Origin: Chloropicon primus
Taxonomy: Eukaryota; Chlorophyta; Chloropicophyceae; Chloropicales; Chloropicaceae
Assembly (NCBI GenBank): GCA_023205875.1
Contig: CP060766.1
Span: 310,001-374,000 of the forward strand
Direction of reading: 5' to 3'
Length of the DNA stretch: 64,000 nt
Shown piece after piece: positions 1 through 64,000 of the stretch (the first letter of the stretch is position 1; the number at the start of each line of letters is the position of its first letter). The notes under the pieces were generated by a model. That model searched no databases. It was not told the DNA's origin and saw only the letters and a program-made list of their open reading frames with translations. The position numbers and the translations under genes were made by a program.

Positions 1-2770
1 ACGGCACCAACACGATTGTCGTCCGCATCGTCAACAGCCAAAGCCATCACCATATTGTCATCACCGCGAGCCACGGCACCAACACGATTCATGTCAGCTT
101 CACCTTCAGCACCAGCAACAACTGTGTTGTTCTCACCACGAGCCACGGCATCAACGCGATTCATGTCAGCAGATTGAGCACCAGCATTCACTGTGTTGTC
201 ATCACCACGAGCCACGGCACCAACACGATTGTCGTCCGCACCCTCAAAAGCCTCAGCAATCACTGTGTTGTCATCACCACGAGCCACGGCACCAACACGA
301 TTCATGTCAGCACCAAACTCAGCAGAAGCCTCCACTTCATTGCGATCACCACGAGCCACGGCACCAACACGATTCATGTCAGCAAGTTGAACAGCCAAAG
401 CCATCACCATATTGTCATCACCGCGAGCCACGGCACCAACACGATTCATGTCAGCTTCACCTTGAGCACCAGCAATCACCATATTGTCATCACCACGAGC
501 CGCGGCACCAACACGATTGTCGTTCGCATCCTCAACAGCAGCAGCCTCCACTATATTGTCATCACCACGAGCCACGGCACCAACACGATTCATGTCAGAT
601 TCTTGAGAAGCAGTAGCAAACAATAAGTTTGCATTCCCGTCAGCCACAGCACTAACGTTATTCATGGTAGCAAAATCATCAGCTTCGGCAGTCACATTGT
701 TGCCATCACCGCGAGCCACGGCACCAACACGATTCATGTCAGCTTCAGCATCAGCAGTAGCCATCACCATATTGTCATCACCACGAGCCGCGGCACCAAC
801 ACGATTGCCAAAGGAATCTACAACAGCACCAGCAATCACTGTGTTGTTCTCACCACGAGCCACGGCATCAACGTCATTCATGTCAGATGCAACAACAGCA
901 ACAGCAGTCACTGTATTATTGTCACCGCGAGCCACGGCACCAACACGATTCATGTCAGATTCTTGAGAAGCAGTAGCAAACAATAAGTTTGCATTCCCGT
1001 CAGCCACAGCACTAACGTTATTCATGGTAGCAAAATCATCAGCTTCGGCAGTCACATTGTTGCCATCACCGCGAGCCGCGGCATCAACACGATTGTCGAC
1101 AACATTCTCAGAAGCTGAAGCCTTCACTGTGTTCTCATCGCCACGAGCCATGGCGCGGAGCCTGTTGCGATCAGATGCCTCGGTCTCGACGGTCACGTCG
1201 TTGCGGTTTCCACGAGCCACGGCACCAACACGATTGTCGTCCGCATCGTCAACAGCACCAGCAATCACCATATTGTCATCACCGCGAGCCACGGCACCAA
1301 CACGATTCATGTCAGCTTCAGCTTCAGCAGTAGCCATCACCATATTGTCATCACCACGAGCCGCGGCACCAACACGATTGCCAGAGGAAACTACAACAGC
1401 ACCAGCAATCACTGTGTTGTCATCACCACGAGCCACGGCGCCAATGTCATTCATGTCAGATGCAGCAACAGCACCAGCAGTCACTGTATTGTTCTCACCA
1501 CGAGCCACGGCACCAACACGATTCATGTCAGCTTCAGCTTCAGCAGTAGCCATCACCATATTGTCATCACCGCGAGCCACGGCACCAACACGATTCATGT
1601 CAGATTCTTGAGAAGCAGTAGCAAACAATAAGTTTGCATTCCCGTCAGCCACAGCACTAACGTTATTCATGGTAGCAAAATCATCAGCTTCGGCAGTCAC
1701 ATTGTTGCCATCACCGCGAGCCGCGGCATCAACACGATTCGCTTCTCAGAAGCTGAAGCCTTCACTGTGTTCTCATCGCCACGAGCCACGGCATCAACGT
1801 CATTCATGGTAGCATTACCATAAGCTTCGGCAGTCATATCACCACGAGCCGCGGCACCAACACGATTGTCGTCCGCATCCTCAGAACCTGCAGCAGTCAC
1901 TGTGTTGCCATCACCGCGAGCCGCAGCATCAACGTCATTCATGTCAGATGCACCAACAGCACCAGCAATCACTGTGTTGTTCTCACCACGAGCCACGGCA
2001 TCAACGTCATTCATGTCAGATGCAACAACAGCAACAGCAGTCACTGTATTATTGTCACCGCGAGCCACGGCACCAACACGATTCATGTCAGATTCAGCTT
2101 CAGCAGTAGCAAACAATAAGTTTGCATTCCCGTCAGCCACGGCACCAACGTCATTCATGGTAGCAGTCTCAGAAGCTTGGGCAGTCACTGTGTTGCCCTC
2201 ACCACGAGCCACGGCTTCAACGTCATTCATGGTAGCACCAAACGCAGCAGTTGCAGTCACTGTGTTGTTATCACCATGAGCCACGGCTTCAACGTGATTC
2301 ATGTCAGCACCAACAGAAGAAGCAGAAACGGTGTTCTCCGAGCCGACAGCCGAAGCGCGGAGGTCATTGTCGTCCCCGCCGTCAGCCGTAGCACTTGCGG
2401 TGGACGACGAACCTTTTGCTTCGCCCGTCAACATTCCGTCACCAGAAACCTCGGTCATGACGATCTCACCCGCACCACTCATGGAGGCGGTGCTGCTGCC
2501 TTGAGCAGCGCCATCGGTGGTCATCGCCATGACCTTTGCTTTGGTGTCTCCGGCGTCGGCCTCAGCGGAGGCCATGAAGGTGCCGCTGCCGTCGACTTCC
2601 GCCTTGCTTGTTTCGCTCGCGATGCCAATACCGCTGCTCCCAACGGTGCTCGCCTTGGACCTTCCGTAGCTGTGGGGCCTCCCCCACCTCTGGCCGTACA
2701 CAGGCGTGGCGGCGGCCACCACCACCACCACGGCCAGCCAAACGCACAACCACTCGACGTTCTTTTTCAT
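1..2770 (-). pseudogene. Secreted 24-residue-repeat protein, copy 1 (frame-broken; 3' part beyond window)
   Basis: The reading frame opens with an ATG at 2770 and a clear signal peptide (MKKNVEWLCVWLAVVVVVAA, probable cleavage after VYG). A Ser/Ala/Gly-rich stretch and then 24-residue repeats follow (pattern NTVxA...DMNDVDAVARGDx). The frame closes at 1697 after 357 residues, but repeats continue in another frame from about 1740 to base 1. Against the equivalent site in copy 2 (about 5380-5400), the segment near 1740-1745 is 7 bases shorter, which explains the shift. Near 1830 a 9-base in-frame loss is also seen. The repeats are 72 bp long with one 69-bp unit (about 1142-1210). The regular Asn/Val/Ala spacing suggests a beta-solenoid; this is inference and the function is unknown. 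It may be a pseudogene, a truncated allele or an assembly error in repetitive DNA. Confidence 0.65.
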
Positions 2771-3136
2771 TTTTTCTTTTTCAGTTGATGTTGTTGTTGT
2801 TCGGCTCCGCAGCGGTCAACCACCGAGCGCCTTCTGCTCACGTCGCTTCTTCTCTTCGTCCTCGCCGCCCTTCCCTCCCTCCCTCCTCTCCGTTCCGTTC
2901 CGTTTCCCTTCACGAAGAGAAAAGCGCTTTCGACGGAGGGGTTCCCTTCCTGCGCGTCGTGTCGTTTCGTTGCGTTGTCGTGGACGCGTTCTCGTCCCCT
3001 CGTCCCCTCCCTCTCCCTCTGGTGGTCGCCCTCCTCCCCTCCTCCCCTCTCCTCTGCCCGGGCGTTAATTCTCTCGGGCCTCATCCGTTAGCCACGGAAT
3101 TAACCACAGCACTCGGGAATTCTCCTCGAAAAATCT
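2771..3136. repeat. Duplicated 5' flank of the repeat-protein genes (copy 1)
   Basis: This stretch matches 7077-7442 almost base for base and lies directly upstream of the start codon of each repeat-protein gene. The tandem duplication therefore carried the promoter and 5' leader with the gene. Similarity stops at about 3136 (after CTCGAAAAATCT). Confidence 0.85.
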
Positions 3137-3170
3137 TGGCAATCCGAGAGTTAACGCCCGGGCAGAGGAG
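3050..3170. repeat. Inverted repeat with CCCGGGCGTTAA arms
   Basis: The left arm (about 3050-3079, CTCTGCCCGGGCGTTAA then TCTCGGG) is the reverse complement of the right arm (about 3143-3170, CCGAGAG then TTAACGCCCGGGCAGAG). About 70 bases separate them. The right arm lies just outside the duplicated promoter block. Confidence 0.75.
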
Positions 3171-3917
3171 AGGAGAGGAGAGGAGAGGCCTCGGGAGGAG
3201 AGACAGGGACGGGAGTTGGGCAAGGAGAGAGACGAGGATAGGGAGGGAACCTCCTCCTGTCCTGGGTTCGAGAAAGATGAGTGCTTTGGTCAATGGAAAC
3301 GACGACGATCGACGTTGGGAGTGGAGGACCTTCAAGGACTGCGAGCCTGGTCCCGATGAGCATCGAGCTGGACTGGTTCCTTTGGAAGGAGGGAGAGAAG
3401 AGGAGAGACGTCTCCAATCCCCACCACAGGGTCCTCGCGATCTTTTACTGAGTGGGAGGACAGCAAGCAGTGCGTGTGGGAGAAGGAGAGGACTGTCCAG
3501 GGAAGAAAAATATATTAAATATTTAATACTTGATTATAATTTTGCTTTGTTTTGTTTTGTGTATGCTCGTTCGTTCGCTCCTCGAGAGCTCGATGACGAC
3601 AGAGCAGCTTCCGCGATGAGGAGGACGAAGACCACCACCAGCATCGTAGATGGGGACGGGAGTTGGCCAAGGAGAGAGAGAGAGACGAGGCCAAGGAGGG
3701 AACCTCCTGTCCTGTCCTGTTGAGGAGATTCCTGCCCCGGTTTCGAAAGATCCGGCAGGAGCTGAAAGAGGGAATAACATGGATAAAAAAAGACAAACGT
3801 TTGTGTTTGTGTACTTTTAGATCTTGAAAAGGAACAAAGGAGGAACCTTGGGAGGCTCGAAGCAGGACCAGTGGTCGTTGCTAAAACCCCAAACACTTGA
3901 TCCACGGTTTCTTTGAA
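3137..3917. other. Intergenic, low complexity, no gene supported
   Basis: Purine-rich simple sequence (AGGAG runs near 3170-3190) and a dispersed direct repeat of about 60 bp: 3211-3285 resembles 3655-3720 (shared GACGGGAGTTGG and GGGAACCTCCT). Open frames here are biased low-complexity sequence with no recognisable protein. Confidence 0.5.
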
Positions 3918-6900
3918 TTAAGGCACGTTAACTGTCTTCGACATGCCATTACCACGAACAAGGACCGGCCTGACCACGCCTTCCGCTTTCTTGGCCTTGA
4001 CGGTCACGTCGTTGCGGTTTCCGCGAGCCAAGGCGCGGAGCCTGTTGCGATCAGATTTCTTGGCCTTGACGGTCACGTCGTTGCGGTTTCCGCGAGCCAT
4101 GGCGCGGAGCCTGTTGCGATCAGATGCCTCGGTCTCGACGGTCACGCCGTTGCGGTTTCCACGAGCCATGGCGCGGAGTCTGTTGCGATCAGATTCCGCG
4201 GTCACGACGGTCACGTCGTTGCGGTTTCCGCGAGCCATGGCGCGGAGCCTGTTGCGATCAGATGCCTCGGTCTCGACGGTCACGCCGTTGCGGTTTCCAC
4301 GAGCCATGGCGCGGAGTCTGTTGCGATCAGATTCCGCGGTCACGACGGTCACGTCGTTGCGGTTTCCGCGAGCCATGGCGCGGAGCCTGTTGCGATCAGA
4401 TGCCTCGGTCTCGACGGTCACGCCGTTGCGGTTTCCACGAGCCATGGCGCGGAGTCTGTTGCGATCAGATTCCGCGGTCACGACGGTCACGTCGTTGCGG
4501 TTTCCGCGAGCCATGGCGCGGAGCCTGTTGCGATCAGATGCCTCGGTCTCGACGGTCACGCCGTTGCGGTTTCCGCGAGCCATGGCGCGGAGCCTGTTGC
4601 GATCAGATGCCTCGGTCTCGACGGTCACGCCGTTGCGGTTTCCACGAGCCATGGCGCGGAGCCTGTTGCGATCAGATTCCGCGGTCACGACGGTCACGTC
4701 GTTGCGGTTTCCGCGAGCCATGGCGCGGAGCCTGTTGCGATCAGATTCCTCGGTCTCGACGGTCACGTCGTTGCGGTTTCCGCGAGCCACGGCACCAACA
4801 CGATTGTCGTCCGCATCGTCAACAGCACCAGCAATCACCATGTTGTCATCACCACGAGCCGCGGCACTAACACGATTCATGTCAGCACCAAACTCAGCAG
4901 AAGCCTCCACTTCATTGCGATCACCACGAGCCACGGCACCAACACGATTGCCAGAGGAAACTACAAAAGCAGCAGCCTCCACTGTATTGTCATCACCACG
5001 AGCCGCGGCACCAACACGATTGCCAGAGGAAACTACAAGAGCACCAGCATTCACTGTGTTGTTCTCACCACGAGCCACGGCACCAATGTCATTCATGTCA
5101 GATGCAGCAACAGCAACAGCAGTCACTGTATTGTTGTCACCACGAGCCACGGCACCAACACGATTCATGTCAGCTTCAGCTTCAGCAGTAGCCATCACCA
5201 TATTGTCATCACCGCGAGCCACGGCACCAACACGATTCATGTCAGATTCTTGAGAAGCAGTAGCAAACAATAAGTTTGCATTCCCGTCAGCCACGGCACT
5301 AACGTTATTCATGGTAGCAAAATCATCAGCTTCGGCAGTCACATTGTTGCCATCACCGCGAGCCGCGGCATCAACACGATTGTCGACAACATTCTCAGAA
5401 GCTGAAGCCTTCACTGTGTTCTCATCGCCACGAGCCACGGCATCAACGTCATTCATGGTAGCATTACCATAAGCTTCGGCAGTCACTGTGTTATCATCAC
5501 CACGAGCCACGGCACCAACACGATTGTCGTCCGCATCCTCAAAAGCACCAGCAATCACTGTGTTGTCATCACCACGAGCCACGGCACCAACACGATTGTC
5601 GTCCGCATCCTCAAAAGCACCAGCAATCACCATGTTGTCATCACCACGAGCCACGGCACCAACACGATTGTCGTCCGCATCGTCAACAGCACCAGCCTCC
5701 ACTGTATTGTCATCACCGCGAGCCGCGGCACCAATGTCATTCATGTCAGATGCAGCAACAGCAACAGCAGTCACTGTATTGTTGTCACCACGAGCCACGG
5801 CACCAACACGATTCATGTCAGCTTCAGCTTCAGCAGTAGCCATCACCATATTGTCATCACCGCGAGCCACGGCACCAACACGATTCATGTCAGATTCTTG
5901 AGAAGCAGTAGCAAACAATAAGTTTGCATTCCCGTCAGCCACGGCACTAACGTTATTCATGGTAGCAGTCTCAGAAGCTTGGGCAGTCACATTGTTGCCA
6001 TCACCGCGAGCCGCGGCATCAACACGATTGTCGACAACATTCTCAGAAGCTGAAGCCTTCACTGTGTTCTCATCGCCACGAGCCACGGCATCAACGTCAT
6101 TCATGGTAGCATTACCATAAGCTTCGGCAGTCACTGTGTTATCATCACCACGAGCCACGGCACCAACACGATTGTCGTCCGCATCCTCAAAAGCACCAGC
6201 AATCACTGTGTTGTCATCACCACGAGCCACGGCACCAACACGATTGTCGTCCGCATCGTCAACAGCACCAGCCTCCACTGTATTGTCATCACCGCGAGCC
6301 GCGGCACCAACACGATTGTCGTCCGCACCATCAACAGCACCAGCAATCACCATATTGTCATCACCGCGAGCCACGGCACCAACACGATTGTCGTCCGCAT
6401 CGTCAACAGCCAAAGCCATCACCATATTGTCATCACCGCGAGCCACGGCTTCAACACGATTGTCGTCCGCATCGTCAACAGCCAAAGCCATCACCATATT
6501 GTCATCACCGCGAGCCACGGCACCAACACGATTGTCGTCCGCATCGTCAACAGCACCAGCCTCCACTGTATTGCCGTCACCATGAGCCACGGCATCAATG
6601 TGATTCATGTCAGCATCAACAGAAGAAGCAGAAACGGTGTTCCCCGAGCCGACAGCCGAAGCGCGGAGGTCATTGTCGTCCCCGCCGTCAGCCGTAGCAC
6701 TTGCGGTGGACGACGAACCTTTTGCTTCGCCCGTCAACATTCCGTCACCAGAAACCTCGGTCATGACCATCTCACCCGCACCACTCATGGAGGCGGTGCT
6801 GCTGCCTTGAGCAGCGCCATCGGTGGTCATCGCCATGACCTTTGCTTTGGTGTCTCCGGCGTCGGCCTCAGCGGAGGCCATGAAGGTGCCGCTGCCGTCG

Positions 6901-7076
6901 ACTTCCGCCTTGCTTGTTTCGCTCGCGATGCCAATACCGCTGCTCCCAACGGTGCTCGCCTTGGACCTTCCGTAGCTGTGGGGCCTCCCCCACCTCTGGC
7001 CGTACACAGGCGTGGCGGCGGCCACCACCACCACCACGGCCAGCCAAACGCACAACCACTCGACGTTCTTTTTCAT
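3918..7076 (-). CDS. Secreted repeat protein, copy 2: about 25 units of 24 aa plus 11 units of 23 aa
   Basis: An intact frame of 1052 residues starts at ATG 7076. An in-frame ATG 18 codons upstream is not shared with copy 1 and would bury the signal peptide. After the signal peptide and a low-complexity Ser/Ala/Gly domain (to about residue 165) come about 25 units of 24 residues such as NTVEAGAVDDADDNRVGAVA. Then come 11 units of 23 residues of the NDVTVETEESDRNRLRAMAR type, and a short basic tail. Each 24-mer holds two 12-residue halves with N-x-V/L-x-A, as expected of one coil of a stacked beta-helix (inference). A nine-unit block is itself duplicated at 648-bp spacing (5273 and 5921). A secreted or cell-surface adhesin-like or matrix role is possible; no family is recognised. 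The protein is acidic (Asp) in the 24-mers and basic (Arg) in the 23-mers. Confidence 0.85.
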   Translation of the reverse strand: MKKNVEWLCVWLAVVVVVAAATPVYGQRWGRPHSYGRSKASTVGSSGIGIASETSKAEVDGSGTFMASAEADAGDTKAKVMAMTTDGAAQGSSTASMSGAGEMVMTEVSGDGMLTGEAKGSSSTASATADGGDDNDLRASAVGSGNTVSASSVDADMNHIDAVAHGDGNTVEAGAVDDADDNRVGAVARGDDNMVMALAVDDADDNRVEAVARGDDNMVMALAVDDADDNRVGAVARGDDNMVIAGAVDGADDNRVGAAARGDDNTVEAGAVDDADDNRVGAVARGDDNTVIAGAFEDADDNRVGAVARGDDNTVTAEAYGNATMNDVDAVARGDENTVKASASENVVDNRVDAAARGDGNNVTAQASETATMNNVSAVADGNANLLFATASQESDMNRVGAVARGDDNMVMATAEAEADMNRVGAVARGDNNTVTAVAVAASDMNDIGAAARGDDNTVEAGAVDDADDNRVGAVARGDDNMVIAGAFEDADDNRVGAVARGDDNTVIAGAFEDADDNRVGAVARGDDNTVTAEAYGNATMNDVDAVARGDENTVKASASENVVDNRVDAAARGDGNNVTAEADDFATMNNVSAVADGNANLLFATASQESDMNRVGAVARGDDNMVMATAEAEADMNRVGAVARGDNNTVTAVAVAASDMNDIGAVARGENNTVNAGALVVSSGNRVGAAARGDDNTVEAAAFVVSSGNRVGAVARGDRNEVEASAEFGADMNRVSAAARGDDNMVIAGAVDDADDNRVGAVARGNRNDVTVETEESDRNRLRAMARGNRNDVTVVTAESDRNRLRAMARGNRNGVTVETEASDRNRLRAMARGNRNGVTVETEASDRNRLRAMARGNRNDVTVVTAESDRNRLRAMARGNRNGVTVETEASDRNRLRAMARGNRNDVTVVTAESDRNRLRAMARGNRNGVTVETEASDRNRLRAMARGNRNDVTVVTAESDRNRLRAMARGNRNGVTVETEASDRNRLRAMARGNRNDVTVKAKKSDRNRLRALARGNRNDVTVKAKKAEGVVRPVLVRGNGMSKTVNVP

Positions 7077-7442
7077 TTTTTCTTTTTTTTCCCAGTTGGT
7101 GTTGTTGTTGTTCGGCTCCGCAGCTGTCAACCACCGAGCGCCTTCTGCTCACGTCGCTTCTTCTCTTCGTCCTCGCCGCCCTTCCCTCCCTCCCTCCTCT
7201 CCGTTCCGTTCCGTTTCCCTTCACGAAGAGAAAAGCGCATTCGACGGAGGGGTTCCCTTCCTGCGCGTCGTGTCGTTTCGTTGCGTTGTCGTGGACGCGT
7301 TCTCGTCCCCTCGTCCCCTCCCTCTCCCTCTGGTGGTCGCCTTCCTCCCCTCCTCCCCTCTCCTCTGCCCGGGCGTTAATTCTCTCGGGCCTCATCCGTT
7401 AGCCACGGAACCACAGCACTCGGGAATTCTCCTCGAAAAATC
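7077..7442. repeat. Duplicated 5' flank of the repeat-protein genes (copy 2)
   Basis: Partner of 2771-3136. It is strongly pyrimidine-rich on the plus strand, holds the CCCGGGCGTTAAT element near 7366 and ends at the same point as its partner. Confidence 0.85.
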
Positions 7443-7806
7443 TGGGTTTACACCCACGGACCGACCGTTACACACCGTAACGTCTCTAGGGAGGGGAGGA
7501 GCAAACCTTAACGCCCGAGCAGAGAGTGGGGCTCATTTGAGGTTGTTGCGGCCCCTGTCCTCCTCCTTGGCCGTAACAACAGGCCAACCCACGAGTTCAG
7601 CCAAGGAGGTTGCTCGGCGACGACGACGAACGACGGCAAGGTAACGTGACGTGGCTCGAAGTCTCCATCCGCTAGCAGCGCTGCTGAAGAGAGAGAGAGA
7701 GAGAGGGACTGACTGACTTGGACGCTTCTGCTTCGAAGAGAGAGTGTGCGTGCGTGTGTGCGTGTGTGAGAGAGGTAGGCAAGTGAGGCGTGGTGCTTGT
7801 GCGAGG
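7443..7806. other. Divergent intergenic region upstream of the small membrane protein
   Basis: Holds a TTAACGCCCGAGCAGAG element at about 7508, a GA run (7690-7707) and a TGTG/CG-rich tract (7745-7770) before the ATG at 7807. No gene seen. Confidence 0.5.
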
Positions 7807-8085
7807 ATGGACATGGAGCACTACGAGGCGACGGGATGCACTGTACTGGGCGCCATGTACAAGAAGGTGGAGTCCATCTGGCCCGGGAACTACTACGTGG
7901 TGGGTTGGGTGTTTGCTGCGGCAGGGGTCGCCCAGGTCGCCGTCGCGGCGGGAGTTGGCGCTTGGAGGATGATTCGACGGAGGCGAGAGGCGGGACGCGA
8001 TGCGGCGTACGCCGTGCTCCCCGGCATCCCCGAGACTTGCGCGTCAAGGTTGGGGGAGGAGGACGCCATTGCCGTGGCCGCCTAA
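7807..8085 (+). CDS. Small single-pass membrane protein, unknown
   Basis: A 92-residue frame starting MDMEHYEATGCTVLGAMY. Residues about 25-50 (NYYVVGWVFAAAGVAQVAVA) form one good membrane segment, followed by an Arg cluster (RMIRRRREAGR) that would sit on the cytosolic or stromal side by the positive-inside rule. The upstream in-frame start at 7744 is not ATG and codes for low-complexity sequence, so ATG 7807 is preferred. It converges on the next gene with 88 bases between stops. No family is recognised; moderately supported because the downstream half is ordinary protein sequence in a dense genome. Confidence 0.5.
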   Translation: MDMEHYEATGCTVLGAMYKKVESIWPGNYYVVGWVFAAAGVAQVAVAAGVGAWRMIRRRREAGRDAAYAVLPGIPETCASRLGEEDAIAVAA

Positions 8086-8173
8086 GGAGAGCAAGAAAAT
8101 GAGGTTCTAACAAAAAAAACGCCCTAGCAGTCATCAATCCACAGCCTTTTCTTTTAGTGTCACTTCGCTTGCG

Positions 8174-9496
8174 TCACAGGAAGCCCACCTTCTTCTTCTC
8201 GGTTGCACAGAGGTTGGTTTCGGAGCGGTTCTTCTTGGACTTGGACAGGCTGCCGCCCCGCTGGAGGCCGTCGTCGTCCTCCTCCCCGGTTTCGCTGCCC
8301 CGGGACCGGACTCTGTTCACCGAGGCTCCGGCTTCGTTCTTCCCAGCCTCGTCGTTGAGGAGATCGTTGACCGTCTTGCGTGGGGTCTTGGTCTCGAGCG
8401 CGGGGGGCCTGCTGCCTACCCTGGACTGCCAGGAGAAGCCGTAGGTCGTGTGGCGGTTGATCCTCGGCCCCGGATCCTCCCAGTAGATCAAGTCGATGAT
8501 CTCCGTCATCTTCTCGTCCGTCTCGTACCTCCTCTCGATCGAAACGGCTTTCAGGGCCTCGTCGCAGTACACGGAGTCGATCTCCCCCCTCCCGACGCCG
8601 CCGTACAAGAAGGAGTCCCCGAAGGCCGTGAGGTGCTTGTAAGACTCGGTCACCAGGCTCATCACTGTCTCCCTGTCCCACTTGAGCAGGGACTCGATGT
8701 ACTTGAAAGTGAGCTGGACGAGAGGTCGGTCGTCCGAAACCGTGGACGTGATCAGCACACAGTCCTCGCGTGAGCCGAGGGAACCGAGCCCGAGCTCCGC
8801 CGCGAGCTCCTCCTCCTCCTGGGCCCCGTTCCCGTGCCGCCTGCGGTGCTGCCTCGCCCTGTGGAGCTTGCCCTTGATCTTCGACGTGGTCAACCGAACC
8901 CCGCTGCCAAAGTAATGGATCTCCTTGAGCGAACCGTCGCCCCCATTTCCCTCCAGGTCCCACACCAGCACCTCGGCCACGCTGAAGATGCGCGAGGTGG
9001 CGGACCTCCTCCTCACCAGGCTCCTCTCCCCCCCGGGGCTCCTCCCCTCTCCGCCCTCCTCGTCCTCGTCCTCCGCCAGGATGCCCTCCGGGATGACCAC
9101 CTCGTAAGCCGCCGTCGTTGCCCTCCTCTTCTCGTCCACGAAGACTTGCGTCAGCCTCCTCTCCATCTGCCTGGAGGCAGGGAACCTCTTCGCAAAGTTC
9201 TCGTACTCGTCAAGCACGACCTCGCGCCCCTGGAAGGCGCCCTCCGGCTTCAGGAGCAGCACTTGCTTGCTCACTAGCTCGTTGATCGTCCCTCTGTCCC
9301 ACCACACGCCCGTCGGCAGGCTGCTGGTCTCCCACGAGTTCCAGTACCGGGACCAGAGCGTGAGAAGCTTCCTCCTCGTCGTCGTGACGTCCTCGCGCGC
9401 CTTCGCTTGAGCCAAAACCCTCGAGGGATCGAGCCTAGGAGTCGAGAACGCTCTCAGAAGCTCCTCCTCCTCCTCCTCCCCCTCGACGCACGCCAT
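8174..9496 (-). CDS. NTF2/SnoaL-like protein, probably two domains
   Basis: A 440-residue protein from ATG 9496. Residues about 40-130 (LLTLWSRYWNSWETSSLPTG ... GREVVLDEYENFAKRFPASR ... YEVVIPEG) and about 180-205 (VAEVLVWDLEG ... EIHYFGSG) have the helix-helix-strand spacing of an NTF2/SnoaL-like cone fold. A second, shorter similar stretch lies near 290-350 (YKHLTAFGDSF ... YETDEKMTEIIDLIYW). The C-terminal 90 residues are basic, Ser/Lys-rich and probably disordered. The fold call is inferred from pattern, not alignment; the substrate or role is unknown. Just upstream (9506-9540) are two TTACGCC motifs. Confidence 0.65.
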   Translation of the reverse strand: MACVEGEEEEEELLRAFSTPRLDPSRVLAQAKAREDVTTTRRKLLTLWSRYWNSWETSSLPTGVWWDRGTINELVSKQVLLLKPEGAFQGREVVLDEYENFAKRFPASRQMERRLTQVFVDEKRRATTAAYEVVIPEGILAEDEDEEGGEGRSPGGERSLVRRRSATSRIFSVAEVLVWDLEGNGGDGSLKEIHYFGSGVRLTTSKIKGKLHRARQHRRRHGNGAQEEEELAAELGLGSLGSREDCVLITSTVSDDRPLVQLTFKYIESLLKWDRETVMSLVTESYKHLTAFGDSFLYGGVGRGEIDSVYCDEALKAVSIERRYETDEKMTEIIDLIYWEDPGPRINRHTTYGFSWQSRVGSRPPALETKTPRKTVNDLLNDEAGKNEAGASVNRVRSRGSETGEEDDDGLQRGGSLSKSKKNRSETNLCATEKKKVGFL

Positions 9497-9586
9497 CTCT
9501 CCCGTCCGTTACGCCGGGCCGTTGGGCCGTTACGCCTCGTTCCTCGTCCCTCTCCGTTTTTTTTTGGGGTCTATTTTTACGATTTA

Positions 9587-11929
9587 TTATCTTAACAGCT
9601 CCAGGAGGAGGCCAAGAAGGTCGTCGCAAGACTCGTGCTTGGTGGAGAAGGGGGAGCACATGAAGTACACCACGTTGCCAAGGGGGCGGGAGTAGACTCC
9701 GCGATCTCTCAGGAGTTGGACGAGATCCGCCGAAGCCGTGGAGTTGTAACCCTGCTCCCCCGAGAGCTCCACGGCGAGGACGGTGCCGAGGGCGACGGCG
9801 TTCTCGACGCGAGCCGCCTTGGAGATTTCCGCCGTGAGGTCCTCGTCCCAGTAGATCCTGGAGCCCTCGTCCACCTTGAGGATCGCGTTGTATCTGTCGA
9901 ACGCAAAGTTAGCGGCGGAGCAACCGATGGGGTGGGCGGTGTAGCTGTGCCCGTGGAGCAAGGCATTCGTCTTGGAATCGTCCAGGAAGCAGTCGAAGAC
10001 GTCCTCGCCGGCCAGGGTCACTCCGAGGGGGACCGCGCCTCCCGTGAGGAGTTTGCCGTAGCACGCGATGTCCGGATTGATCCCCAGGAGATCCTTGACG
10101 GACTCGTAACCAAAGCGGTAGAGCCCCACGAAAATCTCGTCGAAGATCACGGGAATTCCCCGACCCCTGCAGTAGCTCACCAGCTCCCTCTGCCACAGCG
10201 GGTCGATGAACTTCATGCCGCCGGCTCCCTGGCAGACCGGCTCGATCAGCAGAGCCCCCAAGTTGTCGTGCCCCTCCAGCTCGTCCCTGATGACCTCGTT
10301 GTACAGCCCTCGAAGCTCGGCGTCTTGGTCGAAAAAATCTCGGATGTCGTCGTCGAAAAAGTCCGTCAGGGACTTGAACGGCGTTTCCACCACCAATCTC
10401 CCATCGTCCACCTCGATGCTCCACGTCCCGCCCTTTTGCTTGAGGTAGGCGGGCTGCAAGGGGACGCACTGCTGCACGTTCCAAGGAAACTGGACGGGGC
10501 CGTTGAACACGCTCTTCTCCACCGCATTCATGCACGCGAGGGTGTCCCCGTGGTACCCGTGCCTCTGGGTGACCACGGAGACGCCCCCAAAGTCGAATTC
10601 GACGTCCTCGTCCCCGAGGCAATCGGGCCCGAGGCGATCCACGAGGTACTTTCGGAACGCCATCTTCAGGGCGACCTCGATCGCCGTGGACCCGTTGTCC
10701 GAGTAAAACACTCGGCTGGCCCATCCTTGGCCGGGACCCCGCAACAGGTTCCTCGTGCAGCGCAGGACGGGCTCGTGCACGTTCGTGGGAAAGATGACGT
10801 GGCCAAACCTGCTTGCGGCGTACCCCAATTTCTTCGCCATCTCCATCTGCATCTGCAGGTCTGGTCCCTGCGTCCACCAGCTCGCACAGGCGTCGAACTG
10901 GGGCGCGAGGCAGCCCTTCTCTCCGTCAAAAGTCGTGAACTGGTGCCCCTCCTTGCTGTCGATGACCATGATCTCTCCCTCGTCCAGGGCCTTGTGCTGC
11001 ACGAAGGGGTACCAGAAAGTCCGCAGAGCTTCCGCCTTGAGGCTTTCCATCTCTCCCACCTTCCGGAGGTGGGCGTCCATGACATCCTTCACGACAACCT
11101 CGGCCTCCGCCCTCGTCCCGGTCAGGGAGAGCCACTCCTCCAGCTCCCTCACGTAGTCCTCGCCGTCCGTGACGCACGTCTTGGATTCGAGCGGCGTCAT
11201 TCTCCTCACCTCGACCTCGGAGCCCGCCACGTGGCCCTCCAACGCCTCCTTGTTGTTCAAACCCTTCTCCCCGTCCTCCAGGATCAGCAAGTGGGACAGG
11301 TCGAAACCCCTGATCTCGATCGATTCCTTCGCGGAGAGCGTGCCGGTGATCCCCCCCAGCGCCGCGCTCCCGACGAGTATCCCTGGGTACCTCAGCGGCC
11401 TCAGCAAGTCCGCGAGGAGCGTGCCCGAGGGCCCGGGCGAAAGCGGCCCCCCCGCGATCTCGACCAGCATCAGCCCGTCCAGGTTCGAATCGCGGAGCTC
11501 CCGCCTGAACGCTTCCTCCTGCAACCGTATCGCGCGCACAACGTCACCGTCAGGGACGAGGCGCCCCTCCATCTCCACCGCCAAGTGAGGCGACACGGGA
11601 TTCCTCCAACCGAAGAGCGTCGCCGCGGAGGCAAAGGCAGAGGCAGAGGTGCCTCCCCCGCCTCCTTCCCCTTCCCCTCCCGCAATTCCCGCGACCGCCG
11701 CGAGAGCGTGCGAGCCCACATCGTGCCCAGCACCGAGTGCCCTCGCCACCCTCGCTCCGTCCATCTCCCACACGTTGCCGCTCACCCCCGTCTGAATCGG
11801 CTTGAGGTATCGTACAGGAACCCGAAGCCTCCTGGCCGCGGAGGAGAGGGCACAGGACACCAAAGTCTTCCCGACATCCGTGTTACTTCCCCAGATTAGC
11901 CTCACCGCCAACCTCCCTCCCGTCGCCAT
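9587..11929 (-). CDS. BIO3-BIO1: Bifunctional dethiobiotin synthetase / DAPA aminotransferase
   Basis: A 780-residue fusion for the two middle steps of biotin synthesis. The N-terminal dethiobiotin synthetase has the P-loop IWGSNTDVGKTLVS (residues about 11-24) and KPIQTG, then VEIAGGPLSPGPSGTL. The C-terminal class III aminotransferase makes 7,8-diaminopelargonate using SAM and PLP. It shows VFYSDNGSTAIEVALKMAF, the GYHGDT motif, IFDEIFVGLYRFGY and the PLP-lysine context DIACYGKLLTGGAVPLGVTL, then LLHGHSYTAHPIG. Land-plant and fungal fusions have this same order; plant BIO3-BIO1 is mitochondrial. ATG 11929 is chosen because it begins right at the synthetase fold. The frame stays open upstream to 12280 without ATG inside the promoter, so a targeting peptide on another exon cannot be excluded. 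Confidence 0.95.
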   Translation of the reverse strand: MATGGRLAVRLIWGSNTDVGKTLVSCALSSAARRLRVPVRYLKPIQTGVSGNVWEMDGARVARALGAGHDVGSHALAAVAGIAGGEGEGGGGGTSASAFASAATLFGWRNPVSPHLAVEMEGRLVPDGDVVRAIRLQEEAFRRELRDSNLDGLMLVEIAGGPLSPGPSGTLLADLLRPLRYPGILVGSAALGGITGTLSAKESIEIRGFDLSHLLILEDGEKGLNNKEALEGHVAGSEVEVRRMTPLESKTCVTDGEDYVRELEEWLSLTGTRAEAEVVVKDVMDAHLRKVGEMESLKAEALRTFWYPFVQHKALDEGEIMVIDSKEGHQFTTFDGEKGCLAPQFDACASWWTQGPDLQMQMEMAKKLGYAASRFGHVIFPTNVHEPVLRCTRNLLRGPGQGWASRVFYSDNGSTAIEVALKMAFRKYLVDRLGPDCLGDEDVEFDFGGVSVVTQRHGYHGDTLACMNAVEKSVFNGPVQFPWNVQQCVPLQPAYLKQKGGTWSIEVDDGRLVVETPFKSLTDFFDDDIRDFFDQDAELRGLYNEVIRDELEGHDNLGALLIEPVCQGAGGMKFIDPLWQRELVSYCRGRGIPVIFDEIFVGLYRFGYESVKDLLGINPDIACYGKLLTGGAVPLGVTLAGEDVFDCFLDDSKTNALLHGHSYTAHPIGCSAANFAFDRYNAILKVDEGSRIYWDEDLTAEISKAARVENAVALGTVLAVELSGEQGYNSTASADLVQLLRDRGVYSRPLGNVVYFMCSPFSTKHESCDDLLGLLLELLR

Positions 11930-12288
11930 CCTCCCTCCAAAAACGTAACGTAACGCCCGAGCTCTTTCTCTCTCTCTGTCTCTCCCGCCAAAATTTTGAG
12001 GCCTCGTCCTCCATGTTTCTCCCGCCAAGAGTCGAGCGATCGACCTGAGACTGTGGGCGAGGGATGCCCAAGGAAGGACGGGAGAGAGAGAGAGAGGGGA
12101 GGAGAGCAAGACAGACAGGCGGAAGCGTCTTGTCGTGACCTTTCGAAAGAGCCGTCGCTCGAGGCAAGCGACTCGGTATTGAGGATTGGAAACCAAGACG
12201 AACACGCGGTGGAATTTGTTGAAGCTTTTTGTGTGCCGTTTCGTCCATCGTTTCCTAGGTTTTGTTTTGTTTGTGGTCAAGGGAAGCG
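11930..12288. promoter_or_regulatory. Bidirectional promoter between BIO3-BIO1 and the coiled-coil gene
   Basis: 359 bases between divergent starts. Contains ACGTAACGTAACGCCCGAG just upstream of BIO3-BIO1 (11943-11961) and a palindromic CTTTCGAAAG core at 12139-12148 inside CGTGACCTTTCGAAAGAGCC. That core fits the recurrent upstream element in either direction. No other gene seen. Confidence 0.5.
12134..12156 (+). promoter_or_regulatory. Upstream element, instance for the 12289 gene
   Basis: CGTGACCTTTCGAAAGAGCC, 133-155 bases before the ATG and in gene orientation; the CTTTCGAAAG core is self-complementary and may serve BIO3-BIO1 too. Confidence 0.45.
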
Positions 12289-14535
12289 ATGGAGGGAGTC
12301 CGCTGGAAGGCTCTGACGGCTTTCGAGAAAGGCGTGGAGTCCGAGGAAGGTTTCCTGCGTTGGTTGGGGAAGCAGGAGGGACGCGACAGCGTGCAAAGCA
12401 AGCTGAAGCATGGAAGTGATCTGGGCAACGGTGGCTGTGGTGGTGGGAAGAAGGGGAAGGGGAAGCGCGGAGGTGAAGGGAGCGGGGCGTCGTCGACCAA
12501 GTTCGCGAGGTTGAGCAAGGACGAGACGAGGAAGGCCGTGCAGTCCCTGTTCCATTCGTACACGCAAGGCTCGGCGAAGAAGGGCGGGGAGACTGGCCAG
12601 ACCAAGGAGATACTCGTGAGCGCTGTGGTGAAGAACCTCAAGGAGGGCAAGTACGAGCGCACGAGCTCGTCGCTGGAGGCTGCGGCGAGGGGGAAGGTCG
12701 TCGCAGGGGCAGCGGGGTCGAAGGATGGTGCGGACCACCACGTCAAGGTGGAGACGCACGGCCTCGTGGACTTCGAGGAGGACGGCACCTGCTGCATCCC
12801 GCGCAAAGCGCTCGAGGACTCGAATCAGCTCAAGGGCCTGGCCGCCAAAGCCCTCAAGTTCGTCGACCTGGTGAGGGGAACCTGCTCGCCGTTCGAGGAG
12901 TTCACCAAGTTGGAGCTGGAGCTGAAGTCTCACACGCTCGCCGTGAGAGCTGCCAAGGTCAAGGCGGAGACGCTCAAGCCCCTGGAGGAGTCTTTCCAGG
13001 AGGAGAAGGACATCCTGGTTCAGCTGAAGGCCGAGGGACCGAACGAGTTGATGGGGCAGATTCTGGGCGGGGGCAAGTCGGGTTACGTCAAAGCCGTCGA
13101 CGAGACGCTCGCTCTGCAGCTGGACCTCTTCCACATGCAGAGGAGGCTGGAGGTGGTTGACAGGGAAAGGCAAGAGCTCAACTTGCTTTTGCAGATGGGG
13201 GCGATGACGAATCAGAGGGAGGAGAATGCGGCCAGGCTCGAGCAGCTCGCGCGGATGCAAAACGAGATCCTCGAAGGGACCAACATGAGCATGGGCACAA
13301 AGCTGCCCGTGGTGATGCAGTCTTGGTACCTACTTCTACAGTCCTACTACCAGCACCTGCTCGACAGGGTGTACCAGAAGAACAAGGACTTGCTCAGCGT
13401 GCTCGAAGGTCTTCCCGAGGACGCGAAGCTGTCGGACTCGGACAGGGAGAAGCTTGAGGGCCACTGGAAGACTCAATATGACGGCGTGAGCAAGTTTCTG
13501 ACGGAGTGGCAGGCCAACTTTGAGAGCAAGGACGGGAAGGGCCAGATGACGTTGGAGAAAGCATCTGGGCATCTGCAAAGCGTGAGGACCGCGTTCAAGG
13601 AGTGGGTGAGCAAAGACATCGAGCACCTGACCCAGTTGGGGTCCCTGAAGCAGTCGGCCGGCGATTCGCTCACAAAGGTTCAGATTGTGGAGATCGATTC
13701 GGACGACTCGGACAGCGAGTCAGAGTCCGGCGAGGAGGAGGAAGGGGGAGCCTCGGTGGAGTTGAACCTCAAGAGCTTTGCGGACCTTTCCTCGTCCTCG
13801 AAAGCAGCTCTGGATGAAGTGGGGTCGAAAGAGAGGGGGCTGAAGAAGGTAGCCGCTGCGTACGACCGCGCCAGGCTTGGGATGCACAACCTGGCCCTCG
13901 CCTTCCTCGTCTCCGAGGTGTACTCTCACGTCGTGGACTTGTACTGCTTTCATCAGGCTGACAAGGGGATGCAGCTCCTGCTGCAAGTGGAAGAGCAGAA
14001 GAAGCAGAAGAAGCAGAAGGCGAGAGAGAAGGAGAAGGAGAGGGAGAGGGAGAGGGAGGAGAAGCTCCATGCATCTCGCAAGCAGGAAGAGAAGGAGGAG
14101 AAAGAGGAGGTAGAATTGGTCGTGGACGAAGCATTCCAGGAGGTGGGCGGCAACATTTTTTCCGTGCTTGAGGAGACCAAAGGAAAGAAGGAGGGGAAAG
14201 CCGTTATCGCGAAGAAGGAGGTCCCGCAGACTACTACAGGCGTGGAAAGCGAGAAGCCAAAGAGGAAGAACAAGAAGAGAAAACCAAAGAGCAAGGAGAC
14301 TGCTGAAGCTTTCAAGGACACCGACAGGGTTGTTGTTGAAAAGATGACAGAGGAGGAGGGGGTCCAGGAGGAGGAAGAGGAGGAGACGAGACATCTCAAG
14401 ACAGTTCTGGCGAAAAGGCAGGCCCACCTGCACCTTTCGGTGGAGCTTGCCAAGGCGGAGCTCGAAGCCGCGCAGAAAAAGTACGAGAAGGCCCAGCACC
14501 AACTGAGGCGCTTCAATCAGATCATCTCCAATTAG
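12289..14535 (+). CDS. Coiled-coil, Lys/Glu-rich protein with a SUMO-interacting-type motif
   Basis: 748 residues from ATG 12289 (MEGVRWKALTAFEKGVESEE). The N-terminus has a Gly/Lys-rich linker (GGGKKGKGKRGG). The middle (about 190-480) is helical with heptad-like leucines and ends in VQIVEIDSDDSDSESESGEE, a hydrophobic triplet followed by acidic/Ser residues as in SUMO-interacting motifs (pattern only). A second helical region (about 520-600) runs into a highly charged coiled coil (KQKKQKAREKEKERERER) and a basic, NLS-like stretch (KPKRKNKKRKPKSK). The last 50 residues form another coiled coil. No family recognised; a nuclear role is plausible from the basic tracts. Confidence 0.75.
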   Translation: MEGVRWKALTAFEKGVESEEGFLRWLGKQEGRDSVQSKLKHGSDLGNGGCGGGKKGKGKRGGEGSGASSTKFARLSKDETRKAVQSLFHSYTQGSAKKGGETGQTKEILVSAVVKNLKEGKYERTSSSLEAAARGKVVAGAAGSKDGADHHVKVETHGLVDFEEDGTCCIPRKALEDSNQLKGLAAKALKFVDLVRGTCSPFEEFTKLELELKSHTLAVRAAKVKAETLKPLEESFQEEKDILVQLKAEGPNELMGQILGGGKSGYVKAVDETLALQLDLFHMQRRLEVVDRERQELNLLLQMGAMTNQREENAARLEQLARMQNEILEGTNMSMGTKLPVVMQSWYLLLQSYYQHLLDRVYQKNKDLLSVLEGLPEDAKLSDSDREKLEGHWKTQYDGVSKFLTEWQANFESKDGKGQMTLEKASGHLQSVRTAFKEWVSKDIEHLTQLGSLKQSAGDSLTKVQIVEIDSDDSDSESESGEEEEGGASVELNLKSFADLSSSSKAALDEVGSKERGLKKVAAAYDRARLGMHNLALAFLVSEVYSHVVDLYCFHQADKGMQLLLQVEEQKKQKKQKAREKEKEREREREEKLHASRKQEEKEEKEEVELVVDEAFQEVGGNIFSVLEETKGKKEGKAVIAKKEVPQTTTGVESEKPKRKNKKRKPKSKETAEAFKDTDRVVVEKMTEEEGVQEEEEEETRHLKTVLAKRQAHLHLSVELAKAELEAAQKKYEKAQHQLRRFNQIISN

Positions 14536-14625
14536 AATAACAAATTATTTTTGATATTATGTACAATTTCACCGGGGCTTCCTGTCAAAAATATAAGCGG
14601 CGCTTGCAAGTAGCTTGCTCCTCGC

Positions 14626-17052
14626 TCAGAAGTTCACAAAAAAGTTTTTGGTTTCGCTGTCAAAGCTCTGTTCTGTGTCGTTCTGGATCCCAGGCTTGCT
14701 GCGGCGACGGCGTTTGCTGATGGTGGGCATATGAGGTGGCTTATACTTCTTTGCCGCAAGCATTTCCCATGGAATGCCCTTCAGCCACTTGTGAGTTTTC
14801 AGCTCCAGCACACCGCCTTCTCTGCAGCCCAGCCTCTTTTGATGCTCCCTTTGCAGGAGCTCCTGGATGAATTCCTTGGCTGCGGGCTTCATGTAGGGGG
14901 GGTACTGGATCTCCCAGTGCGGGTCGACAATCCTCTGAACCACGACCATGGGGTCATTCGTCCTCGGCTGGTTGAATGGCTGCTTTCCCGTGAGAAGCAC
15001 GTAAGTGAGGACCCCCAAAGACCAGAAATCGACGCTGTAGCTGTATCCTTGCGTGAAAACATTCTCTGGGGCCACATAACCTGGTGTGCCACAGAAGGTA
15101 GTCGTCTTCTCTTCAGGCAAGTTCTTCAGATTCTTTGCAAAGCCAAAGTCCCCAAGCTTCACAAACCCCCTCTCATCCACGAGCACGTTCTCTGGCTTCA
15201 AGTCCCTGTAGACAATACCATTCCAGTGCAAGTACTCCAGCACCAGAATGATTTGCGCCACGTAGAATTGGGCTAGCTTCTCATCCAGACCCACAAGGAA
15301 TTTTGCGTTCTCCCCATCCCCAGATCTCTTCAGGCAAGACGTGAATCCGCCGCCGCTCGTTCTCATGAGCCTCGCCTCTCCGCACAGCACATCCATCAAG
15401 TCTCCACTTGGGAGGTAATCGAACAAAAAGTACAGGTGCTTCTTGTCCTGGAAGCTGGCATACTGCCTGATCACAAAGGGGTGAGTGATGTTCCTAGTGA
15501 TCTTCTGCTCGCATAGAATATGACTCCTGCAATGGTCGACAGAAGACTTTGCGATCCGCTTCATCGCAAATTTCCTCTTGCTTCTTTCCTCGCACACTTC
15601 ATACACCACACTGAAAGCCCCTGAGCCGAGGATGGCCCCCTTGATCAAGCTAAGTCCGAATTCCTTCACGTCCTCTTCAGAGGCATTCCGAATAAGCATG
15701 CTTGCACTGCTGACTTGAGGTCTAGCCGCCCCACCGGTCCCCTCGCTGTCATCAGTGGTGTTCTCCCGAATGTTGTTCATGAAACTATCTGTCAGGAAGG
15801 ATCCAAGATCCTCATGGGCTGACGAATCGTTCGAACCATCGGAGCTGACAGACCTCGTGGAAGACCTCCGCCTGTACGCGTTGTAGCTGGCAATGTACGA
15901 CTCATCGACGCTCCCTCTTTTGTACCTATCGCTCTTCTCACCATGCTTTTTGCTCGCCTTCTTGTGGTCTCGCAGACGCGCCGCTTCGTAGAGATGCCCC
16001 CTGGCCCTGCTCACGATGACTAGTTTCCCTGTCGCATCCTTTTCCTTGATGAAGATGGGGCAAGGCACGTCCTTGCCAGTGTTTTTCAACGACATCCACT
16101 TGGACCGCATCAGTTCCGGCTTCTTCTCCCTCTGCATCATCTCGTACAAGGGCCTCAGCACGTCAGCCTTCTCTACGGGGATGGAAATGCAGTGCATGCT
16201 TTCGCCTCCCTTGCTGGCCCTGATCGTGTTGTTATAAATGTTCTCGCTCGAGTCCTCCTTGGGTGCGATGCTTTCCTCGCCGAAAAACTCGCCCGAGAAC
16301 AGCTCGGTCAGAACCTCTTCCTTGCCATTATTGTCGTTCGTAAACAGCGTGGCCTCGCCCTTCATGATGATGTAGAACTTGTTCGCCGCGGTGCCTTGCT
16401 TGCACACGATGTCGCCGGAAAGGAAAACTTCCTCGTCCAGATCCTCCACGAGCTTCTGCCTTTCCGTCTTGTTCAGGGGCTGGATGACGTGCACGCTGTT
16501 CAGGAAGATGTCCAGCTGAATGTCCCTCACGTTGCCCGACTCTTGCCTGACGTAATAGTTGAAGAATTCCCTCGTCAGGACCCACACGCTCGAGTCGCTA
16601 AGCGCGACGACCGTAGCGTTTCTAGGCACCGAGTACAGAAGGGCGACCTCCCCGAAGATGTCCCCGGCCTCTTTCCTGTTCACTCGCACGTTGAGGTCCT
16701 CGTACTTCTGAAGGACCTCGAACTCGCCTGACTTGACCACGTAAAGCTCCGAAGCTGCAACGCCCTCCTCTCCCTCTCGGATAAGTATGTCACCAGCAGG
16801 TACCTCCCTTAGGTACATGTAGGAGCAAAGCATCGCTTGCTTTTCAGGCGGCAGGTTATTGAATATCAGGAGCTTGTTCAGTGCCTCTATCAGGAAAGGA
16901 AAGTCCTCTTGCACAGCAGAAGAAGCGGAAGACGGCAGGCTCGGCCTTCTCCAGAGGTGACCTCCTGTTATGGCAAGTGCACGGGACACCACTCCCATCT
17001 CTTTCAGGCCCATCCCTTCGTTCTCCTCGACTTTCGATAAACAGACACCCAT
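14626..17052 (-). CDS. cGMP/cAMP-dependent-type AGC protein kinase (PKG-like)
   Basis: 808 residues. The N-terminus MGVCLSK (Gly2, Cys4) is an N-myristoylation/palmitoylation signal, suggesting membrane attachment. Two cyclic-nucleotide-binding domains follow. The first (about 60-175) has a full phosphate-binding cassette FGEVALLYSVPRNATV with its Arg. The second (about 190-310) reads FFGEESIAPKEDSSENIYNN and lacks that Arg, so it probably binds poorly or not at all. The kinase domain (about 470-735) has LGSGAFSVVYE, catalytic YRDLKPENV, KLGDFGFA, FCGTPGYVAPE and an AGC C-tail ending in the hydrophobic motif FFVNF. The layout is that of green-algal and protist PKGs with both regulatory and catalytic parts on one chain. 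It faces the Kelch gene divergently. Confidence 0.93.
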   Translation of the reverse strand: MGVCLSKVEENEGMGLKEMGVVSRALAITGGHLWRRPSLPSSASSAVQEDFPFLIEALNKLLIFNNLPPEKQAMLCSYMYLREVPAGDILIREGEEGVAASELYVVKSGEFEVLQKYEDLNVRVNRKEAGDIFGEVALLYSVPRNATVVALSDSSVWVLTREFFNYYVRQESGNVRDIQLDIFLNSVHVIQPLNKTERQKLVEDLDEEVFLSGDIVCKQGTAANKFYIIMKGEATLFTNDNNGKEEVLTELFSGEFFGEESIAPKEDSSENIYNNTIRASKGGESMHCISIPVEKADVLRPLYEMMQREKKPELMRSKWMSLKNTGKDVPCPIFIKEKDATGKLVIVSRARGHLYEAARLRDHKKASKKHGEKSDRYKRGSVDESYIASYNAYRRRSSTRSVSSDGSNDSSAHEDLGSFLTDSFMNNIRENTTDDSEGTGGAARPQVSSASMLIRNASEEDVKEFGLSLIKGAILGSGAFSVVYEVCEERSKRKFAMKRIAKSSVDHCRSHILCEQKITRNITHPFVIRQYASFQDKKHLYFLFDYLPSGDLMDVLCGEARLMRTSGGGFTSCLKRSGDGENAKFLVGLDEKLAQFYVAQIILVLEYLHWNGIVYRDLKPENVLVDERGFVKLGDFGFAKNLKNLPEEKTTTFCGTPGYVAPENVFTQGYSYSVDFWSLGVLTYVLLTGKQPFNQPRTNDPMVVVQRIVDPHWEIQYPPYMKPAAKEFIQELLQREHQKRLGCREGGVLELKTHKWLKGIPWEMLAAKKYKPPHMPTISKRRRRSKPGIQNDTEQSFDSETKNFFVNF

Positions 17053-18593
17053 CTTTCCCCTTTATAATACTACTCAAACCCCTCGTCCCGGTGAAACCGA
17101 CAAACACACAAAAGATCTTTAGACCTCTCTACCCGTTCAGGCTTATACCTCGCGAGGCTTGGTGTGCAAAGACCATGTCCTTCCCTCCCTCGCTAAGCTT
17201 GTGCTCCTCTCCTCCTGCTAATACTGCCTCCAGGCCCACCACTGGCTCTTGTCCTTGCTTGCACTACTTGTCCCTTCGGAACTTTGTCCTCCTCAAGAGG
17301 AACACCTTGCTCTCTCGAGCCCTCTTGCTATCCAAAACCGAACCGCTTTCCTTCCAAGGTCCTCCTCTCTGCTATCGCCTCGGCTTCACTCCTGGTGGAC
17401 CAACTATATCCCCAACCTTTCCAAGGCACCTGTCGAGCCTTTCCTCTCTCGATCCGCGACGGTTCTTCTATCTTTCATCCACAGAAAGGAAGGGAGTGCC
17501 TCTCCCTCTTTCTCTCTCTCTCACTCACCCTCTCTCAGCAGGTGATTAAGAAAAAACAGTCGGCGGTGGGTCCACGTGGGGATGATGATGACACCAGTTA
17601 TGAGTTCCGACAAGAGAAGGACAAGAGAAGGACAAGAGAAGGACAAGAGAAAGACAAAAGAGAGAGAAGGACAAGGACAAGGACAAAACCCTTTAGAACC
17701 ACAACAAAGAGACACAATATGCTACACAATATGCTATACCACTAGAATGAATCGCTACACAGTAGGCCTTGCCTTGCACTCGCCTCGACTTCGATGGAAT
17801 GGGACGGAAATGTTACCACCCTATATTTATATTTCCATGAGGAAAAGTGGACGAATTTCCGGATTCTTTGGGTTCGAAACTTGACTTCCTCTGCTCCTCT
17901 GCTTGAGAGACTTTTGTGGAGCTCGAGCGTCTTTGGCATTCCCTTCCTCAGCGGGGTCACCAGGAGGCACTGCAGTGCCGACCCACCGCATTGGTGTCCA
18001 AGTCCATCGCCCTTTCCCTCCATACTCCCTTCCAGGGTTTGGTTTGGTTTCAGGGGACCACCTTGGTCTGAGACTTGGTCCAGAAGCTTAAAGCATAGAC
18101 CCTTCATAGACAAGGGGAGAGGAGACCTTTGCAGCGCGTGCAGGAGGCAGTGCAGTGCCGACCCACCGCCTTGGTGTCCAAGTCCATCGCCCTTTCCCTC
18201 CATACTCCCTTCCAGGGTTTGGTTTGGTTTCAGGGGACCGCCTTGGTCTGAGACTTGGTCCAGAAGCTTAAAGCATAGACCCTTCATAGACAAGGGGAGA
18301 GGAGACCTTTGCAGCGCGTGCAGGAGGCAGTGCAGTGCCGACCCACCGCATTGGTGTCCAAGTCCATCGCCCTTTCCCTCCATACTCCCTTCCAGGGTTT
18401 GGTTTGATTGTGGTTGCAGCTTTTGGTGTGGCAAGGCCCCAGTTGTTGGAGTGGTGTGGTGCTGGTGGAAGAAGATGACCAAGGACGCAGGCCGGTGAGG
18501 TGGTGATGATAATCCTTTAGTGACTAGCAGCTGTGGCCAATTGCGAAGCACCACCGGTGCGTGTATCAGGGAAAGAGAAGACGGAGAAGCGAG
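17053..18593. other. 1.5-kb divergent intergenic region (PKG / Kelch)
   Basis: Contains pyrimidine-rich sequence next to the PKG start, a GACAAGAGAAG repeat tract (17610-17680) and the 180-bp tandem repeat. Long open frames on both strands (for example minus 17742-18755) come from the 180-bp period being a multiple of three. I see no supported gene. Confidence 0.55.
17961..18405. repeat. 180-bp tandem repeat, about 2.5 copies
   Basis: CAGGAGGCAC/GTGCAGTGCC recurs at 17961, 18141 and 18321, exactly 180 bases apart, with only a few base differences between units. The third unit stops at GGTTTGGTTTG near 18405. Confidence 0.95.
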
Positions 18594-20975
18594 ATGATGT
18601 ACCAGTCGAGGCCCAAGCAAACGAAGCAGGTGTACACCTGGAGGAGGGTGCTGACAAAGAAAGAGTTCAGGAGCCAGGAGCCTGGGGGGAGAGCAGGCCA
18701 CGCACAATTTGTCCTGTCCAATGGCGACCTTAGGTTCTGGGTTCATGGAGGTCAAGCAGAGGGCGGGGCCTACACGGATGAGCTCTTCTGTTTCGATACG
18801 GGGAAGAAGGTGTGGTCAAAGCACAAGCTCCCGAACAGTCCAAGCCCGCGGGCTTACCATGGGATATGCATGTGCACTCCCACCACGGAGACGTTAATCG
18901 AGAAGGGAAAGAAGGCCCTTCCTCGGGTGGCCGTGTACGGTGGTATCGAGAAAGGGCAGCTGAAGAAGGAGGTCTCGATGTTGGAACAGTGGAACGCTTT
19001 CACCAACAAGTCCGCTTTCCTCAACGCCAAGAAAGCATCCCCATGGCTGCAGAGCGAGGAGGACTTCCAGGTGACCGGCAGCGTGCCCCTCCCTCGGTGC
19101 AACCACACGATGACGACGCTGGATACCGGACAACACGTTTTGGTTTTTGGTGGCTGGCACGGCCGCTTCGTCAGCGATCTTTATGTCTTGGATACGGAGC
19201 ACATGCACTGGGCGCTTAAGAAGGGGAAAGCGAACCCGAGGTCAAAGATCGAGTTCGACATCACTCCGAGGGCCGGCCACACGGCGGTCTTGGTCCGCAG
19301 GCAGCTGTTCGATCGAGGGCCGGAGGGGCAATTCGAGGGCCCTGCTTTGGTCTGCTTCGGGGGGCAGACGGACGGAGGCATGCAGCTCGACGAGGTGCTG
19401 GTGCTGGACCTGACGAACTGGGAGTGGCACAGGCCTCGGCCTCACGGGAGGGAGCCCGTGGCGAGATCAGGGCACTCTGCCGTGTTGCACGGGGATCGAA
19501 TTATTATCTTTGGTGGTTGGGACGGAGGCAAGGTGAGGGACGACATGCACGTGCTGGAGATTGCTGGCGACATGTACAGCGATTGGTGCTGGCAGGACCA
19601 GATCGTTCGGGGCGCTAAAGTCGACGGAAGGATCGGGCACGGGGCCGTGTGCATCAAGGGAGACATGTTTGTCTACGGCGGAATCGGCAAAGACCAAGAG
19701 TTCTTGGGCGACATGCACTTGCTGGAGATTCCTGATTGGAAGCCTGTGCCTTCGACCGTGAGCACGGTCGACAAGGTTCCTGGCGCAGAGGACCAGGACA
19801 TGACGACGAGAATCAGGAGGAACCAGGTGCTGGCCCAGCAGGACGTGGAGAAGGATCTCGACACCAAGCTGGACGAAGCGGTACAGGCGGTCTCGAGGAA
19901 GATCCAGGTGGTGAACGCCCAGAAGAAGGAGCAAGAGGAGTCGTTCGCCCAAATGGTTGCCCAGAACTTGAGGGAAGCCAAGCAGAAGAGCGTCTTTGAC
20001 CTCGTGCAGCATCACGGCAAGGGCTTCAACGACGCAATGGCGATTGCGAACGGCTTCAAGCCCGACGACAACAAGCTTGTGGACGTGAACAGCGCTGCGA
20101 ATCAAATCGTTGCGCAGTTCAACGTCCCAAGACCGCCCAGGGAGCGCAAGGAGCAGCCGAGGAGCGGCAACAGCGCGTGGCATGACGCGATCATCGGGGG
20201 TGTGGAGCAGGTGGCCTTGGAGCAGATTGCGGTGAATGGCGGCCTGATCAAGACCTGGGGAGCCCTTGTCGATGCGGGCGCGGGCGACTCCGAGAGCGAG
20301 GACGAGGGCGGCGTCGACGTCGGGGTGGACATGCAGCGGGCGACGAGGTACGAGAACGACCTCGAGAAGGAGCTCCAAGGGGAAAGCCTTCAGGATTTGG
20401 TTCAGCAGCAAACGGAGAGAGAATTTTCTTTCAAGCAGCAGTTCATGAAGAGCAGCAACGCCTACAAGAAGCAAAGCAGCTCCTCTCCGAACAGGAGGCC
20501 GAAGAGGCTCGTCAACATGCTTGGGGAGGCGCCTTTGGCGCTGACCCCCGCAAACATGTCCACGGAGCTTGCCGAGATCGTGAAGCAGGGAGCGGTGAGC
20601 ACGAGGATGAACGACAACACGGACCTCACTGCGATCATGGACACCCTCCCCGAGAACAAGCAGCCCGTCCCTCAAGGTATCATCGACTCCGCGATGAAGA
20701 TCAAGGCTCTCTTCATTGCCAACATGCACAGGAAGAGGTTCGAGCGCCTCCGGGCCACGGTGAGAATCCAAGCTCACGTCCGCAGGTTCATCACCGCGCT
20801 GAGGTTGAAGAGAGAGAGGACGCAGGCCTTGGAGGCCCAGCATGGCGCCTCGAGCTCCGGCGCCAAGGCGAACAAGAAACACAAGGACGACAGCAAGGGG
20901 AAGAAAAAGCCGGCGACAAATAAGAAGAAGAAGAAGAAAGAGAATCGGGGCTTTGGCTCGAGCCAGGCACGGTGA
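18594..20975 (+). CDS. Kelch-repeat protein with coiled coil and IQ motif
   Basis: 793 residues from ATG 18594 (the frame extends 11 codons upstream without ATG). Residues about 40-400 hold Kelch blades with GG doublets: RFWVHGGQAEGG, VAVYGGIEKG, VLVFGGWHGRFVSDLYVLD, LVCFGGQTDGGMQLDEVLVL, IIIFGGWDGGKVRDDMHVLE and MFVYGGIGKDQEFLGDMHLL. This makes a six-bladed propeller for protein binding. A helical/coiled-coil region follows (about 405-480), then charged linkers. Near 735-760 RATVRIQAHVRRFITALRLK is a calmodulin/centrin-binding IQ motif. The tail is Lys-rich. Similar Kelch-IQ scaffolds occur in algae and protists, but I cannot assign a specific partner. A second, unrelated Kelch gene lies at the right end of the window. 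Confidence 0.9.
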   Translation: MMYQSRPKQTKQVYTWRRVLTKKEFRSQEPGGRAGHAQFVLSNGDLRFWVHGGQAEGGAYTDELFCFDTGKKVWSKHKLPNSPSPRAYHGICMCTPTTETLIEKGKKALPRVAVYGGIEKGQLKKEVSMLEQWNAFTNKSAFLNAKKASPWLQSEEDFQVTGSVPLPRCNHTMTTLDTGQHVLVFGGWHGRFVSDLYVLDTEHMHWALKKGKANPRSKIEFDITPRAGHTAVLVRRQLFDRGPEGQFEGPALVCFGGQTDGGMQLDEVLVLDLTNWEWHRPRPHGREPVARSGHSAVLHGDRIIIFGGWDGGKVRDDMHVLEIAGDMYSDWCWQDQIVRGAKVDGRIGHGAVCIKGDMFVYGGIGKDQEFLGDMHLLEIPDWKPVPSTVSTVDKVPGAEDQDMTTRIRRNQVLAQQDVEKDLDTKLDEAVQAVSRKIQVVNAQKKEQEESFAQMVAQNLREAKQKSVFDLVQHHGKGFNDAMAIANGFKPDDNKLVDVNSAANQIVAQFNVPRPPRERKEQPRSGNSAWHDAIIGGVEQVALEQIAVNGGLIKTWGALVDAGAGDSESEDEGGVDVGVDMQRATRYENDLEKELQGESLQDLVQQQTEREFSFKQQFMKSSNAYKKQSSSSPNRRPKRLVNMLGEAPLALTPANMSTELAEIVKQGAVSTRMNDNTDLTAIMDTLPENKQPVPQGIIDSAMKIKALFIANMHRKRFERLRATVRIQAHVRRFITALRLKRERTQALEAQHGASSSGAKANKKHKDDSKGKKKPATNKKKKKKENRGFGSSQAR

Positions 20976-21352
20976 ACCGAGAATGTATATATATATATAT
21001 ATATATATATAGAAAGGTAGATAGAGAACGTGGCAATGAAGCTCCACCCTCCACCATCACACCATCACCATCCTCTCCATCCTCTCTCTCCTCCATCTTT
21101 ATCCTCATCAACTCTCTCTCTCTCTCTCTCCCTCCTCCAATGAATGACAAAGGCAATGACAGAGAGAGAAAGGCAGAGAGGTAGAAAGGTAGATAGAGAG
21201 CATGGCAACGAAGCTCCACCCTCCACCCTCACCCCCTCCCCATCAACTCTCTCTCTCTCTCTCCTCATCCACTGAGATCTCGATCTCGATAAGGCGCCTT
21301 ATCTTTTAATCCAGGAGCTGGTGCCCGTCGAGGAGGGGAAAAAAGGGATGAG
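20976..21352. repeat. Intergenic simple repeats and imperfect 172-bp direct repeat
   Basis: A (TA)13 tract at 20986-21011 is followed by two imperfect copies of a segment starting AGAAAGGTAGATAGAGA at 21011 and 21183 (172 bases apart), each with CTCCACCCTCCACC and CT-rich runs. No gene seen. Confidence 0.8.
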
Positions 21353-22145
21353 ATGATGGAGCCTGTTGCGCTGAAGAGAGCCGCGGCAGGTGCGAGGCCG
21401 ACCTGCCTGAGGCATCACCGCCACCACCATCGCAACCACCGCCACGTGACGTGCTCCGCACACCATCGCTCGTCATCGTCATCGTCGTTCATCACCAGAA
21501 GGTTTGCTGGTTTTGCTTTTGGAGGTCTTCTCGGAAGTCTGGCCACGGCATCTCCAGAGAAGGCGGTTGCCCTCGGGCCGGAGAACGTGCAGCTCGACAT
21601 CATCGACTACAAGACGGTGGAGTGCGTCGAAGGGGTGCCGAAGGGCGCTCGCTGCGTCGAGTTCAAAGCCATTGGAAACAACAAATCCAAGAAGCCAAGT
21701 TACAATGGCGAAAGTAAGTGATGGATGGATATGGATTACATCAGCAGCGTGGTATGTCCTTGGCTCTGACACACACACACGCGCGCGCACGTGCTCTCTC
21801 TCTTTCTTCCATCTCTTTCTTCCATCTCTTTCTTCCATCGTTCGTTCGTTTGTCATCAAAGTCTTTGGAAAGATTCGCTACGCCGGCAGCAACGAGTCTG
21901 CCATCTACGGCGACTACGCCGAGGCCACCGACGCGGGCAAGATAGGTGACATCGATGAGATCCCTCCTGGAAAGAATGAGCTCAAGTTCACCCTCCTGCT
22001 TCAGCCAGGTAAAGAGGACGCCAAACTGGAATTCATCAACCCAAAGATAAGAGTTTACCCAGGCATGTCCAAGGACTTTCGCATCATGAAACCCGTGTCC
22101 GATACCATGGACGTCTGTGACCCTGACTACGATCTCTGCGACTGA
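21353..22145 (+). CDS. Predicted thylakoid-lumen protein, one intron
   Basis: Two exons: 21353-21713 and 21862-22145 (intron 148 bp, GTAAGT...CAAAG, phase 1), 214 residues. The N-terminus is a His/Ser/Arg-rich chloroplast-transit-like stretch. It is followed by TRRFAGFAFGGLLGSLATAS, a twin-arginine then hydrophobic core typical of lumen-targeting leaders, with a possible cleavage after KAVA. The mature part (VQLDIIDYKTVECVEGVPKG ... NGEIFGKIRYAGSNES ... PGKNELKFTLLLQPG ... DVCDPDYDLCD) looks like a small beta-rich domain with an acidic Cys-containing tail. I do not recognise a named family. Splicing is supported because the frame joins cleanly and reads through the junction as one domain. Confidence 0.75.
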
Positions 22146-22238
22146 GGTCGCGGAGCCAAGCTGCAAGCTCTCAGGAAATGTAATCAAGCGTCGTTTCTTT
22201 TGGGGCTTGTGAATAAATACGAAGGCGACGACGGCGAA

Positions 22239-23114
22239 TCAATCGACCGTGGCCTTCACCCACTGCACGTCCAAGCAGAAGGGCTGGTCCTCGCCGGCGA
22301 CCTTTTCCTCCTTGTCCTCCGGAAGCAGCCCAACGCACGCGAAGCTCATCGAGTACAAGTTTCTGTGATTCATGAGCGTCTGATCGTTCACGACTTTCCC
22401 TTGCCACGTGAGCAGAAACTTGCTGAAAGGCAGAACGATCTCCTCCCACTCGCCCTCCTTGGGCTGGATGTACCCCTGGTAGTTGTCGTCACTGGCAGCT
22501 CCGGGGACGATCCAGTTCTCTGTCCTCAGGCTGACGATGTACTTCCTCCCGTCGCCCCGAACCCTCAGCACGAGGCCGGCGAAAGGTTCGAGGTCAAAAT
22601 TAATGACGGACTGCAACAAACCCTTTTCCGTCTGCATGACCGAGAATGCCGTGCCAAGGCGCACTTCCTCCTCCTCCTTGTCTTGGGCGTCCCCGCCCTC
22701 CTCGCTCGCTGCAGCCTTCTTTGCCTTCAACGCGGCCTCGTGGGCCTCCTCCTCCGGGGTCTTCTGGCGCACGGGAAGGGCAAAGGGAGGGCAAAGGTGT
22801 CCCGAGAACCGAGCAAAGTACCCATCACCCTCGCTGTGAACTTGGACATCAGCCTGAGAGGATCCTCCGATCCCCCCATCGGTTGCGACACGCCAACCAC
22901 GCAAGTCCCTCCCGTCCTCCCTATCGAACTGAAATATCACCTCCTCCGTGTTCGCCACCGTTCCAGGACCTGCCAGGGCCTGATCCATGAACTGATTCAT
23001 CTGCTTGGCCCACCTGCCGAAAGATGAGGTCGAGTACAACCCAAACTGCGAGCGGTGGCCACGAGACCGCAACCCTCTGACCAAACCAACCCCCACCTGC
23101 TGCAACAACAACAT
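22239..23114 (-). CDS. Complex I intermediate-associated protein 30 (CIA30/NDUFAF1) domain protein
   Basis: 291 residues from ATG 23114. The start is chosen because it opens a mitochondrial-presequence-like region (MLLLQQVGVGLVRGLRSRGH) that is Arg/Leu-rich without acids; upstream in-frame codons lie in CCAAT-type repeats. The CIA30 domain spans about 55-290: EVIFQFDREDGRDLRGWRVA, DGGIGGSSQADVQ, GYFARFSGHL, then FDLEPFAGLVLRVRGDGRKY, VPGAASDDNYQGYIQPKEGE, WEEIVLPFSKFLLTWQGK and MSFACVGLL. The family assists assembly of respiratory complex I; related proteins also occur in plastids. An acidic Ala/Glu-rich insert (about 115-160) interrupts the domain after FSGHL. Confidence 0.9.
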   Translation of the reverse strand: MLLLQQVGVGLVRGLRSRGHRSQFGLYSTSSFGRWAKQMNQFMDQALAGPGTVANTEEVIFQFDREDGRDLRGWRVATDGGIGGSSQADVQVHSEGDGYFARFSGHLCPPFALPVRQKTPEEEAHEAALKAKKAAASEEGGDAQDKEEEEVRLGTAFSVMQTEKGLLQSVINFDLEPFAGLVLRVRGDGRKYIVSLRTENWIVPGAASDDNYQGYIQPKEGEWEEIVLPFSKFLLTWQGKVVNDQTLMNHRNLYSMSFACVGLLPEDKEEKVAGEDQPFCLDVQWVKATVD

Positions 23115-23612
23115 GGTGAGGTCCAATCCAATCCAATCCAATCCCTCTGCTCCCTCTGGTCCTTCTGGCCACCAACAATCAAAAACCTCCCGATGCCGAT
23201 GAAAGGAACCAATCCAATCCAATTGGGAACCAACCTCTCCGCAGCCGATGAACCTCCTCTCTTCCAAAGTCCCCTCACTGCCAATGAATGCAGTGGACTC
23301 CTCCTCGATTGCGATGCCTTCCTCTGTCTCTCAAGCCTTCACCTCGGCTTCCACGTCAAGTGCCGTGGCTCGATGGAAAGAGGATGAGATGGCGGAGCAG
23401 CTTGTTCGGTCCTCTTCCGTCCTCCTCCTCCTCCTCGTCCTCCACTTTGCGTTCGAAACCTTCGCCTCTTCGCACCTCTCGCTCGACTGCCTCGCCAACA
23501 ATTCTTGCCTCCTCCAGAGAGAGAGAGAGGTGAAGCGCGGTTGTTTGGCGACGGCGAAGAGGCGCAGGGGCGACGAGGGGGCTGGTGTCCACGAGACCAT
23601 CGGAAGGATCTT

Positions 23613-23637
23613 CTCGCGGGCTTCCTAACGATACCTT
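23613..23637 (+). promoter_or_regulatory. Upstream element, distal instance for ARP5-like gene
   Basis: CTCGCGGGCTTCCTAACG then ATACCTT: a weaker match with the CTTTC core altered, followed by GATTGACGCATTTGG as in other instances. Confidence 0.35.
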
Positions 23638-23798
23638 GATTGACGCATTTGGTCCACGGAGCGGTCGAGAGAGAGGGAGAGAGGACGACGGCGTCGGCAT
23701 CGAGGACGGCGAAACAGGTGAGGGAAAGGGGTGAAGCAGAGGGTGTGTGTGGAGGTTAGGACTCAGGAAGGTGGTGACCAGGAATCGGGTCTCGCGAT

Positions 23799-23824
23799 CT
23801 CACGATCTTTCCATCGACGCCTCT
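23799..23824 (+). promoter_or_regulatory. Upstream element, proximal instance for ARP5-like gene
   Basis: CTCACGATCTTTCCATCGAC then GCCTCT, 107-132 bases before ATG 23931, same strand as the gene. Confidence 0.5.
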
Positions 23825-23930
23825 ATTGACCTCCAGCGCGGCTGGGAAGAGTTGGAGAGAAGCTCGGTGAGGTTTGCTCGAACTTGTTGGGGATCGGGGA
23901 GTGAGGAGGCGAAGAGCTACGACGAGGGCC

Positions 23931-25157
23931 ATGACAGTGTCTTCTGAGAGGAGGCTTGTGATAGACAACGGCTCGTACTATTGCAGAGCAGGGTTTAACG
24001 ACGCGAGTGATCCCACGAGTTCTGTGAGGGCTCTCGTCTTGCGTCCTCGGAGGCGAGAGGATGGCCAGCTCTTCTCGCTGGTGGGGGACGTTCCCCCCTG
24101 TCTGCTAGTGGGGACGGATGCCGCAAGGGCACCAGTCAAGTCCCCTTTCGAGTCCAACGTCGTGATCAACTTTGAGGTCCAGGAGACTATCTTTGACTTC
24201 GTGCTCTCGAGAGTCCAGGGCCTGGGGAAGGGCAACGAGGCAGGTGCCCTGGAGCACGAGGTGGTCCTCACGGAATGCGTGCTGAACCCCCAAGCGAGCA
24301 GGCAAGCCATGGCGGAGCTGATGTTCGAGACGTATGGCTGCCCGGGGCTTCACCTTGGCCCCGATGCCACCTTTGCTTACGCGCACAACCGGTTGGTCGA
24401 TGGGGGCAACGTCAAGAGTCACGGGTTGGTGGTGGGGATGGGGCACTCCGCCACGAATTTCGTTCCCATCGTAGACGACGTGCCGGACTTTGACCGGGCT
24501 CTGAGAATGAACCTGAGTGGCATGGGGATGACCACGCAGCTGCAGAGGTGCTTAGAAGTGAAGTACGGCAAGTCTCTCAATGGCAAGGACCACCCGCTCT
24601 CGGGGTTCAACCTCGTCGAGAAGATCAAAGCCCAGATCTGTCTGGTGGCGCTGGACTATCGAGAGGAGCTGAAAAAAATTGGTCGAAGCCTCGGCAAAGG
24701 CACGGAAGCGCTGGGCAGCTTTGAGTGCCCGGACGCGACCGGCGTTCTGCCTGCCCTGGACTTGAACACGGCGGTGGAGAGGATCCAGATACCAGAAATA
24801 TATTTCCAGCCCTCGATCGCTGGCATCGATCAGATGAATATCACGGACACCGTGGAGGCGGTGTGCAGCAATGGGATGAGGGGGGGTTGGTCCTCCGAGC
24901 TCCTGGAATCCGTGCTGATCACGGGCGGAGGCTCCAAGTTCAAGGGGATGGCTCCGAGGTTACAGAGGGAGCTCAAGTCTAGGTGCAAGGTCGGGACGAC
25001 GTTGAACGTCCTGACCGGGAAGGACGCGAGCTTGGACGCATGGAGGGGAGCGGCGGCGTACTCAAGCGGTTTGCTCAGCAAGGGAGGCGGCTACGCGACT
25101 TTCGTGGACAAGAAGGGCTACGAGGAGATGGGCGCAAACAGGGTGTTTCTGTATTAA
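23931..25157 (+). CDS. ARP5: Actin-related protein, ARP5-like (INO80 complex type)
   Basis: 408 residues from ATG 23931. An actin fold is shown by RLVIDNGSYYCRAGF (phosphate loop 1), VVLTECVLNPQASRQAMAEL, MFETYGCPG, GLVVGMGHSATNFVPIVDD (phosphate loop 2) and SVLITGGGSKFKGM. The ARP5 signature is the pair NPQASRQAMAELMFETYG and PEIYFQPSIAGIDQ. ARP5 is a nuclear subunit of the INO80 chromatin remodeller. Known ARP5 proteins are usually 600 residues or more with a large insertion; here the region after LVALDYREELKKI is short, so the insertion is missing. The stop codon overlaps that of the convergent TPR/DnaJ gene by four bases (25154-25157). Confidence 0.8.
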   Translation: MTVSSERRLVIDNGSYYCRAGFNDASDPTSSVRALVLRPRRREDGQLFSLVGDVPPCLLVGTDAARAPVKSPFESNVVINFEVQETIFDFVLSRVQGLGKGNEAGALEHEVVLTECVLNPQASRQAMAELMFETYGCPGLHLGPDATFAYAHNRLVDGGNVKSHGLVVGMGHSATNFVPIVDDVPDFDRALRMNLSGMGMTTQLQRCLEVKYGKSLNGKDHPLSGFNLVEKIKAQICLVALDYREELKKIGRSLGKGTEALGSFECPDATGVLPALDLNTAVERIQIPEIYFQPSIAGIDQMNITDTVEAVCSNGMRGGWSSELLESVLITGGGSKFKGMAPRLQRELKSRCKVGTTLNVLTGKDASLDAWRGAAAYSSGLLSKGGGYATFVDKKGYEEMGANRVFLY

Positions 25158-28100
25158 TTCTGAAGTAACAATTGAAAGGCATGCGTCAGCCTGACAAATA
25201 TTTCTTGAGCTTGGGGCGAGGAATTTTTGTCGGGGTGGTATTTGAGTGCCATCTTCTTGTACGCTCTGCTTATCTGGTTGGAGCTCGCACTTGTGGACAC
25301 GCCCAGAAGCCTGCGGGCGCTTCTCTTGGCCTCGCTTTGGCCGTCGTACGTTCGCCGCGGCACCGATCGGAACCTGGGAGCGCTCCTCGCCTGCTGGGCG
25401 CTCTCTCTCTCCCTCTTCCTCTTTTGCTCGTCCACCCAATCGGCATCCACGGGGTGCTCGCTTGACGGGTGGCCGCACAAGCTGCAGTAAAGCATGATCT
25501 CTGGGTTCAACGCATCGGATTCCCTATATATGACTTTGAATCCAGGGCAGTCGCTGTTCTTCAAGCACCTGCCTCTCCTCACCTGAGTGATGAAGTCCAG
25601 CGATGTTTCTCTGATGTACTCCCCGTTGGCGTCAGCCTCCTTCTGCCTCAGCACCGCCTCTTTCACCCTCTTCTGGCATTCGTTCTCCCTCTCTCTCATT
25701 TCGCTCTCCTTGGACTTCAGGATGTCTTCCTGCTTCCTCTTCACTATCGCATCAATTCTCAACCTCTTCGCAAACTCCTCTTCCGTCTCGTGCAATTCGC
25801 AGGCGTAGCCACACGTCGCACAAAACTTTCCGGCCGGGAAGGTGTTCCACTTCAATGCAAACTCCATCAGATCGCTGTCCTTTTCCTTCACCGCCCTCTC
25901 AAAGAGCCTCTGGGGGGTCTGGCAGCCCTGGAACGACGGTTTGAAGCTTTCGCATGCGCGTTCACCCCCTTCCTCGCAAATTTTACACGCTCCTCTCACA
26001 ACGCCAAACCAGTCCCTCTGCAGGGATCTTTGGCTCACTGTCTTCATGTTCTGGGCGATGTTCGTGATGTCTAACACGGCATCTCTATCGCTTGCAAGCC
26101 CGCGCAAAGGCTTTGCTGTCTCGTGCAAGGGTCTCTTCTCCCTGCTGGGTGGCTTTACGACATCCCGATGGGAGTCGCAGAATTCTTTGACGCGACTCCA
26201 CTCCTCTTGGAGGTCAAACCACCTTTGCTCATCCCCCCCACCCTCCCCTTGGTCTTCCTCCTCCTCTTTCTCATCAGCCAAAGCATTCCAAACATCCTCG
26301 AACACCTGGCATGCATCGTCCTTTGCGTTCTGGTCATAGTATGCCACGTCGTCTTCTCCGAACAAAGGGGAAGATGGAGCTCTGGGGGGCCCACCGTTCC
26401 CTTCAACATTCTCTTTTGCTGCTGAAAGTGCCCGGATCGCTGCTTCTTGAGGGTCATGCTCGCCCGTGGCCATCAGCTTCTCGTACTCCACTTCAACGCA
26501 CTTTTGGAATTCTTCCTTCAAGTCTTCTGGCGGCCCACGGATCCCTTCGCCTTCCCCGTTGTGAGCAACGTGACTTGTGCTACTGCTTGCTTTTGCACCA
26601 GTCGCCTCGTGGCCCAGCCCCTGAAACATAGTCAGCAAGTTATCTGCACTCACTTTGACATGAGTCTCCTCATCCTTCACACTGGAGTTGCGAGAAGTGC
26701 GACCTTCTGGGGGAGCCTCGCTGTCAAGACGCTCAGGCTCCACCTGCACGGTGATTGGCGCCTCGGTATCTTCCTCCTCAGCGCCAGACTCCTTTGAACT
26801 GCAAGCGTTTTCTTCTGGGGTCGACATGTCGCTGCTGCTCTCCGCGCGGACACTAACAAAGTCGTCCGAGAAATGTTCGCTCGAGGTGCAGTCCGGTTCA
26901 CCGTCCGTATCGGCGTCATCGAAATCGATATCAGCAAATTTTGGAGCATCTGTCTCTATTTTGCTCGAAATCAGACTCTTTTCCGCTCTCTCCGCTCTCT
27001 CTTCTGCATCCAACCGTGCTGCTTTCTCCTTCTTGTACCTCCTCTCCATTTCCTTTGCCTTCTGCGAAAGATCGGAGCCCTTGTCCATTTGAGCCTCGAG
27101 GATCTCAAGTTGCTTGGCCATTGTCGATCCCTCTCTGGCGAGCCTCGCATTGTCTTGAGCAAGGCCAGCCTTCTCCTTCAAGACCGCCTCCATCTGCTCG
27201 CGGAGGAAGCTCAGGTCCTCCTCAGCAGCGACTTCTGCGACCTGGCGAAGCGTCCGCTCTTTCACCAACTTCTCCTGCAAGAGGTTGATGTCAATGTCCA
27301 ACTGTTCCAGTGAGCTGGATTTGCTGTGCGAACCCCCCACAACCTGCCTCACGTCAATGCCAGCTCTTCTTTCGTGCCCACCAACTTTCCGCTGGCTTTC
27401 CTCCACCTTCTTCTCTATCCCCTCAACGCGCTGAAGCACGTTTGACATGGTCTCAGATTGTTTCTGCAGCCGGGCGTCGCACGCTTTTACGAGATTCATG
27501 AGCTGGCCGAGCGAGGCTTGTATCCCACACATTTGCTCGGCTGTTGCACCCCCTTGCCCCGGCTTGTCAACGTGATCTCCAGGTCTTGCACTTTCCTCCT
27601 TCGAGTTCCCGGATTCTGGTGCCTCGGGGCTCGCCCTCGACGCTTTCATCTGCATCAGCAGCTTCCTGACGTCTTTATCACTTGGATCCAAGAGCAGGCA
27701 ATGCTCGTAAGCGAAAATGGCCTCGTCCATCTTCCCCGTGTGGTACAACGCATAGCCCTTCCTGCTCCAGGCCTTTGGCCAATTCGGGGCCAGCCGAATC
27801 GCATTGATCGCATCCGCAAGCGCCTCCTTGTACATGCTCCTCCTTGCGTAAGCCGCACTCCTGTTGCTGAATACCTTGCAGTCCCTCGGGTCCTTCTTCG
27901 CGGCCTCTGTGTAACATTCGATAGCTCGTGTGAAGTCTCCACCTCTCATGTGGTCGTCGCCCATCTTCTTCGGATTTCTCCTGGGTTGGGCCGCGGCCGT
28001 CGCCAGGCCCTTTCTTGCAGATGCCAAGCCCTGAGCGTACTTTTCGTTGTCGGGCTCAAGCTTCAAACACACTTGGTATTCACGTGCTGCTTTGTCAAAC

Positions 28101-28636
28101 TGCTTCAGCTGGTAGTGAGCAAGAGCCTTCCTCGCCCTGCCTTTCGCCCATTCTGGAGAAATTTCTACAGCTCGGGCAGCGTCGTGGAGCGCCTGGTCGT
28201 ACATCCCCTTGGCAAGGTAAGCAGCCGCCCTGTTCGACCACAGAGTCGCGTCGTGTGGCTTGTGAGCTATGCCCCTCGAGTACGACAGAACCGCTTCGTC
28301 GTAATTCCCCAAATCAAAGCTGTCGTTCCCGGTCTCTTTCTCGTTCATCGCACTGTCCACGGCATGGTCCTCGCACTTGTGCCCGCAAACGCTGCAGTTC
28401 GTGATGGTCACGTCGTTGTGCGGGTGAAGCCGCTTACCGTACTCCTCCGGCTGGACCGTGTACTCGCAAGTCTTCTTCACGTACTGCCTGCACTCACAGC
28501 CGGGCACCGTGCACCAGCACCGCACCACCCCGAAAAGATCTCTGCTCGTCTCCTCGTCCTCCAAATGCTTCGCTCGCGGAGCCCTGGCCGCCCCAAGGTC
28601 CTTTGCGCCCAAGCCACGAGGCCTGTTTCTCTCCAT
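25154..28636 (-). CDS. TPR, Cys-rich and C-terminal J-domain protein
   Basis: 1160 residues, no intron seen. Order: a Cys-rich module (about 30-95: RCWCTVPGCECRQY ... NCSVCGHKCEDHAV); TPRs (about 97-320: ETGNDSFDLGNYDEAVLSYS, LWSNRAAAYLAKGMYDQAL and a second set from GDDHMRGGDFTRAIECYTEA); coiled coil (about 360-560); a long acidic region; a second Cys-rich module (about 880-960, KFCATCGYACELHE); a third (about 1030-1085, RGRCLKNSDCPG ... YCSLCGHPSSEHPV); and a J domain at the very C-terminus (ARRLLGVSTSASSNQISRAY, then KYHPDKNS). The J domain supplies HPD for Hsp70 stimulation; TPRs would bind chaperone tails or clients. The three C..C...CxxCGH..H modules look like one repeated zinc-binding domain (inference). 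Confidence 0.88.
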   Translation of the reverse strand: MERNRPRGLGAKDLGAARAPRAKHLEDEETSRDLFGVVRCWCTVPGCECRQYVKKTCEYTVQPEEYGKRLHPHNDVTITNCSVCGHKCEDHAVDSAMNEKETGNDSFDLGNYDEAVLSYSRGIAHKPHDATLWSNRAAAYLAKGMYDQALHDAARAVEISPEWAKGRARKALAHYQLKQFDKAAREYQVCLKLEPDNEKYAQGLASARKGLATAAAQPRRNPKKMGDDHMRGGDFTRAIECYTEAAKKDPRDCKVFSNRSAAYARRSMYKEALADAINAIRLAPNWPKAWSRKGYALYHTGKMDEAIFAYEHCLLLDPSDKDVRKLLMQMKASRASPEAPESGNSKEESARPGDHVDKPGQGGATAEQMCGIQASLGQLMNLVKACDARLQKQSETMSNVLQRVEGIEKKVEESQRKVGGHERRAGIDVRQVVGGSHSKSSSLEQLDIDINLLQEKLVKERTLRQVAEVAAEEDLSFLREQMEAVLKEKAGLAQDNARLAREGSTMAKQLEILEAQMDKGSDLSQKAKEMERRYKKEKAARLDAEERAERAEKSLISSKIETDAPKFADIDFDDADTDGEPDCTSSEHFSDDFVSVRAESSSDMSTPEENACSSKESGAEEEDTEAPITVQVEPERLDSEAPPEGRTSRNSSVKDEETHVKVSADNLLTMFQGLGHEATGAKASSSTSHVAHNGEGEGIRGPPEDLKEEFQKCVEVEYEKLMATGEHDPQEAAIRALSAAKENVEGNGGPPRAPSSPLFGEDDVAYYDQNAKDDACQVFEDVWNALADEKEEEEDQGEGGGDEQRWFDLQEEWSRVKEFCDSHRDVVKPPSREKRPLHETAKPLRGLASDRDAVLDITNIAQNMKTVSQRSLQRDWFGVVRGACKICEEGGERACESFKPSFQGCQTPQRLFERAVKEKDSDLMEFALKWNTFPAGKFCATCGYACELHETEEEFAKRLRIDAIVKRKQEDILKSKESEMRERENECQKRVKEAVLRQKEADANGEYIRETSLDFITQVRRGRCLKNSDCPGFKVIYRESDALNPEIMLYCSLCGHPSSEHPVDADWVDEQKRKRERESAQQARSAPRFRSVPRRTYDGQSEAKRSARRLLGVSTSASSNQISRAYKKMALKYHPDKNSSPQAQEIFVRLTHAFQLLLQN

Positions 28637-28934
28637 TGCGAAACGAGGAGGCCAACGTCGAGAAGCGAGACACGCCCGAGCCGAACTCGACGACGACGAT
28701 GACGACGATGACGCGCGCGGGCGGCGGGTCTCAAGGCACCTCCACCGTCTTCGCCGAGCAGCAGTCCCTCACGCACAAAAGAGTGGGTGCGGGAACGCAA
28801 AAGTGGTTGGGACTGAACCTTTCCTCACCCTCCTCTCGTGGGCCTTGTGCTCGAGGCAGACCCAGGCAGGCCCCCTCTCCTCCGTCGCTGTCGTCCCTCC
28901 ACCACCCGTTCGCCACCGACGCGAAGACGGTCGA

Positions 28935-28961
28935 GTGAGGGCTCTTTCGAAAGATCTCGAG
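28935..28961 (-). promoter_or_regulatory. Upstream element for the TPR/DnaJ gene (first of three tandem copies)
   Basis: Read on the minus strand it is CTCGAGATCTTTCGAAAG then AGCCCTCAC. Copies sit at 29118-29144 and 29301-29327. Confidence 0.55.
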
Positions 28962-29344
28962 ACGCTCTATCGATATCTCACCTCCTCCGCTTCTCCCTTC
29001 ACGTCCGTCTCCCTCGTCCTCAACAAATCCTCCCCCTCTCCTCCCTCTCGCGTTGTCTCAAGAACACTTGTCCCTCATGCAACAACTCCCGACCACTCCG
29101 GACGCCACACCGGTCGGGTGAGGGCTCTTTCGAAAGATCTCGAGACGCTCTATCGATATCTCACCTCCTCCGCTTCTCCCTTCACGTCCGTCTCCCTCGT
29201 CCTCAACAAATCCTCCCCCTCTCCTCCCTCTCGCGTTGTCTCAAGAACACTTGTCCCTCATGCAACAAGTCCCGACCACTCCGGACGCCACACCGGTCGA
29301 GTGAGGGCTCTTTCGAAAGATCTCGAGACGCTCTATCGATCGAT
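28935..29344. repeat. 183-bp tandem repeat carrying the upstream element
   Basis: GTGAGGGCTCTTTCGAAAG recurs at 28935, 29118 and 29301, each 183 bases apart. The first two units are nearly identical through GACGCCACACCGGTCG; the third diverges after CGATCGATCACC. Confidence 0.95.
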
Positions 29345-29589
29345 CACCTCCTCCTCTTCTCTTCCCCTCGCCCCCTTCGTCCCGCAAAAGCAAACGATCA
29401 ACCTTGAGCGTTACTGCGATCCATCCTTTGAGCGTTTTGAAATCGATCGATCGATCGGAGACGCCAGCCATTTTTTTGGCTGGCGAGGGGGAGGATCAAG
29501 TCGAGGCGAAGTCCAAGGGGTTTCGACGAAAAGTTTGGCACAACAAGGGGACGGGAAGTGGTCGAGCGCGGGGTCAAACGAAAGAGCAT

Positions 29590-29620
29590 CTTGTGAGCTT
29601 TCCATTGGTACCTTGGTTGA
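29590..29620 (+). promoter_or_regulatory. Upstream element for the DNAJB12-like gene
   Basis: CTTGTGAGCTTTCCATTGG then TACCTTGGTTGAAGG, 73-103 bases before ATG 29693. The half TACCTTGGTTGAA is identical to that upstream of the bHLH gene at about 50812. Confidence 0.5.
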
Positions 29621-29692
29621 AGGATTTGGGTTTCGTTTTGATCTATTCTTTTTGGTGGGAAGGATCGAGGACGGGAAAGGATCGAGGACAGG

Positions 29693-31016
29693 ATGGAGGC
29701 GAACAAAGCAGAGGCCGCCAAGTGCCTGAACATCGCGAGGAAGTCTCTCCGGGAGGAGAACATCGACAAGGCGACGAGGTTCGCGGACAAGGCGAAGCGT
29801 CTCGGCGGCGAGGCCGTGGAGGATCAAGTCGCGCAACTTGTTCGAGAGATCCAAGCGGCCAAGCAGGGTGGTTCCAAGAGGTCCAACGCTTCGAACGGTT
29901 CGGGATCCAAGCCGAGCGGAGCGAGTGCCGGGACGAGGTCGAGGACGAGCGGAAGAGCGTCGTCCTCGAGGGAAGAGGTGGACGAGGTGAGTGTCGCGGA
30001 AGGAGAGTCTCGTCGGAGCTCGGCGCCGCCGTGACCTTTGGATCACTCGTCTAGTGACTGACTTTTGGAGTTTTCTCGTTTTTGTTTCTCGTCTCGTGCT
30101 TGCAGGGAACGCCTGAGCAGAGGGCTCTCGTCAAGCGAATCAACGGGTGCGAGGATTATTACGCGATCTTGGGCATCAGCGACAAGAGTTGCAGCGAGGA
30201 CACCATCAAGCGCAGTTACAAGAAGCTGGCTTTGAAGTTGCACCCGGACAAGTGCAAAGTGCGGGGGGCGGAGGACGCTTTCAAGGCGGTGTCTCGAGCG
30301 TTTTCTTGCCTCTCGGATCCCCAGAAGAGGAGCTCCTATGACCGCTTCGGGTCGGAGCAGCCAGGTACGTTCTCGGCTTCTCACTTGTCCTCTCGACTCT
30401 TCCGCAGGAAGGAGCTTTGCTGACACACACGCGCGCGCGCGCACGCACTCTCTTTCGCCCAGGCTTTGGAGGAGGAGGAGGTGGCGGTGCCCCCTCGGGA
30501 TTTTACCGTCACAACGCGCAGGAGATCGACCCCGAGGAGCTGTTCAACATGTTCTTCGGAGGGAGTCCCGTGTTTGGGCACACGAGGTTTCACACCACGA
30601 GGCGAGGTTTCAACACCAGGAGGTCTGGCGGCCAAGGAGGCCCCCAAGAGCAGGGCTTCAACCTGGCCGCCATCATCCAGTTGCTTCCCGTGCTCTTCCT
30701 TGTGCTCTTCACGTTGATCGGTAACTCCCCCTCCGAGCCCGTCTACAGCCTTCAAATGCAAGGCAAGTACAACGCCAGGGAGACGACAGCGATGAGGGGA
30801 ATCGATTATTACGTCAAGTCGCACTCGAAGTTCGACAGGGAGTACCCCAAGGGCACGTACGCCAGGCGGAGGGTCGACGTCGCGGTGGAAAAGGACTACA
30901 GACAATTCCTCGAGAACGAGTGCTGGAGAGAAAGGCTGAGGTACCGGGGCAACTCTGGGGGAAAGAAAGAAGTCCACTTAAAGTCTTGCATGAAGCTCTC
31001 AGAGATCTGGGGGTGA
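29693..31016 (+). CDS. ER-membrane J-domain protein, DNAJB12/B14 type
   Basis: Three exons: 29693-29986, 30106-30364 and 30463-31016 (introns 119 and 98 bp, GTGAGT...TTGCAG and GTACGT...CGCCCAG), 368 residues. N-terminal helix MEANKAEAAKCLNIARKSLR is the usual start of this family. A Ser-rich linker precedes the J domain (about 105-175: DYYAILGISDKSCSEDTIKR, KLHPDKCK with HPD). Then come a Gly-rich stretch (FGGGGGGGAPSGFY), one membrane span (FNLAAIIQLLPVLFLVLFTL) and a C-terminal DUF1977-like domain (YSLQMQGKYNARETTAMRGI, DYYVKSHSKFDREY, VEKDYRQFLENECWRERL). Family members recruit Hsp70 at the ER surface for quality control. The second intron holds a CA/CG alternating tract. Confidence 0.92.
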
Positions 31017-31531
31017 ATCCTGCCAGCCTCCTCGCCCGCACACACACACACAAACAAACAAACAAGCAAGCAAACAAGGGCGTGTGCAGCAAGTGCGTGC
31101 GAGCGACGCTCGAGACTCAACTCCCGGGGAGATATTATTAATAACCACTGCTCGAGAGGGTACGTCTTGATACATCAATATCAATATCGACATCATTCTT
31201 TTTTGTTTTGTTTTTGTGTTTGTGTTTGTGGGGCTTGGATTCGTTTGCCTCTCCCTCTCGGATCAAAACCAAAGCAAGGCCTCCTCCTCCTCCCTTCCCT
31301 CATTCCCATCTTTGGCATCGCGAAGGAGAAAGGAGAAGAACGAGGTAATGTGGCGAAGAGTGGGGAGCGTGGCGTGGAGGAAGGGACAGGGGAAGGGTGA
31401 CAGGTCGAAGAATCGTCTCGTCCTCTTTCCGCAGACCCCTCGGTCGAAGGAAATGACAAAGTACTGAAGATTTGTCTTACTTTTTGTTTCATGGATGGGT
31501 GCACCCAGCTCAGAGAGAGAGAGGAAGGAGG
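31017..31531. other. Intergenic, simple repeats only
   Basis: CA and CAAA repeats (31040-31080), a T/G-rich tract (31200-31235) and purine-rich sequence. A 220-residue minus frame (31193-31855) crosses the next gene's first exon and intron and is taken as a shadow. Nothing else seen. Confidence 0.5.
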
Positions 31532-32589
31532 ATGGGGTCGGACAACAAGCCCGGCGAAGGCAATGGCCGGCAGATGACCGAGTCCCGTCAAGCGGAGGCC
31601 AGGTCGAGCGGCGGAGGCGAGTCGGTGGTCGCAGCGACGAGAAGGATTGTGAAGACACACCCGAAAAAGGTCACTACTTTGGTCCTGTGGGCCTTGGGAA
31701 TCTTTTGCATGCTCTTTGCTCCTGCTCCCATGAAGATCACTCCAGAGATGCAAATGAGGTACGTCGCACACACAAGACCCTCTGCCCTCGCGTTTTTCTC
31801 GTGGCCTCTGTGCCTCTTCATCACATCGCATCTGACTAATCCTTGTGTGCCTCATCTCATGATCATCACCGTCACCATCATCACCAAACTCGTCGCTCTC
31901 ACAGGTATCAGCAAAAGATGGACAAGGTGATGGACCTCTCCGCGGATTTCACGAGGACGACCAAGGAGCTCGACAAGTTCTACGCTGAGCTGAATGCCGC
32001 GAAGAGTTTTGGTTGGTACTTTAGGAGCGCGGACCGGAAAGCCGTGAACGAGATCAAGGACAGGATGGCTCCCATAGAGACGGAGTACAAGCAGCTCGAG
32101 AAGAGGAGGGACACGCTGGAGAGCGAGGCCAGGGGGGAGCTTGGCTTGTGGTCGGAGGCTGGCATCCAGGAGGCGAGGGATGTGTTCTGGTCGACTTACA
32201 AGAGAGGGAGGCGGTCTGCTCAGGCCGGCATTGTTTGGGACCTGGTGTGGGAGCTCTTCCGCAGCGACAACTACGAAGACTCCGTCAACTTTTTGTTCAG
32301 GATCATCTGGATCGTGGTCTCGAACTTTGTCATGTTTCTCATCACTTCGAGCATCGTGTTCCTGTTCAAAGTGGTCTGGGTCATCCGCTCTTTCAAGCCG
32401 AGCCTGATTTCGGGCATCTTCTTCTACCTCGTCGCGACGCTTGCTGCGTTGAGCACCGTCGGGGCGATGATTTCCCTCCTCGTCGGGGCCGGGGTAGGGT
32501 CCGCTGCAATCGTGGCCAAGAACGCGCGGTACCTTCCGCAGTCGAACAGAAGGAGGTACGTGAGGCACCAGCGGACGCACCAGGAATAA
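31532..32589 (+). CDS. Multi-pass membrane protein with coiled coil, unknown
   Basis: Two exons: 31532-31758 and 31905-32589 (intron 146 bp, GTACGT...TCACAG, phase 2), 303 residues. One membrane span near the N-terminus (TTLVLWALGIFCMLFAPAPM) is followed by a cytosolic or lumenal helical segment (about 75-165, KMDKVMDLSADFTRTTKELD ... EYKQLEKRRDTLESEARGEL). Three more spans follow: FRIIWIVVSNFVMFLITSSI with VFLFKVVWVI, GIFFYLVATLAALSTVGAMI and LLVGAGVGSAAIV. The tail is basic (SNRRRYVRHQRTHQE). I do not recognise the family; the splice junction joins one frame cleanly and places MQMR next to YQQKMDKV. Confidence 0.75.
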
Positions 32590-32923
32590 GTAAGTTGGAG
32601 AGAGAGAGGGGGGGGATCACTCTGGTTTGGGGCAAAAGGGGTAGCCTCCTCCCACCTGTGAAGAGGATGCTGGGGCAAGTAACCAAAATCAATTTTTTTC
32701 TCTCTCTTCAAAAACACCAAACAACTCAAAACCTTTCGACCTTCTTGCCGACTCCACAAAACAAGTATCCTCACCACAGGGGCGAACAAAATCCCAAACT
32801 GTTGTTATGGTGTTCAGACATCAGATCAAAAACAGCACACAGAAAAGTCACGAAAGGACGGTAGGGAATTCACAGTCAATACTGGAAGCACAAAGGCAAG
32901 TCTAAACCGGCCACTACTTACCT
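32590..32923. other. Intergenic 3' flank, nothing recognised
   Basis: Trailer of the membrane-protein gene and AT-richer sequence up to the Fanzor right end at 32924. The minus strand immediately beyond that end reads AGGTAAGTAGTGG. Confidence 0.4.
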
Positions 32924-33074
32924 GTTAGTTTTCTGCAAAGGTCGTTTCACCGAGTTTGTAAGTTTCTCGGCAGGGTAATTCAGCCCTACCACGACCATTC
33001 CACCGTACATGAACGAATACTTCCGCCCACGCACGGCAGCCCGTACTAACAAACGTATGTGCAACCCTGAGGAG
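32924..33074 (-). ncRNA. Candidate Fanzor guide RNA (omega-RNA-like) region / element right end
   Basis: In TnpB and Fanzor systems the guide RNA scaffold overlaps or follows the 3' end of the nuclease gene and ends at the element boundary. This 151-base stretch after the stop is noncoding yet partly conserved with the flank of the second copy (49634-49750). The TAACTCCTCAGGGTTGCA just after the stop and the terminal block (GTTAGTTTT-TGCAAAGGTCG on the plus strand) match almost fully, and similarity ends abruptly at GTTAG. An internal hairpin, GGCAGGGTAATTCAGCCCTA then CC (32969-32990), has a 7-bp stem and an 8-base loop; it is absent from the second copy. Transcription is not shown by the sequence; the role is inference. 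Confidence 0.5.
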
Positions 33075-34859
33075 TTACACACTTTTTGGTTGACGCAAGT
33101 GCTTGAGAAGGATGTTGCGTGCCCCGTTATCGTCCCGACCGCACTTGAAGCCACACTTCTGGCACTTGTACACCTCTGCTCCACCCAGGTTGTCCTTGAT
33201 GTGTCCGCACCTGCCACAGGTCTTGGAGGTGTACTCCTCCGTCACGATCGCCAGCTCACTGCCGTGCAAGAGCACCTTGGAAGCCAAGAACGTTCTGAAC
33301 GCATAGTGCCTCAACGTCAAGAGCGTGCGAGCCGTCTTCTTCCTGATCACTCGGCGTCTCCCGTTGTTGTTCTTCTTCACCATGTCTTGGGACTTGAACT
33401 CCGGGAGGAGGATTGTGTCGAACCTCCTGCATAGATCGTTGGCTACCTTTTTGTGAAGCTCGTTAGTGAGACCTCGAATTTTCTCCATGCAGGCGTATTG
33501 CTGTCTCTTCAAGTCGCGGCGGTCGAGGTAAGGGAGCTTCACCTTTGGGTCTTTGCGCTCGGAAATGATCTCATCAATCCTCCAGCAGAGGTTGAACAGC
33601 CTCGCGAAGCCTCGCTCGCCCTTGGCATACTCCCCGACGCCTTCTTGCGGCGAGTACGACGTCTGAAAGGTCCTGACTCCCGGATCCAGGGCGACAACCT
33701 TCCGCTTGTTCTCAGGCTTCAGGGGTGGCAGGCGATCCCATGGCGTCGCGATGGGAATGTGCATGTGGAACTGCCCAAGGCGATTTCTTGTGATCTTCAC
33801 GGCACCCTCGATCTTGCCCCCGGGGATCTCCTCCGTCAAGTACAGGGGCCCGCCGGCCATCTTCTTCTTGAACACCTCCAGCTTGGTCCACTTGCGTCGT
33901 TTCTTGTGCTTCGTGTCATCCTTGTGCCTCGTTCTCGGTCTTTCGATCGTCTCCACGTTCTTTAACTCTCTTGCATCAATTTCAATAGTCCAAGAACTCG
34001 GTTGCTGACGTTGACGATACTTGAGAACGAAGCGGTGCCCCTTCTCCTCGCCGCGCTCCTTCATCGCTTCCTGCTTCGCGATGTTCGAATCCCATGCCTT
34101 GATCAGACTTCGCACGGCAGCTTGTCTGATGGCACAGGGGGTTTCCTTCAGCCAAGGATGCTCCTGATTCACAAAGGCCCCGCTAACGTAGTCCCGGTCC
34201 TTGGCCACTTCGGCGCGAAATCGTCTGCCTCCAATTTGGCTCTCGAGTCTCTTCTCTCTGGCCGCGAAAAGCTCTGCCTCCTGTTTTGTCCATGGCCGTG
34301 GAGAGCATTGGATTTCTTTCAGCTCTTTCTCCAGCCCCTCAAAGACCTCAGGGCGTCGCGGTTTGGCCGTCACAAATCTGTCCAGCAGGACGGTCCAAAC
34401 CAGCGGAAAACCCTCCTTCTTGACCGCCTCCAAACACTTGTTGTATGTGAAACGCGCAGCTCCCATCCAGTTGCAAAGGCACTTCGCCTGCTCAGGGTTC
34501 AAGCGCATCCTAAGCTTCCTCGTCCGTATCACCGTTCGCTCCGACAATAGCTTGGAGGTCTTCAGTTTCTGCTCCCTCTTCCTTTTGGCGGGCGACTGCA
34601 ATGTCTCGACGGATACCACAGAATCTTCTGGAAGGTTCAAGCACGACCTCCATCCCGTCTTCGGACACTTTACCTCTTCAAGTTCTCTCTTGATCGATGA
34701 GAACCAGGTCTTCTTCACGCTGTCGTCCGCCAAGCCACCCGGCTGCTTCCTGCTTTCTTCCCCTCTTGTTCTTCTTCTTCTTGCCCTTCTTCTTGTTCTT
34801 CTTCTTGCCCTTCTTGCGAGGCTTCTTGCGAGGCTTGCCTGACGAGCTCGAACTCTCAC
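33075..34859 (-). CDS. Fanzor (eukaryotic TnpB-like) RNA-guided nuclease family protein
   Basis: 594 residues. Family features in order: a basic N-terminus; the TnpB N-terminal helix RKLRMRLNPEQAKCLCNWMG with AARFTYNKCL (112-142); WLKETPCAIRQAAVRSLIKA (236-255); RuvC-I VVALDPGVRTFQTSY with Asp392; RuvC-II TILLPEF with Glu487; and zinc ribbon CGRCG / CQKCG (Cys548, 551, 566, 569) running into RuvC-III CGRDDNGARNILL (Asp576). All three acidic residues and four Cys are present, so the nuclease core looks intact. The sequence resembles the Fanzor2/IS607-type branch. Upstream (34860-35239, ATG at 35239) two other frames encode Ser/Lys-rich repeats such as SSTPRKKRGKRKEK that look like a nuclear-targeting N-terminus. 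Two similar units there differ by one C in a C-run, so the true N-terminus is unsettled. Confidence 0.88.
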   Translation of the reverse strand: MRVRARQASLARSLARRARRRTRRRARRRRTRGEESRKQPGGLADDSVKKTWFSSIKRELEEVKCPKTGWRSCLNLPEDSVVSVETLQSPAKRKREQKLKTSKLLSERTVIRTRKLRMRLNPEQAKCLCNWMGAARFTYNKCLEAVKKEGFPLVWTVLLDRFVTAKPRRPEVFEGLEKELKEIQCSPRPWTKQEAELFAAREKRLESQIGGRRFRAEVAKDRDYVSGAFVNQEHPWLKETPCAIRQAAVRSLIKAWDSNIAKQEAMKERGEEKGHRFVLKYRQRQQPSSWTIEIDARELKNVETIERPRTRHKDDTKHKKRRKWTKLEVFKKKMAGGPLYLTEEIPGGKIEGAVKITRNRLGQFHMHIPIATPWDRLPPLKPENKRKVVALDPGVRTFQTSYSPQEGVGEYAKGERGFARLFNLCWRIDEIISERKDPKVKLPYLDRRDLKRQQYACMEKIRGLTNELHKKVANDLCRRFDTILLPEFKSQDMVKKNNNGRRRVIRKKTARTLLTLRHYAFRTFLASKVLLHGSELAIVTEEYTSKTCGRCGHIKDNLGGAEVYKCQKCGFKCGRDDNGARNILLKHLRQPKSV

Positions 34860-35239
34860 CCGCAGAGGCGTCCGCCTCCGGCGGCTTCCCCTTCCGCTTC
34901 CCCCCGCTTCTTGCGAGGCGTGCTCGAACCCTCCTCGAAAGCAGAGGCGGGGTCGTCCAGCGGCTTCTCCTTCCGCTTCCCCCGCTTCTTGCGAGGCGTG
35001 CTCGAACCCTCACCCGCAGAGGCGGGGTCGTCCGCGGTAGGAAGCAGGCACAACGCGTAGAGCCACGCTAAACCCTGATTCCAGAACCGAAGTAACGGCC
35101 GCTCCGTCGTCGGAGACTCCTGCCCCGACTTCGAAGCGCCCTGAGCATGACTCTCGCCAGAGTGCGACCTCCTTGTGGAACTCGTCGAGCCACTCCCCTG
35201 CTTCTCCTTTTTCTTACGGCGCTTCCCTGATCGCGCCAT
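34860..35239 (-). other. Basic, Ser-rich N-terminal coding sequence possibly belonging to the Fanzor gene
   Basis: ATG 35239 opens MARSGKRRKKKEKQGSGSTS and runs to 34856 as a basic, repetitive polypeptide with two DDPASA...SSTPRKKRG units about 80 bases apart. The third unit and the Lys-rich tract (KKGKKKNKKKGKKKK) sit in a second frame, and the nuclease core in a third. I see no clear splice sites. The basic tracts would serve as nuclear localisation signals. It could be one gene with indels in low-complexity runs, sequence error, or separate frames. Confidence 0.4.
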
Positions 35240-35658
35240 GACGGTTATTAGGGTTTCACTCGCTTCCCTCCTCGTAACTCCTCGTAACTATAGATTTGCC
35301 TTGTCCAGCAAGTGAGAACACGAGAAAAACGCTTAGGGGGTTGTCCTTTGGGTGTGACCAAACTGGTATACACTGGAATCCCACCAACAGGGGAAAACCT
35401 CCAACAACTGTTCTCTCCTCGGGTGAAGGGAGAGAGGAGGTCCTCGGCCAAGGATAAGGCGACGGACGGGATCCACGGTGCTGGCGATCGTCACCAAAGG
35501 AAGCTTCGTCTCGCGGGCTTTCGAATGACCCCTCGGACAGAGGCGTTGACCTCGGGAAGCTCCTGAGTCGTCGAGAAAAGCCAAGCAGACGGACAGGCAG
35601 TTAGGGGTAAGAGGGAGGAGAGGAGAGGAGAGAGGGGGAGGAGAGGGGGTGAGAAGCC
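35240..35658. promoter_or_regulatory. Divergent region between Fanzor and VPS34 genes
   Basis: Near the Fanzor side there is a short direct repeat (CTCCTCGTAACTCCTCGTAA, about 35270-35288). On the VPS34 side there is one upstream element at 35510 and a purine-rich leader. The left end of the Fanzor element cannot be placed from one full copy. Confidence 0.45.
35510..35534 (+). promoter_or_regulatory. Upstream element for the VPS34-like gene
   Basis: CTCGCGGGCTTTCGAATG then ACCCCTC, 125-149 bases before ATG 35659. Confidence 0.5.
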
Positions 35659-38338
35659 ATGCAGGCCAGCGGTTCTTCCTCCCAGAATGGAGGACGAGGA
35701 GGGAAGGACGGGGTGGTGAGGTTCTTGGTCTCATCCGAGATCTCTCAAAAGGTCGAGCTCCGGGTGAACCGAGTGAAGGGAGACTTCAATAGGATACAAA
35801 AGAACGGGAGTATCGATAGCAGGAAGGCTGTCACTGGCTTCAGGCACGACCTCATGCGGTTGAGGCAGTACAGGCTGGAGTGTGTGCTGTATTACAATGG
35901 CCAGGCGCTCTGTCGGCCCGTGAGCACTCGCTTCACTTCACCTTCGAACGGTGGAAAGGAGTGCATATGGGACGAGGTGGTCACCTTTTGTGTCAAGTAC
36001 AGAGACTTGCCACAGGATACTCTGCTGGGCCTGACGGTCTGGCCGAGTGAGCAGCCCACGCGGAACGGAAGCAATGACGTGATGAGGCCTATGGGCGGTT
36101 GCACACTGAAGTTGTTCAGCAAGAAACTCCGGTTGAGGTGCGGGAGCAGGAAGCTGAGGCTGTGGCACGGCTTGGAGGCTTGCGGGAAGGAGAAGTGCGC
36201 GACTCCTGGGAAGATTCCGGTCAAGGAGAGGGGGGAAACGGGTTTGCTGGAGAGGCAGCTCAAGCACTACAACAGGGGTGACATGCCTCAGATAGAGCAG
36301 CTGGACAAGCTCTGCATAGCGAAAATTTACGAGCGGTTGGCTCAAGAGGAGCAAGAGATGACGGAGAAAGGTCTTTACCTCCTTCAGGTCGAGTTGGCGA
36401 ATTACCCGCTGCCCGTCCTGTTCCAGGAGTCCTCTGTGGGCAACAAGAGCAGCTTGTCCTCTCAGGGCTCGCTGGGCAACGCGCAACTGTCGCCGCAGAA
36501 CTCTCTTTCTCCGACGATGGATATCCACGACATTCTCCAGGAGGGCCCCAACATCGGCCAGAAGTTCATGGACGTCCAGGGTCCTCACCTGATACACGTG
36601 AGCGACCCGGAGATCGGGAGGGAGAACCCAGCGGAGAGGAAGGCCCAGAGAATGGCGAGATCCGAGGGACCAAGCACGGTGGGAGCCGACAGGAACCTCA
36701 AGCCGAACAGCAGCGAGAAGAGAGCGATCGAAAGTGTTCTGAGGCAGCCGCTGACTCAAGCTCTGAGGAGGGAGGCCAAGAAGCTCTTGTGGAGGTTCAG
36801 GTACAGCATGCTGGACAACCCCGCTGCTCTCGTGAAGTTCCTCCTGGCGGTGGATTGGCAGGTGGCGGACGAGGTCCAAGAGGCATTGAACCTGATGAGG
36901 CAGTGGGCATCGGTGAGCACGACAGACGCCCTGTGCTTGCTGTCCTCGAATTTCACGAACCCTGGCGTGAGGGAGCACGCCGTGGGCGTTCTGAGAACAG
37001 CAGAAGACGAAGAGATTGTAAGCTACTTGCTGCAGCTGGTGCAGGCCCTCCGGTACGAGCACAGCGCAGATGATTCCCCCTTGGCGGCCTTCCTCATTAA
37101 GAGGGCATGCCAGAATCACGTCTTGGGCAACTTCTTGCACTGGTACTTGTTCGTCGAGTGGCAAGACCCTGTCTTTGGCCCCGAGTACGCGCAGATTTAC
37201 GACAGGTTTGTGAACGCCTTGCTCTCGGAGCCATCTGGGTACGCCCTGTGGGACGACATCAGGAGGCAGATGGAGCTCGTGGCTCAGCTCACGGCAGTGA
37301 AGAGGGAAATCGAGAGCTTGAGAACAGCGGCAAGGAAGAAGGACAAGCTCATCGAGCTTCTCAGTGAGAGCGGCTTGTGCGAGGAGCTGGCGAGTCTGAG
37401 GCTTCCCTTGCCCTTGGACCCGATCGTCCTGCTGACCGGGGTCATTCCTGAAGAGTCCTCGGTCTTCAAAAGCGCCCTCACGCCCTTGAAGCTCACCTTC
37501 AAGACGGCCGTGACAGTCAACGGCCACGCCTTGCCTGAGACAAAGTACAGCATCATTTTCAAGAAAGGGGACGACCTTCGGCAGGACCAGCTCGTCGTGC
37601 AAATGATTCAGCTCATGGACAACCTGCTGAAGAAGGATGGCCTCGACCTCAAGTTGAACCCGTACAAGGTGCTGGCCACTGCCGCGGGGAGAGATGCGGC
37701 CGACTACTCTGGCTTTGTGGAGTGCGTGCCAAAGTGCAGGCCGATCTCTAACGTCCTTGAGCAGTACAGGGACATCAGGAGGTTTCTTGCCGAGTATTGT
37801 CCCGATCCCATGAACCGACAGAATCCTGCCAAGGAGGCCTTGAAGAACTTCATCAAGTCCTGCGCAGGATCGTGCGTTGTCACCTACATTCTCGGGGTGG
37901 GGGACAGGCACCTCGATAACCTGATGCTCACGGAGGACGGCATGCTGTTTCACATCGATTTCGGGTACATCTTGGGGAAGGACCCCAAACCTTTCCCTCC
38001 CCCAATGAAGTTGTGCAAGGAGATGGTGGAGGCCATGGGGGGCTCGAACTCTTGAGTCGTACAGGCAGTTCCACAGCTACTGCTGCGAGGCTTACAACAT
38101 TCTGAGAAAGTGGGCGCCTCTCATTCTCAACCTCTTCCAGCTCATGGAGGGCGCGAGGATACCAGACATAAGCAACGATCCGGAGAAGGCCATGCTGAAG
38201 CTCCAAGAGAAGTTCAGGCTCGACTTGAACGACGAGGAAGCCGGCCAATGGATGCAGAAGCTAATCAACGACAGCGCATCTGCCCTCATGCCGCAGCTCA
38301 TGGAGACCGCCCACCGCTGGGCGACGTACTGGCGATAA
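35659..38338 (+). CDS. VPS34: Class III phosphatidylinositol 3-kinase (VPS34), with a late in-frame TGA / +1 shift
   Basis: Makes PI3P on endosomes and autophagic membranes. N-terminal C2 domain (about 20-190), helical PIK domain (about 350-530, LRREAKKLLWRFRYSMLDNP, ALNLMRQW) and lipid-kinase domain (from about 590). The kinase shows KYSIIFKKGDDLRQDQLVVQ, catalytic GVGDRHLDNLM and activation loop HIDFGYILGKDPKPFPPPMK. The frame stops at TGA 38053-38055 just after EAMGGSNS. One base later the conserved tail continues to a TAA at 38336-38338: ESYRQFHSYCCEAYNILRKW ... QKLINDSASALMPQLMETAH, RWATYWR. The sequence at the shift is AACTCTTGAGTCG. The tail helix is normally needed for activity, so this is either a sequence error, a damaging allele or a programmed +1 shift. 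Confidence 0.9.
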
Positions 38339-38415
38339 GCATTTTGTAACCATAACACGCTTTTATTTAAACACACCCCACCTGTACTTTCATTCATCAT
38401 CCCAAGAAAAAAATC

Positions 38416-38769
38416 ATGCCCAGACCAAGCGGAGCGAAGCTTCTCTCTCTCTCTCTCTTGCAGGATTTGAGAGAGGCTCTCGATTCCGGCCTGATGACGG
38501 AGGAGTACGCCCAAGCCGTGCAGGAGGCCCAGCGTTACGACAGCAAGTCCCCGGAGAAGAAGAGAGAGATCGCGGACTACAACGAGGCGTTGAGGATCAT
38601 CTTTGCGGACGCATCTCTTAAGCTGAGCGACAAGGAACAATGCATTGTGAAGAGAGAGTACCTGGAAGAGGTCGGGCTCTGCAAGGCTCCTCGTCGTCCG
38701 TCGTCGAAGAGAACAAGAACACGAAGCAAGACGGCCCCTTCCATCGTCAAGGTCAAGCAGGAAGAGTGA
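38416..38769 (+). CDS. Small SHOCT-like helical protein
   Basis: 117 residues from ATG 38416. QDLREALDSGLMTEEYAQAV (about 16-35) resembles the short C-terminal SHOCT/oligomerisation motif (L..L...G.IT..EY). A helical region follows (EIADYNEALRIIFADASLKL), then a basic tail (RRPSSKRTRTRSKTAPS) ending KVKQEE. A CT-run ending TTGCAG lies just before the GATTTGAGAG that codes DLRE (38440-38463) and looks like a splice acceptor. The true N-terminus may therefore come from another exon, though I find no donor in the 80 bases after VPS34. Function unknown. Confidence 0.5.
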   Translation: MPRPSGAKLLSLSLLQDLREALDSGLMTEEYAQAVQEAQRYDSKSPEKKREIADYNEALRIIFADASLKLSDKEQCIVKREYLEEVGLCKAPRRPSSKRTRTRSKTAPSIVKVKQEE

Positions 38770-39247
38770 GACTGTAACGCAGAGCATACATGCTGTATTA
38801 GACTGGTGTAGATAAGATATTCTGCAGTTCTTCCGTTAGAAGGGCTCGTGCAAGCTGCGTCGTAGGCGTCTTGAAGTGCGGTGTACATCGCAGTCCCGAA
38901 TGCAAAGACAGACACAGACAGAGAGAGAGAGAGAGAGAAAGAGACGATCCATGACAAGAAAGGTAGCATCTTGGCAGAGTATTCTCATCACTTGAAGGGA
39001 TTGGCCTCCTCCTCCTCCTCCTCCTCCCTCCCCCTTGGAATTCGATGGAAAAAGCCGTTGAGGACAGCCAGAGGCCAGGGGAAGGAACGAGGACAGCGAG
39101 GAGAGAGCGAGAGGAGAGAGGGAGGGAAGCTAGATTGAATTCCTGAGCGAGGACAACAGGGAGCAAACGGAGCAAGGAGTCTAAACCTTGGTCCCCGCAA
39201 TCTACATCTCCAACCACCTCAGCAGCCAGTAACCAAGACCAAGACAG

Positions 39248-39284
<37 letters not shown>
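38770..39284. other. Intergenic, simple repeats
   Basis: GA runs (38918-38940, 39250-39280) and CTC repeats; no gene seen. Confidence 0.5.
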
Positions 39285-39286
<2 letters not shown>

Positions 39287-39842
39287 GGCTTGGGTCCCAT
39301 CGGGTATTAGCTTGAAGGTGCCGGGGAGGACGACTTTGAGGCGTCATCACGATTTCGATGAGAGCTTCTCCTTCGGTAAGCACGAGCACGGAACAAACCA
39401 GTTCGACCAGGGTAAGCACGAACAGAACGAGTCCGAGCCTGCCCTCGGTAAGCATGAGCTGGAGAAGCGATGGGCAGAGGAGGGGAGGACGACCGTGAGT
39501 CAGTCGCAGAACAAGGACATTGAGCGCTTTTGGGAGGAGGCCAAGAAAGATGGCACAATCCTGAAGAAGAACCTTTGCATGGAGGACGCTGCGGCCAATA
39601 GAGAGCTCTTTGCCGATTCCAAGTCGAAGCATGCTCTCAGGTTCGACGACTCGGAGAGCCAGAGGGCGCACAAGTCCCACTATAAATCAACATTCACGAC
39701 GAGTGCCCTTGTGACTCCCAAGGCAGCAGATGCCAGGCCAAGGTCCGCGGTGGATCCAAGGGAGGCCGTCGACCCCGTCGTCCTGGCGAAGAAGAACAAG
39801 GCCCTCGGAAAGCAGAGCAGCCTTTGCCTCACTTACTACTGA
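39285..39842 (+). CDS. Unknown 185-residue protein with GKHE repeats
   Basis: Frame from ATG 39285 (MAWVPSGISLKVPGRTTLRR). Three GKHE motifs occur (FSFGKHEHG, QGKHEQNES, LGKHELEKRW). At DNA level each is GGTAAGCAC/TGA, which happens to match a 5' splice-site consensus, but I find no joining acceptors and the frame reads through. The middle (DIERFWEEAKKDGTILKKNL) is helical and the C-terminus (PRSAVDPREAVDPVVLAKKN) is Pro/Ala-rich. No signal peptide or membrane segment. Ordinary composition and a full-length frame support a real gene; function unknown. Confidence 0.6.
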
Positions 39843-39969
39843 GCCTTCTTGGAGAACGATGTAAAACTAGCAGCAAGACAGAAAGAAGTTATTAGAGCCT
39901 CCTTATTATTAACCAACAACACCGTCATCACGGTAACCGGTAACGCAGGTTTTTTTATCAAGCAAGCAA

Positions 39970-41566
39970 CTAGTGCTTGACCCTGACCTCGTAGTCGTCC
40001 CCCGCGCAAGTCAAGTACCTGACCCACTTCACCGGTTGGTAGTTGCTCCTCTCGTGGACTTTGAGAAAGCGGATGCGGAGCCCGGTCGAGGTGAACATCG
40101 GGACTTGGAACGTCAGCTTCAGCGGTGGGACTTTCTTCTCCCAGACTTCTCCGCTGCTGGTGCCGCCGAGTTCCGTGCCGGCCATCATCTCGATGATCGC
40201 CTTGAACTTGTGCTCCTTGCCTCCCCTCAGCTCGCTGAGCTTCCAGTGCGTCTGATTATTCGCCAGGTCCACGTACTTGGACTTTGTCTTGCCGCCCGTG
40301 GCCTGCATGCTGACCTTGACGGTCGACTTGGGCAGGGGAATCCACGTGATCACTGATGTTTTGTGAGAGGAAGGAAGGAAACAACAAAAGTCAGTGGTGC
40401 CCACATCATCATCCCAATTCCATTCCATTCTCCTTACCCTGGAATGCGACCAGAGACGACGGGAAGTCCGCTTTGATCTTGACGTTCAACTCTCCCCTCG
40501 TCCTCCCGAGGCTCTTGTACCACGAGGTCACCGTGAAGGGCAAAGTGAAGTTCCTGGAGTCGGACACGGTGTAGGAAAGGAGCTCGAATTCTCCGTCGGG
40601 GGGCACGAAATGCACCTGGTGGTCCGATTCGTAGTTTTGCAGCTTCACCGCTTGGTGGAACTTGATGTAGTCCAGGGCCACCTGGGACCTGCACGCCTTC
40701 TGGGCCACGTTCGTAGGCCTCCCTTCCATCGCCGAGGAGGCCGCGTTCTGGTACCCGGACTCCGCCTCCATCATGAACTTCTCGTTCAACCCGATCTTGC
40801 ACTCGGGCATGCCAGAGAGGTACACTTTCATCTGGATGCTGCCGTTCACCCTGCCCGAGATCAGCTCCCCGTCGGAGCCCACCAGCGCGCTGACCCTCTC
40901 TATCGCATCGAGGTACACCTCGTTCTTCTTGTAAACGATTCCCGCCTTCCTCCAAGGCACGGCGCCGGTGACGTCCAGCGTGGGAGCCCCGGTCTTGTGG
41001 TCCTCCGCGCCTTCCTTCTTTCTCCTCCTCAGCAGGGCGTCCAGGGCGCTCACCGTCTTCCCCTCCAGGGACGGCGTGTCGAGGACGAGCTCGCAGAGGG
41101 ACTCCGCCTGGGTGACTTGCGGGTAACCAAAGTCCATCGCCTCCTCCAGGATGCTTTGCACCATCGCCGGCTTCCCCCTCAGGGCGTCGGCCTTGAGGGC
41201 CGAGTTCGTAGAGAGAGCGAGAGCGTTGGTGACCACGTTCCCACCGGGGAAGAACATCTTGAGGATGTCCATGAGCTGGTGCAGCATCTCCTGCATCGCG
41301 AGCACGTTCGCGTCCCACCTCGTTGCCGCCACCGCGAGCACGTTCGATCCCTTGTCGCCCTTCTTCCAAACGTAAGACACGCCCTCGTGGTGCACGATGG
41401 GCGGAACCTGGCTGGTCCCCTTGGCGCCCGTCCTCCTGCCGCTCAGCATCTCGTCCACGAAGCGCTGCACGTCCCTCGCGGCGACATCCCTCCTGTAGTC
41501 CTTGAGGGCGATGTACTTGTTCCCCTTGGCCTCTTGCGCGAACAGAGCGATGCAAGAGATCGTCAT
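39970..41566 (-). CDS. AP2M: Clathrin adaptor AP-2 complex mu subunit
   Basis: Two exons: 41566-40438 and 40352-39970 (intron 85 bp, GTAAGG...CATCAG, phase 1), 503 residues. The N-terminal longin-like domain (SCIALFAQEAKGNKYIALKD, YRRDV ... LMDILKMFFPGG) packs in the adaptor core. The mu-homology domain (from about 215) binds cargo YxxPhi signals: TGAVPWRKAGIVYKKNEVYL, YLSGMPECKIGLNEK, VHFVPPDGEFELLSY, SLGRTRGELNVKIKADFPSS, and after splicing ITWIPLPKS, LTFQVPMFTSTGLRIRFLKV and KWVRYLTCAGDDYEVR. The FQVPMFT.GLR.RFLKV and VPPDGEFEL stretches fit plant AP-2 mu better than AP-1; AP-4 is less likely but not excluded. Start ATG 41566 fits the family N-terminus. Confidence 0.9.
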
Positions 41567-41637
41567 CCTTCTGCTCCTCTTTTTTTTTGACTCTCTCTCA
41601 CTCAAAAACTTCCGCACGCACAAAAAAAAAAAAAACA

Positions 41638-41661
41638 GAGGGCCTCGTTCGAAAGACCAAG
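41638..41661 (-). promoter_or_regulatory. Upstream element for AP-2 mu
   Basis: On the minus strand CTTGGTCTTTCGAACGAG then GCCCTC, 72-95 bases before ATG 41566. Confidence 0.45.
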
Positions 41662-41904
41662 CGAAGATGCTTCGGCGTCAAGCGAAACCCTCTTCGCCTT
41701 TCCGTTTGTCGTCGTCGTCGACAAACACCTTCCCTCTCCCTGCGCGACGAACCCGAGCGTTACGTTAAGCGTTTTCAAACTTCATCTCCGGTTTTCGCGA
41801 AATCCTTTTTTTGCAGGAGAGGACTTCTGGCAACCAGGAGGATGGAGGGATGATGGACAAGGGCAAGAGGGGAAAGAAAGGAAGGGGCCAGAGAAACTGT
41901 GATA

Positions 41905-41964
41905 CAAGGAGGGACTCTTGCTTGCTCTCCATTGCTTTCGATGGATCAAGAAATGAATGGATCG
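41905..41964 (-). repeat. Dispersed repeat, shared with 56326-56446
   Basis: Read on the minus strand: CATTCATTTCTTGATCCATC, GAAAGC, then GCAAGCAAGAGTCC and TCCTTG. The same blocks in the same order occur at 56332-56437 on the plus strand. Confidence 0.7.
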
Positions 41965-42089
41965 GACGCTTGCTTGCTATGGAACGCACGCGGCGGTCTC
42001 GTGTCGTCGGCGTCGATCGATATCGATGAGGAGAAAAGGCCATGATGACAACAGAGTGATATTTGTATCTACATTTCTTGTACTCTCTC

Positions 42090-42429
42090 CTAAGGCTTGC
42101 TTGACAATCCAGAGGCCCCCAGCCCCGCGAGCTCCAGGCGCTGTGCCTCCGAGGGCTGAGAGTCCAGGCAGACGCAGAACCGCACGTCGCACCCGCTGGG
42201 GGTTGGAGCCCGAGCAGTCGCGCACAAACCCGGCGTTGACCCGGTGCATCGGCACGCAGACGTCGATCGTGATCACGTCGAATTCCTTGGGCAGGAGCTC
42301 CTTCCACGAGACGTGCACTCGCTCGTACCTCGGAGGCGTAAAGGGAGTGAGGCCCGATCAGCTCCCCCCACCTCGGCGAGCATGCCACAGGATCTTTGGC
42401 TTGATCGGGACGAGAACAACAAGCTTCAT
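42090..42429 (-). pseudogene. Possible protein-coding remnant, unknown
   Basis: Read on the minus strand from ATG 42429: MKLVVLVPIKPKILWHARRG, then an in-frame TGA. In the same frame follow VHVSWKELLPKEFDVITIDV and CVPMHRVNAGFVRDCSG. One frame over, GCDVRFCVCLDSQPSEAQRL then a TAG (42090-42092). These look like pieces of one protein, but the frame is not continuous and I find no matching splice sites. It may be a decayed gene, an undetected short-exon gene or chance. Confidence 0.25.
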
Positions 42430-42589
42430 GGTGGCTCTCTTCTCCACCGAGGCCTCTTTCGAAAGAAAAAGCGACGATGCTTCGACCTATATCGAAACCC
42501 TTCGGCCTCCCCCTCCCGGCCGCCCTTGCATTGTACTGGTGGTCACCATATTGCATATTACATCAGATTAGCAAATGTTTAGAATCCTT

Positions 42590-42617
42590 GTGTGATCGCT
42601 GGTGAGAGCGATCACAC
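42590..42617. repeat. Perfect 11-bp stem hairpin
   Basis: GTGTGATCGCT, loop GGTGAG, AGCGATCACAC. It stands alone in intergenic DNA without a following U-run, so it is neither a bacterial-type terminator nor a recognised RNA. Confidence 0.85.
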
Positions 42618-42940
42618 TCATGGACGCACCCGCAGGGCTTCACCAGGGCTAGGCCTGCGCTGCGTCTACGTTTGCTTCTCATCATTTGATTACACGATAC
42701 CATCACGCAAAAGTTACCCCGGAGGGGTTACTCCCATCAGGTACCTTCGATTGTATTCTATGCGGCCCGGCACCAGCGAATCCCTCGATTTTCATTCCCC
42801 TCTCACGTAACGCCTTTAACGCCTGAGGTTTTAGGGTTTGGTTGGCGAGCGACGAGGGCCAAGGTGAGTTGGGGCGGCGTGGACGGCGCAAGGTCGAGGT
42901 GCGGTGGCGAATGGGTGTCGAACCTCGGAAGTGTTCTCTT

Positions 42941-42965
42941 CGTCCTCTTTCGAAAAGACTTCCTC
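42941..42965 (+). promoter_or_regulatory. Upstream element for the BAR-like gene
   Basis: CGTCCTCTTTCGAAAAGACT then TCCTC, 107-131 bases before ATG 43072; a partial match. Confidence 0.35.
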
Positions 42966-43071
42966 CCGCTGAAAGAAACGACGGCTTGCTTCTTTTCTTC
43001 TCCTTTCCTTTGCGAACCCGAAGGTTTTCTTCGGTTTAGGTTTTCAGGATCGTCAGTCGTCAGTCGTCGTC

Positions 43072-44317
43072 ATGTCGAGCACGCCAACCAAGTCGGGAAG
43101 CACGACGGGGATCGGTCCCTTCTTCAGGAAGCTGAAGGAGAAGCAGAGGCAGCAGCTCGCGAATTACTTTCCGAGCCTGGTGGATGCGAGCTTCACGACG
43201 CCGAGGACGAGGCAAGCGTTCATGGAGGAGGAAGCGAAGCAGTTCGCGGCGAACATCAGGCTGATGGAGAAGGACATCAGGGGCCTGAAGCTCGCGGACG
43301 AGACTTTCATGGCGACGTGCCAGCAAGTCCTCACCAGCGACCTCCCGCGCGTGTACGACTTTGGGGACGACGGCCACGTGCACGCGGTGGGCGAGCTCGA
43401 CACCATCGGCCGGGGGTGCCAGGTGGAGGACTTGGTCAAGGTGCAGCAGGAGCTGTCCCAGGGCATGGAGCAGGACGTCCTGACTCCCATGAAGCAGTGG
43501 CTCTTCGCTTGGACCACGGTGCAGGAGAGGCTCAAGGAGCTCGAGGAGATGAGGATAGAAGTCGATTCGAGGAAGAGGCAGGTGTTTGCGCTGAGGCAGC
43601 AGGAGGCCAAGCACAAGGAGGCCCTGGACAGCGCGAGGAACGACCACCAGAAGAAGAACAAGGCGAAGACCTTGGAGGACACCTGGAGGACGCAGCAGAG
43701 AAAGGACGCGAAGCTGGCCAACGCCACCGCCACCTACCAGTCGATGGAGTCGGAGGTCCTCGAGGAGCTCGCCGGCTTGATTCGGGACGCGGTGTGCCTG
43801 AAGAGCTACCTGGCGGCATGCACGGAGTTCCAGAGAGAGGCTTACCAGAGCTTGACTCACGCACTCCTCGGAACGCACGGCAACGGCGGACCGAGCCAGG
43901 GTCCCGAGAGTAAGTGACGGGCGTTGAAAGGCACAAAGAGTAAGACTGCTTGGATTGCGCGCCCTCTGGCAAAAGGGGCGCGAGAGTAACGGCGACCATT
44001 GACATTGACATTGACATTGACCCCGTCCCACACGTTTCGCGTGTCCAGGTGCTCGCGCGGCAGCTGGGGCGACCTCCCATCCCACAGGAAGCGGCAGAGC
44101 ACTGGTCAATTCCCAGATAGACGACGACAATCCGTTTGCGAAGAAGACCGGGAACTCGCCCGTCAAGGTGAGTCTGGCCGTGACCGCGGCGGGAGACTCT
44201 CCGGTGAAGGCGACGGTGAAGGCGGGCTCGACCCCCGGCGGCAGCATGAATACCTCCGGGCACTCCTTGTACGGGGACGACATCAAGCTTCCAAGCCCTG
44301 AGAGCCCTCTCAGGTGA
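43072..44317 (+). CDS. BAR-like membrane-curvature protein with NPF motif
   Basis: Two exons: 43072-43909 and 44049-44317 (intron 139 bp, GTAAGT...TCCAG, with an ACATTG repeat), 368 residues. Residues about 15-270 are a long amphipathic three-helix arrangement (FFRKLKEKQRQQLANYFPSL, EEEAKQFAANIRLMEKDIRG, QELSQGMEQDVLTPMKQWLF, ERLKELEEMRIEVDSRKRQV, MESEVLEELAGLIRDAVCLK, EFQREAYQSL) like BAR domains that bind curved membranes. Exon 2 encodes a disordered tail with QIDDDNPFAKKTG; NPF is the EH-domain ligand used in endocytosis, which supports a trafficking role beside AP-2 mu. The fold call rests on helix pattern, not alignment. Confidence 0.75.
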
Positions 44318-44441
44318 TGAATCTCGGGCGTTACGTTACTGGACCTCTCGTCGTTTCGCAAAAAATATTCAAATAATGTTCCAATTACGAAGGTTTTTGT
44401 TTTCCGTAGTATTTTACTTTTGCCAGCCCGCAAGCAACACG

Positions 44442-46691
44442 TTACTCGCTCGGCATCATTCCGTACTTGTACACCATCTGGTGCTCCGCCTCCAGGCATT
44501 CCTTCCTGAATTGGATTCTCACGTCGGGCACGTTCGACTGGTAAGGGTTGTTCTCGAACATCTTGCTGCCTCCCACCCAGTGCCTCTTCAACCTCTTCGG
44601 GAAGCCGCTCTGCATGACGCTGTTTCTAGCGATTTCGCTGATGTCCGCCGTGCTGAGCTTGTAAACCTGCATCGCGATACTGTACTCCTCGACCAGGGGC
44701 TCCTTCGTCATGTGAATCAGGAGCGGGTCGTCCGTGGAGAGGGTGACGTTCAGGCCCCTCTCAAAGAATGTTGGGAAGGGGTTCTTCGAGTACTCGCAGA
44801 ACAGGCAGTTGTTGGAAAGCGGGGACATCGCAAGACCAACCTGTGCCAAGTAGTACAAGTACTGAAGCGCCGGGTTCTTCTTCAGGTTGATGCCGTGGTT
44901 GATCGAATTCGCCACGAGGAATGCCCCCGCCAGGTGGTCAACGTCTCCCGCCTCCCCGGCGTGCGGCCTGAAGGAGAACTGCGACATGTTCCTCTTCTGC
45001 CTGAACGAGTTCAGGACGTAGAGGTTGGCGTAGATATAGTACAAATAGTAGTTGTACGCCGGGTTCTTCTCCACGTCCCACTCTTCGGGGGTTGGCATCT
45101 CGCGATGCACCTTCCTTTCGTGGCGAGACTCGTCGTCCACAATGTCGAATCCCACTACGTTGTCCAAGAACGCCACCAGCTTCGGGTCCTTGTTAGGGCA
45201 CTTCGAGATCTCAAAGAGGGGCTCAAAAATGTTGGAGATGAACTCCCCAAAGTTGTCCAGCTCCCCGCTCTTCTTGTAGATGGCGTAGAGCCTGGGAATC
45301 TGAACCATCCACACGACGTTCGGGCTCACGAGCTTGTTGTCGTACCACCAGGAGGCCAGCTGGGCCCACTCCGACTTGGATTTGCCGTAGATGCTCAGCC
45401 TGTACTCGGCCATCTGGTACTTGGACGCCGCCAGGTCGTCAAAGACTTCCTTGGTGATTCCCGCCAGGAACTTGCCCTTGACGTAGTTGTTCGTCTTCAG
45501 AAAGATCTCCCTCAATCGGGCTTCCCCCGTTGGATTGAACTTCTGGTTGAACTTGTCAAACCTGTGAAAGGTGGTGTTCTTCGTGTTATGCGCGTGCATG
45601 TCGAGAACGTCGATGTTGAGGTCGTAAGGCGAAAGCCCAAGAGACTCGAAGACCTCCTTCAAGGACAGCACCTTGCCGTCCCTCATGATCACGGGCTTGT
45701 CCCCCTCCTCCCTCACCCTCTTCTTGATGAAGCGCAGGAGGTGCTTCTGGTTCATGCAGGCCGAGTGGTGCACGTGGTTGTCGATCTTCCTCACGTTGTA
45801 AAAGTCTCTGTGGCTCAGGGCCTTGATCGAGAGGAACTCCTTCTCCGAGTTGAGCATCTGGTAGAGCGAGAACTTCTCCTGCAGGAGCTTCAGCCTCCTG
45901 TGCGCGAACGTGGCGTACGGCGCGCTGTTCATCATGCTGGAGAGGTCGTGCAAGTCCGAGAAGAACACCTTGGCGGCCACAGGCACGGCGATGCTGTGCT
46001 CCTCGTTCAGGGGGATGTACACTCCGTTCTCCATCCCAAAGTCGATGTCCGAGTCCTCCCTCGCCGCGACCTTGAAGGGGGTCATGCTCATGGGAGAGGC
46101 CTCGATGTAGTCGCCCGCCTGGCCCGACTTCTCGAGCTCCTTCGGGTCCCAAGAGTCATCGGAGAAAACCGTGTGGATCTTGTACAAGTAGTTCTTCCTC
46201 TTCTCCAGCATGCTCACGAGAGCCTTGCAAAAGTTCTTGTCGTAAGGGGTCAGGGAGGGCTCCGGGATCTCGGCCCGCTTGTAGGGAATGTGCTCGCTCG
46301 CCTGGAAGGCGGCGGCCAGGGTCCGCCCAGCGCCACCGAGGCCCACGGGGGGGTTGCGCACGGGGGGGTTCTGCACCGGAGAGTGAGGCACAGCCTCGAA
46401 GGACTGCGAGGCCTCCCTCTCCAGGAGCTCGTTGCTCAGCATCTCCACCGAGTTGATCGACGTCGCACTCTCCCTCCTCGTCGGGCTCCTCCTCTCTCCG
46501 CTCGACACGTTCCCCTCCTCGGAGGATATCGCGCTGTCCGAGCTTGTCTCCCAGTCGTCCTCGTCCTCCAACGAAAGCTTCCGCAAATATTCCGCACTCG
46601 CGCTCTTCGCGCTCGCGCCGCTGCTCCTGCGCTTCTCCAACTTGTGGCTTTGTACCATCGCTTCGTCTTTCGCCGCCTCCACTTCCGTCAT
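44442..46691 (-). CDS. AMPD: AMP deaminase
   Basis: Converts AMP to IMP, releasing ammonia. 749 residues from ATG 46691; the frame extends 11 codons further but begins with GTG. The N-terminal 140 residues are Ser-rich and disordered, with no membrane anchor such as plant FAC1 carries. The catalytic domain has zinc ligands in KIDNHVHHSACMNQKHLLRF, substrate residues in RPHAGEAGDVDHL, NSINHGINL, GLAMSPLSNNCLF and the catalytic STDDPLLIHMTKEPLVEEYS. EEYSIAMQVYKLSTADISEI closes the barrel. Length and motifs are complete, with no frame breaks. It converges with the BAR-like gene (124 bases between stops). Confidence 0.95.
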   Translation of the reverse strand: MTEVEAAKDEAMVQSHKLEKRRSSGASAKSASAEYLRKLSLEDEDDWETSSDSAISSEEGNVSSGERRSPTRRESATSINSVEMLSNELLEREASQSFEAVPHSPVQNPPVRNPPVGLGGAGRTLAAAFQASEHIPYKRAEIPEPSLTPYDKNFCKALVSMLEKRKNYLYKIHTVFSDDSWDPKELEKSGQAGDYIEASPMSMTPFKVAAREDSDIDFGMENGVYIPLNEEHSIAVPVAAKVFFSDLHDLSSMMNSAPYATFAHRRLKLLQEKFSLYQMLNSEKEFLSIKALSHRDFYNVRKIDNHVHHSACMNQKHLLRFIKKRVREEGDKPVIMRDGKVLSLKEVFESLGLSPYDLNIDVLDMHAHNTKNTTFHRFDKFNQKFNPTGEARLREIFLKTNNYVKGKFLAGITKEVFDDLAASKYQMAEYRLSIYGKSKSEWAQLASWWYDNKLVSPNVVWMVQIPRLYAIYKKSGELDNFGEFISNIFEPLFEISKCPNKDPKLVAFLDNVVGFDIVDDESRHERKVHREMPTPEEWDVEKNPAYNYYLYYIYANLYVLNSFRQKRNMSQFSFRPHAGEAGDVDHLAGAFLVANSINHGINLKKNPALQYLYYLAQVGLAMSPLSNNCLFCEYSKNPFPTFFERGLNVTLSTDDPLLIHMTKEPLVEEYSIAMQVYKLSTADISEIARNSVMQSGFPKRLKRHWVGGSKMFENNPYQSNVPDVRIQFRKECLEAEHQMVYKYGMMPSE

Positions 46692-46810
46692 TCCTCGCCG
46701 CGCGACCACCACCTCCTCAGACACTTGGTCCCCTCCTCGTCCTCCTTCTCTGCTGCTTCGGACGCTTCGCCGTCGTCGTGATCCACCTCGCCGGCGACCG
46801 AAACCTTCGA

Positions 46811-46837
46811 GTGAGGGCTCTCCTGAAAGATCGCGAG
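46811..46837 (-). promoter_or_regulatory. Upstream element for AMP deaminase
   Basis: On the minus strand CTCGCGATCTTTCAGGAG then AGCCCTCAC, 120-146 bases before ATG 46691; the second half equals that of the TPR/DnaJ gene. Confidence 0.5.
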
Positions 46838-47401
46838 ACGTACTTTCGTGATATCGCCGCCCCTCTCCTCAAAACTCCCTCCCTCGCTCCCGCGGGCGCC
46901 TTGCTCGTGGCCTCTTCGATCCAGTTGGCGGCAAGCCAAAAGTTCACGTTTACGTCACCCTGACGTGGAGGGCGGGACGAGATGAGGGGGAGAGGGAGAT
47001 GGCGACCGATGTGGGTGATGTGGGTGGTGCTTGGGTGATGGCGGTGTGTGTGGGGTGGGTGGGATGGGTGGGATGGTAATTCAAGTCGATGCATTGTCTC
47101 CCCCTCTTTGCAAAGGTGTCCTCACTTGATCGAGAATGGTGGAAACTTAGTTCTTAATGATGGTGGTGATTGGTGATGGCAGTGGGGGGGGGGATGAAAG
47201 GGTAGTCCGGGGGTCGAGATGCACCACCGCCCTCCCTCTTTCCACCAGAGTTCTGGCTGACTTGTTGGGAAGAGGGACAAGGAAGGGGTGCGTCGGTGAG
47301 GGCGAGGAATCTTTCGATGGGATGGCAATCATGCGATGATGGATGCAAGGCCCACATTCATTACATTAACTTACTCTGTTCTTCTTCTTCTTCTTCTTCC
47401 T
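46838..47401. other. Intergenic, G/T-rich simple sequence
   Basis: GGGTGGGATGGGTGGGATGG-type tracts (47040-47080) and GGTGATGGTGG motifs; no gene seen. Confidence 0.5.
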
Positions 47402-49177
47402 TTAATACGGTCGGATGGAGACTTGCCCCTGCGATCCCAGCTGCTGCTGCTGCTTGTTCAGCTTGATGTGCTTGTACTCGATCTTCTTCTCCTTCTTCCT
47501 CGCCCTGGCCTCCCTCTTCGCTTGCTTCACAGCCTGCTTCCTGGCCTTCTTCTCCTCCGCCGTCTCGCCTTTTTTCCTCACGAACGCGCCGTCGTCCAGG
47601 ACCGTGGCGTCCTCTTCCTCCTCCTCGCTGTCCTCCGCCACCTCCTCGATGGGGGCGGGGTTCCTGTGCTTCCTCGGCTTGGCCGACGCGCTCGACAGCA
47701 GGGCGGGGTGGTTGTCCAGGTTGGACACCATGCTCAGGACGGACTCGCAGTCCCAGTTCTCCTGCGTCTTCACCGTGACGGCGATCCTGTCCCTCTCGCC
47801 CACCAGGCCGCCGCCGTCGTCCTCCGCTTCGGTCCTTATGGCGAGCTCCCTCGTCTTCTCCTTGAGCTCCAAGTCGGTGTGCCCGGAGAGGACCTTGGTC
47901 TCGTCGTCCAAGTCGTACCTCACGACCTTCTTCGCCTCGGTAAAGGCCTCGGGATCCGCCGCCGCCGCGGCTGGGGCCTTGCTCCCGTCGACCTTCTCGT
48001 ACACCACGTAGTCCTTGCCCTTCTTGTCGGAGATGAACTCGTCCAGGATGTTGTCGAAGCTCGCGAGGTTGAACCTCCCCTGCGTCTGCTCCAAGTCGGC
48101 GTCCTCCAGGTCGCCGATCTCCAGCGTGTCGTACTCGTCCACGAGCTGGTCGAAGCACTCCTCCATGATCTCCCTGCCGTGGGCGGTACCGGCCTCCCTC
48201 AGGCTCGCCTCCCGCCTCAGCCTCTGGATCTCCTCCTCGCTCAGCGCCGCCGTCGCCGTCGCCTCATCGTCCCCCTCCCTCTGCCAGTCGCCGTCGCCGT
48301 CGTCCTCCTCCTCCTCGTCGCCCCCCTCGGTGGCCAGCAGCAGGAAGTCCTCCTGGAGGTCCCCGAACTCCGTCTCCTCCTGGAGCTCGATGTCCTCCAT
48401 GATCTGCTCGATTTCCGCGAGGGTGGACGACACGTACTTCTGGCCCACCTGCCTGTGCCTTCGCTGCGAGGGGTCCGGCACGGGAAAGTTCCCCAGATCG
48501 TACTTGCCCTGCTCCTCCTCGCTTATCTCGGCCTTCACGTTGTGGCTGCGGGCGTCCACGAGCTTGACGTCCCGCTGGATGTTTTTGGACTCCACCTCCC
48601 CGTCCGGGTCGTCGACGACCCCGATCCCGACCCCGACGTTCGCCTCGCCCTCGTTGCCCTCCAGGGCGAACAAGTTCTCCCCCCGGCCCTTGGCCGCCGG
48701 TGCAGCCGTTACCATCGACACCGTGTCCGGCCTGGCCTCCCTCAGGTGCCTCGTGTAGTCGTACCCATCGTCAGGAAACCCGAGCTCCAAGATCTCCTTC
48801 CTCTTGGCCTCCTCCAGCACAGGGAGCTCAGGCTCCAAGTGAGAGAGGCCCATCTTCGCCAAGAGCCACGACGGCGGCTGAGACGCTGGCGGTGGAGGGA
48901 CGGAAGACATCGACGCCGCCGCATTCCCGACCTCATCCACGGGAACCAGCACCCTCCTTATCGAGGAAGAGGAAGAGCCTTGGCCTTGACCTTGCTTGGC
49001 CTCCTGCCCACCACCATCGTTCGCATGGTCACCACCAGCAGCAAGGAGTGGTTGCTCTTGACCTGAAACCGCTTTGTCTTCCTCGTCGGAGGTTTCCTCG
49101 GTGTCGCTCTCTCCGGCGTACACCAGGGTAAACGTCGTCGCCTTCTTCTTGTCGATGAAAGCTTTCTTCTTGCCCAT
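47402..49177 (-). CDS. LTV1: LTV1 family 40S ribosome biogenesis factor
   Basis: 591 residues from ATG 49177. The conserved N-terminus GKKKAFIDKKKATTFTLVYA is the LTV1 signature. Next come a short SWLLAKMGLSHLEP and EILELGFPDDGYDYTRHLRE, also typical of the family, and later HREIMEECFDQLVDEYDTLE-like and FNLASFDNILDEFISDKKGK helices. The C-terminal KKARKQAVKQAKREARARKK is a nuclear, RNA-binding basic tail. LTV1 is a cytoplasmic/nuclear assembly factor released from pre-40S particles by phosphorylation. Several acidic, low-complexity inserts (EEEEDDGDGD) lengthen it. No frame breaks. Confidence 0.92.
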   Translation of the reverse strand: MGKKKAFIDKKKATTFTLVYAGESDTEETSDEEDKAVSGQEQPLLAAGGDHANDGGGQEAKQGQGQGSSSSSIRRVLVPVDEVGNAAASMSSVPPPPASQPPSWLLAKMGLSHLEPELPVLEEAKRKEILELGFPDDGYDYTRHLREARPDTVSMVTAAPAAKGRGENLFALEGNEGEANVGVGIGVVDDPDGEVESKNIQRDVKLVDARSHNVKAEISEEEQGKYDLGNFPVPDPSQRRHRQVGQKYVSSTLAEIEQIMEDIELQEETEFGDLQEDFLLLATEGGDEEEEDDGDGDWQREGDDEATATAALSEEEIQRLRREASLREAGTAHGREIMEECFDQLVDEYDTLEIGDLEDADLEQTQGRFNLASFDNILDEFISDKKGKDYVVYEKVDGSKAPAAAAADPEAFTEAKKVVRYDLDDETKVLSGHTDLELKEKTRELAIRTEAEDDGGGLVGERDRIAVTVKTQENWDCESVLSMVSNLDNHPALLSSASAKPRKHRNPAPIEEVAEDSEEEEEDATVLDDGAFVRKKGETAEEKKARKQAVKQAKREARARKKEKKIEYKHIKLNKQQQQLGSQGQVSIRPY

Positions 49178-49633
49178 GACGACGCAACGTTGCGATGCGA
49201 CGACTGCGATGCGACGACTGCGGTGCCAATCAAAATGAAAAACTTTTTCTGCAGACTCCTTCTCCCCTTCTTTCTCTCCGCCGTCGGGAAGAGGAAAGAG
49301 GGTGAGTGGCGGCGGCGAGTGACGCGGCGAGTGGCGCGGTGCTCAACCTCCTCCTCCGTCGTCGTCGTCGTCGTCGTCGTCTGTTCTGCGTCGGTCGGTC
49401 GATAACGATGAACGACGATCCGATCTCTTCTTTCCCCTCCTGCCCAGGGCGGCGAAGCGATTGCGAGTGGATGTGGAGGACGGGACGAGAAAGGGACGAC
49501 AAGGGAGGGGGACAGAGGGAGGGGACACTGGCGGATCCCACTGCATCTCCCTCTTTCGATGCGCATCGCAATCGGTTGATCTCTCTCTCTCTCTTTCTCT
49601 CTTCCTCTCTTTCTCTCTTTGTGTGTGTGTGCC
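49178..49633. other. Upstream region of LTV1, simple repeats
   Basis: GTCGTC repeats (49357-49380), CT-rich runs (49578-49620) and GT repeat (49620-49630). No convincing upstream element or gene seen. Confidence 0.45.
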
Positions 49634-50037
49634 GTTAGTTTTGTGCAAAGGTCGTTTCAGTTTGAGTTTCTCGAAATGACCATGCCGCCCTTAGCAAGCA
49701 AGCAAGCTCGCGAGCAAGGGCAGCTCGTACGCGTGTGCAACCCTGAGGAGTTACACTTCTTGTGGTTCACGCAAGTGCTTGAGAAGGATGTTGCGTGCCC
49801 CGTTATCGTCCCGACCGCACTTGAAGCCATACTCCTGGCACTTGTAAACCTTTGCTCCACCCAGGTTCTTCTTGATGTGTCCGCACCTGCCACAGGTCTT
49901 GGAGGTGTACTCCTCCGTCACGATCGCCAGCTCACTGCCGCGCAAGAGCACCTTGGAAGCCAAGTACGTTCTGAGCGCATAGTGCCTCAACGTCAAAAGC
50001 ATGCGAGCCGTCTTCTTCCTGATCACTCGGCGTCTCC
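49634..50037 (-). pseudogene. Truncated Fanzor relic: C-terminal coding end plus 3' flank
   Basis: About 95 percent identical over the coding part to the 3' end of the full gene (33075-33360). It keeps RRRVIRKKTARMLLTLRHYA, EEYTSKTCGRCG and CGRDDNGARNILLKHL with the same stop (49751-49753). RuvC-I and RuvC-II are absent because similarity ends at 50037, and the fourth zinc Cys is Tyr here (CQEYG for CQKCG). It therefore cannot encode a working nuclease. The 3' flank to 49634 is conserved at both ends and ends at the same GTTAG boundary. Confidence 0.88.
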
Positions 50038-51140
50038 TTGAACTCGCACGCACGTTTTTTCAATCGCACCCCTCCTTGTCCCCTTTTCAATAAAAAAAAG
50101 TCATCGTCGTCATCGACGTCATCGTCGGCCAATCTTGACGCTTCGTTGTCTCGCAACCGGAACCAAGAAGTGATAGAAAAAAAGATAGTAATATCAAGGA
50201 AGAGAGAACGAGGAAGAGAACGAGGAAGAGAGAGAAGACATGGACATGACATGGATGACGTCACGTTGGCTCTCGTTGGCGGCTCTCGTTGCCACCCTGG
50301 CGAACGGCGAGGAGAGACAGAGAGGACAGAGAGGACAACATTCTCTTAAGCAAAGTGTGCCTTGGTCTTGGTCTTGGTCTTGGTCTTCGCCATCTTTTTC
50401 TCGCTCCCACGTTTTCGTTTTTCTTTCCTTGACGTTACTTTCTTAGTCCAACTCATCGCAATATTTCATCCCCTTTTTTTTCCATTTTCATGTTCCGTAG
50501 TCCCTCAATTAATGTGCAATTTCCACTCATATCATGAACTACGAGAGGCTCTCTCTTTTCAGATATGCCACCCTGTCTCTTCGTGAAAAAAGGAAACGTT
50601 AAGAAGAGATATCTACAGAAATAGGGAAAAGATAAGATGGTTGTCGAAAACCCGAACCCCATTTTTACGGCTCATGTGCGCGCGGGTTCACGTGGCGAAC
50701 AGGGAGCACCCGAGTGCGACCACTTTGAGACGGCAGGAAGGAGGTAAGACCCGAGGGACTGGGAAAGAAAGAGAGTGGAAGGGATACTAGACCTCGTGAT
50801 CTTTCCAACGATACCTTGGTTGAAAGGTTTCGTACACGTTTGCCCATCGAAAACCACACGTGCAGCACGGTGGCAGCCCTCTGTCTCTCTCCTGCAATTG
50901 TGCGAGCTCGAGGAGTCAGGAACAGTGGAGGCGTTGAGCGGAGGGGTTCGTCTGGGTTGTCTCGTTGCTCCATTCGGCGACGGCTTTTGCTTGATCAGGC
51001 AGTTCCCCGCCTCTCGAGGTCAACGCTTTGGCGGTTCGGGATCTGGGTCTTGTGATTCACTTGCTGCGTTCCTGCCAGGCTACTACTACTCAAGAACCAC
51101 CACCAAGCAACACGTTGTTGTTGTTGTTGTTGTCGTCAGC
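50038..51140. promoter_or_regulatory. 1.1-kb region upstream of the bHLH gene
   Basis: GAAC/GAGG purine repeats (50200-50235), a CTTGGT hexamer run (50362-50391) and, near the gene, one upstream element at 50793. The reading frame of the bHLH gene stays open upstream to 50775 but without ATG, so a long leader is likely. Confidence 0.5.
50793..50820 (+). promoter_or_regulatory. Upstream element for the bHLH gene
   Basis: CTCGTGATCTTTCCAACG then ATACCTTGGTTGAAAGG; about 320-350 bases before ATG 51141. Best match to the DNAJB12-like instance. Confidence 0.5.
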
Positions 51141-52328
51141 ATGAGTCTCCAGGCGGGATCCTCGACGGCGTGTCCCCCGGAAGACTACCAGCAGAGCAGC
51201 CACCACAACCACCACCACCAGCAGAACAACCACCAGACGTCCGTCTACGCGTTCAGCGAGAACGAGCTGGAGACGGTTCTGAACATGTTCCAGGCGCCCA
51301 CGGGTCAGCCGGAGGTGGAGAGGGGGTACGGGTTCCTGCACGACCACGCGCAGCAGCTGCCGGGTCCGGCGTACTACCAGCCGTCCTACCTGCGGTCCTC
51401 GCCGTACGGGTCCCCTGAGGTGGCGAGCGTGAACGCCCCCAACCAGCACGGCCACGGCCAGCACGCCACGGCGTACTATCCCTCGGCGCCCTCAGCGTAT
51501 ATCCAGCAGCACAACCCGGCCCCCAGCTACGCCAACGCGTCGGCGGCGAAGAAGAAGGCCGGGGGCGCCAAGGCCAAGGCCGTTTCCAGGGGCGGCGGCA
51601 TCCCCCAGGGCGGCATCCCCAACCAGTTCCTGCCGGCGAAGAAGAAGAGCTCGGCCAAGGGGGGCGCGGGGAAGAACGGCCAGGTGAGCCACTCGGTGGC
51701 GGAGAAGCAGAGGAGGGACAGGATAAACCTCCTGATCGACGAGCTGAGGGAGCTGGTGCCCATCGATGTGGAGAACGAGGGGAACGAGTCGTACGCGGAG
51801 GCCCCGGGCAAGAGGCCCAAGCACGTCGTCCTGCGGGACGCGATCAAGTTCGTGAAGATGACCCTGCAGCAGCAGCAGCAGCAATCGGCGGTGCAGGTGA
51901 AGACCAAGGAGTCCCAGGAGTCCCGGGCGGTGGCCAGGCAGTCGAGGAGCTTGAGCGAGGACAGCGCCAGCCAGGACTCGGAGACCTTTGACACCTGCGA
52001 CCTTCAGAAGGGCAAGCTGGAGATCTCGGTCACTGAGACCGAGGAGAGCACGGACGTGTACGCCGTCAACGTCAGCGGCAAGGACAGGAACGGCCTCCTG
52101 CACGACATCACGAGGGCGCTGAGGTCGATGGACCTGGAGATCAAGACGGCCGTGATCTCGACCGAGACCTGCGGGGCGGTGAGCGACACCTTCGAGGTGA
52201 ACAAGGCGTTCTGCTCCCTGAGCGTCAAGGAGATTGAGGATCAGCTCGGGGAGACCCTGAGGTGCGAGATCAAGAGGACCAAGACGACGCTGGACGAGGG
52301 GGAGAAGCGGAAAAGGCCAGGCCTGTGA
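51141..52328 (+). CDS. bHLH transcription factor with C-terminal ACT domain
   Basis: 395 residues from ATG 51141. The N-terminal half is His/Gln/Pro/Tyr-rich (HHNHHHQQNNHQ), activation-domain-like. The basic region KNGQVSHSVAEKQRRDRINL (about 180-200) has His-Glu-Arg spacing, predicting E-box/G-box CANNTG binding. Helix 1 is LLIDELRELVPID, the loop is long, and helix 2 is KHVVLRDAIKFVKMTLQQQQ. The C-terminal ACT-like fold (about 295-385: KLEISVTETEESTDVYAVNV, GLLHDITRALRSMDLEIKTA, VSDTFEVN) would mediate dimerisation, as in plant bHLH-ACT factors. Nuclear regulator; targets unknown. Confidence 0.92.
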   Translation: MSLQAGSSTACPPEDYQQSSHHNHHHQQNNHQTSVYAFSENELETVLNMFQAPTGQPEVERGYGFLHDHAQQLPGPAYYQPSYLRSSPYGSPEVASVNAPNQHGHGQHATAYYPSAPSAYIQQHNPAPSYANASAAKKKAGGAKAKAVSRGGGIPQGGIPNQFLPAKKKSSAKGGAGKNGQVSHSVAEKQRRDRINLLIDELRELVPIDVENEGNESYAEAPGKRPKHVVLRDAIKFVKMTLQQQQQQSAVQVKTKESQESRAVARQSRSLSEDSASQDSETFDTCDLQKGKLEISVTETEESTDVYAVNVSGKDRNGLLHDITRALRSMDLEIKTAVISTETCGAVSDTFEVNKAFCSLSVKEIEDQLGETLRCEIKRTKTTLDEGEKRKRPGL

Positions 52329-52461
52329 TAACCAGAGAAAGCGAGAACCAGGGGCCAGCCACGCGACGGTGGTGTATGTAAATACTTTTATATTTCCTAA
52401 AATTTGTAGAAAAAAAATTCATTTCTCTTCCTTTGCTTTTATATCCAACTCTGCGCTCACT

Positions 52462-54144
52462 TTACCTCATGCTCCTCAGCCCTCTCCTGTGCCTCGCCGA
52501 CGTGCCCATGCTCGACCAGACCAGGGAGCAGACGCCAACGGTGATCCCGACCGCGCCAACGACCATACCAAGGTTCAAGCTCGCGTCGTATTCTCTCATC
52601 TTCCTCTCCAGCCTCTCGCAGGACTCTTGGATGAGGGAGCCCCAACCCACGTCTTGCTCCTCGGAGCTCAGGTACTCGTCGAGGACCTGCTTGGTCCTCC
52701 TCCTGGAGCTGCAGTTGCTCGTGGTGGCGCCGCAAGCATTGTTCCTGCTCAAGGGGGACTGGATCTGAGAGTGAATCTGGGACTGCACCGGGAAGCTCTC
52801 CAGCATCTGCTGCTGCTGCTGCTGGTGGCTCTCGAAAACTCTGGCCATGTTCTCCAGCACAACGCTGTGGCTGTGCAGCGCGCTCGCTTCCGTCTCCTTC
52901 ACCTTGTCTTGCAACGCAGTCGCCATTCTCTTGTAGATGACCGCCTCGTCCTTCCACTTCCTGCTCTCCTTGAGCTTCTTGCTCAGCACCCTGATCTTCT
53001 CCTCGAGCTGGGGGACCGCGTTCGCCTTCTCCTCGGCCGCCTGGAGCCTCTCCAGCACCCTGGAGATCGTCCTCTCGGTCTTCTCCACCTTCCTCTTCGT
53101 AACGCTTCCCATCCCCGCAGGGCCACTCGCCGGGCGAAGCATCGTGGGGGTCAGAGTGCCAGTGCTGCCGCAAGGAGGGGACATCGCGGTGGCATTGCTC
53201 ACTTCGAGCTGCGACAGGTCCGGGGGCACGAAAGATTTCACCTTGGTTGACGTCTTCGTCCTCGGTTTCGGGCTCGCCAAGCTCGGGGACTTCCTCGCAC
53301 CAACACCCTGGCTGCTCTCCATCATAACGACGCTCGCATCTATGGTCTCGGTGTCCGACTGGGCGACCTTGCTGAGCTCGTGAGCGAGCAACTCGACGCT
53401 CTTCTCCACGGCGATCTTCTCCTCCGCGATCAACCTTGGCGAAAGGCCAGAGTAAAGGTTCACGCTCGTCCTCAACTTGTGCGCTGCAAAACAGTCAAGA
53501 AGGCCACGGCCAAGGTTAGTCCACAATTTTTTGGGCATTGCTTCGCACGCCACGCCCATCGTCTTACCTTCGAGCGCCGGAACCTCCAAGGCTTGGGTCA
53601 TTACTTTGCTGCCCTCCTCGGAAGAATCTGCTTGCCCCTCCCCCTCTTCCTCCTCGTCGCAGTAGCTCTCGCCGCAGCCTTCCTCCCTGTTGTTGTCGTT
53701 GCGCTCGATGAAGGTCCTGAAGCTCGTGCTCGCCTGGTCCTCCTCCAGCTCCTCCGCTGCGTTCTCGAAACCAGCAGCAGCAGCCGCTGGAAGGTTTTCC
53801 TTCTCCACCTCCACCTCCACCTCTGCCGTGGTGAAGGACAAGGTGTCCACCCTGTGGGCCTCGAGCTCCTCCCCTCGCCCTCCAGCAGCACCCCCCCCGT
53901 CCGTCTGCTGGCTCGGAGGAGGGGAGAAGAACGGCGGGACGCTTTCTCTCCAAATGTTGTCACTGCCTCCCTCACTCGATCTCTTCTTGGTCTTCTGCTT
54001 GTAGCAGTTCTTCAACCAGGTTTCTGCCCCTGGCTTCCTCCCTTGCTTCTGAACGTCGTTCCGAGTGAACTCACCACCACCAGGCAAAGGTTCGAGGAGT
54101 CCAGCTTTCACATTCGCCGTGCTTGAGCTCCTTAGCGCTGCCAT
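52462..54144 (-). CDS. Tail-anchored coiled-coil protein, one intron
   Basis: Exons 54144-53568 and 53483-52462 (intron 84 bp, GTAAGA...TTGCAG, phase 1), 532 residues. The unspliced frame also reads through, but the consensus splice sites and phase fit make splicing likely. ATG 54144 is the first ATG; the frame upstream begins with GTG inside a repeat. A disordered acidic N-terminal half is followed by a coiled coil (about 330-420: ERTISRVLERLQAAEEKANA, EEKIRVLSKKLKESRKWKDE). The single hydrophobic segment at the extreme C-terminus (LNLGMVVGAVGITVGVCSLV) is followed by a short basic tail, as in proteins inserted post-translationally into the ER or organelle outer membranes. Family not recognised. 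Confidence 0.75.
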   Translation of the reverse strand: MAALRSSSTANVKAGLLEPLPGGGEFTRNDVQKQGRKPGAETWLKNCYKQKTKKRSSEGGSDNIWRESVPPFFSPPPSQQTDGGGAAGGRGEELEAHRVDTLSFTTAEVEVEVEKENLPAAAAAGFENAAEELEEDQASTSFRTFIERNDNNREEGCGESYCDEEEEGEGQADSSEEGSKVMTQALEVPALEGKTMGVACEAMPKKLWTNLGRGLLDCFAAHKLRTSVNLYSGLSPRLIAEEKIAVEKSVELLAHELSKVAQSDTETIDASVVMMESSQGVGARKSPSLASPKPRTKTSTKVKSFVPPDLSQLEVSNATAMSPPCGSTGTLTPTMLRPASGPAGMGSVTKRKVEKTERTISRVLERLQAAEEKANAVPQLEEKIRVLSKKLKESRKWKDEAVIYKRMATALQDKVKETEASALHSHSVVLENMARVFESHQQQQQQMLESFPVQSQIHSQIQSPLSRNNACGATTSNCSSRRRTKQVLDEYLSSEEQDVGWGSLIQESCERLERKMREYDASLNLGMVVGAVGITVGVCSLVWSSMGTSARHRRGLRSMR

Positions 54145-54233
54145 CAATCCACCACCGACCAGAAACTGCAAACCAAACCAAGAATACCTCCTCCTCCTGC
54201 TGCTGCTGCTGCCTGCTGCAACAACAAACAACA

Positions 54234-54276
<43 letters not shown>

Positions 54277-54795
54277 CCGGGGAAACGAACAAAGAAAGTT
54301 TCGTCAGCTTTTCCTCCTTGTGCAAGAGAGCAAGACACGGGAAGCGCCCAATGCTGCGTTGGACTCCCCCTTGCTCGCCTTCCCAAACTTACCTCGTGCC
54401 TGGGAGTGGAAAACAAAACACCTTATTCAGTTCCTCCTGACCTCACGCGTCCGTTCTTTCCAAAACTTGGGATGTATTGAAAGAGAAAGACGAGAAGATT
54501 CCAATGGTGCCCCTCCCTTCCACCGTTGTCTCCCTCCTCGTCGTCACCACCGGCCCAAACTTACCTCCTTTGCCGCTTCAAAAAAGCCGACAGCAAGGTG
54601 CAGACTTTTTCAAAAGTCTTTTTTTCTTTCCCGTTGGAAATTTAACAACGAATGAGTGTAAAGAATCGTACAGTTGGTACACTCACGCAAATAATCTCGG
54701 GCGAACCTTATCGCGAACTAGGACTGTTGGACGACGGATTGAGCGGCTGAGGGGGGACAAGGGAGGGAGTAGAGGGTTACTGGACGAAACTACGT

Positions 54796-54820
54796 CTCGA
54801 GATCTTTCCATCGATACCTC
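54796..54820 (+). promoter_or_regulatory. Upstream element, distal, PIG-P gene
   Basis: CTCGAGATCTTTCCATCG then ATACCTC, the form closest to the consensus. Confidence 0.5.
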
Positions 54821-54977
54821 ATGTGAAGATTTTGACAAAGGGAGTGGCCGAATCACAAAGCATTTGCTGGATCAACCCGAGCGAGAGCGAGCGAGCAGAG
54901 AGGGACTGTTGGACGACGGATTGAGCGGCTGAGGCGGAACAAGGGAGGGAGTAGAGGGTTACTGGACGAAACTACGT

Positions 54978-55002
54978 CTCGAGATCTTTCCATCGATACC
55001 TC
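54978..55002 (+). promoter_or_regulatory. Upstream element, proximal, PIG-P gene
   Basis: Identical to 54796-54820; about 310-335 bases before ATG 55314. Confidence 0.5.
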
Positions 55003-55313
55003 ATGTGAAGATTTTGACGAAGGGAGTGGCCGAATCACAAAGCATTTGCTGGATCAACCCGAGCGAGAGGGACTGTTGGACGACGGATTGAGCGGCTGCG
55101 ACGACGGCGGGGAGGGGGACAGGCCGTGGTCCCTTTGAGGCCTCGATTGGAGATCGGAACCAAAGCACATGTCTCCCGGACTGATTCATTCGCCGCTGCG
55201 GTGATCCGATCGATAACAGAACGCTCGGAGGATAGCAAAACATCTTCCGAGTTGTTCTCCACCACCGCCACCGCTAGTGCAGGAGGACCTCGGGCGAGGA
55301 CGGTGGCCGTGCC

Positions 55314-55998
55314 ATGCTTGGGAAGCTGAGGAGAAGGGTCTCCAGTCTCGCCCGGGAGAGGGACGATGCGAGAAAGCGACGGAGGGATACCGCCGGGGCG
55401 AGGACGAAGGCTATCCACGTGGGGGAAATCTACGGCTTCGTCGGGGCAATGACGACGACGGTGTTCACAGGTAAGTGAATCAAACGGATTTAGGCGTCGA
55501 CCGTTCTCTCCTTGCGCTCTCCCAGCCTCGTTGACCAGGCCTCTTTCTCCTCTTTCTGTGCTCTGTTTGTTTGTTTGTGCGCGCGCCGATCGACTGCAGT
55601 CGTTTACTTTGCTTGGGCTTACACGCCCGAGAAGGTCTTGCACGCCGTGGGGATCTATTACTACCCATCCAAGTGAGTCTGCTCTTCAAGCCCCTGCGCG
55701 ATGTTCTACTGACCCAACCTTTCCACGCTTTCTTTCAAGGTACTGGGCTTTAGCCCTCCCCGTGTGGCTGAGTGTGCTGGCGGTGGTCATGTTTTGGCTC
55801 TACGAGTTCTACAACCTTGCCTGCACCCCGCCTCTCCACTCCTTGGACAACGTCCGTGACGAGCATTGCAGGTGGAAGGAGGACCTGACAGAGGAGCAGA
55901 GGAAGATGCCTGTGCTGTACGATATGCCCCTCGAACAGGTCAACGCCTTGCTCTTCGGCGGGGCACCGCGCCAGCGGGACAAGAAGAAGAGGAAGTAG
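55314..55998 (+). CDS. PIGP: GPI anchor synthesis subunit PIG-P
   Basis: Three exons: 55314-55470, 55600-55672 and 55740-55998 (introns 129 and 67 bp), 162 residues. PIG-P is a small subunit of the GPI-N-acetylglucosaminyltransferase complex in the ER membrane, which starts GPI anchor synthesis. The basic N-terminus (MLGKLRRRVSSLARERDDAR) precedes span 1 (EIYGFVGAMTTTVFT then VVYFAWAYTP), the family motif VLHAVGIYYYPSKYWALALP, and span 2 (VWLSVLAVVMFWLYEFYNLA). The C-terminus is cytosolic with TPPLHSLDNVRDEH and a Lys-rich end. The exon joins fall inside the conserved motif and read correctly, which confirms the splice sites. Confidence 0.92.
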
Positions 55999-56325
55999 TA
56001 GTAGTAGTAAGGGTGACCCGACCGAGCGTGTGCCCTTTATTGCTTGCCCTAAAGACGAAAGGATGAATGTAACTCTACTCGCAGTGATGACATGTCCCCA
56101 CAAGCTTTCTCTCTCTCCCCCCCCACCTCTGTTTTTTGAGAGGGAGGAGGGCATTGATGGTGCGGGTTCGTCCTGGCAAGCACAGACAGAGAAGGTGGAT
56201 ATAAAAGATGGCGCACATCGTATCGAGACTCGCAATGGATGGAGAGCGCTTACAGGTCCTATCGACCGAGTCCTTCGAGATGCGGCAGCGAGCTTGCACC
56301 GCAAAGAGATCCAAAGGAAACAAGC

Positions 56326-56446
56326 GGAATCCCATTCATTTCTTTGTCTCGATCCATCGAAAGCTTGAGACAGCAAGCAAAAGTCCTTTGTCTCGATCCA
56401 TCGAAAGCTTGAGACAGCAAGCAAGAGTCCTTCCTTGGATCCTGGT
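56326..56446 (+). repeat. Dispersed repeat with internal 45-bp duplication
   Basis: TTGTCTCGATCCATCGAAAG then CTTGAGACAGCAAGCAA occurs twice in tandem (from about 56344 and 56389), flanked by CATTCATTTCT and TCCTTCCTTGG. It matches the minus strand of 41905-41964. Confidence 0.75.
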
Positions 56447-56660
56447 CTCTAAACCCCTTCCCTCTTGCCCTCGCATCCGCATCGCATCCCTTCTCCGCCA
56501 CGCCATCCATCCCCCAGATCATGCTCGATATCGAGATCATGCACGATAACGTTTTCGAGCGTTTCGGCGAAGGTGGAGAGCCTGGGGTCTACGACTTTGC
56601 GATTTCGGGACGATAGGGCGCGAAGGGTCTGGAGGAGAGCACAACAGCGCGATACCGCGT

Positions 56661-56685
56661 CTCACGGTCTTTCGATAGACCCCCC
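56661..56685 (+). promoter_or_regulatory. Upstream element for KCS
   Basis: CTCACGGTCTTTCGATAG then ACCCCCC, 81-105 bases before ATG 56766. Confidence 0.5.
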
Positions 56686-56765
56686 ACCACCACCACCACC
56701 TCCACTACCTCGGTTGACGCGGTCCAAGGACGTCGGAAGGGCAGCCACACGAGAGGTACGAGGAC

Positions 56766-58274
56766 ATGGCGACGACGACGAGCGAGCTGAAGTCTTACCT
56801 CACGGGGAAGATGGGCGGGGTGAGGAGGCTGTCGTACTTCAAGACCCCGGTTTACTTGATCGGCTTGCATTGCTTCAAGCCGCCGGAGACGTGGGCGGTA
56901 ACGTTCGAGGAGCTTCAGGAGATCGGGAAGAAGCAGCACTACCACCCGGACCCCAAGATATCGAGTTTCAACGAGAAGATGGCGAACAACTGCGGCGTGC
57001 GCAAGGAGGGAACGTACGTTCCGCCTGGTATCTCGAGGTCCAAAGTCCCGGGCGTGCCCAAGGACACGACCATGAAAGCCGCGAGGGAGGAGGCCGAGGA
57101 GGTGATGTTCACGAGCGTGAGGGCGGTTCTCAGCGAGAAGGGCCTGAAGCCGAAGGACGTGGACATGATCGTCGTGAACTGCTCCTTGTTCAATCCCACG
57201 CCCTCCCTCGCTGCGATGATCATCAACCACTTCAAGATGAGGTCCGACGTGATCGTGTACAACTTGGGGGGGATGGGCTGCTCCGCGGGGGTCATCAGCA
57301 TCTCGCTCGTGAACGAGCTCATGCAGTGCCACAAGAACTGCAGGGCCCTCGTCGTGAGCACGGAGAACATCACCCAGAACTACTACAACGGGACGAATCG
57401 AAGCATGAGCATTCCGAACCATCTCTTCAAGGTGGGGGGGGCCGCCGTCCTGCTCTCCAACAAGGCAAAGGACAGGAGGAAGGCGAAGTACAAGCTGCTT
57501 CACACGGTGAGGACCCACCACGGCGCCCAGGACGACTCCTACGAGTGCGTGTTCCAGCAGGAGGACAACGAGGGGTTCGTGGGCGTCAAGCTGGACAAGA
57601 CCCTGATGAAAATTGCTGGTTCCGCCCTGACGAAAAACATCGAAAAGTTGGGCACCGTGGCGCTGCCGCTGAGCGAGCAGCTCAAGTACCTGTGGGTTAA
57701 CCACATCAAGAGGAAGAGGTCCAAGGGGCCCAGCGAGTCCTTCAAGCCATACGTGCCAAACTTCAAGAAGGCGTTTGACCACTTCTGCATTCATGCGGGG
57801 GGCCGCGGCGTCCTCGACGCGATGATCGAGAACCTGAGCTTGACGGAGGACCACCTCAAGCCCTCGAGGCAGACGTTGTGGCAGTACGGAAACACATCAT
57901 CGAGCTCCATCTGGTACGAGCTGGCTTGGATGGAGACCAATGGGAGGGTGAAGAAGAACGACGTTGTCTGGCAGATCGCGTTTGGGTCTGGGTTCAAGTG
58001 CAACTCCGCGGTGTGGAAGTCGATGAAGAACAACTCCAAGGTCCACCTGTGCTGGACTACGGACCCCGAGGAGCCTCTGCTGCACCGCAGCTACAAGGGC
58101 AGCTTCTTCGAGGACGAAGACGAGGCGACGCGTGCGGACCACGAGGTTGAGACGGCGGAGGAGCTCTTCGACAGCCACATGGGCTGCGATGCGATGAAAT
58201 CGTTCACGAAATCCTTCACCAAGAGCCGTGCCAGGAGGCTCAAGGAAGACGCTTTGTTGAAGAAAGGCAAGTGA
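56766..58274 (+). CDS. KCS: 3-ketoacyl-CoA synthase (FAE1/KCS type)
   Basis: 502 residues. Condenses malonyl-CoA with acyl-CoA in very-long-chain fatty acid elongation. The catalytic triad is visible: Cys in YNLGGMGCSAGVISI, His in FCIHAGGRGVLDA and Asn in QTLWQYGNTSSSSIWYELAW. Also VNCSLFNPTPSLAAMIINHF and GGAAVLLSN. Plant KCS proteins carry two N-terminal membrane spans (about 60-80 residues) that anchor them in the ER; here the protein starts close to the catalytic domain (KTPVYLIGLHCFKPPETWAV), so those spans are missing or much reduced. The C-terminus has an added charged tail (KSFTKSFTKSRARRLKEDAL). It lies tail-to-tail with the desaturase gene (93 bases between stops), which belongs to the same lipid theme. 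Confidence 0.95.
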   Translation: MATTTSELKSYLTGKMGGVRRLSYFKTPVYLIGLHCFKPPETWAVTFEELQEIGKKQHYHPDPKISSFNEKMANNCGVRKEGTYVPPGISRSKVPGVPKDTTMKAAREEAEEVMFTSVRAVLSEKGLKPKDVDMIVVNCSLFNPTPSLAAMIINHFKMRSDVIVYNLGGMGCSAGVISISLVNELMQCHKNCRALVVSTENITQNYYNGTNRSMSIPNHLFKVGGAAVLLSNKAKDRRKAKYKLLHTVRTHHGAQDDSYECVFQQEDNEGFVGVKLDKTLMKIAGSALTKNIEKLGTVALPLSEQLKYLWVNHIKRKRSKGPSESFKPYVPNFKKAFDHFCIHAGGRGVLDAMIENLSLTEDHLKPSRQTLWQYGNTSSSSIWYELAWMETNGRVKKNDVVWQIAFGSGFKCNSAVWKSMKNNSKVHLCWTTDPEEPLLHRSYKGSFFEDEDEATRADHEVETAEELFDSHMGCDAMKSFTKSFTKSRARRLKEDALLKKGK

Positions 58275-58367
58275 TGGAAGTGCGCAAAACATTTTTGGGA
58301 AGAAAAAAAAACGGACGTAGATCTTTTAAATACAAATCCAAGTAAAAAAAAAATTCGAAGGACCTCC

Positions 58368-60032
58368 TTAAAACAAGCTGATGGTCCCCTGGGACTTTCT
58401 CTCCTCGATCATCTCTTCCGTGACTCCGCCCTCCTCGACGGGGACATCGTCCGCCCTTCCGACGTCCCTCATGAACTTGACGTACCTTGGAAGGATCTCC
58501 GTCAGAGTCCTGTAGGAGGCATACTCCAGCCCCCTCTTCTTCGCCTCGTCCTCCACGATCTTTGAGATGGCGGGGTAGTGCATGAAGGAAACGGCCGGGA
58601 AGAGGTGGTGCTCGATCTGCAGATTCAAACCGCCCGTCATGAAGCACCCGAAGACCCCGCCCCAGTTCGCGGACGTCACCAGCTGCTGGATCCCCCAATC
58701 CCTCACGTCCCTGCTCTCATTCAGCCGGTGGCCCGCGAAGGTTTGGGGCACGCCCCCCTTGGCCTCCGGCACATTGTGAGACACGGCAAAGGTGGTCGCC
58801 AGAACGATGCTCTGCACCGCGACGTAGCAGAAGCTGGACACCAGCATGGTCCTCCAGCCGTGAAAGATGAGGGGCAGGGCGTAAATCAGCGTGTAGTGCA
58901 CCGCCTTGCCAAGCACGACCGAGATCTTCTCGTTGGTGCTGGCTCCGTACGTGTTGCACCCCTCCGTCCTGCCCTCGATCAAGCCCTTGATGTCGCCGAA
59001 CTGAAAGACTAGCTGCAGGAAGGGGTACATGGCCCACATGTAGATGTGCTGGAATCTGTGGAACCACTTTCTTGGGAGCCTGTGGTCGAACCTGAGCACG
59101 GGGTAAGAGCTGAAGACGTCCTCGTCGACCTCCTCGTCGTTGCAGTGGACGTGGTGGGACACCTGGTGGTGGTAGCGCCACATCAGGCTGGACCCCCCCG
59201 AGAGGTCATCCATGAGGCCCAAGAACTGGTTGACCCACTCCTTGGTCGACATGGCCCCGTGGTTCCCGCAGTGCTGGACCGTGAGCCCGAGCCAGGCCCC
59301 CCCCAAGCCGCACAGGACCCCAGTGAGCGCGTTAGGCATGGCCACGTACATCGCAAAGCTGCAGAAGGCGTAGCCGACGATGAAGACGGCCGCCCACTCG
59401 CTCCCCGAGCGGTGGGCTCCCTTGATCTCCTGCCCCTTGAACACCTCCTTCCTCACCCTCTCCCTCACGGCGTTGTAGAACTCCGAGTCGTTCGGGTACG
59501 GGGCCACCGGCACCGAGGAAACGGGAAACTCCTTGATCTCCGGAAGCATCTTCAAGCGCTTCACCGCCACTTCTGGCCTCAGGTGGTACGACTCGAAGAG
59601 AGCCGTGGAGTCCCTCTTGACCGCAAGGTTCAGGAGCCACTGCCCCCCCGGGTGCTTGCTCATGAACTTGGTCAAGTCGTAAGCCTTGCCCCTGTAGACG
59701 GTCCACTTCATCTTCGACCAAGGCTCGTCCTCGTACGGGTCCCCGGGGATCTCGCCGCCCGTCGACGCGGTCGGACGCTCGGCGGCGGTCTCCTCCTCCT
59801 TGACCTCAACCGCAGTCTCCACGCTCAGCACTCGCACCCCGTCCCGACCGGCGCTCCTGCAAGTGGTAGTGCCGTGGCCCAAGGACGCGGCGCGTGCCCT
59901 CGACCTCCTCGACGGCACCTTCTCGCCGCTCCGCACCACCGCAACCCTCCGAACGCGCGTGCCCGACGTCGACGCCGGTGCTCCCCTGGAACACCCCAGC
60001 GTCACCCTCGCCGACCCTCTCGCCACCATCAT
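58368..60032 (-). CDS. Cytochrome b5-fusion front-end fatty acid desaturase
   Basis: 554 residues from ATG 60032; the frame extends upstream only to a GTG. The N-terminal 80 residues are Arg/Ser/Ala-rich (RVTLGCSRGAPASTSG ... RRSRARAASLGHG), like a plastid transit peptide (inference). The cytochrome b5 domain (about 95-165) has KFMSKHPGGQ and FESYHLRP as heme ligands. The di-iron desaturase domain has three His boxes: QHCGNHGAM, WRYHHQVSHHVHCND and QIEHHLFP, where Gln in the third box marks front-end enzymes (delta-4/5/6/8 type). Membrane segments lie between boxes (YTLIYALPLIFHGW, SFCYVAVQSIVLATTFAVSH). Regiospecificity cannot be read from sequence. Confidence 0.93.
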   Translation of the reverse strand: MMVARGSARVTLGCSRGAPASTSGTRVRRVAVVRSGEKVPSRRSRARAASLGHGTTTCRSAGRDGVRVLSVETAVEVKEEETAAERPTASTGGEIPGDPYEDEPWSKMKWTVYRGKAYDLTKFMSKHPGGQWLLNLAVKRDSTALFESYHLRPEVAVKRLKMLPEIKEFPVSSVPVAPYPNDSEFYNAVRERVRKEVFKGQEIKGAHRSGSEWAAVFIVGYAFCSFAMYVAMPNALTGVLCGLGGAWLGLTVQHCGNHGAMSTKEWVNQFLGLMDDLSGGSSLMWRYHHQVSHHVHCNDEEVDEDVFSSYPVLRFDHRLPRKWFHRFQHIYMWAMYPFLQLVFQFGDIKGLIEGRTEGCNTYGASTNEKISVVLGKAVHYTLIYALPLIFHGWRTMLVSSFCYVAVQSIVLATTFAVSHNVPEAKGGVPQTFAGHRLNESRDVRDWGIQQLVTSANWGGVFGCFMTGGLNLQIEHHLFPAVSFMHYPAISKIVEDEAKKRGLEYASYRTLTEILPRYVKFMRDVGRADDVPVEEGGVTEEMIEERKSQGTISLF

Positions 60033-60120
60033 CGAGACACAATGCGACTTTGCTGTTTCCGGTTGTCTCCTCCTCTCGAGCCGAATTCTCCCTCCCCTCC
60101 AGTCAAACGCGTCGAGGAAC

Positions 60121-60140
60121 GCGTCAGTCGAAAGGTCGAG
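60121..60140 (-). promoter_or_regulatory. Upstream element, proximal, desaturase
   Basis: On the minus strand CTCGACCTTTCGACTGACGC, 89-108 bases before ATG 60032. Confidence 0.45.
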
Positions 60141-60294
60141 ACGTGAACCACAGCCTCGAGCGTCCTCACCACTGACTGACCTCGCCACTCGAGTGCCTCA
60201 CCCCTCTGGAGGACGTGGATGCCGTGGACAGCCTGCTAGCCAATTCCCTCTCCGCGACGTTTCCCGACGACTCCCGGGGTCAAAATCCTCAAAC

Positions 60295-60319
60295 GAGGGG
60301 TCGATGGAAAGCTCGCGAG
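60295..60319 (-). promoter_or_regulatory. Upstream element, distal, desaturase
   Basis: On the minus strand CTCGCGAGCTTTCCATCG then ACCCCTC followed by GTTTGAGGATTTTGA, closely like the PIG-P instances. Confidence 0.5.
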
Positions 60320-60450
60320 AAGATCTGTCCCGTGGTTGTGCACTCCGCACTCAAATCGTCCCACTAGAACGCTGAAAACCCCTCCGTTCGTCGCCCTCGC
60401 CCTCCGCCAATCGGATCTCTCTTACGGATGATGAACTAGTGGCTCAGCTC

Positions 60451-60493
60451 TCTCTTCACATTTGAACTTCTCGAACTTCAAATGTGAAAGAGA
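60451..60493. repeat. Long hairpin, 16-17 bp arms
   Basis: TCTCTTCACATTTGAA (60451-60466) pairs with TTCAAATGTGAAAGAGA (60477-60493) with one bulged base. The 10-base loop is CTTCTCGAAC. Confidence 0.9.
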
Positions 60494-60875
60494 AAAAATG
60501 CTCGTTTCGCGCGTAAAATTTTCCAAGGGACAAAGCTGTCGAGGGAGGAGGAGGAACTCAAGGCGTTGGAGGGGATACGGATACTCACTCTCTCCCCCCC
60601 CCCCGTTCTCCACTCCAAAGAGTTCACCTTTTTCGCTCCTCTTTGCCTCCCAAACCCGAAACCCGGTGTTTTTTTCCTCCACCGAAAGCCTGAAGGTTGG
60701 TTTGGCTTGGTTTCACCTTTTGCTCCTTGACCTTGACCTCTTTGGGCTTGAGGGGAGCGAGTTTGTCAACCGCCTTGGTGTTGGACTCGTCTGCTCAAGG
60801 AACGAACCGAACTCCGCCCGGCCCCCTAGCTGCCTCTCTGGAGTCTTCCGAGGACAAGCGTGACGAGAGAAGGGT

Positions 60876-63800
60876 ATGGTGGGTGTGCAAGGTGGTGGTG
60901 GTGGTGGTGGTGGGGTCGCCCAGGCCACCCCAGGCCCTCGGCTTCTGCCAGCCAAGGTGAAGCTGGAGGTGGAGAAGAATCGAACGATCGTGTTCTTGGA
61001 CTCCAGGGTGAAGGAACTCACCAGGAAGCTGGCCTTGTCCCACGAGGACTTGATACGATACGAGAAGGAGAACCTGGACTTGAAGCACGAACAGAGGGAG
61101 CTGTCGTACAGGCTTCCCCTCAAGTACGCCCACGTGAAGAGGAAAGCGGCGAACTACTTGGTGGAGCTGAATCGGATCAAGAGGAACCTCGGGGTCGTGA
61201 CTCCGTGCTTCCGCTTCTGGCGGGTGGTGACCAGGGAGAACAAGAGGAGGCTCCATATCGCCTCCTTTGTCCTGGGCCGAAGGAGGCAGAGCGTTCTCAA
61301 GGGTTCGGTGAGCCACTGGAGAGAAGCCGTGAGGCGCAACAAGCGGGTGCAGCAATGGAGGGAGGCGAGGGTGAAGGCCAGGGCAGTGGAGGGCTGGAGG
61401 GCCGTGGTGTCTGGGGAGAGGGTCCTGGAGGCCAAGCTGAAGAACTTTCGGGAGGAGCACGCGCCCTTCTACAGCGGCCTCCACGCAGGAAGAGCTCTCG
61501 AGTGGTGGAGGAGCTGGGCAGCCCGCAAGAAGGCTCTCAGGGCGAGGGTGGATCAGCTCACTGCAAAGCATGGCCGGCTCGCTCTGTCCAGGGCGTTCTT
61601 GTCCTGGGCCACCCGGTCCCGAGAGAACAAGGCGAGGGAAGGCAAATGGAACAAATTCTTGGCCCGCCAAAGGTGCGTGAAGGTTCTGAGAGGGTGGTCG
61701 GCCCAAGTCGCAGCAAGCAGAATCGCCGAGCTGCTTGAGCACAAGTCGGACTGCTTCCGGACGAGAAGAGCGTTGTCCATCGCCATGCTCGTCTGGAGCG
61801 AGACGGCCAAGAGGGAGAGGTCCCTCGGCAGGAAAATGGCGAGGTTCCGGGTCAAGATGGTGGCCAGGACTCAGGGGAGGGCCCTCGCCCTCTGGAGGTC
61901 CTTGGCAGCTCGGTCGGAATGGAGGGAAAGGGTGGTGCTGCGCGTGATGTCCAGGGCGGAAAAGAGAATTCTCGCGTCGTCGTTCGGTGCTTGGCTGCGG
62001 AAATGCGGCCAGAGGGCGAGAGTTCACAGCTTCACGCTGGGTGTTCGGGGAAACCTGACCAAGTCCTGCTTCGCGGTCTGGAGGGAGCTCAGAGAAAGGA
62101 TGGCTTTCTCCAAGCTAGTCGCGCAGGAAAAGTGCAGGCAGGGCCGGTGGAGGATCAAGCTCAAGCTCTTCTCTCGCTGGAGGATCCAGGTTCTGTCGTG
62201 CTCCAGAAACCTGTTGATCAGAAAACTCGAGACGTTCGAGGAGGGACTTGCGGAGGTCGTCGCCCCCCGGGCGGCCTCGCCCATCAAGGCCTCGAGGCGG
62301 GCCCAAGCCCAAGCCGCCAGGCTCACGGAGACATCCTTTGGCCGGAACGCCAAAGTGTCGAGCCTTGTGGATTCTCACCAGTGGCACCGCTTCAACAAGG
62401 GCTGCCTGATTCGCAGAGCGAGCCATGCCGCGGTCTTCGTGGGCAAGTCAGGCATCGCGCAGACCAGCGGCAAGTACTTGATCTTCGGGGGGCACGATCT
62501 GGACACCAGGCAAAACGTTTTCACGATTGTGAGCGTGAATGTGCACTTGGGGGAGGGTGGCGAGCTGAGGTTCCAAGCTGATGTGGATTTCGAAGCGGAC
62601 ACCTCCATCGATGGCCCCTGCCCGAGGAGCGACCACTGCATGTGCGAACTGGATTCCAGCAGCGTCATCGTCTTTGGTGGCTTCGACGGGACCAAAGAGC
62701 TGGGGGACGTGTACCAGGTCCGATGGTCGAATGAAGACTTTCCCGAGATCCACTGCAGGAGGCTCGTGTCTCACCTGGAGTCCCCCTTGAGGAGATCCCA
62801 CCACACGGTCTGCAGGCACGTCAGCAAGGCGGGGAACTCGGTGAAGTTCATCCTCTTCGGGGGCTACAGCAAGAAGAACGGCGGACTGATGAACGATTTG
62901 TGGTCTTTCGACCACAAGGACAACTCCTGGACGGAGCTGGACGCCACCGGGGAAGCGCCTTGCCCAAGGCGGGACCACTGCTCGGTGATCATCAACAGCT
63001 CCGAGATGCTCGTGTTCGGGGGGTTTAACGGTTCAGAGAACGTTAACGACTGCCACACCCTGAACTTGCAGACCATGAGGTGGTCCAAGGTGGTCTTCGA
63101 GGGCGAGGTCCCCGGGCCGAGGAGGCAGCACACGGTCGTCCAAGTCGACAAGGACAACGTCGTGGTGTGCGGGGGGTTCGATGGCTCGAGGGTTCTCCAA
63201 GACATTTACGTCCTGAACGTGGGCACCCTGCAGAGCCATCCGATGGGCGCCTTGTTCGAGGGCGGAAGATGCCTCCACTCCTGCGCGTCTCTCGGTGGCA
63301 GCCTCCTGCTTTTCGGCGGCGTGACCAATGCCGGAGAGGCCGAGAACGACCTCCTGCTTCTCGAGCATCTTGGCAGCAGCAGCACCGCTCACCTTCGGAG
63401 CAGGGTGAAGTCCCTGGAGAGCCGAGTGGCGGAGCTGGAAAGGGATCTTGACTCAGAGGTCGCGCACAAGAACGAGATCGTGGTCCACCAGGCGAGAGAG
63501 AAGACGAGAAACAATTTCCTTGAGAATTCTCTCAAAGCTTCCATCCAGCAGCAGAAGGAGGGGCTTCAGTCCTACCGATTGATGAAGGACAAGCTCGCGG
63601 CGAACAGAAAGGAGGAACAGATCCTCCGGCAATCCTGCAAGGACCTGAAACGCCTGCTGGACGAGAAGAGGAGAGAACTGGTCAGCACGAGGAAGGTTGC
63701 ATCCTCCTCCGAGAAGACTTTGAAGAGGCACTACGAGGAGAAAGTCGCGGAGACGAACCACCTTCTGCAACAGATTGCGGAGGCCCAAATCAGGCTGAAC

Positions 63801-64000
63801 TCTCAAGACTCGGTTCGAGAGGAGCAGTCCTCCGCTCTCCAAAGGATGTCAAAGGCTCTCGCTTCAGCATCCGAGCAGCTTTTGATCCGGCAGAGGGAGA
63901 AGGAGCTGGTGGAGTTCGAGCTCTCTGACGCCAAAGGCCACGTGGCCCACTTGGAGAAAACATCTTTGAAGCTCGAGCAAGACATCCAGCAGGAGGTCGC
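60876..64000 (+). CDS. Sfi1-like Trp-repeat, Kelch propeller and coiled-coil protein (3' end beyond window)
   Basis: At least 1041 residues from ATG 60876, open to the window edge. Order: Gly/Val-rich start; coiled coil (about 25-75); an array of at least ten helical Trp repeats (about 105-440: FRFWRVVTRE, VSHWREAV, VEGWRAVV, LEWWRSWAA, FLSWATRS, LRGWSAQV, LALWRSLAA, FGAWLRKC, FAVWRELRE, FSRWRIQV). These resemble Sfi1 repeats, which bind centrin. Then a six-blade Kelch propeller (about 500-830: YLIFGGHD, VIVFGGFDGTKELGDVYQV, FILFGGYSKKNGGLMNDLWS, MLVFGGFNGSENVNDCHTL, VVVCGGFDGSRVLQDIYVL, LLLFGGVTNAG). A long coiled coil (from about 840) follows. Centrin-scaffold or basal-body/cytoskeletal roles are inferred; Trp-repeat plus Kelch is not a combination I know. 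Confidence 0.85.
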   Translation, partial: MVGVQGGGGGGGGVAQATPGPRLLPAKVKLEVEKNRTIVFLDSRVKELTRKLALSHEDLIRYEKENLDLKHEQRELSYRLPLKYAHVKRKAANYLVELNRIKRNLGVVTPCFRFWRVVTRENKRRLHIASFVLGRRRQSVLKGSVSHWREAVRRNKRVQQWREARVKARAVEGWRAVVSGERVLEAKLKNFREEHAPFYSGLHAGRALEWWRSWAARKKALRARVDQLTAKHGRLALSRAFLSWATRSRENKAREGKWNKFLARQRCVKVLRGWSAQVAASRIAELLEHKSDCFRTRRALSIAMLVWSETAKRERSLGRKMARFRVKMVARTQGRALALWRSLAARSEWRERVVLRVMSRAEKRILASSFGAWLRKCGQRARVHSFTLGVRGNLTKSCFAVWRELRERMAFSKLVAQEKCRQGRWRIKLKLFSRWRIQVLSCSRNLLIRKLETFEEGLAEVVAPRAASPIKASRRAQAQAARLTETSFGRNAKVSSLVDSHQWHRFNKGCLIRRASHAAVFVGKSGIAQTSGKYLIFGGHDLDTRQNVFTIVSVNVHLGEGGELRFQADVDFEADTSIDGPCPRSDHCMCELDSSSVIVFGGFDGTKELGDVYQVRWSNEDFPEIHCRRLVSHLESPLRRSHHTVCRHVSKAGNSVKFILFGGYSKKNGGLMNDLWSFDHKDNSWTELDATGEAPCPRRDHCSVIINSSEMLVFGGFNGSENVNDCHTLNLQTMRWSKVVFEGEVPGPRRQHTVVQVDKDNVVVCGGFDGSRVLQDIYVLNVGTLQSHPMGALFEGGRCLHSCASLGGSLLLFGGVTNAGEAENDLLLLEHLGSSSTAHLRSRVKSLESRVAELERDLDSEVAHKNEIVVHQAREKTRNNFLENSLKASIQQQKEGLQSYRLMKDKLAANRKEEQILRQSCKDLKRLLDEKRRELVSTRKVASSSEKTLKRHYEEKVAETNHLLQQIAEAQIRLNSQDSVREEQSSALQRMSKALASASEQLLIRQREKELVEFELSDAKGHVAHLEKTSLKLEQDIQQEV

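Follow-up and report, generated by a model that had tools for sequence, protein, structure and literature searches.

Fanzors are studied as eukaryotic RNA-guided nucleases and, in PMC10711439, they and the cyanobacterial "pro-Fanzors" are together defined by a DPG motif at RuvC-I and by a catalytic glutamate lying six residues before the zinc ribbon, with a TDG motif given as characteristic of Fanzor1. The same paper describes a terminal pseudoknot which is required for the activity of ISXfa1 and is predicted in Fanzor2s. Here we describe a minus-strand gene of this kind from a 64,000-nucleotide stretch of DNA (the window, by which we mean the whole stretch analysed). The Fanzor2 family is already known and the window gene adds a member to it. 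The core of the gene is a single long open frame:

33075..34859, minus strand: Fanzor2-like nuclease core (P0001), a 594-codon open frame with GTG as its first codon

Pfam matches to P0001 were found for Cas12f1-like_TNB at residues 518-583 (1.8e-17) and for HTH_OrfB_IS605 at residues 111-147 (6.2e-7). The RuvC-I motif is DPG (D392-P393-G394), as in the Fanzor/pro-Fanzor clade, the RuvC-II glutamate is E541, six residues before the zinc ribbon (E541-x6-C548) and thus of the Fanzor type (Ealt), and the ribbon cysteines C548, C551, C566 and C569 are followed by the RuvC-III aspartate D576. By hand count, P0001 matches the fingerprint DPG-x(120-160)-E-x6-CxxC-x(12-18)-CxxC-x(4-8)-D (a regular expression taken from PMC10711439) with 146, 6, 14 and 6 residues in the four gaps, and D392, E541, D576 and cysteines 548, 551, 566 and 569 are invariant in a 14-row alignment of P0001 and its relatives. 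An earlier, sequence-only reading of this DNA had placed all of the acidic residues and zinc cysteines within the 594-residue frame, and they are indeed all present there, but the RuvC-II glutamate is the Fanzor-type E541, while the classical TnpB glutamate position (the E of VVIED in L004) aligns with proline 486. No TDG motif was seen in P0001.

The best profile match in PDB was mimivirus Fanzor2 L79 (8.5e-51), and Fanzor1 chains were absent from the 32 PDB profile matches up to E = 1. An AlphaFold model of P0001, of moderate quality (mean pLDDT 66.2, pTM 0.55), had its best fold match in 9b0l, also mimivirus Fanzor2 (E 1.3e-14, TM 0.44/0.51), and the Fanzor1 protein SpuFz1 ranked 35th by fold. 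By fingerprint, profile and fold, and not by tree, the gene is predicted to be an RNA-guided nuclease of Fanzor2 grade, which bears out, and makes more exact, the earlier call of a Fanzor-type nuclease.

Genomes were scanned with a query alignment whose three rows were P0001, a Trichormus plasmid TnpB and a Nodularia phage remnant. This gave 158 confirmed loci, and the best 80 of these 158 all had cyanobacterial titles, a pattern that is biased because two of the query rows were themselves cyanobacterial or cyanophage. Of 92 loci in total, 72 had a frame carrying a loose fingerprint, and 54 frames of at least 450 residues were built into a pro-Fanzor HMM. When this was run against 1430 six-frame segments, the stop-to-stop segment 35009-33078 of the window was matched at 5.4e-73 and a second, partial copy of the gene at 3e-34. 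On these comparisons the closest relatives that we found are the cyanobacterial IS607 TnpBs, or "pro-Fanzors". In a quick tree of 60 rows, which took in L79 as a fragment only and no Fanzor1, P0001 joined the pro-Fanzors, a Vibrio phage and a viral-contig TnpB in a group of 55 rows (96% SH-aLRT), where its end branch was long (3.22) and without a firm place; the L79 fragment fell outside this group at a weak fork (9%) and a pairing of P0001 with L79 was not favoured. Viral contigs scanned with P0001 or the L79 fragment as single-protein queries yielded no relatives.

The gene had also been called intact, a description that its 5' end does not bear out. GTG is the first codon of the frame, no ATG occurs in it until codon 118, which already lies within the core, and the ATG found upstream (35239) is in a different frame:

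34856..35239, minus strand: probable 5' end of the same gene, a 127-codon ATG ORF in another frame, with its stop at 34858-34856
34834..35037, minus strand: tandem lysine/arginine-coding low-complexity tract, with a unit of ~76 nt which is not a multiple of 3

On a profile of the pro-Fanzor N-terminus the sequence ERPLLRFWNQ of the ATG ORF aligns upstream of the match from the P0001 frame, the two matching positions 69-106 and 133-177 respectively and so standing in the correct order. Both matches are weak by database E-value (best domains 1.0 for the ATG ORF and 0.31 for the P0001 frame), and these were the only window segments under E = 3 in a search of 2495 segments. The score was reached by 0/2000 shuffles of the ATG ORF, by 2/2000 shuffles of P0001 residues 1-108 and by 0/2000 of residues 40-108 (in each set of 2000, 1974 to 1987 shuffles received a score and the others were below reporting). 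The reading frame switches inside the lysine/arginine tract, between the two profile-matching pieces, and as the profile matches put the 5' part in two frames the gene must be either spliced or broken; no single frame translatable from an ATG without splicing was found for it. A GT-AG intron at 35013-34934 (80 nt) would restore one frame and came joint first on a crude score; being one of 299 in-frame candidates, it does not argue for splicing. Protein may or may not be produced from this copy, as production hinges on a putative splice or frameshift in the tract, which we infer to be nuclear-localisation-like.

A second copy lies 16.7 kb from the first and adjoins an HLH gene:

49634..50037, minus strand: copy 2, a 5'-truncated, decayed remnant consisting of the last ~95 codons and flank

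Copy 2 aligns with copy 1 over 304 nt at 94.7% identity, followed by a flank that aligns at its two ends. Both copies terminate ...AAAACTAAC at GTTAG (32924) and the sequence beyond does not align, so the sharp boundary proposed in the sequence-only reading stands, as drawn from two copies which are both in the window. Within the window AAAACTAAC/GTTAGTTTT is present at these two sites only, and the bases after ACTAAC are AG in copy 1 and GG in copy 2. The flank had been described as conserved with the second copy, which is true of its two ends but not of its middle, where the copies have drifted apart far more than they have in the coding part; copy 2 also lacks 8 nt holding the loop of a possible pseudoknot (see below) and has no such helix. 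With the middle diverged and the loop lost, the pair gives no evidence of a functionally conserved flank. Copy 2 has 13 codon differences, 2 synonymous and 11 not (7, 5 and 4 changes by codon position), and one of its zinc cysteines has become a tyrosine. It looks like a pseudogene remnant, supporting mobility and the boundary and not function.

An alternative is that copy 1 is itself a dead or dying Fanzor2 relic, its coding capacity broken in the 5' tract and its flank a decaying right end, and we would put the chance of this only a little short of even. In favour, the stretch from 35239 to 34700 has a coding look in three frames, the ~76-nt unit is not a multiple of 3, there is no ATG before codon 118, and copy 2 shows no excess of third-position changes and is missing both a zinc cysteine and the pseudoknot loop. 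Yet ~555 core codons are still open in copy 1 with the catalytic and zinc residues kept, which is unlikely after long neutral decay, and an intron could restore one frame.

The flank between the stop codon and the right end contains the following features:

32924..33074, minus strand: candidate omega (right-end) RNA scaffold, the noncoding 3' flank, 151 nt
33061..33078, minus strand: stem-loop 1, GTAACTC[CTCA]GGGTTGC, overlapping the stop codon and present in the copy 2 MFE fold
33042..33055, minus strand: stem-loop 2, CGT[TTGTTAGT]ACG, with loop GTTAGT (33050-33045)
33000..33039, minus strand: stem-loop 3, an 18-bp hairpin in the copy 1 MFE fold
32940..32996, minus strand: stem 4, GGTCGT...ACGACC enclosing GGTAGGG/CCCTGCC, seen in the sequence
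32924..32929, minus strand: 3' terminal pseudoknot strand ACTAAC, ending exactly at the right end

The minimum free energy of 32924-33077 was -58.6 kcal/mol (z = -4.6, with 0/200 shuffles as good) and the copy 2 flank gave z = -3.25 (2/200 shuffles). The copy 1 MFE fold is without stem-loops 1, 2 and 4; the GGTC/GACC part of stem 4 is paired in the MFE fold of copy 2 and the outer helix is absent from that of copy 1. The arms of stem-loop 3 differ between the copies yet pair in each (0/2000 shuffles for copy 1 and 52/2000 for copy 2), and with the arms exchanged between the copies the folds reached only -14.9 and -7.5 kcal/mol in place of about -26, which has the look of covariation, in two sequences only. 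A possible 6-bp pseudoknot would pair loop GTTAGT (33050-33045) with the terminal ACTAAC (RNA: ACUAAC) at 32929-32924. By helix length alone this is unremarkable (99/2000 shuffles). Where a helix of at least 5 bp had to end at most 3 nt from the 3' end with its partner in a hairpin loop, a test designed after the window match had been noticed, 47/5000 shuffles reached 6 bp and 144/5000 at least 5 bp.

Among the loci with a fingerprint frame, A[AT]GTATC[AT]G stands 110-130 nt after RDxNG and is followed by variable sequence in 63/72, and for 43 of the 63 just 9 nt separate the end of the stop codon from the right end, so that the pro-Fanzor scaffold is largely inside the gene. The layout of these right ends, drawn from 46 of the 63, which were folded in three groups, together with the best terminal helices, runs from a stem-loop 1 through a small stem-loop whose loop pairs to the 3' end, a variable hairpin and further pairing to the 3' end itself. 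The longest terminal helix was GATAC/GTATC or AGATAC/GTATCT in 40/63, and a 3'-terminal pseudoknot of at least 5 bp into a hairpin loop was present in 55/63 compared to 4.0% of shuffles. A search of viral contigs with the right-end DNA pattern found no relatives. The window flank had no Rfam match and no nucleotide match to the pro-Fanzor right ends beyond 10-15-mers (best E 0.24). With its structure and its right-end-RNA-like layout it is likely a candidate guide-RNA scaffold, a role the sequence-only reading had suggested and which, as a prediction, is upheld.

It might be argued that the flank hairpins are DNA transposition sites, at a right end recognised by a transposase, and not RNA. The ends of IS200/IS605 elements carry single-strand DNA hairpins and the window flank does end at the element boundary, but the protein belongs to the lineage of IS607, which has a double-strand serine recombinase (a TnpA-like match is found in 57 of the 72 loci), and the flank layout resembles that of pro-Fanzor right ends, so we regard this explanation as unlikely. 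The two roles can in any case coexist in the same hairpins.

The candidate scaffold is followed by a candidate guide:

32904..32923, minus strand: candidate native guide AGGTAAGTAGTGGCCGGTTT, or from 32922 if its first base belongs to the scaffold

The minus-strand sequence beyond 32924 is AGGTAAGTAGTGGCCGG. Across the junction lies CAGGTAAGT, which fits the 5' splice-site consensus perfectly. The window holds two instances of it, one per strand (~0.5 expected, by rough estimate), and given these two occurrences we conclude nothing from the likeness. In ISXfa1, an IS607 TnpB, the scaffold takes in the first flanking base (PMC10711439). Since the pseudoknot could extend one base over the A at 32923, the guide may here too start one base later, and so begin GGTAAGTAGTGG rather than AGGTAAGTAGTGG. 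The outside sequence was also looked for elsewhere in the window, where neither its first 12 bases (at most 2 mismatches) nor its first 20 (at most 4) recurred, the nearest matches having 3/15 or 5/20 mismatches.

The gene lies between two ORFs on the opposite strand:

31843-32589, plus strand: neighbouring ORF without a Pfam match
35659-38055, plus strand: neighbouring ORF, a PI3-kinase-type gene

Pfam searches of 20 neighbouring ORFs gave a gene content that is eukaryotic-looking and perhaps photosynthetic, with matches including a PI3-kinase, a cNMP-binding protein kinase, a kelch protein, a TPR-DnaJ protein, an FAE1-type synthase, a cytochrome-b5 desaturase, an HLH protein and an AAA_26/aminotransferase fusion. 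An IS607 element has TnpA beside or overlapping tnpB, inserts at a dinucleotide and lacks inverted repeats. No serine transposase TnpA was recognisable near the gene or in the window by tblastn and a TnpA HMM; a tnpA-like string picked out by eye in other frames of the window was dropped, as the TnpA HMM did not support it. No terminal inverted repeats were found within 34500-37000, where the best match was below the shuffled mean (177/200 shuffles reach it), and a tRNA search found none. A place between two plus-strand ORFs with no transposase match nearby could also suit a Fanzor domesticated by its host, kept for a cellular role and not as part of an element; the decayed second copy with the same right end suggests past mobility, we know of no orthologue at the same place, and we consider domestication very improbable. 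Contamination of a eukaryotic assembly by a bacterial TnpB, to which a score of 94.2 bits for the bacterial guided-TnpB model of NCBI (just under its cut-off of 100) and the 30-52% identity of local P0001 segments to cyanobacterial loci might point, can be practically dismissed, as two copies 16.7 kb apart each adjoin a eukaryotic-type gene, identity to relatives is only 25-34% over the aligned length and the N-terminal tract is rich in lysine and arginine.

The cyanobacterial relatives may also bear on the origin of the N-terminus. In 53 of the 57 loci with a TnpA-like match the long frame of the nuclease is tnpA + 1, and in 11 of 12 loci listed the two share 565-649 nt. Among 31 stop-free tnpA regions, 24 had no stop in the +1 frame either (median null mean 3.6 stops) and the +2 frame was open in 0/31. 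The fourfold-site difference was 0.447 in tnpA and 0.654 in the TnpB core; tnpA had the lower value in 190 of 195 pairs passing filters (28 loci, core identity 0.5-0.97), with 4 opposite and 1 tie, and also in 12/12 disjoint pairs. The Vibrio phage and viral-contig relatives have the same nuclease/tnpA overlap. An ordinary coding sequence for the pro-Fanzor N-terminus was rejected, as it overlaps tnpA. The part lying on tnpA is apparently under dual constraint, and constraint on the DNA itself may be a source of the low fourfold difference. Because the +1 frame is open, the fourfold difference is low and the overlap recurs in phage and viral-contig relatives, the pro-Fanzor extension is probably a real overprinted coding sequence.

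In the window the N-terminus bears a weak trace of the overlapping frame, with tnpA itself unrecognisable, and a descent from the overprinted pro-Fanzor frame is possible. A fuller scenario, which we offer tentatively and doubt slightly more than we believe, is that the window extension came from the alternate frame of a lost tnpA: the first ~190 residues of pro-Fanzors would be overprinted (+1) and under their own selection, and the eukaryotic element would have dropped tnpA while keeping that frame, which grew again into a basic N-terminus that targets the nucleus, and would have shifted the scaffold outside the coding region. If the extension truly comes from an overprinted tnpA frame, this would suggest an origin for the N-terminal extensions of some Fanzor2 proteins. 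A limited literature search, which included the available text of PMC10711439, found no mention of such an overprint.

Taking these together, we think it probable that this eukaryotic chromosome carries an element of Fanzor2 grade, of the cyanobacterial IS607 pro-Fanzor lineage and with a putative right-end guide RNA. The case is a sequence-based one, made from the Fanzor active-site fingerprint, pro-Fanzor kinship, a right end shared by two copies, a foldable flank and a possible terminal pseudoknot. In such an element the gene transcript (or a separate RNA) would give rise to a right-end RNA of ~150-200 nt, reaching from after RuvC-III to 32924 and held together by the pairing of 33050-33045 with 32929-32924, with the bases past 32924 serving as guide. 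Protein and RNA would then cleave a matching sequence that adjoins a target-adjacent motif, such as an empty sister site, and repair of the cut sister site would copy the element back. The window protein would end soon after the zinc ribbon and leave the scaffold mostly noncoding, unlike its cyanobacterial kin.

Of the known systems, Fanzor1 (SpuFz1, GtFz1; PMC10711439 and PMC11423790) is likewise an RNA-guided RuvC nuclease with the alternative glutamate, but it lies outside the 32 profile matches, SpuFz1 comes only 35th by fold and its TDG motif was not seen in P0001. The "Ghost" Spu-1 elements of Spizellomyces, as described in PMC10432273, resemble copy 2 in keeping right-end sequence without the full gene, although copy 2 is truncated on its 5' side and lacks the pseudoknot loop. 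Mimivirus Fanzor2 L79 of ISvMimi1 (PDB 9b0l) is the best solved relative by both profile and fold and has the same active-site arrangement, but it is virus-borne and only 18% identical in the fold alignment. The Fanzor2* elements captured by eukaryotic transposons, for example in Chloropicon primus and molluscs, are likewise chromosomal Fanzor2s without an adjoining IS607 transposase; they have inverted repeats where none were found in the window, a comparison made by description only, from PMC10711439. With the cyanobacterial IS607 pro-Fanzors of that same paper the locus shares the DPG motif and relocated glutamate, the zinc ribbon, the HTH/WED start, the N-terminal WFS region and a right end with the terminal pseudoknot layout, at 25-34% identity over the aligned length. 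It differs from them in that no tnpA was found, in its scaffold lying mostly after the stop codon, in a longer distance from RuvC-III to the right end and in its terminal sequence (ACTAAC compared to GTATC[AT]G). A chromosomal Fanzor2 with its scaffold mostly past the stop and a cyanobacterial-like pseudoknot layout could help to reveal how the guide RNA came to be uncoupled from the coding sequence.

In the cyanobacterial pro-Fanzor elements (loci L013-L092), tnpA, the serine recombinase gene, is traversed in its +1 frame by the nuclease frame, as in the following example:

L017:1471-2082 and 1505-3181, tnpA/nuclease overlap in a pro-Fanzor locus

The nuclease +1 frame was free of stops in 24 of 31 tnpA regions from these loci, and fourfold-site divergence was lowered where the nuclease frame overlaps tnpA. 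On this sequence comparison, tnpA and the pro-Fanzor nuclease appear to be overlapping genes.

A locus in a phage retains, of a pro-Fanzor, the zinc-ribbon end only, plus the right end:

L002:2501-2749, solo right end, Nodularia phage 2AV2

Both pseudoknot strands are present in this right end, and it may be a guide-only locus. Further relatives lie on a 162-kb viral contig (L007) and in a Vibrio phage (L003); both keep the alternative Glu of RuvC-II, neither has any of the zinc-ribbon cysteines, and in the Vibrio phage relative a stop splits the tnpA match.

The right end of the window element adjoins CAGGTAAGT (32916-32924, minus strand), a perfect 5' splice-site consensus. The window also holds:

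45 to at least 5700, large tandem array with a 24-codon unit of 72 bp
3852-4910, second tandem array, 69-bp
9587-12280, minus strand, single ORF combining an AAA_26 domain with one of aminotransferase class III

Family D1 of the 72-bp array has 49 overlapping copies, and 300-nt stretches at 2245 and 2765 are repeated at 6551 (95%) and 7076 (97%), respectively. The two-domain ORF resembles a fused BioD-BioA.
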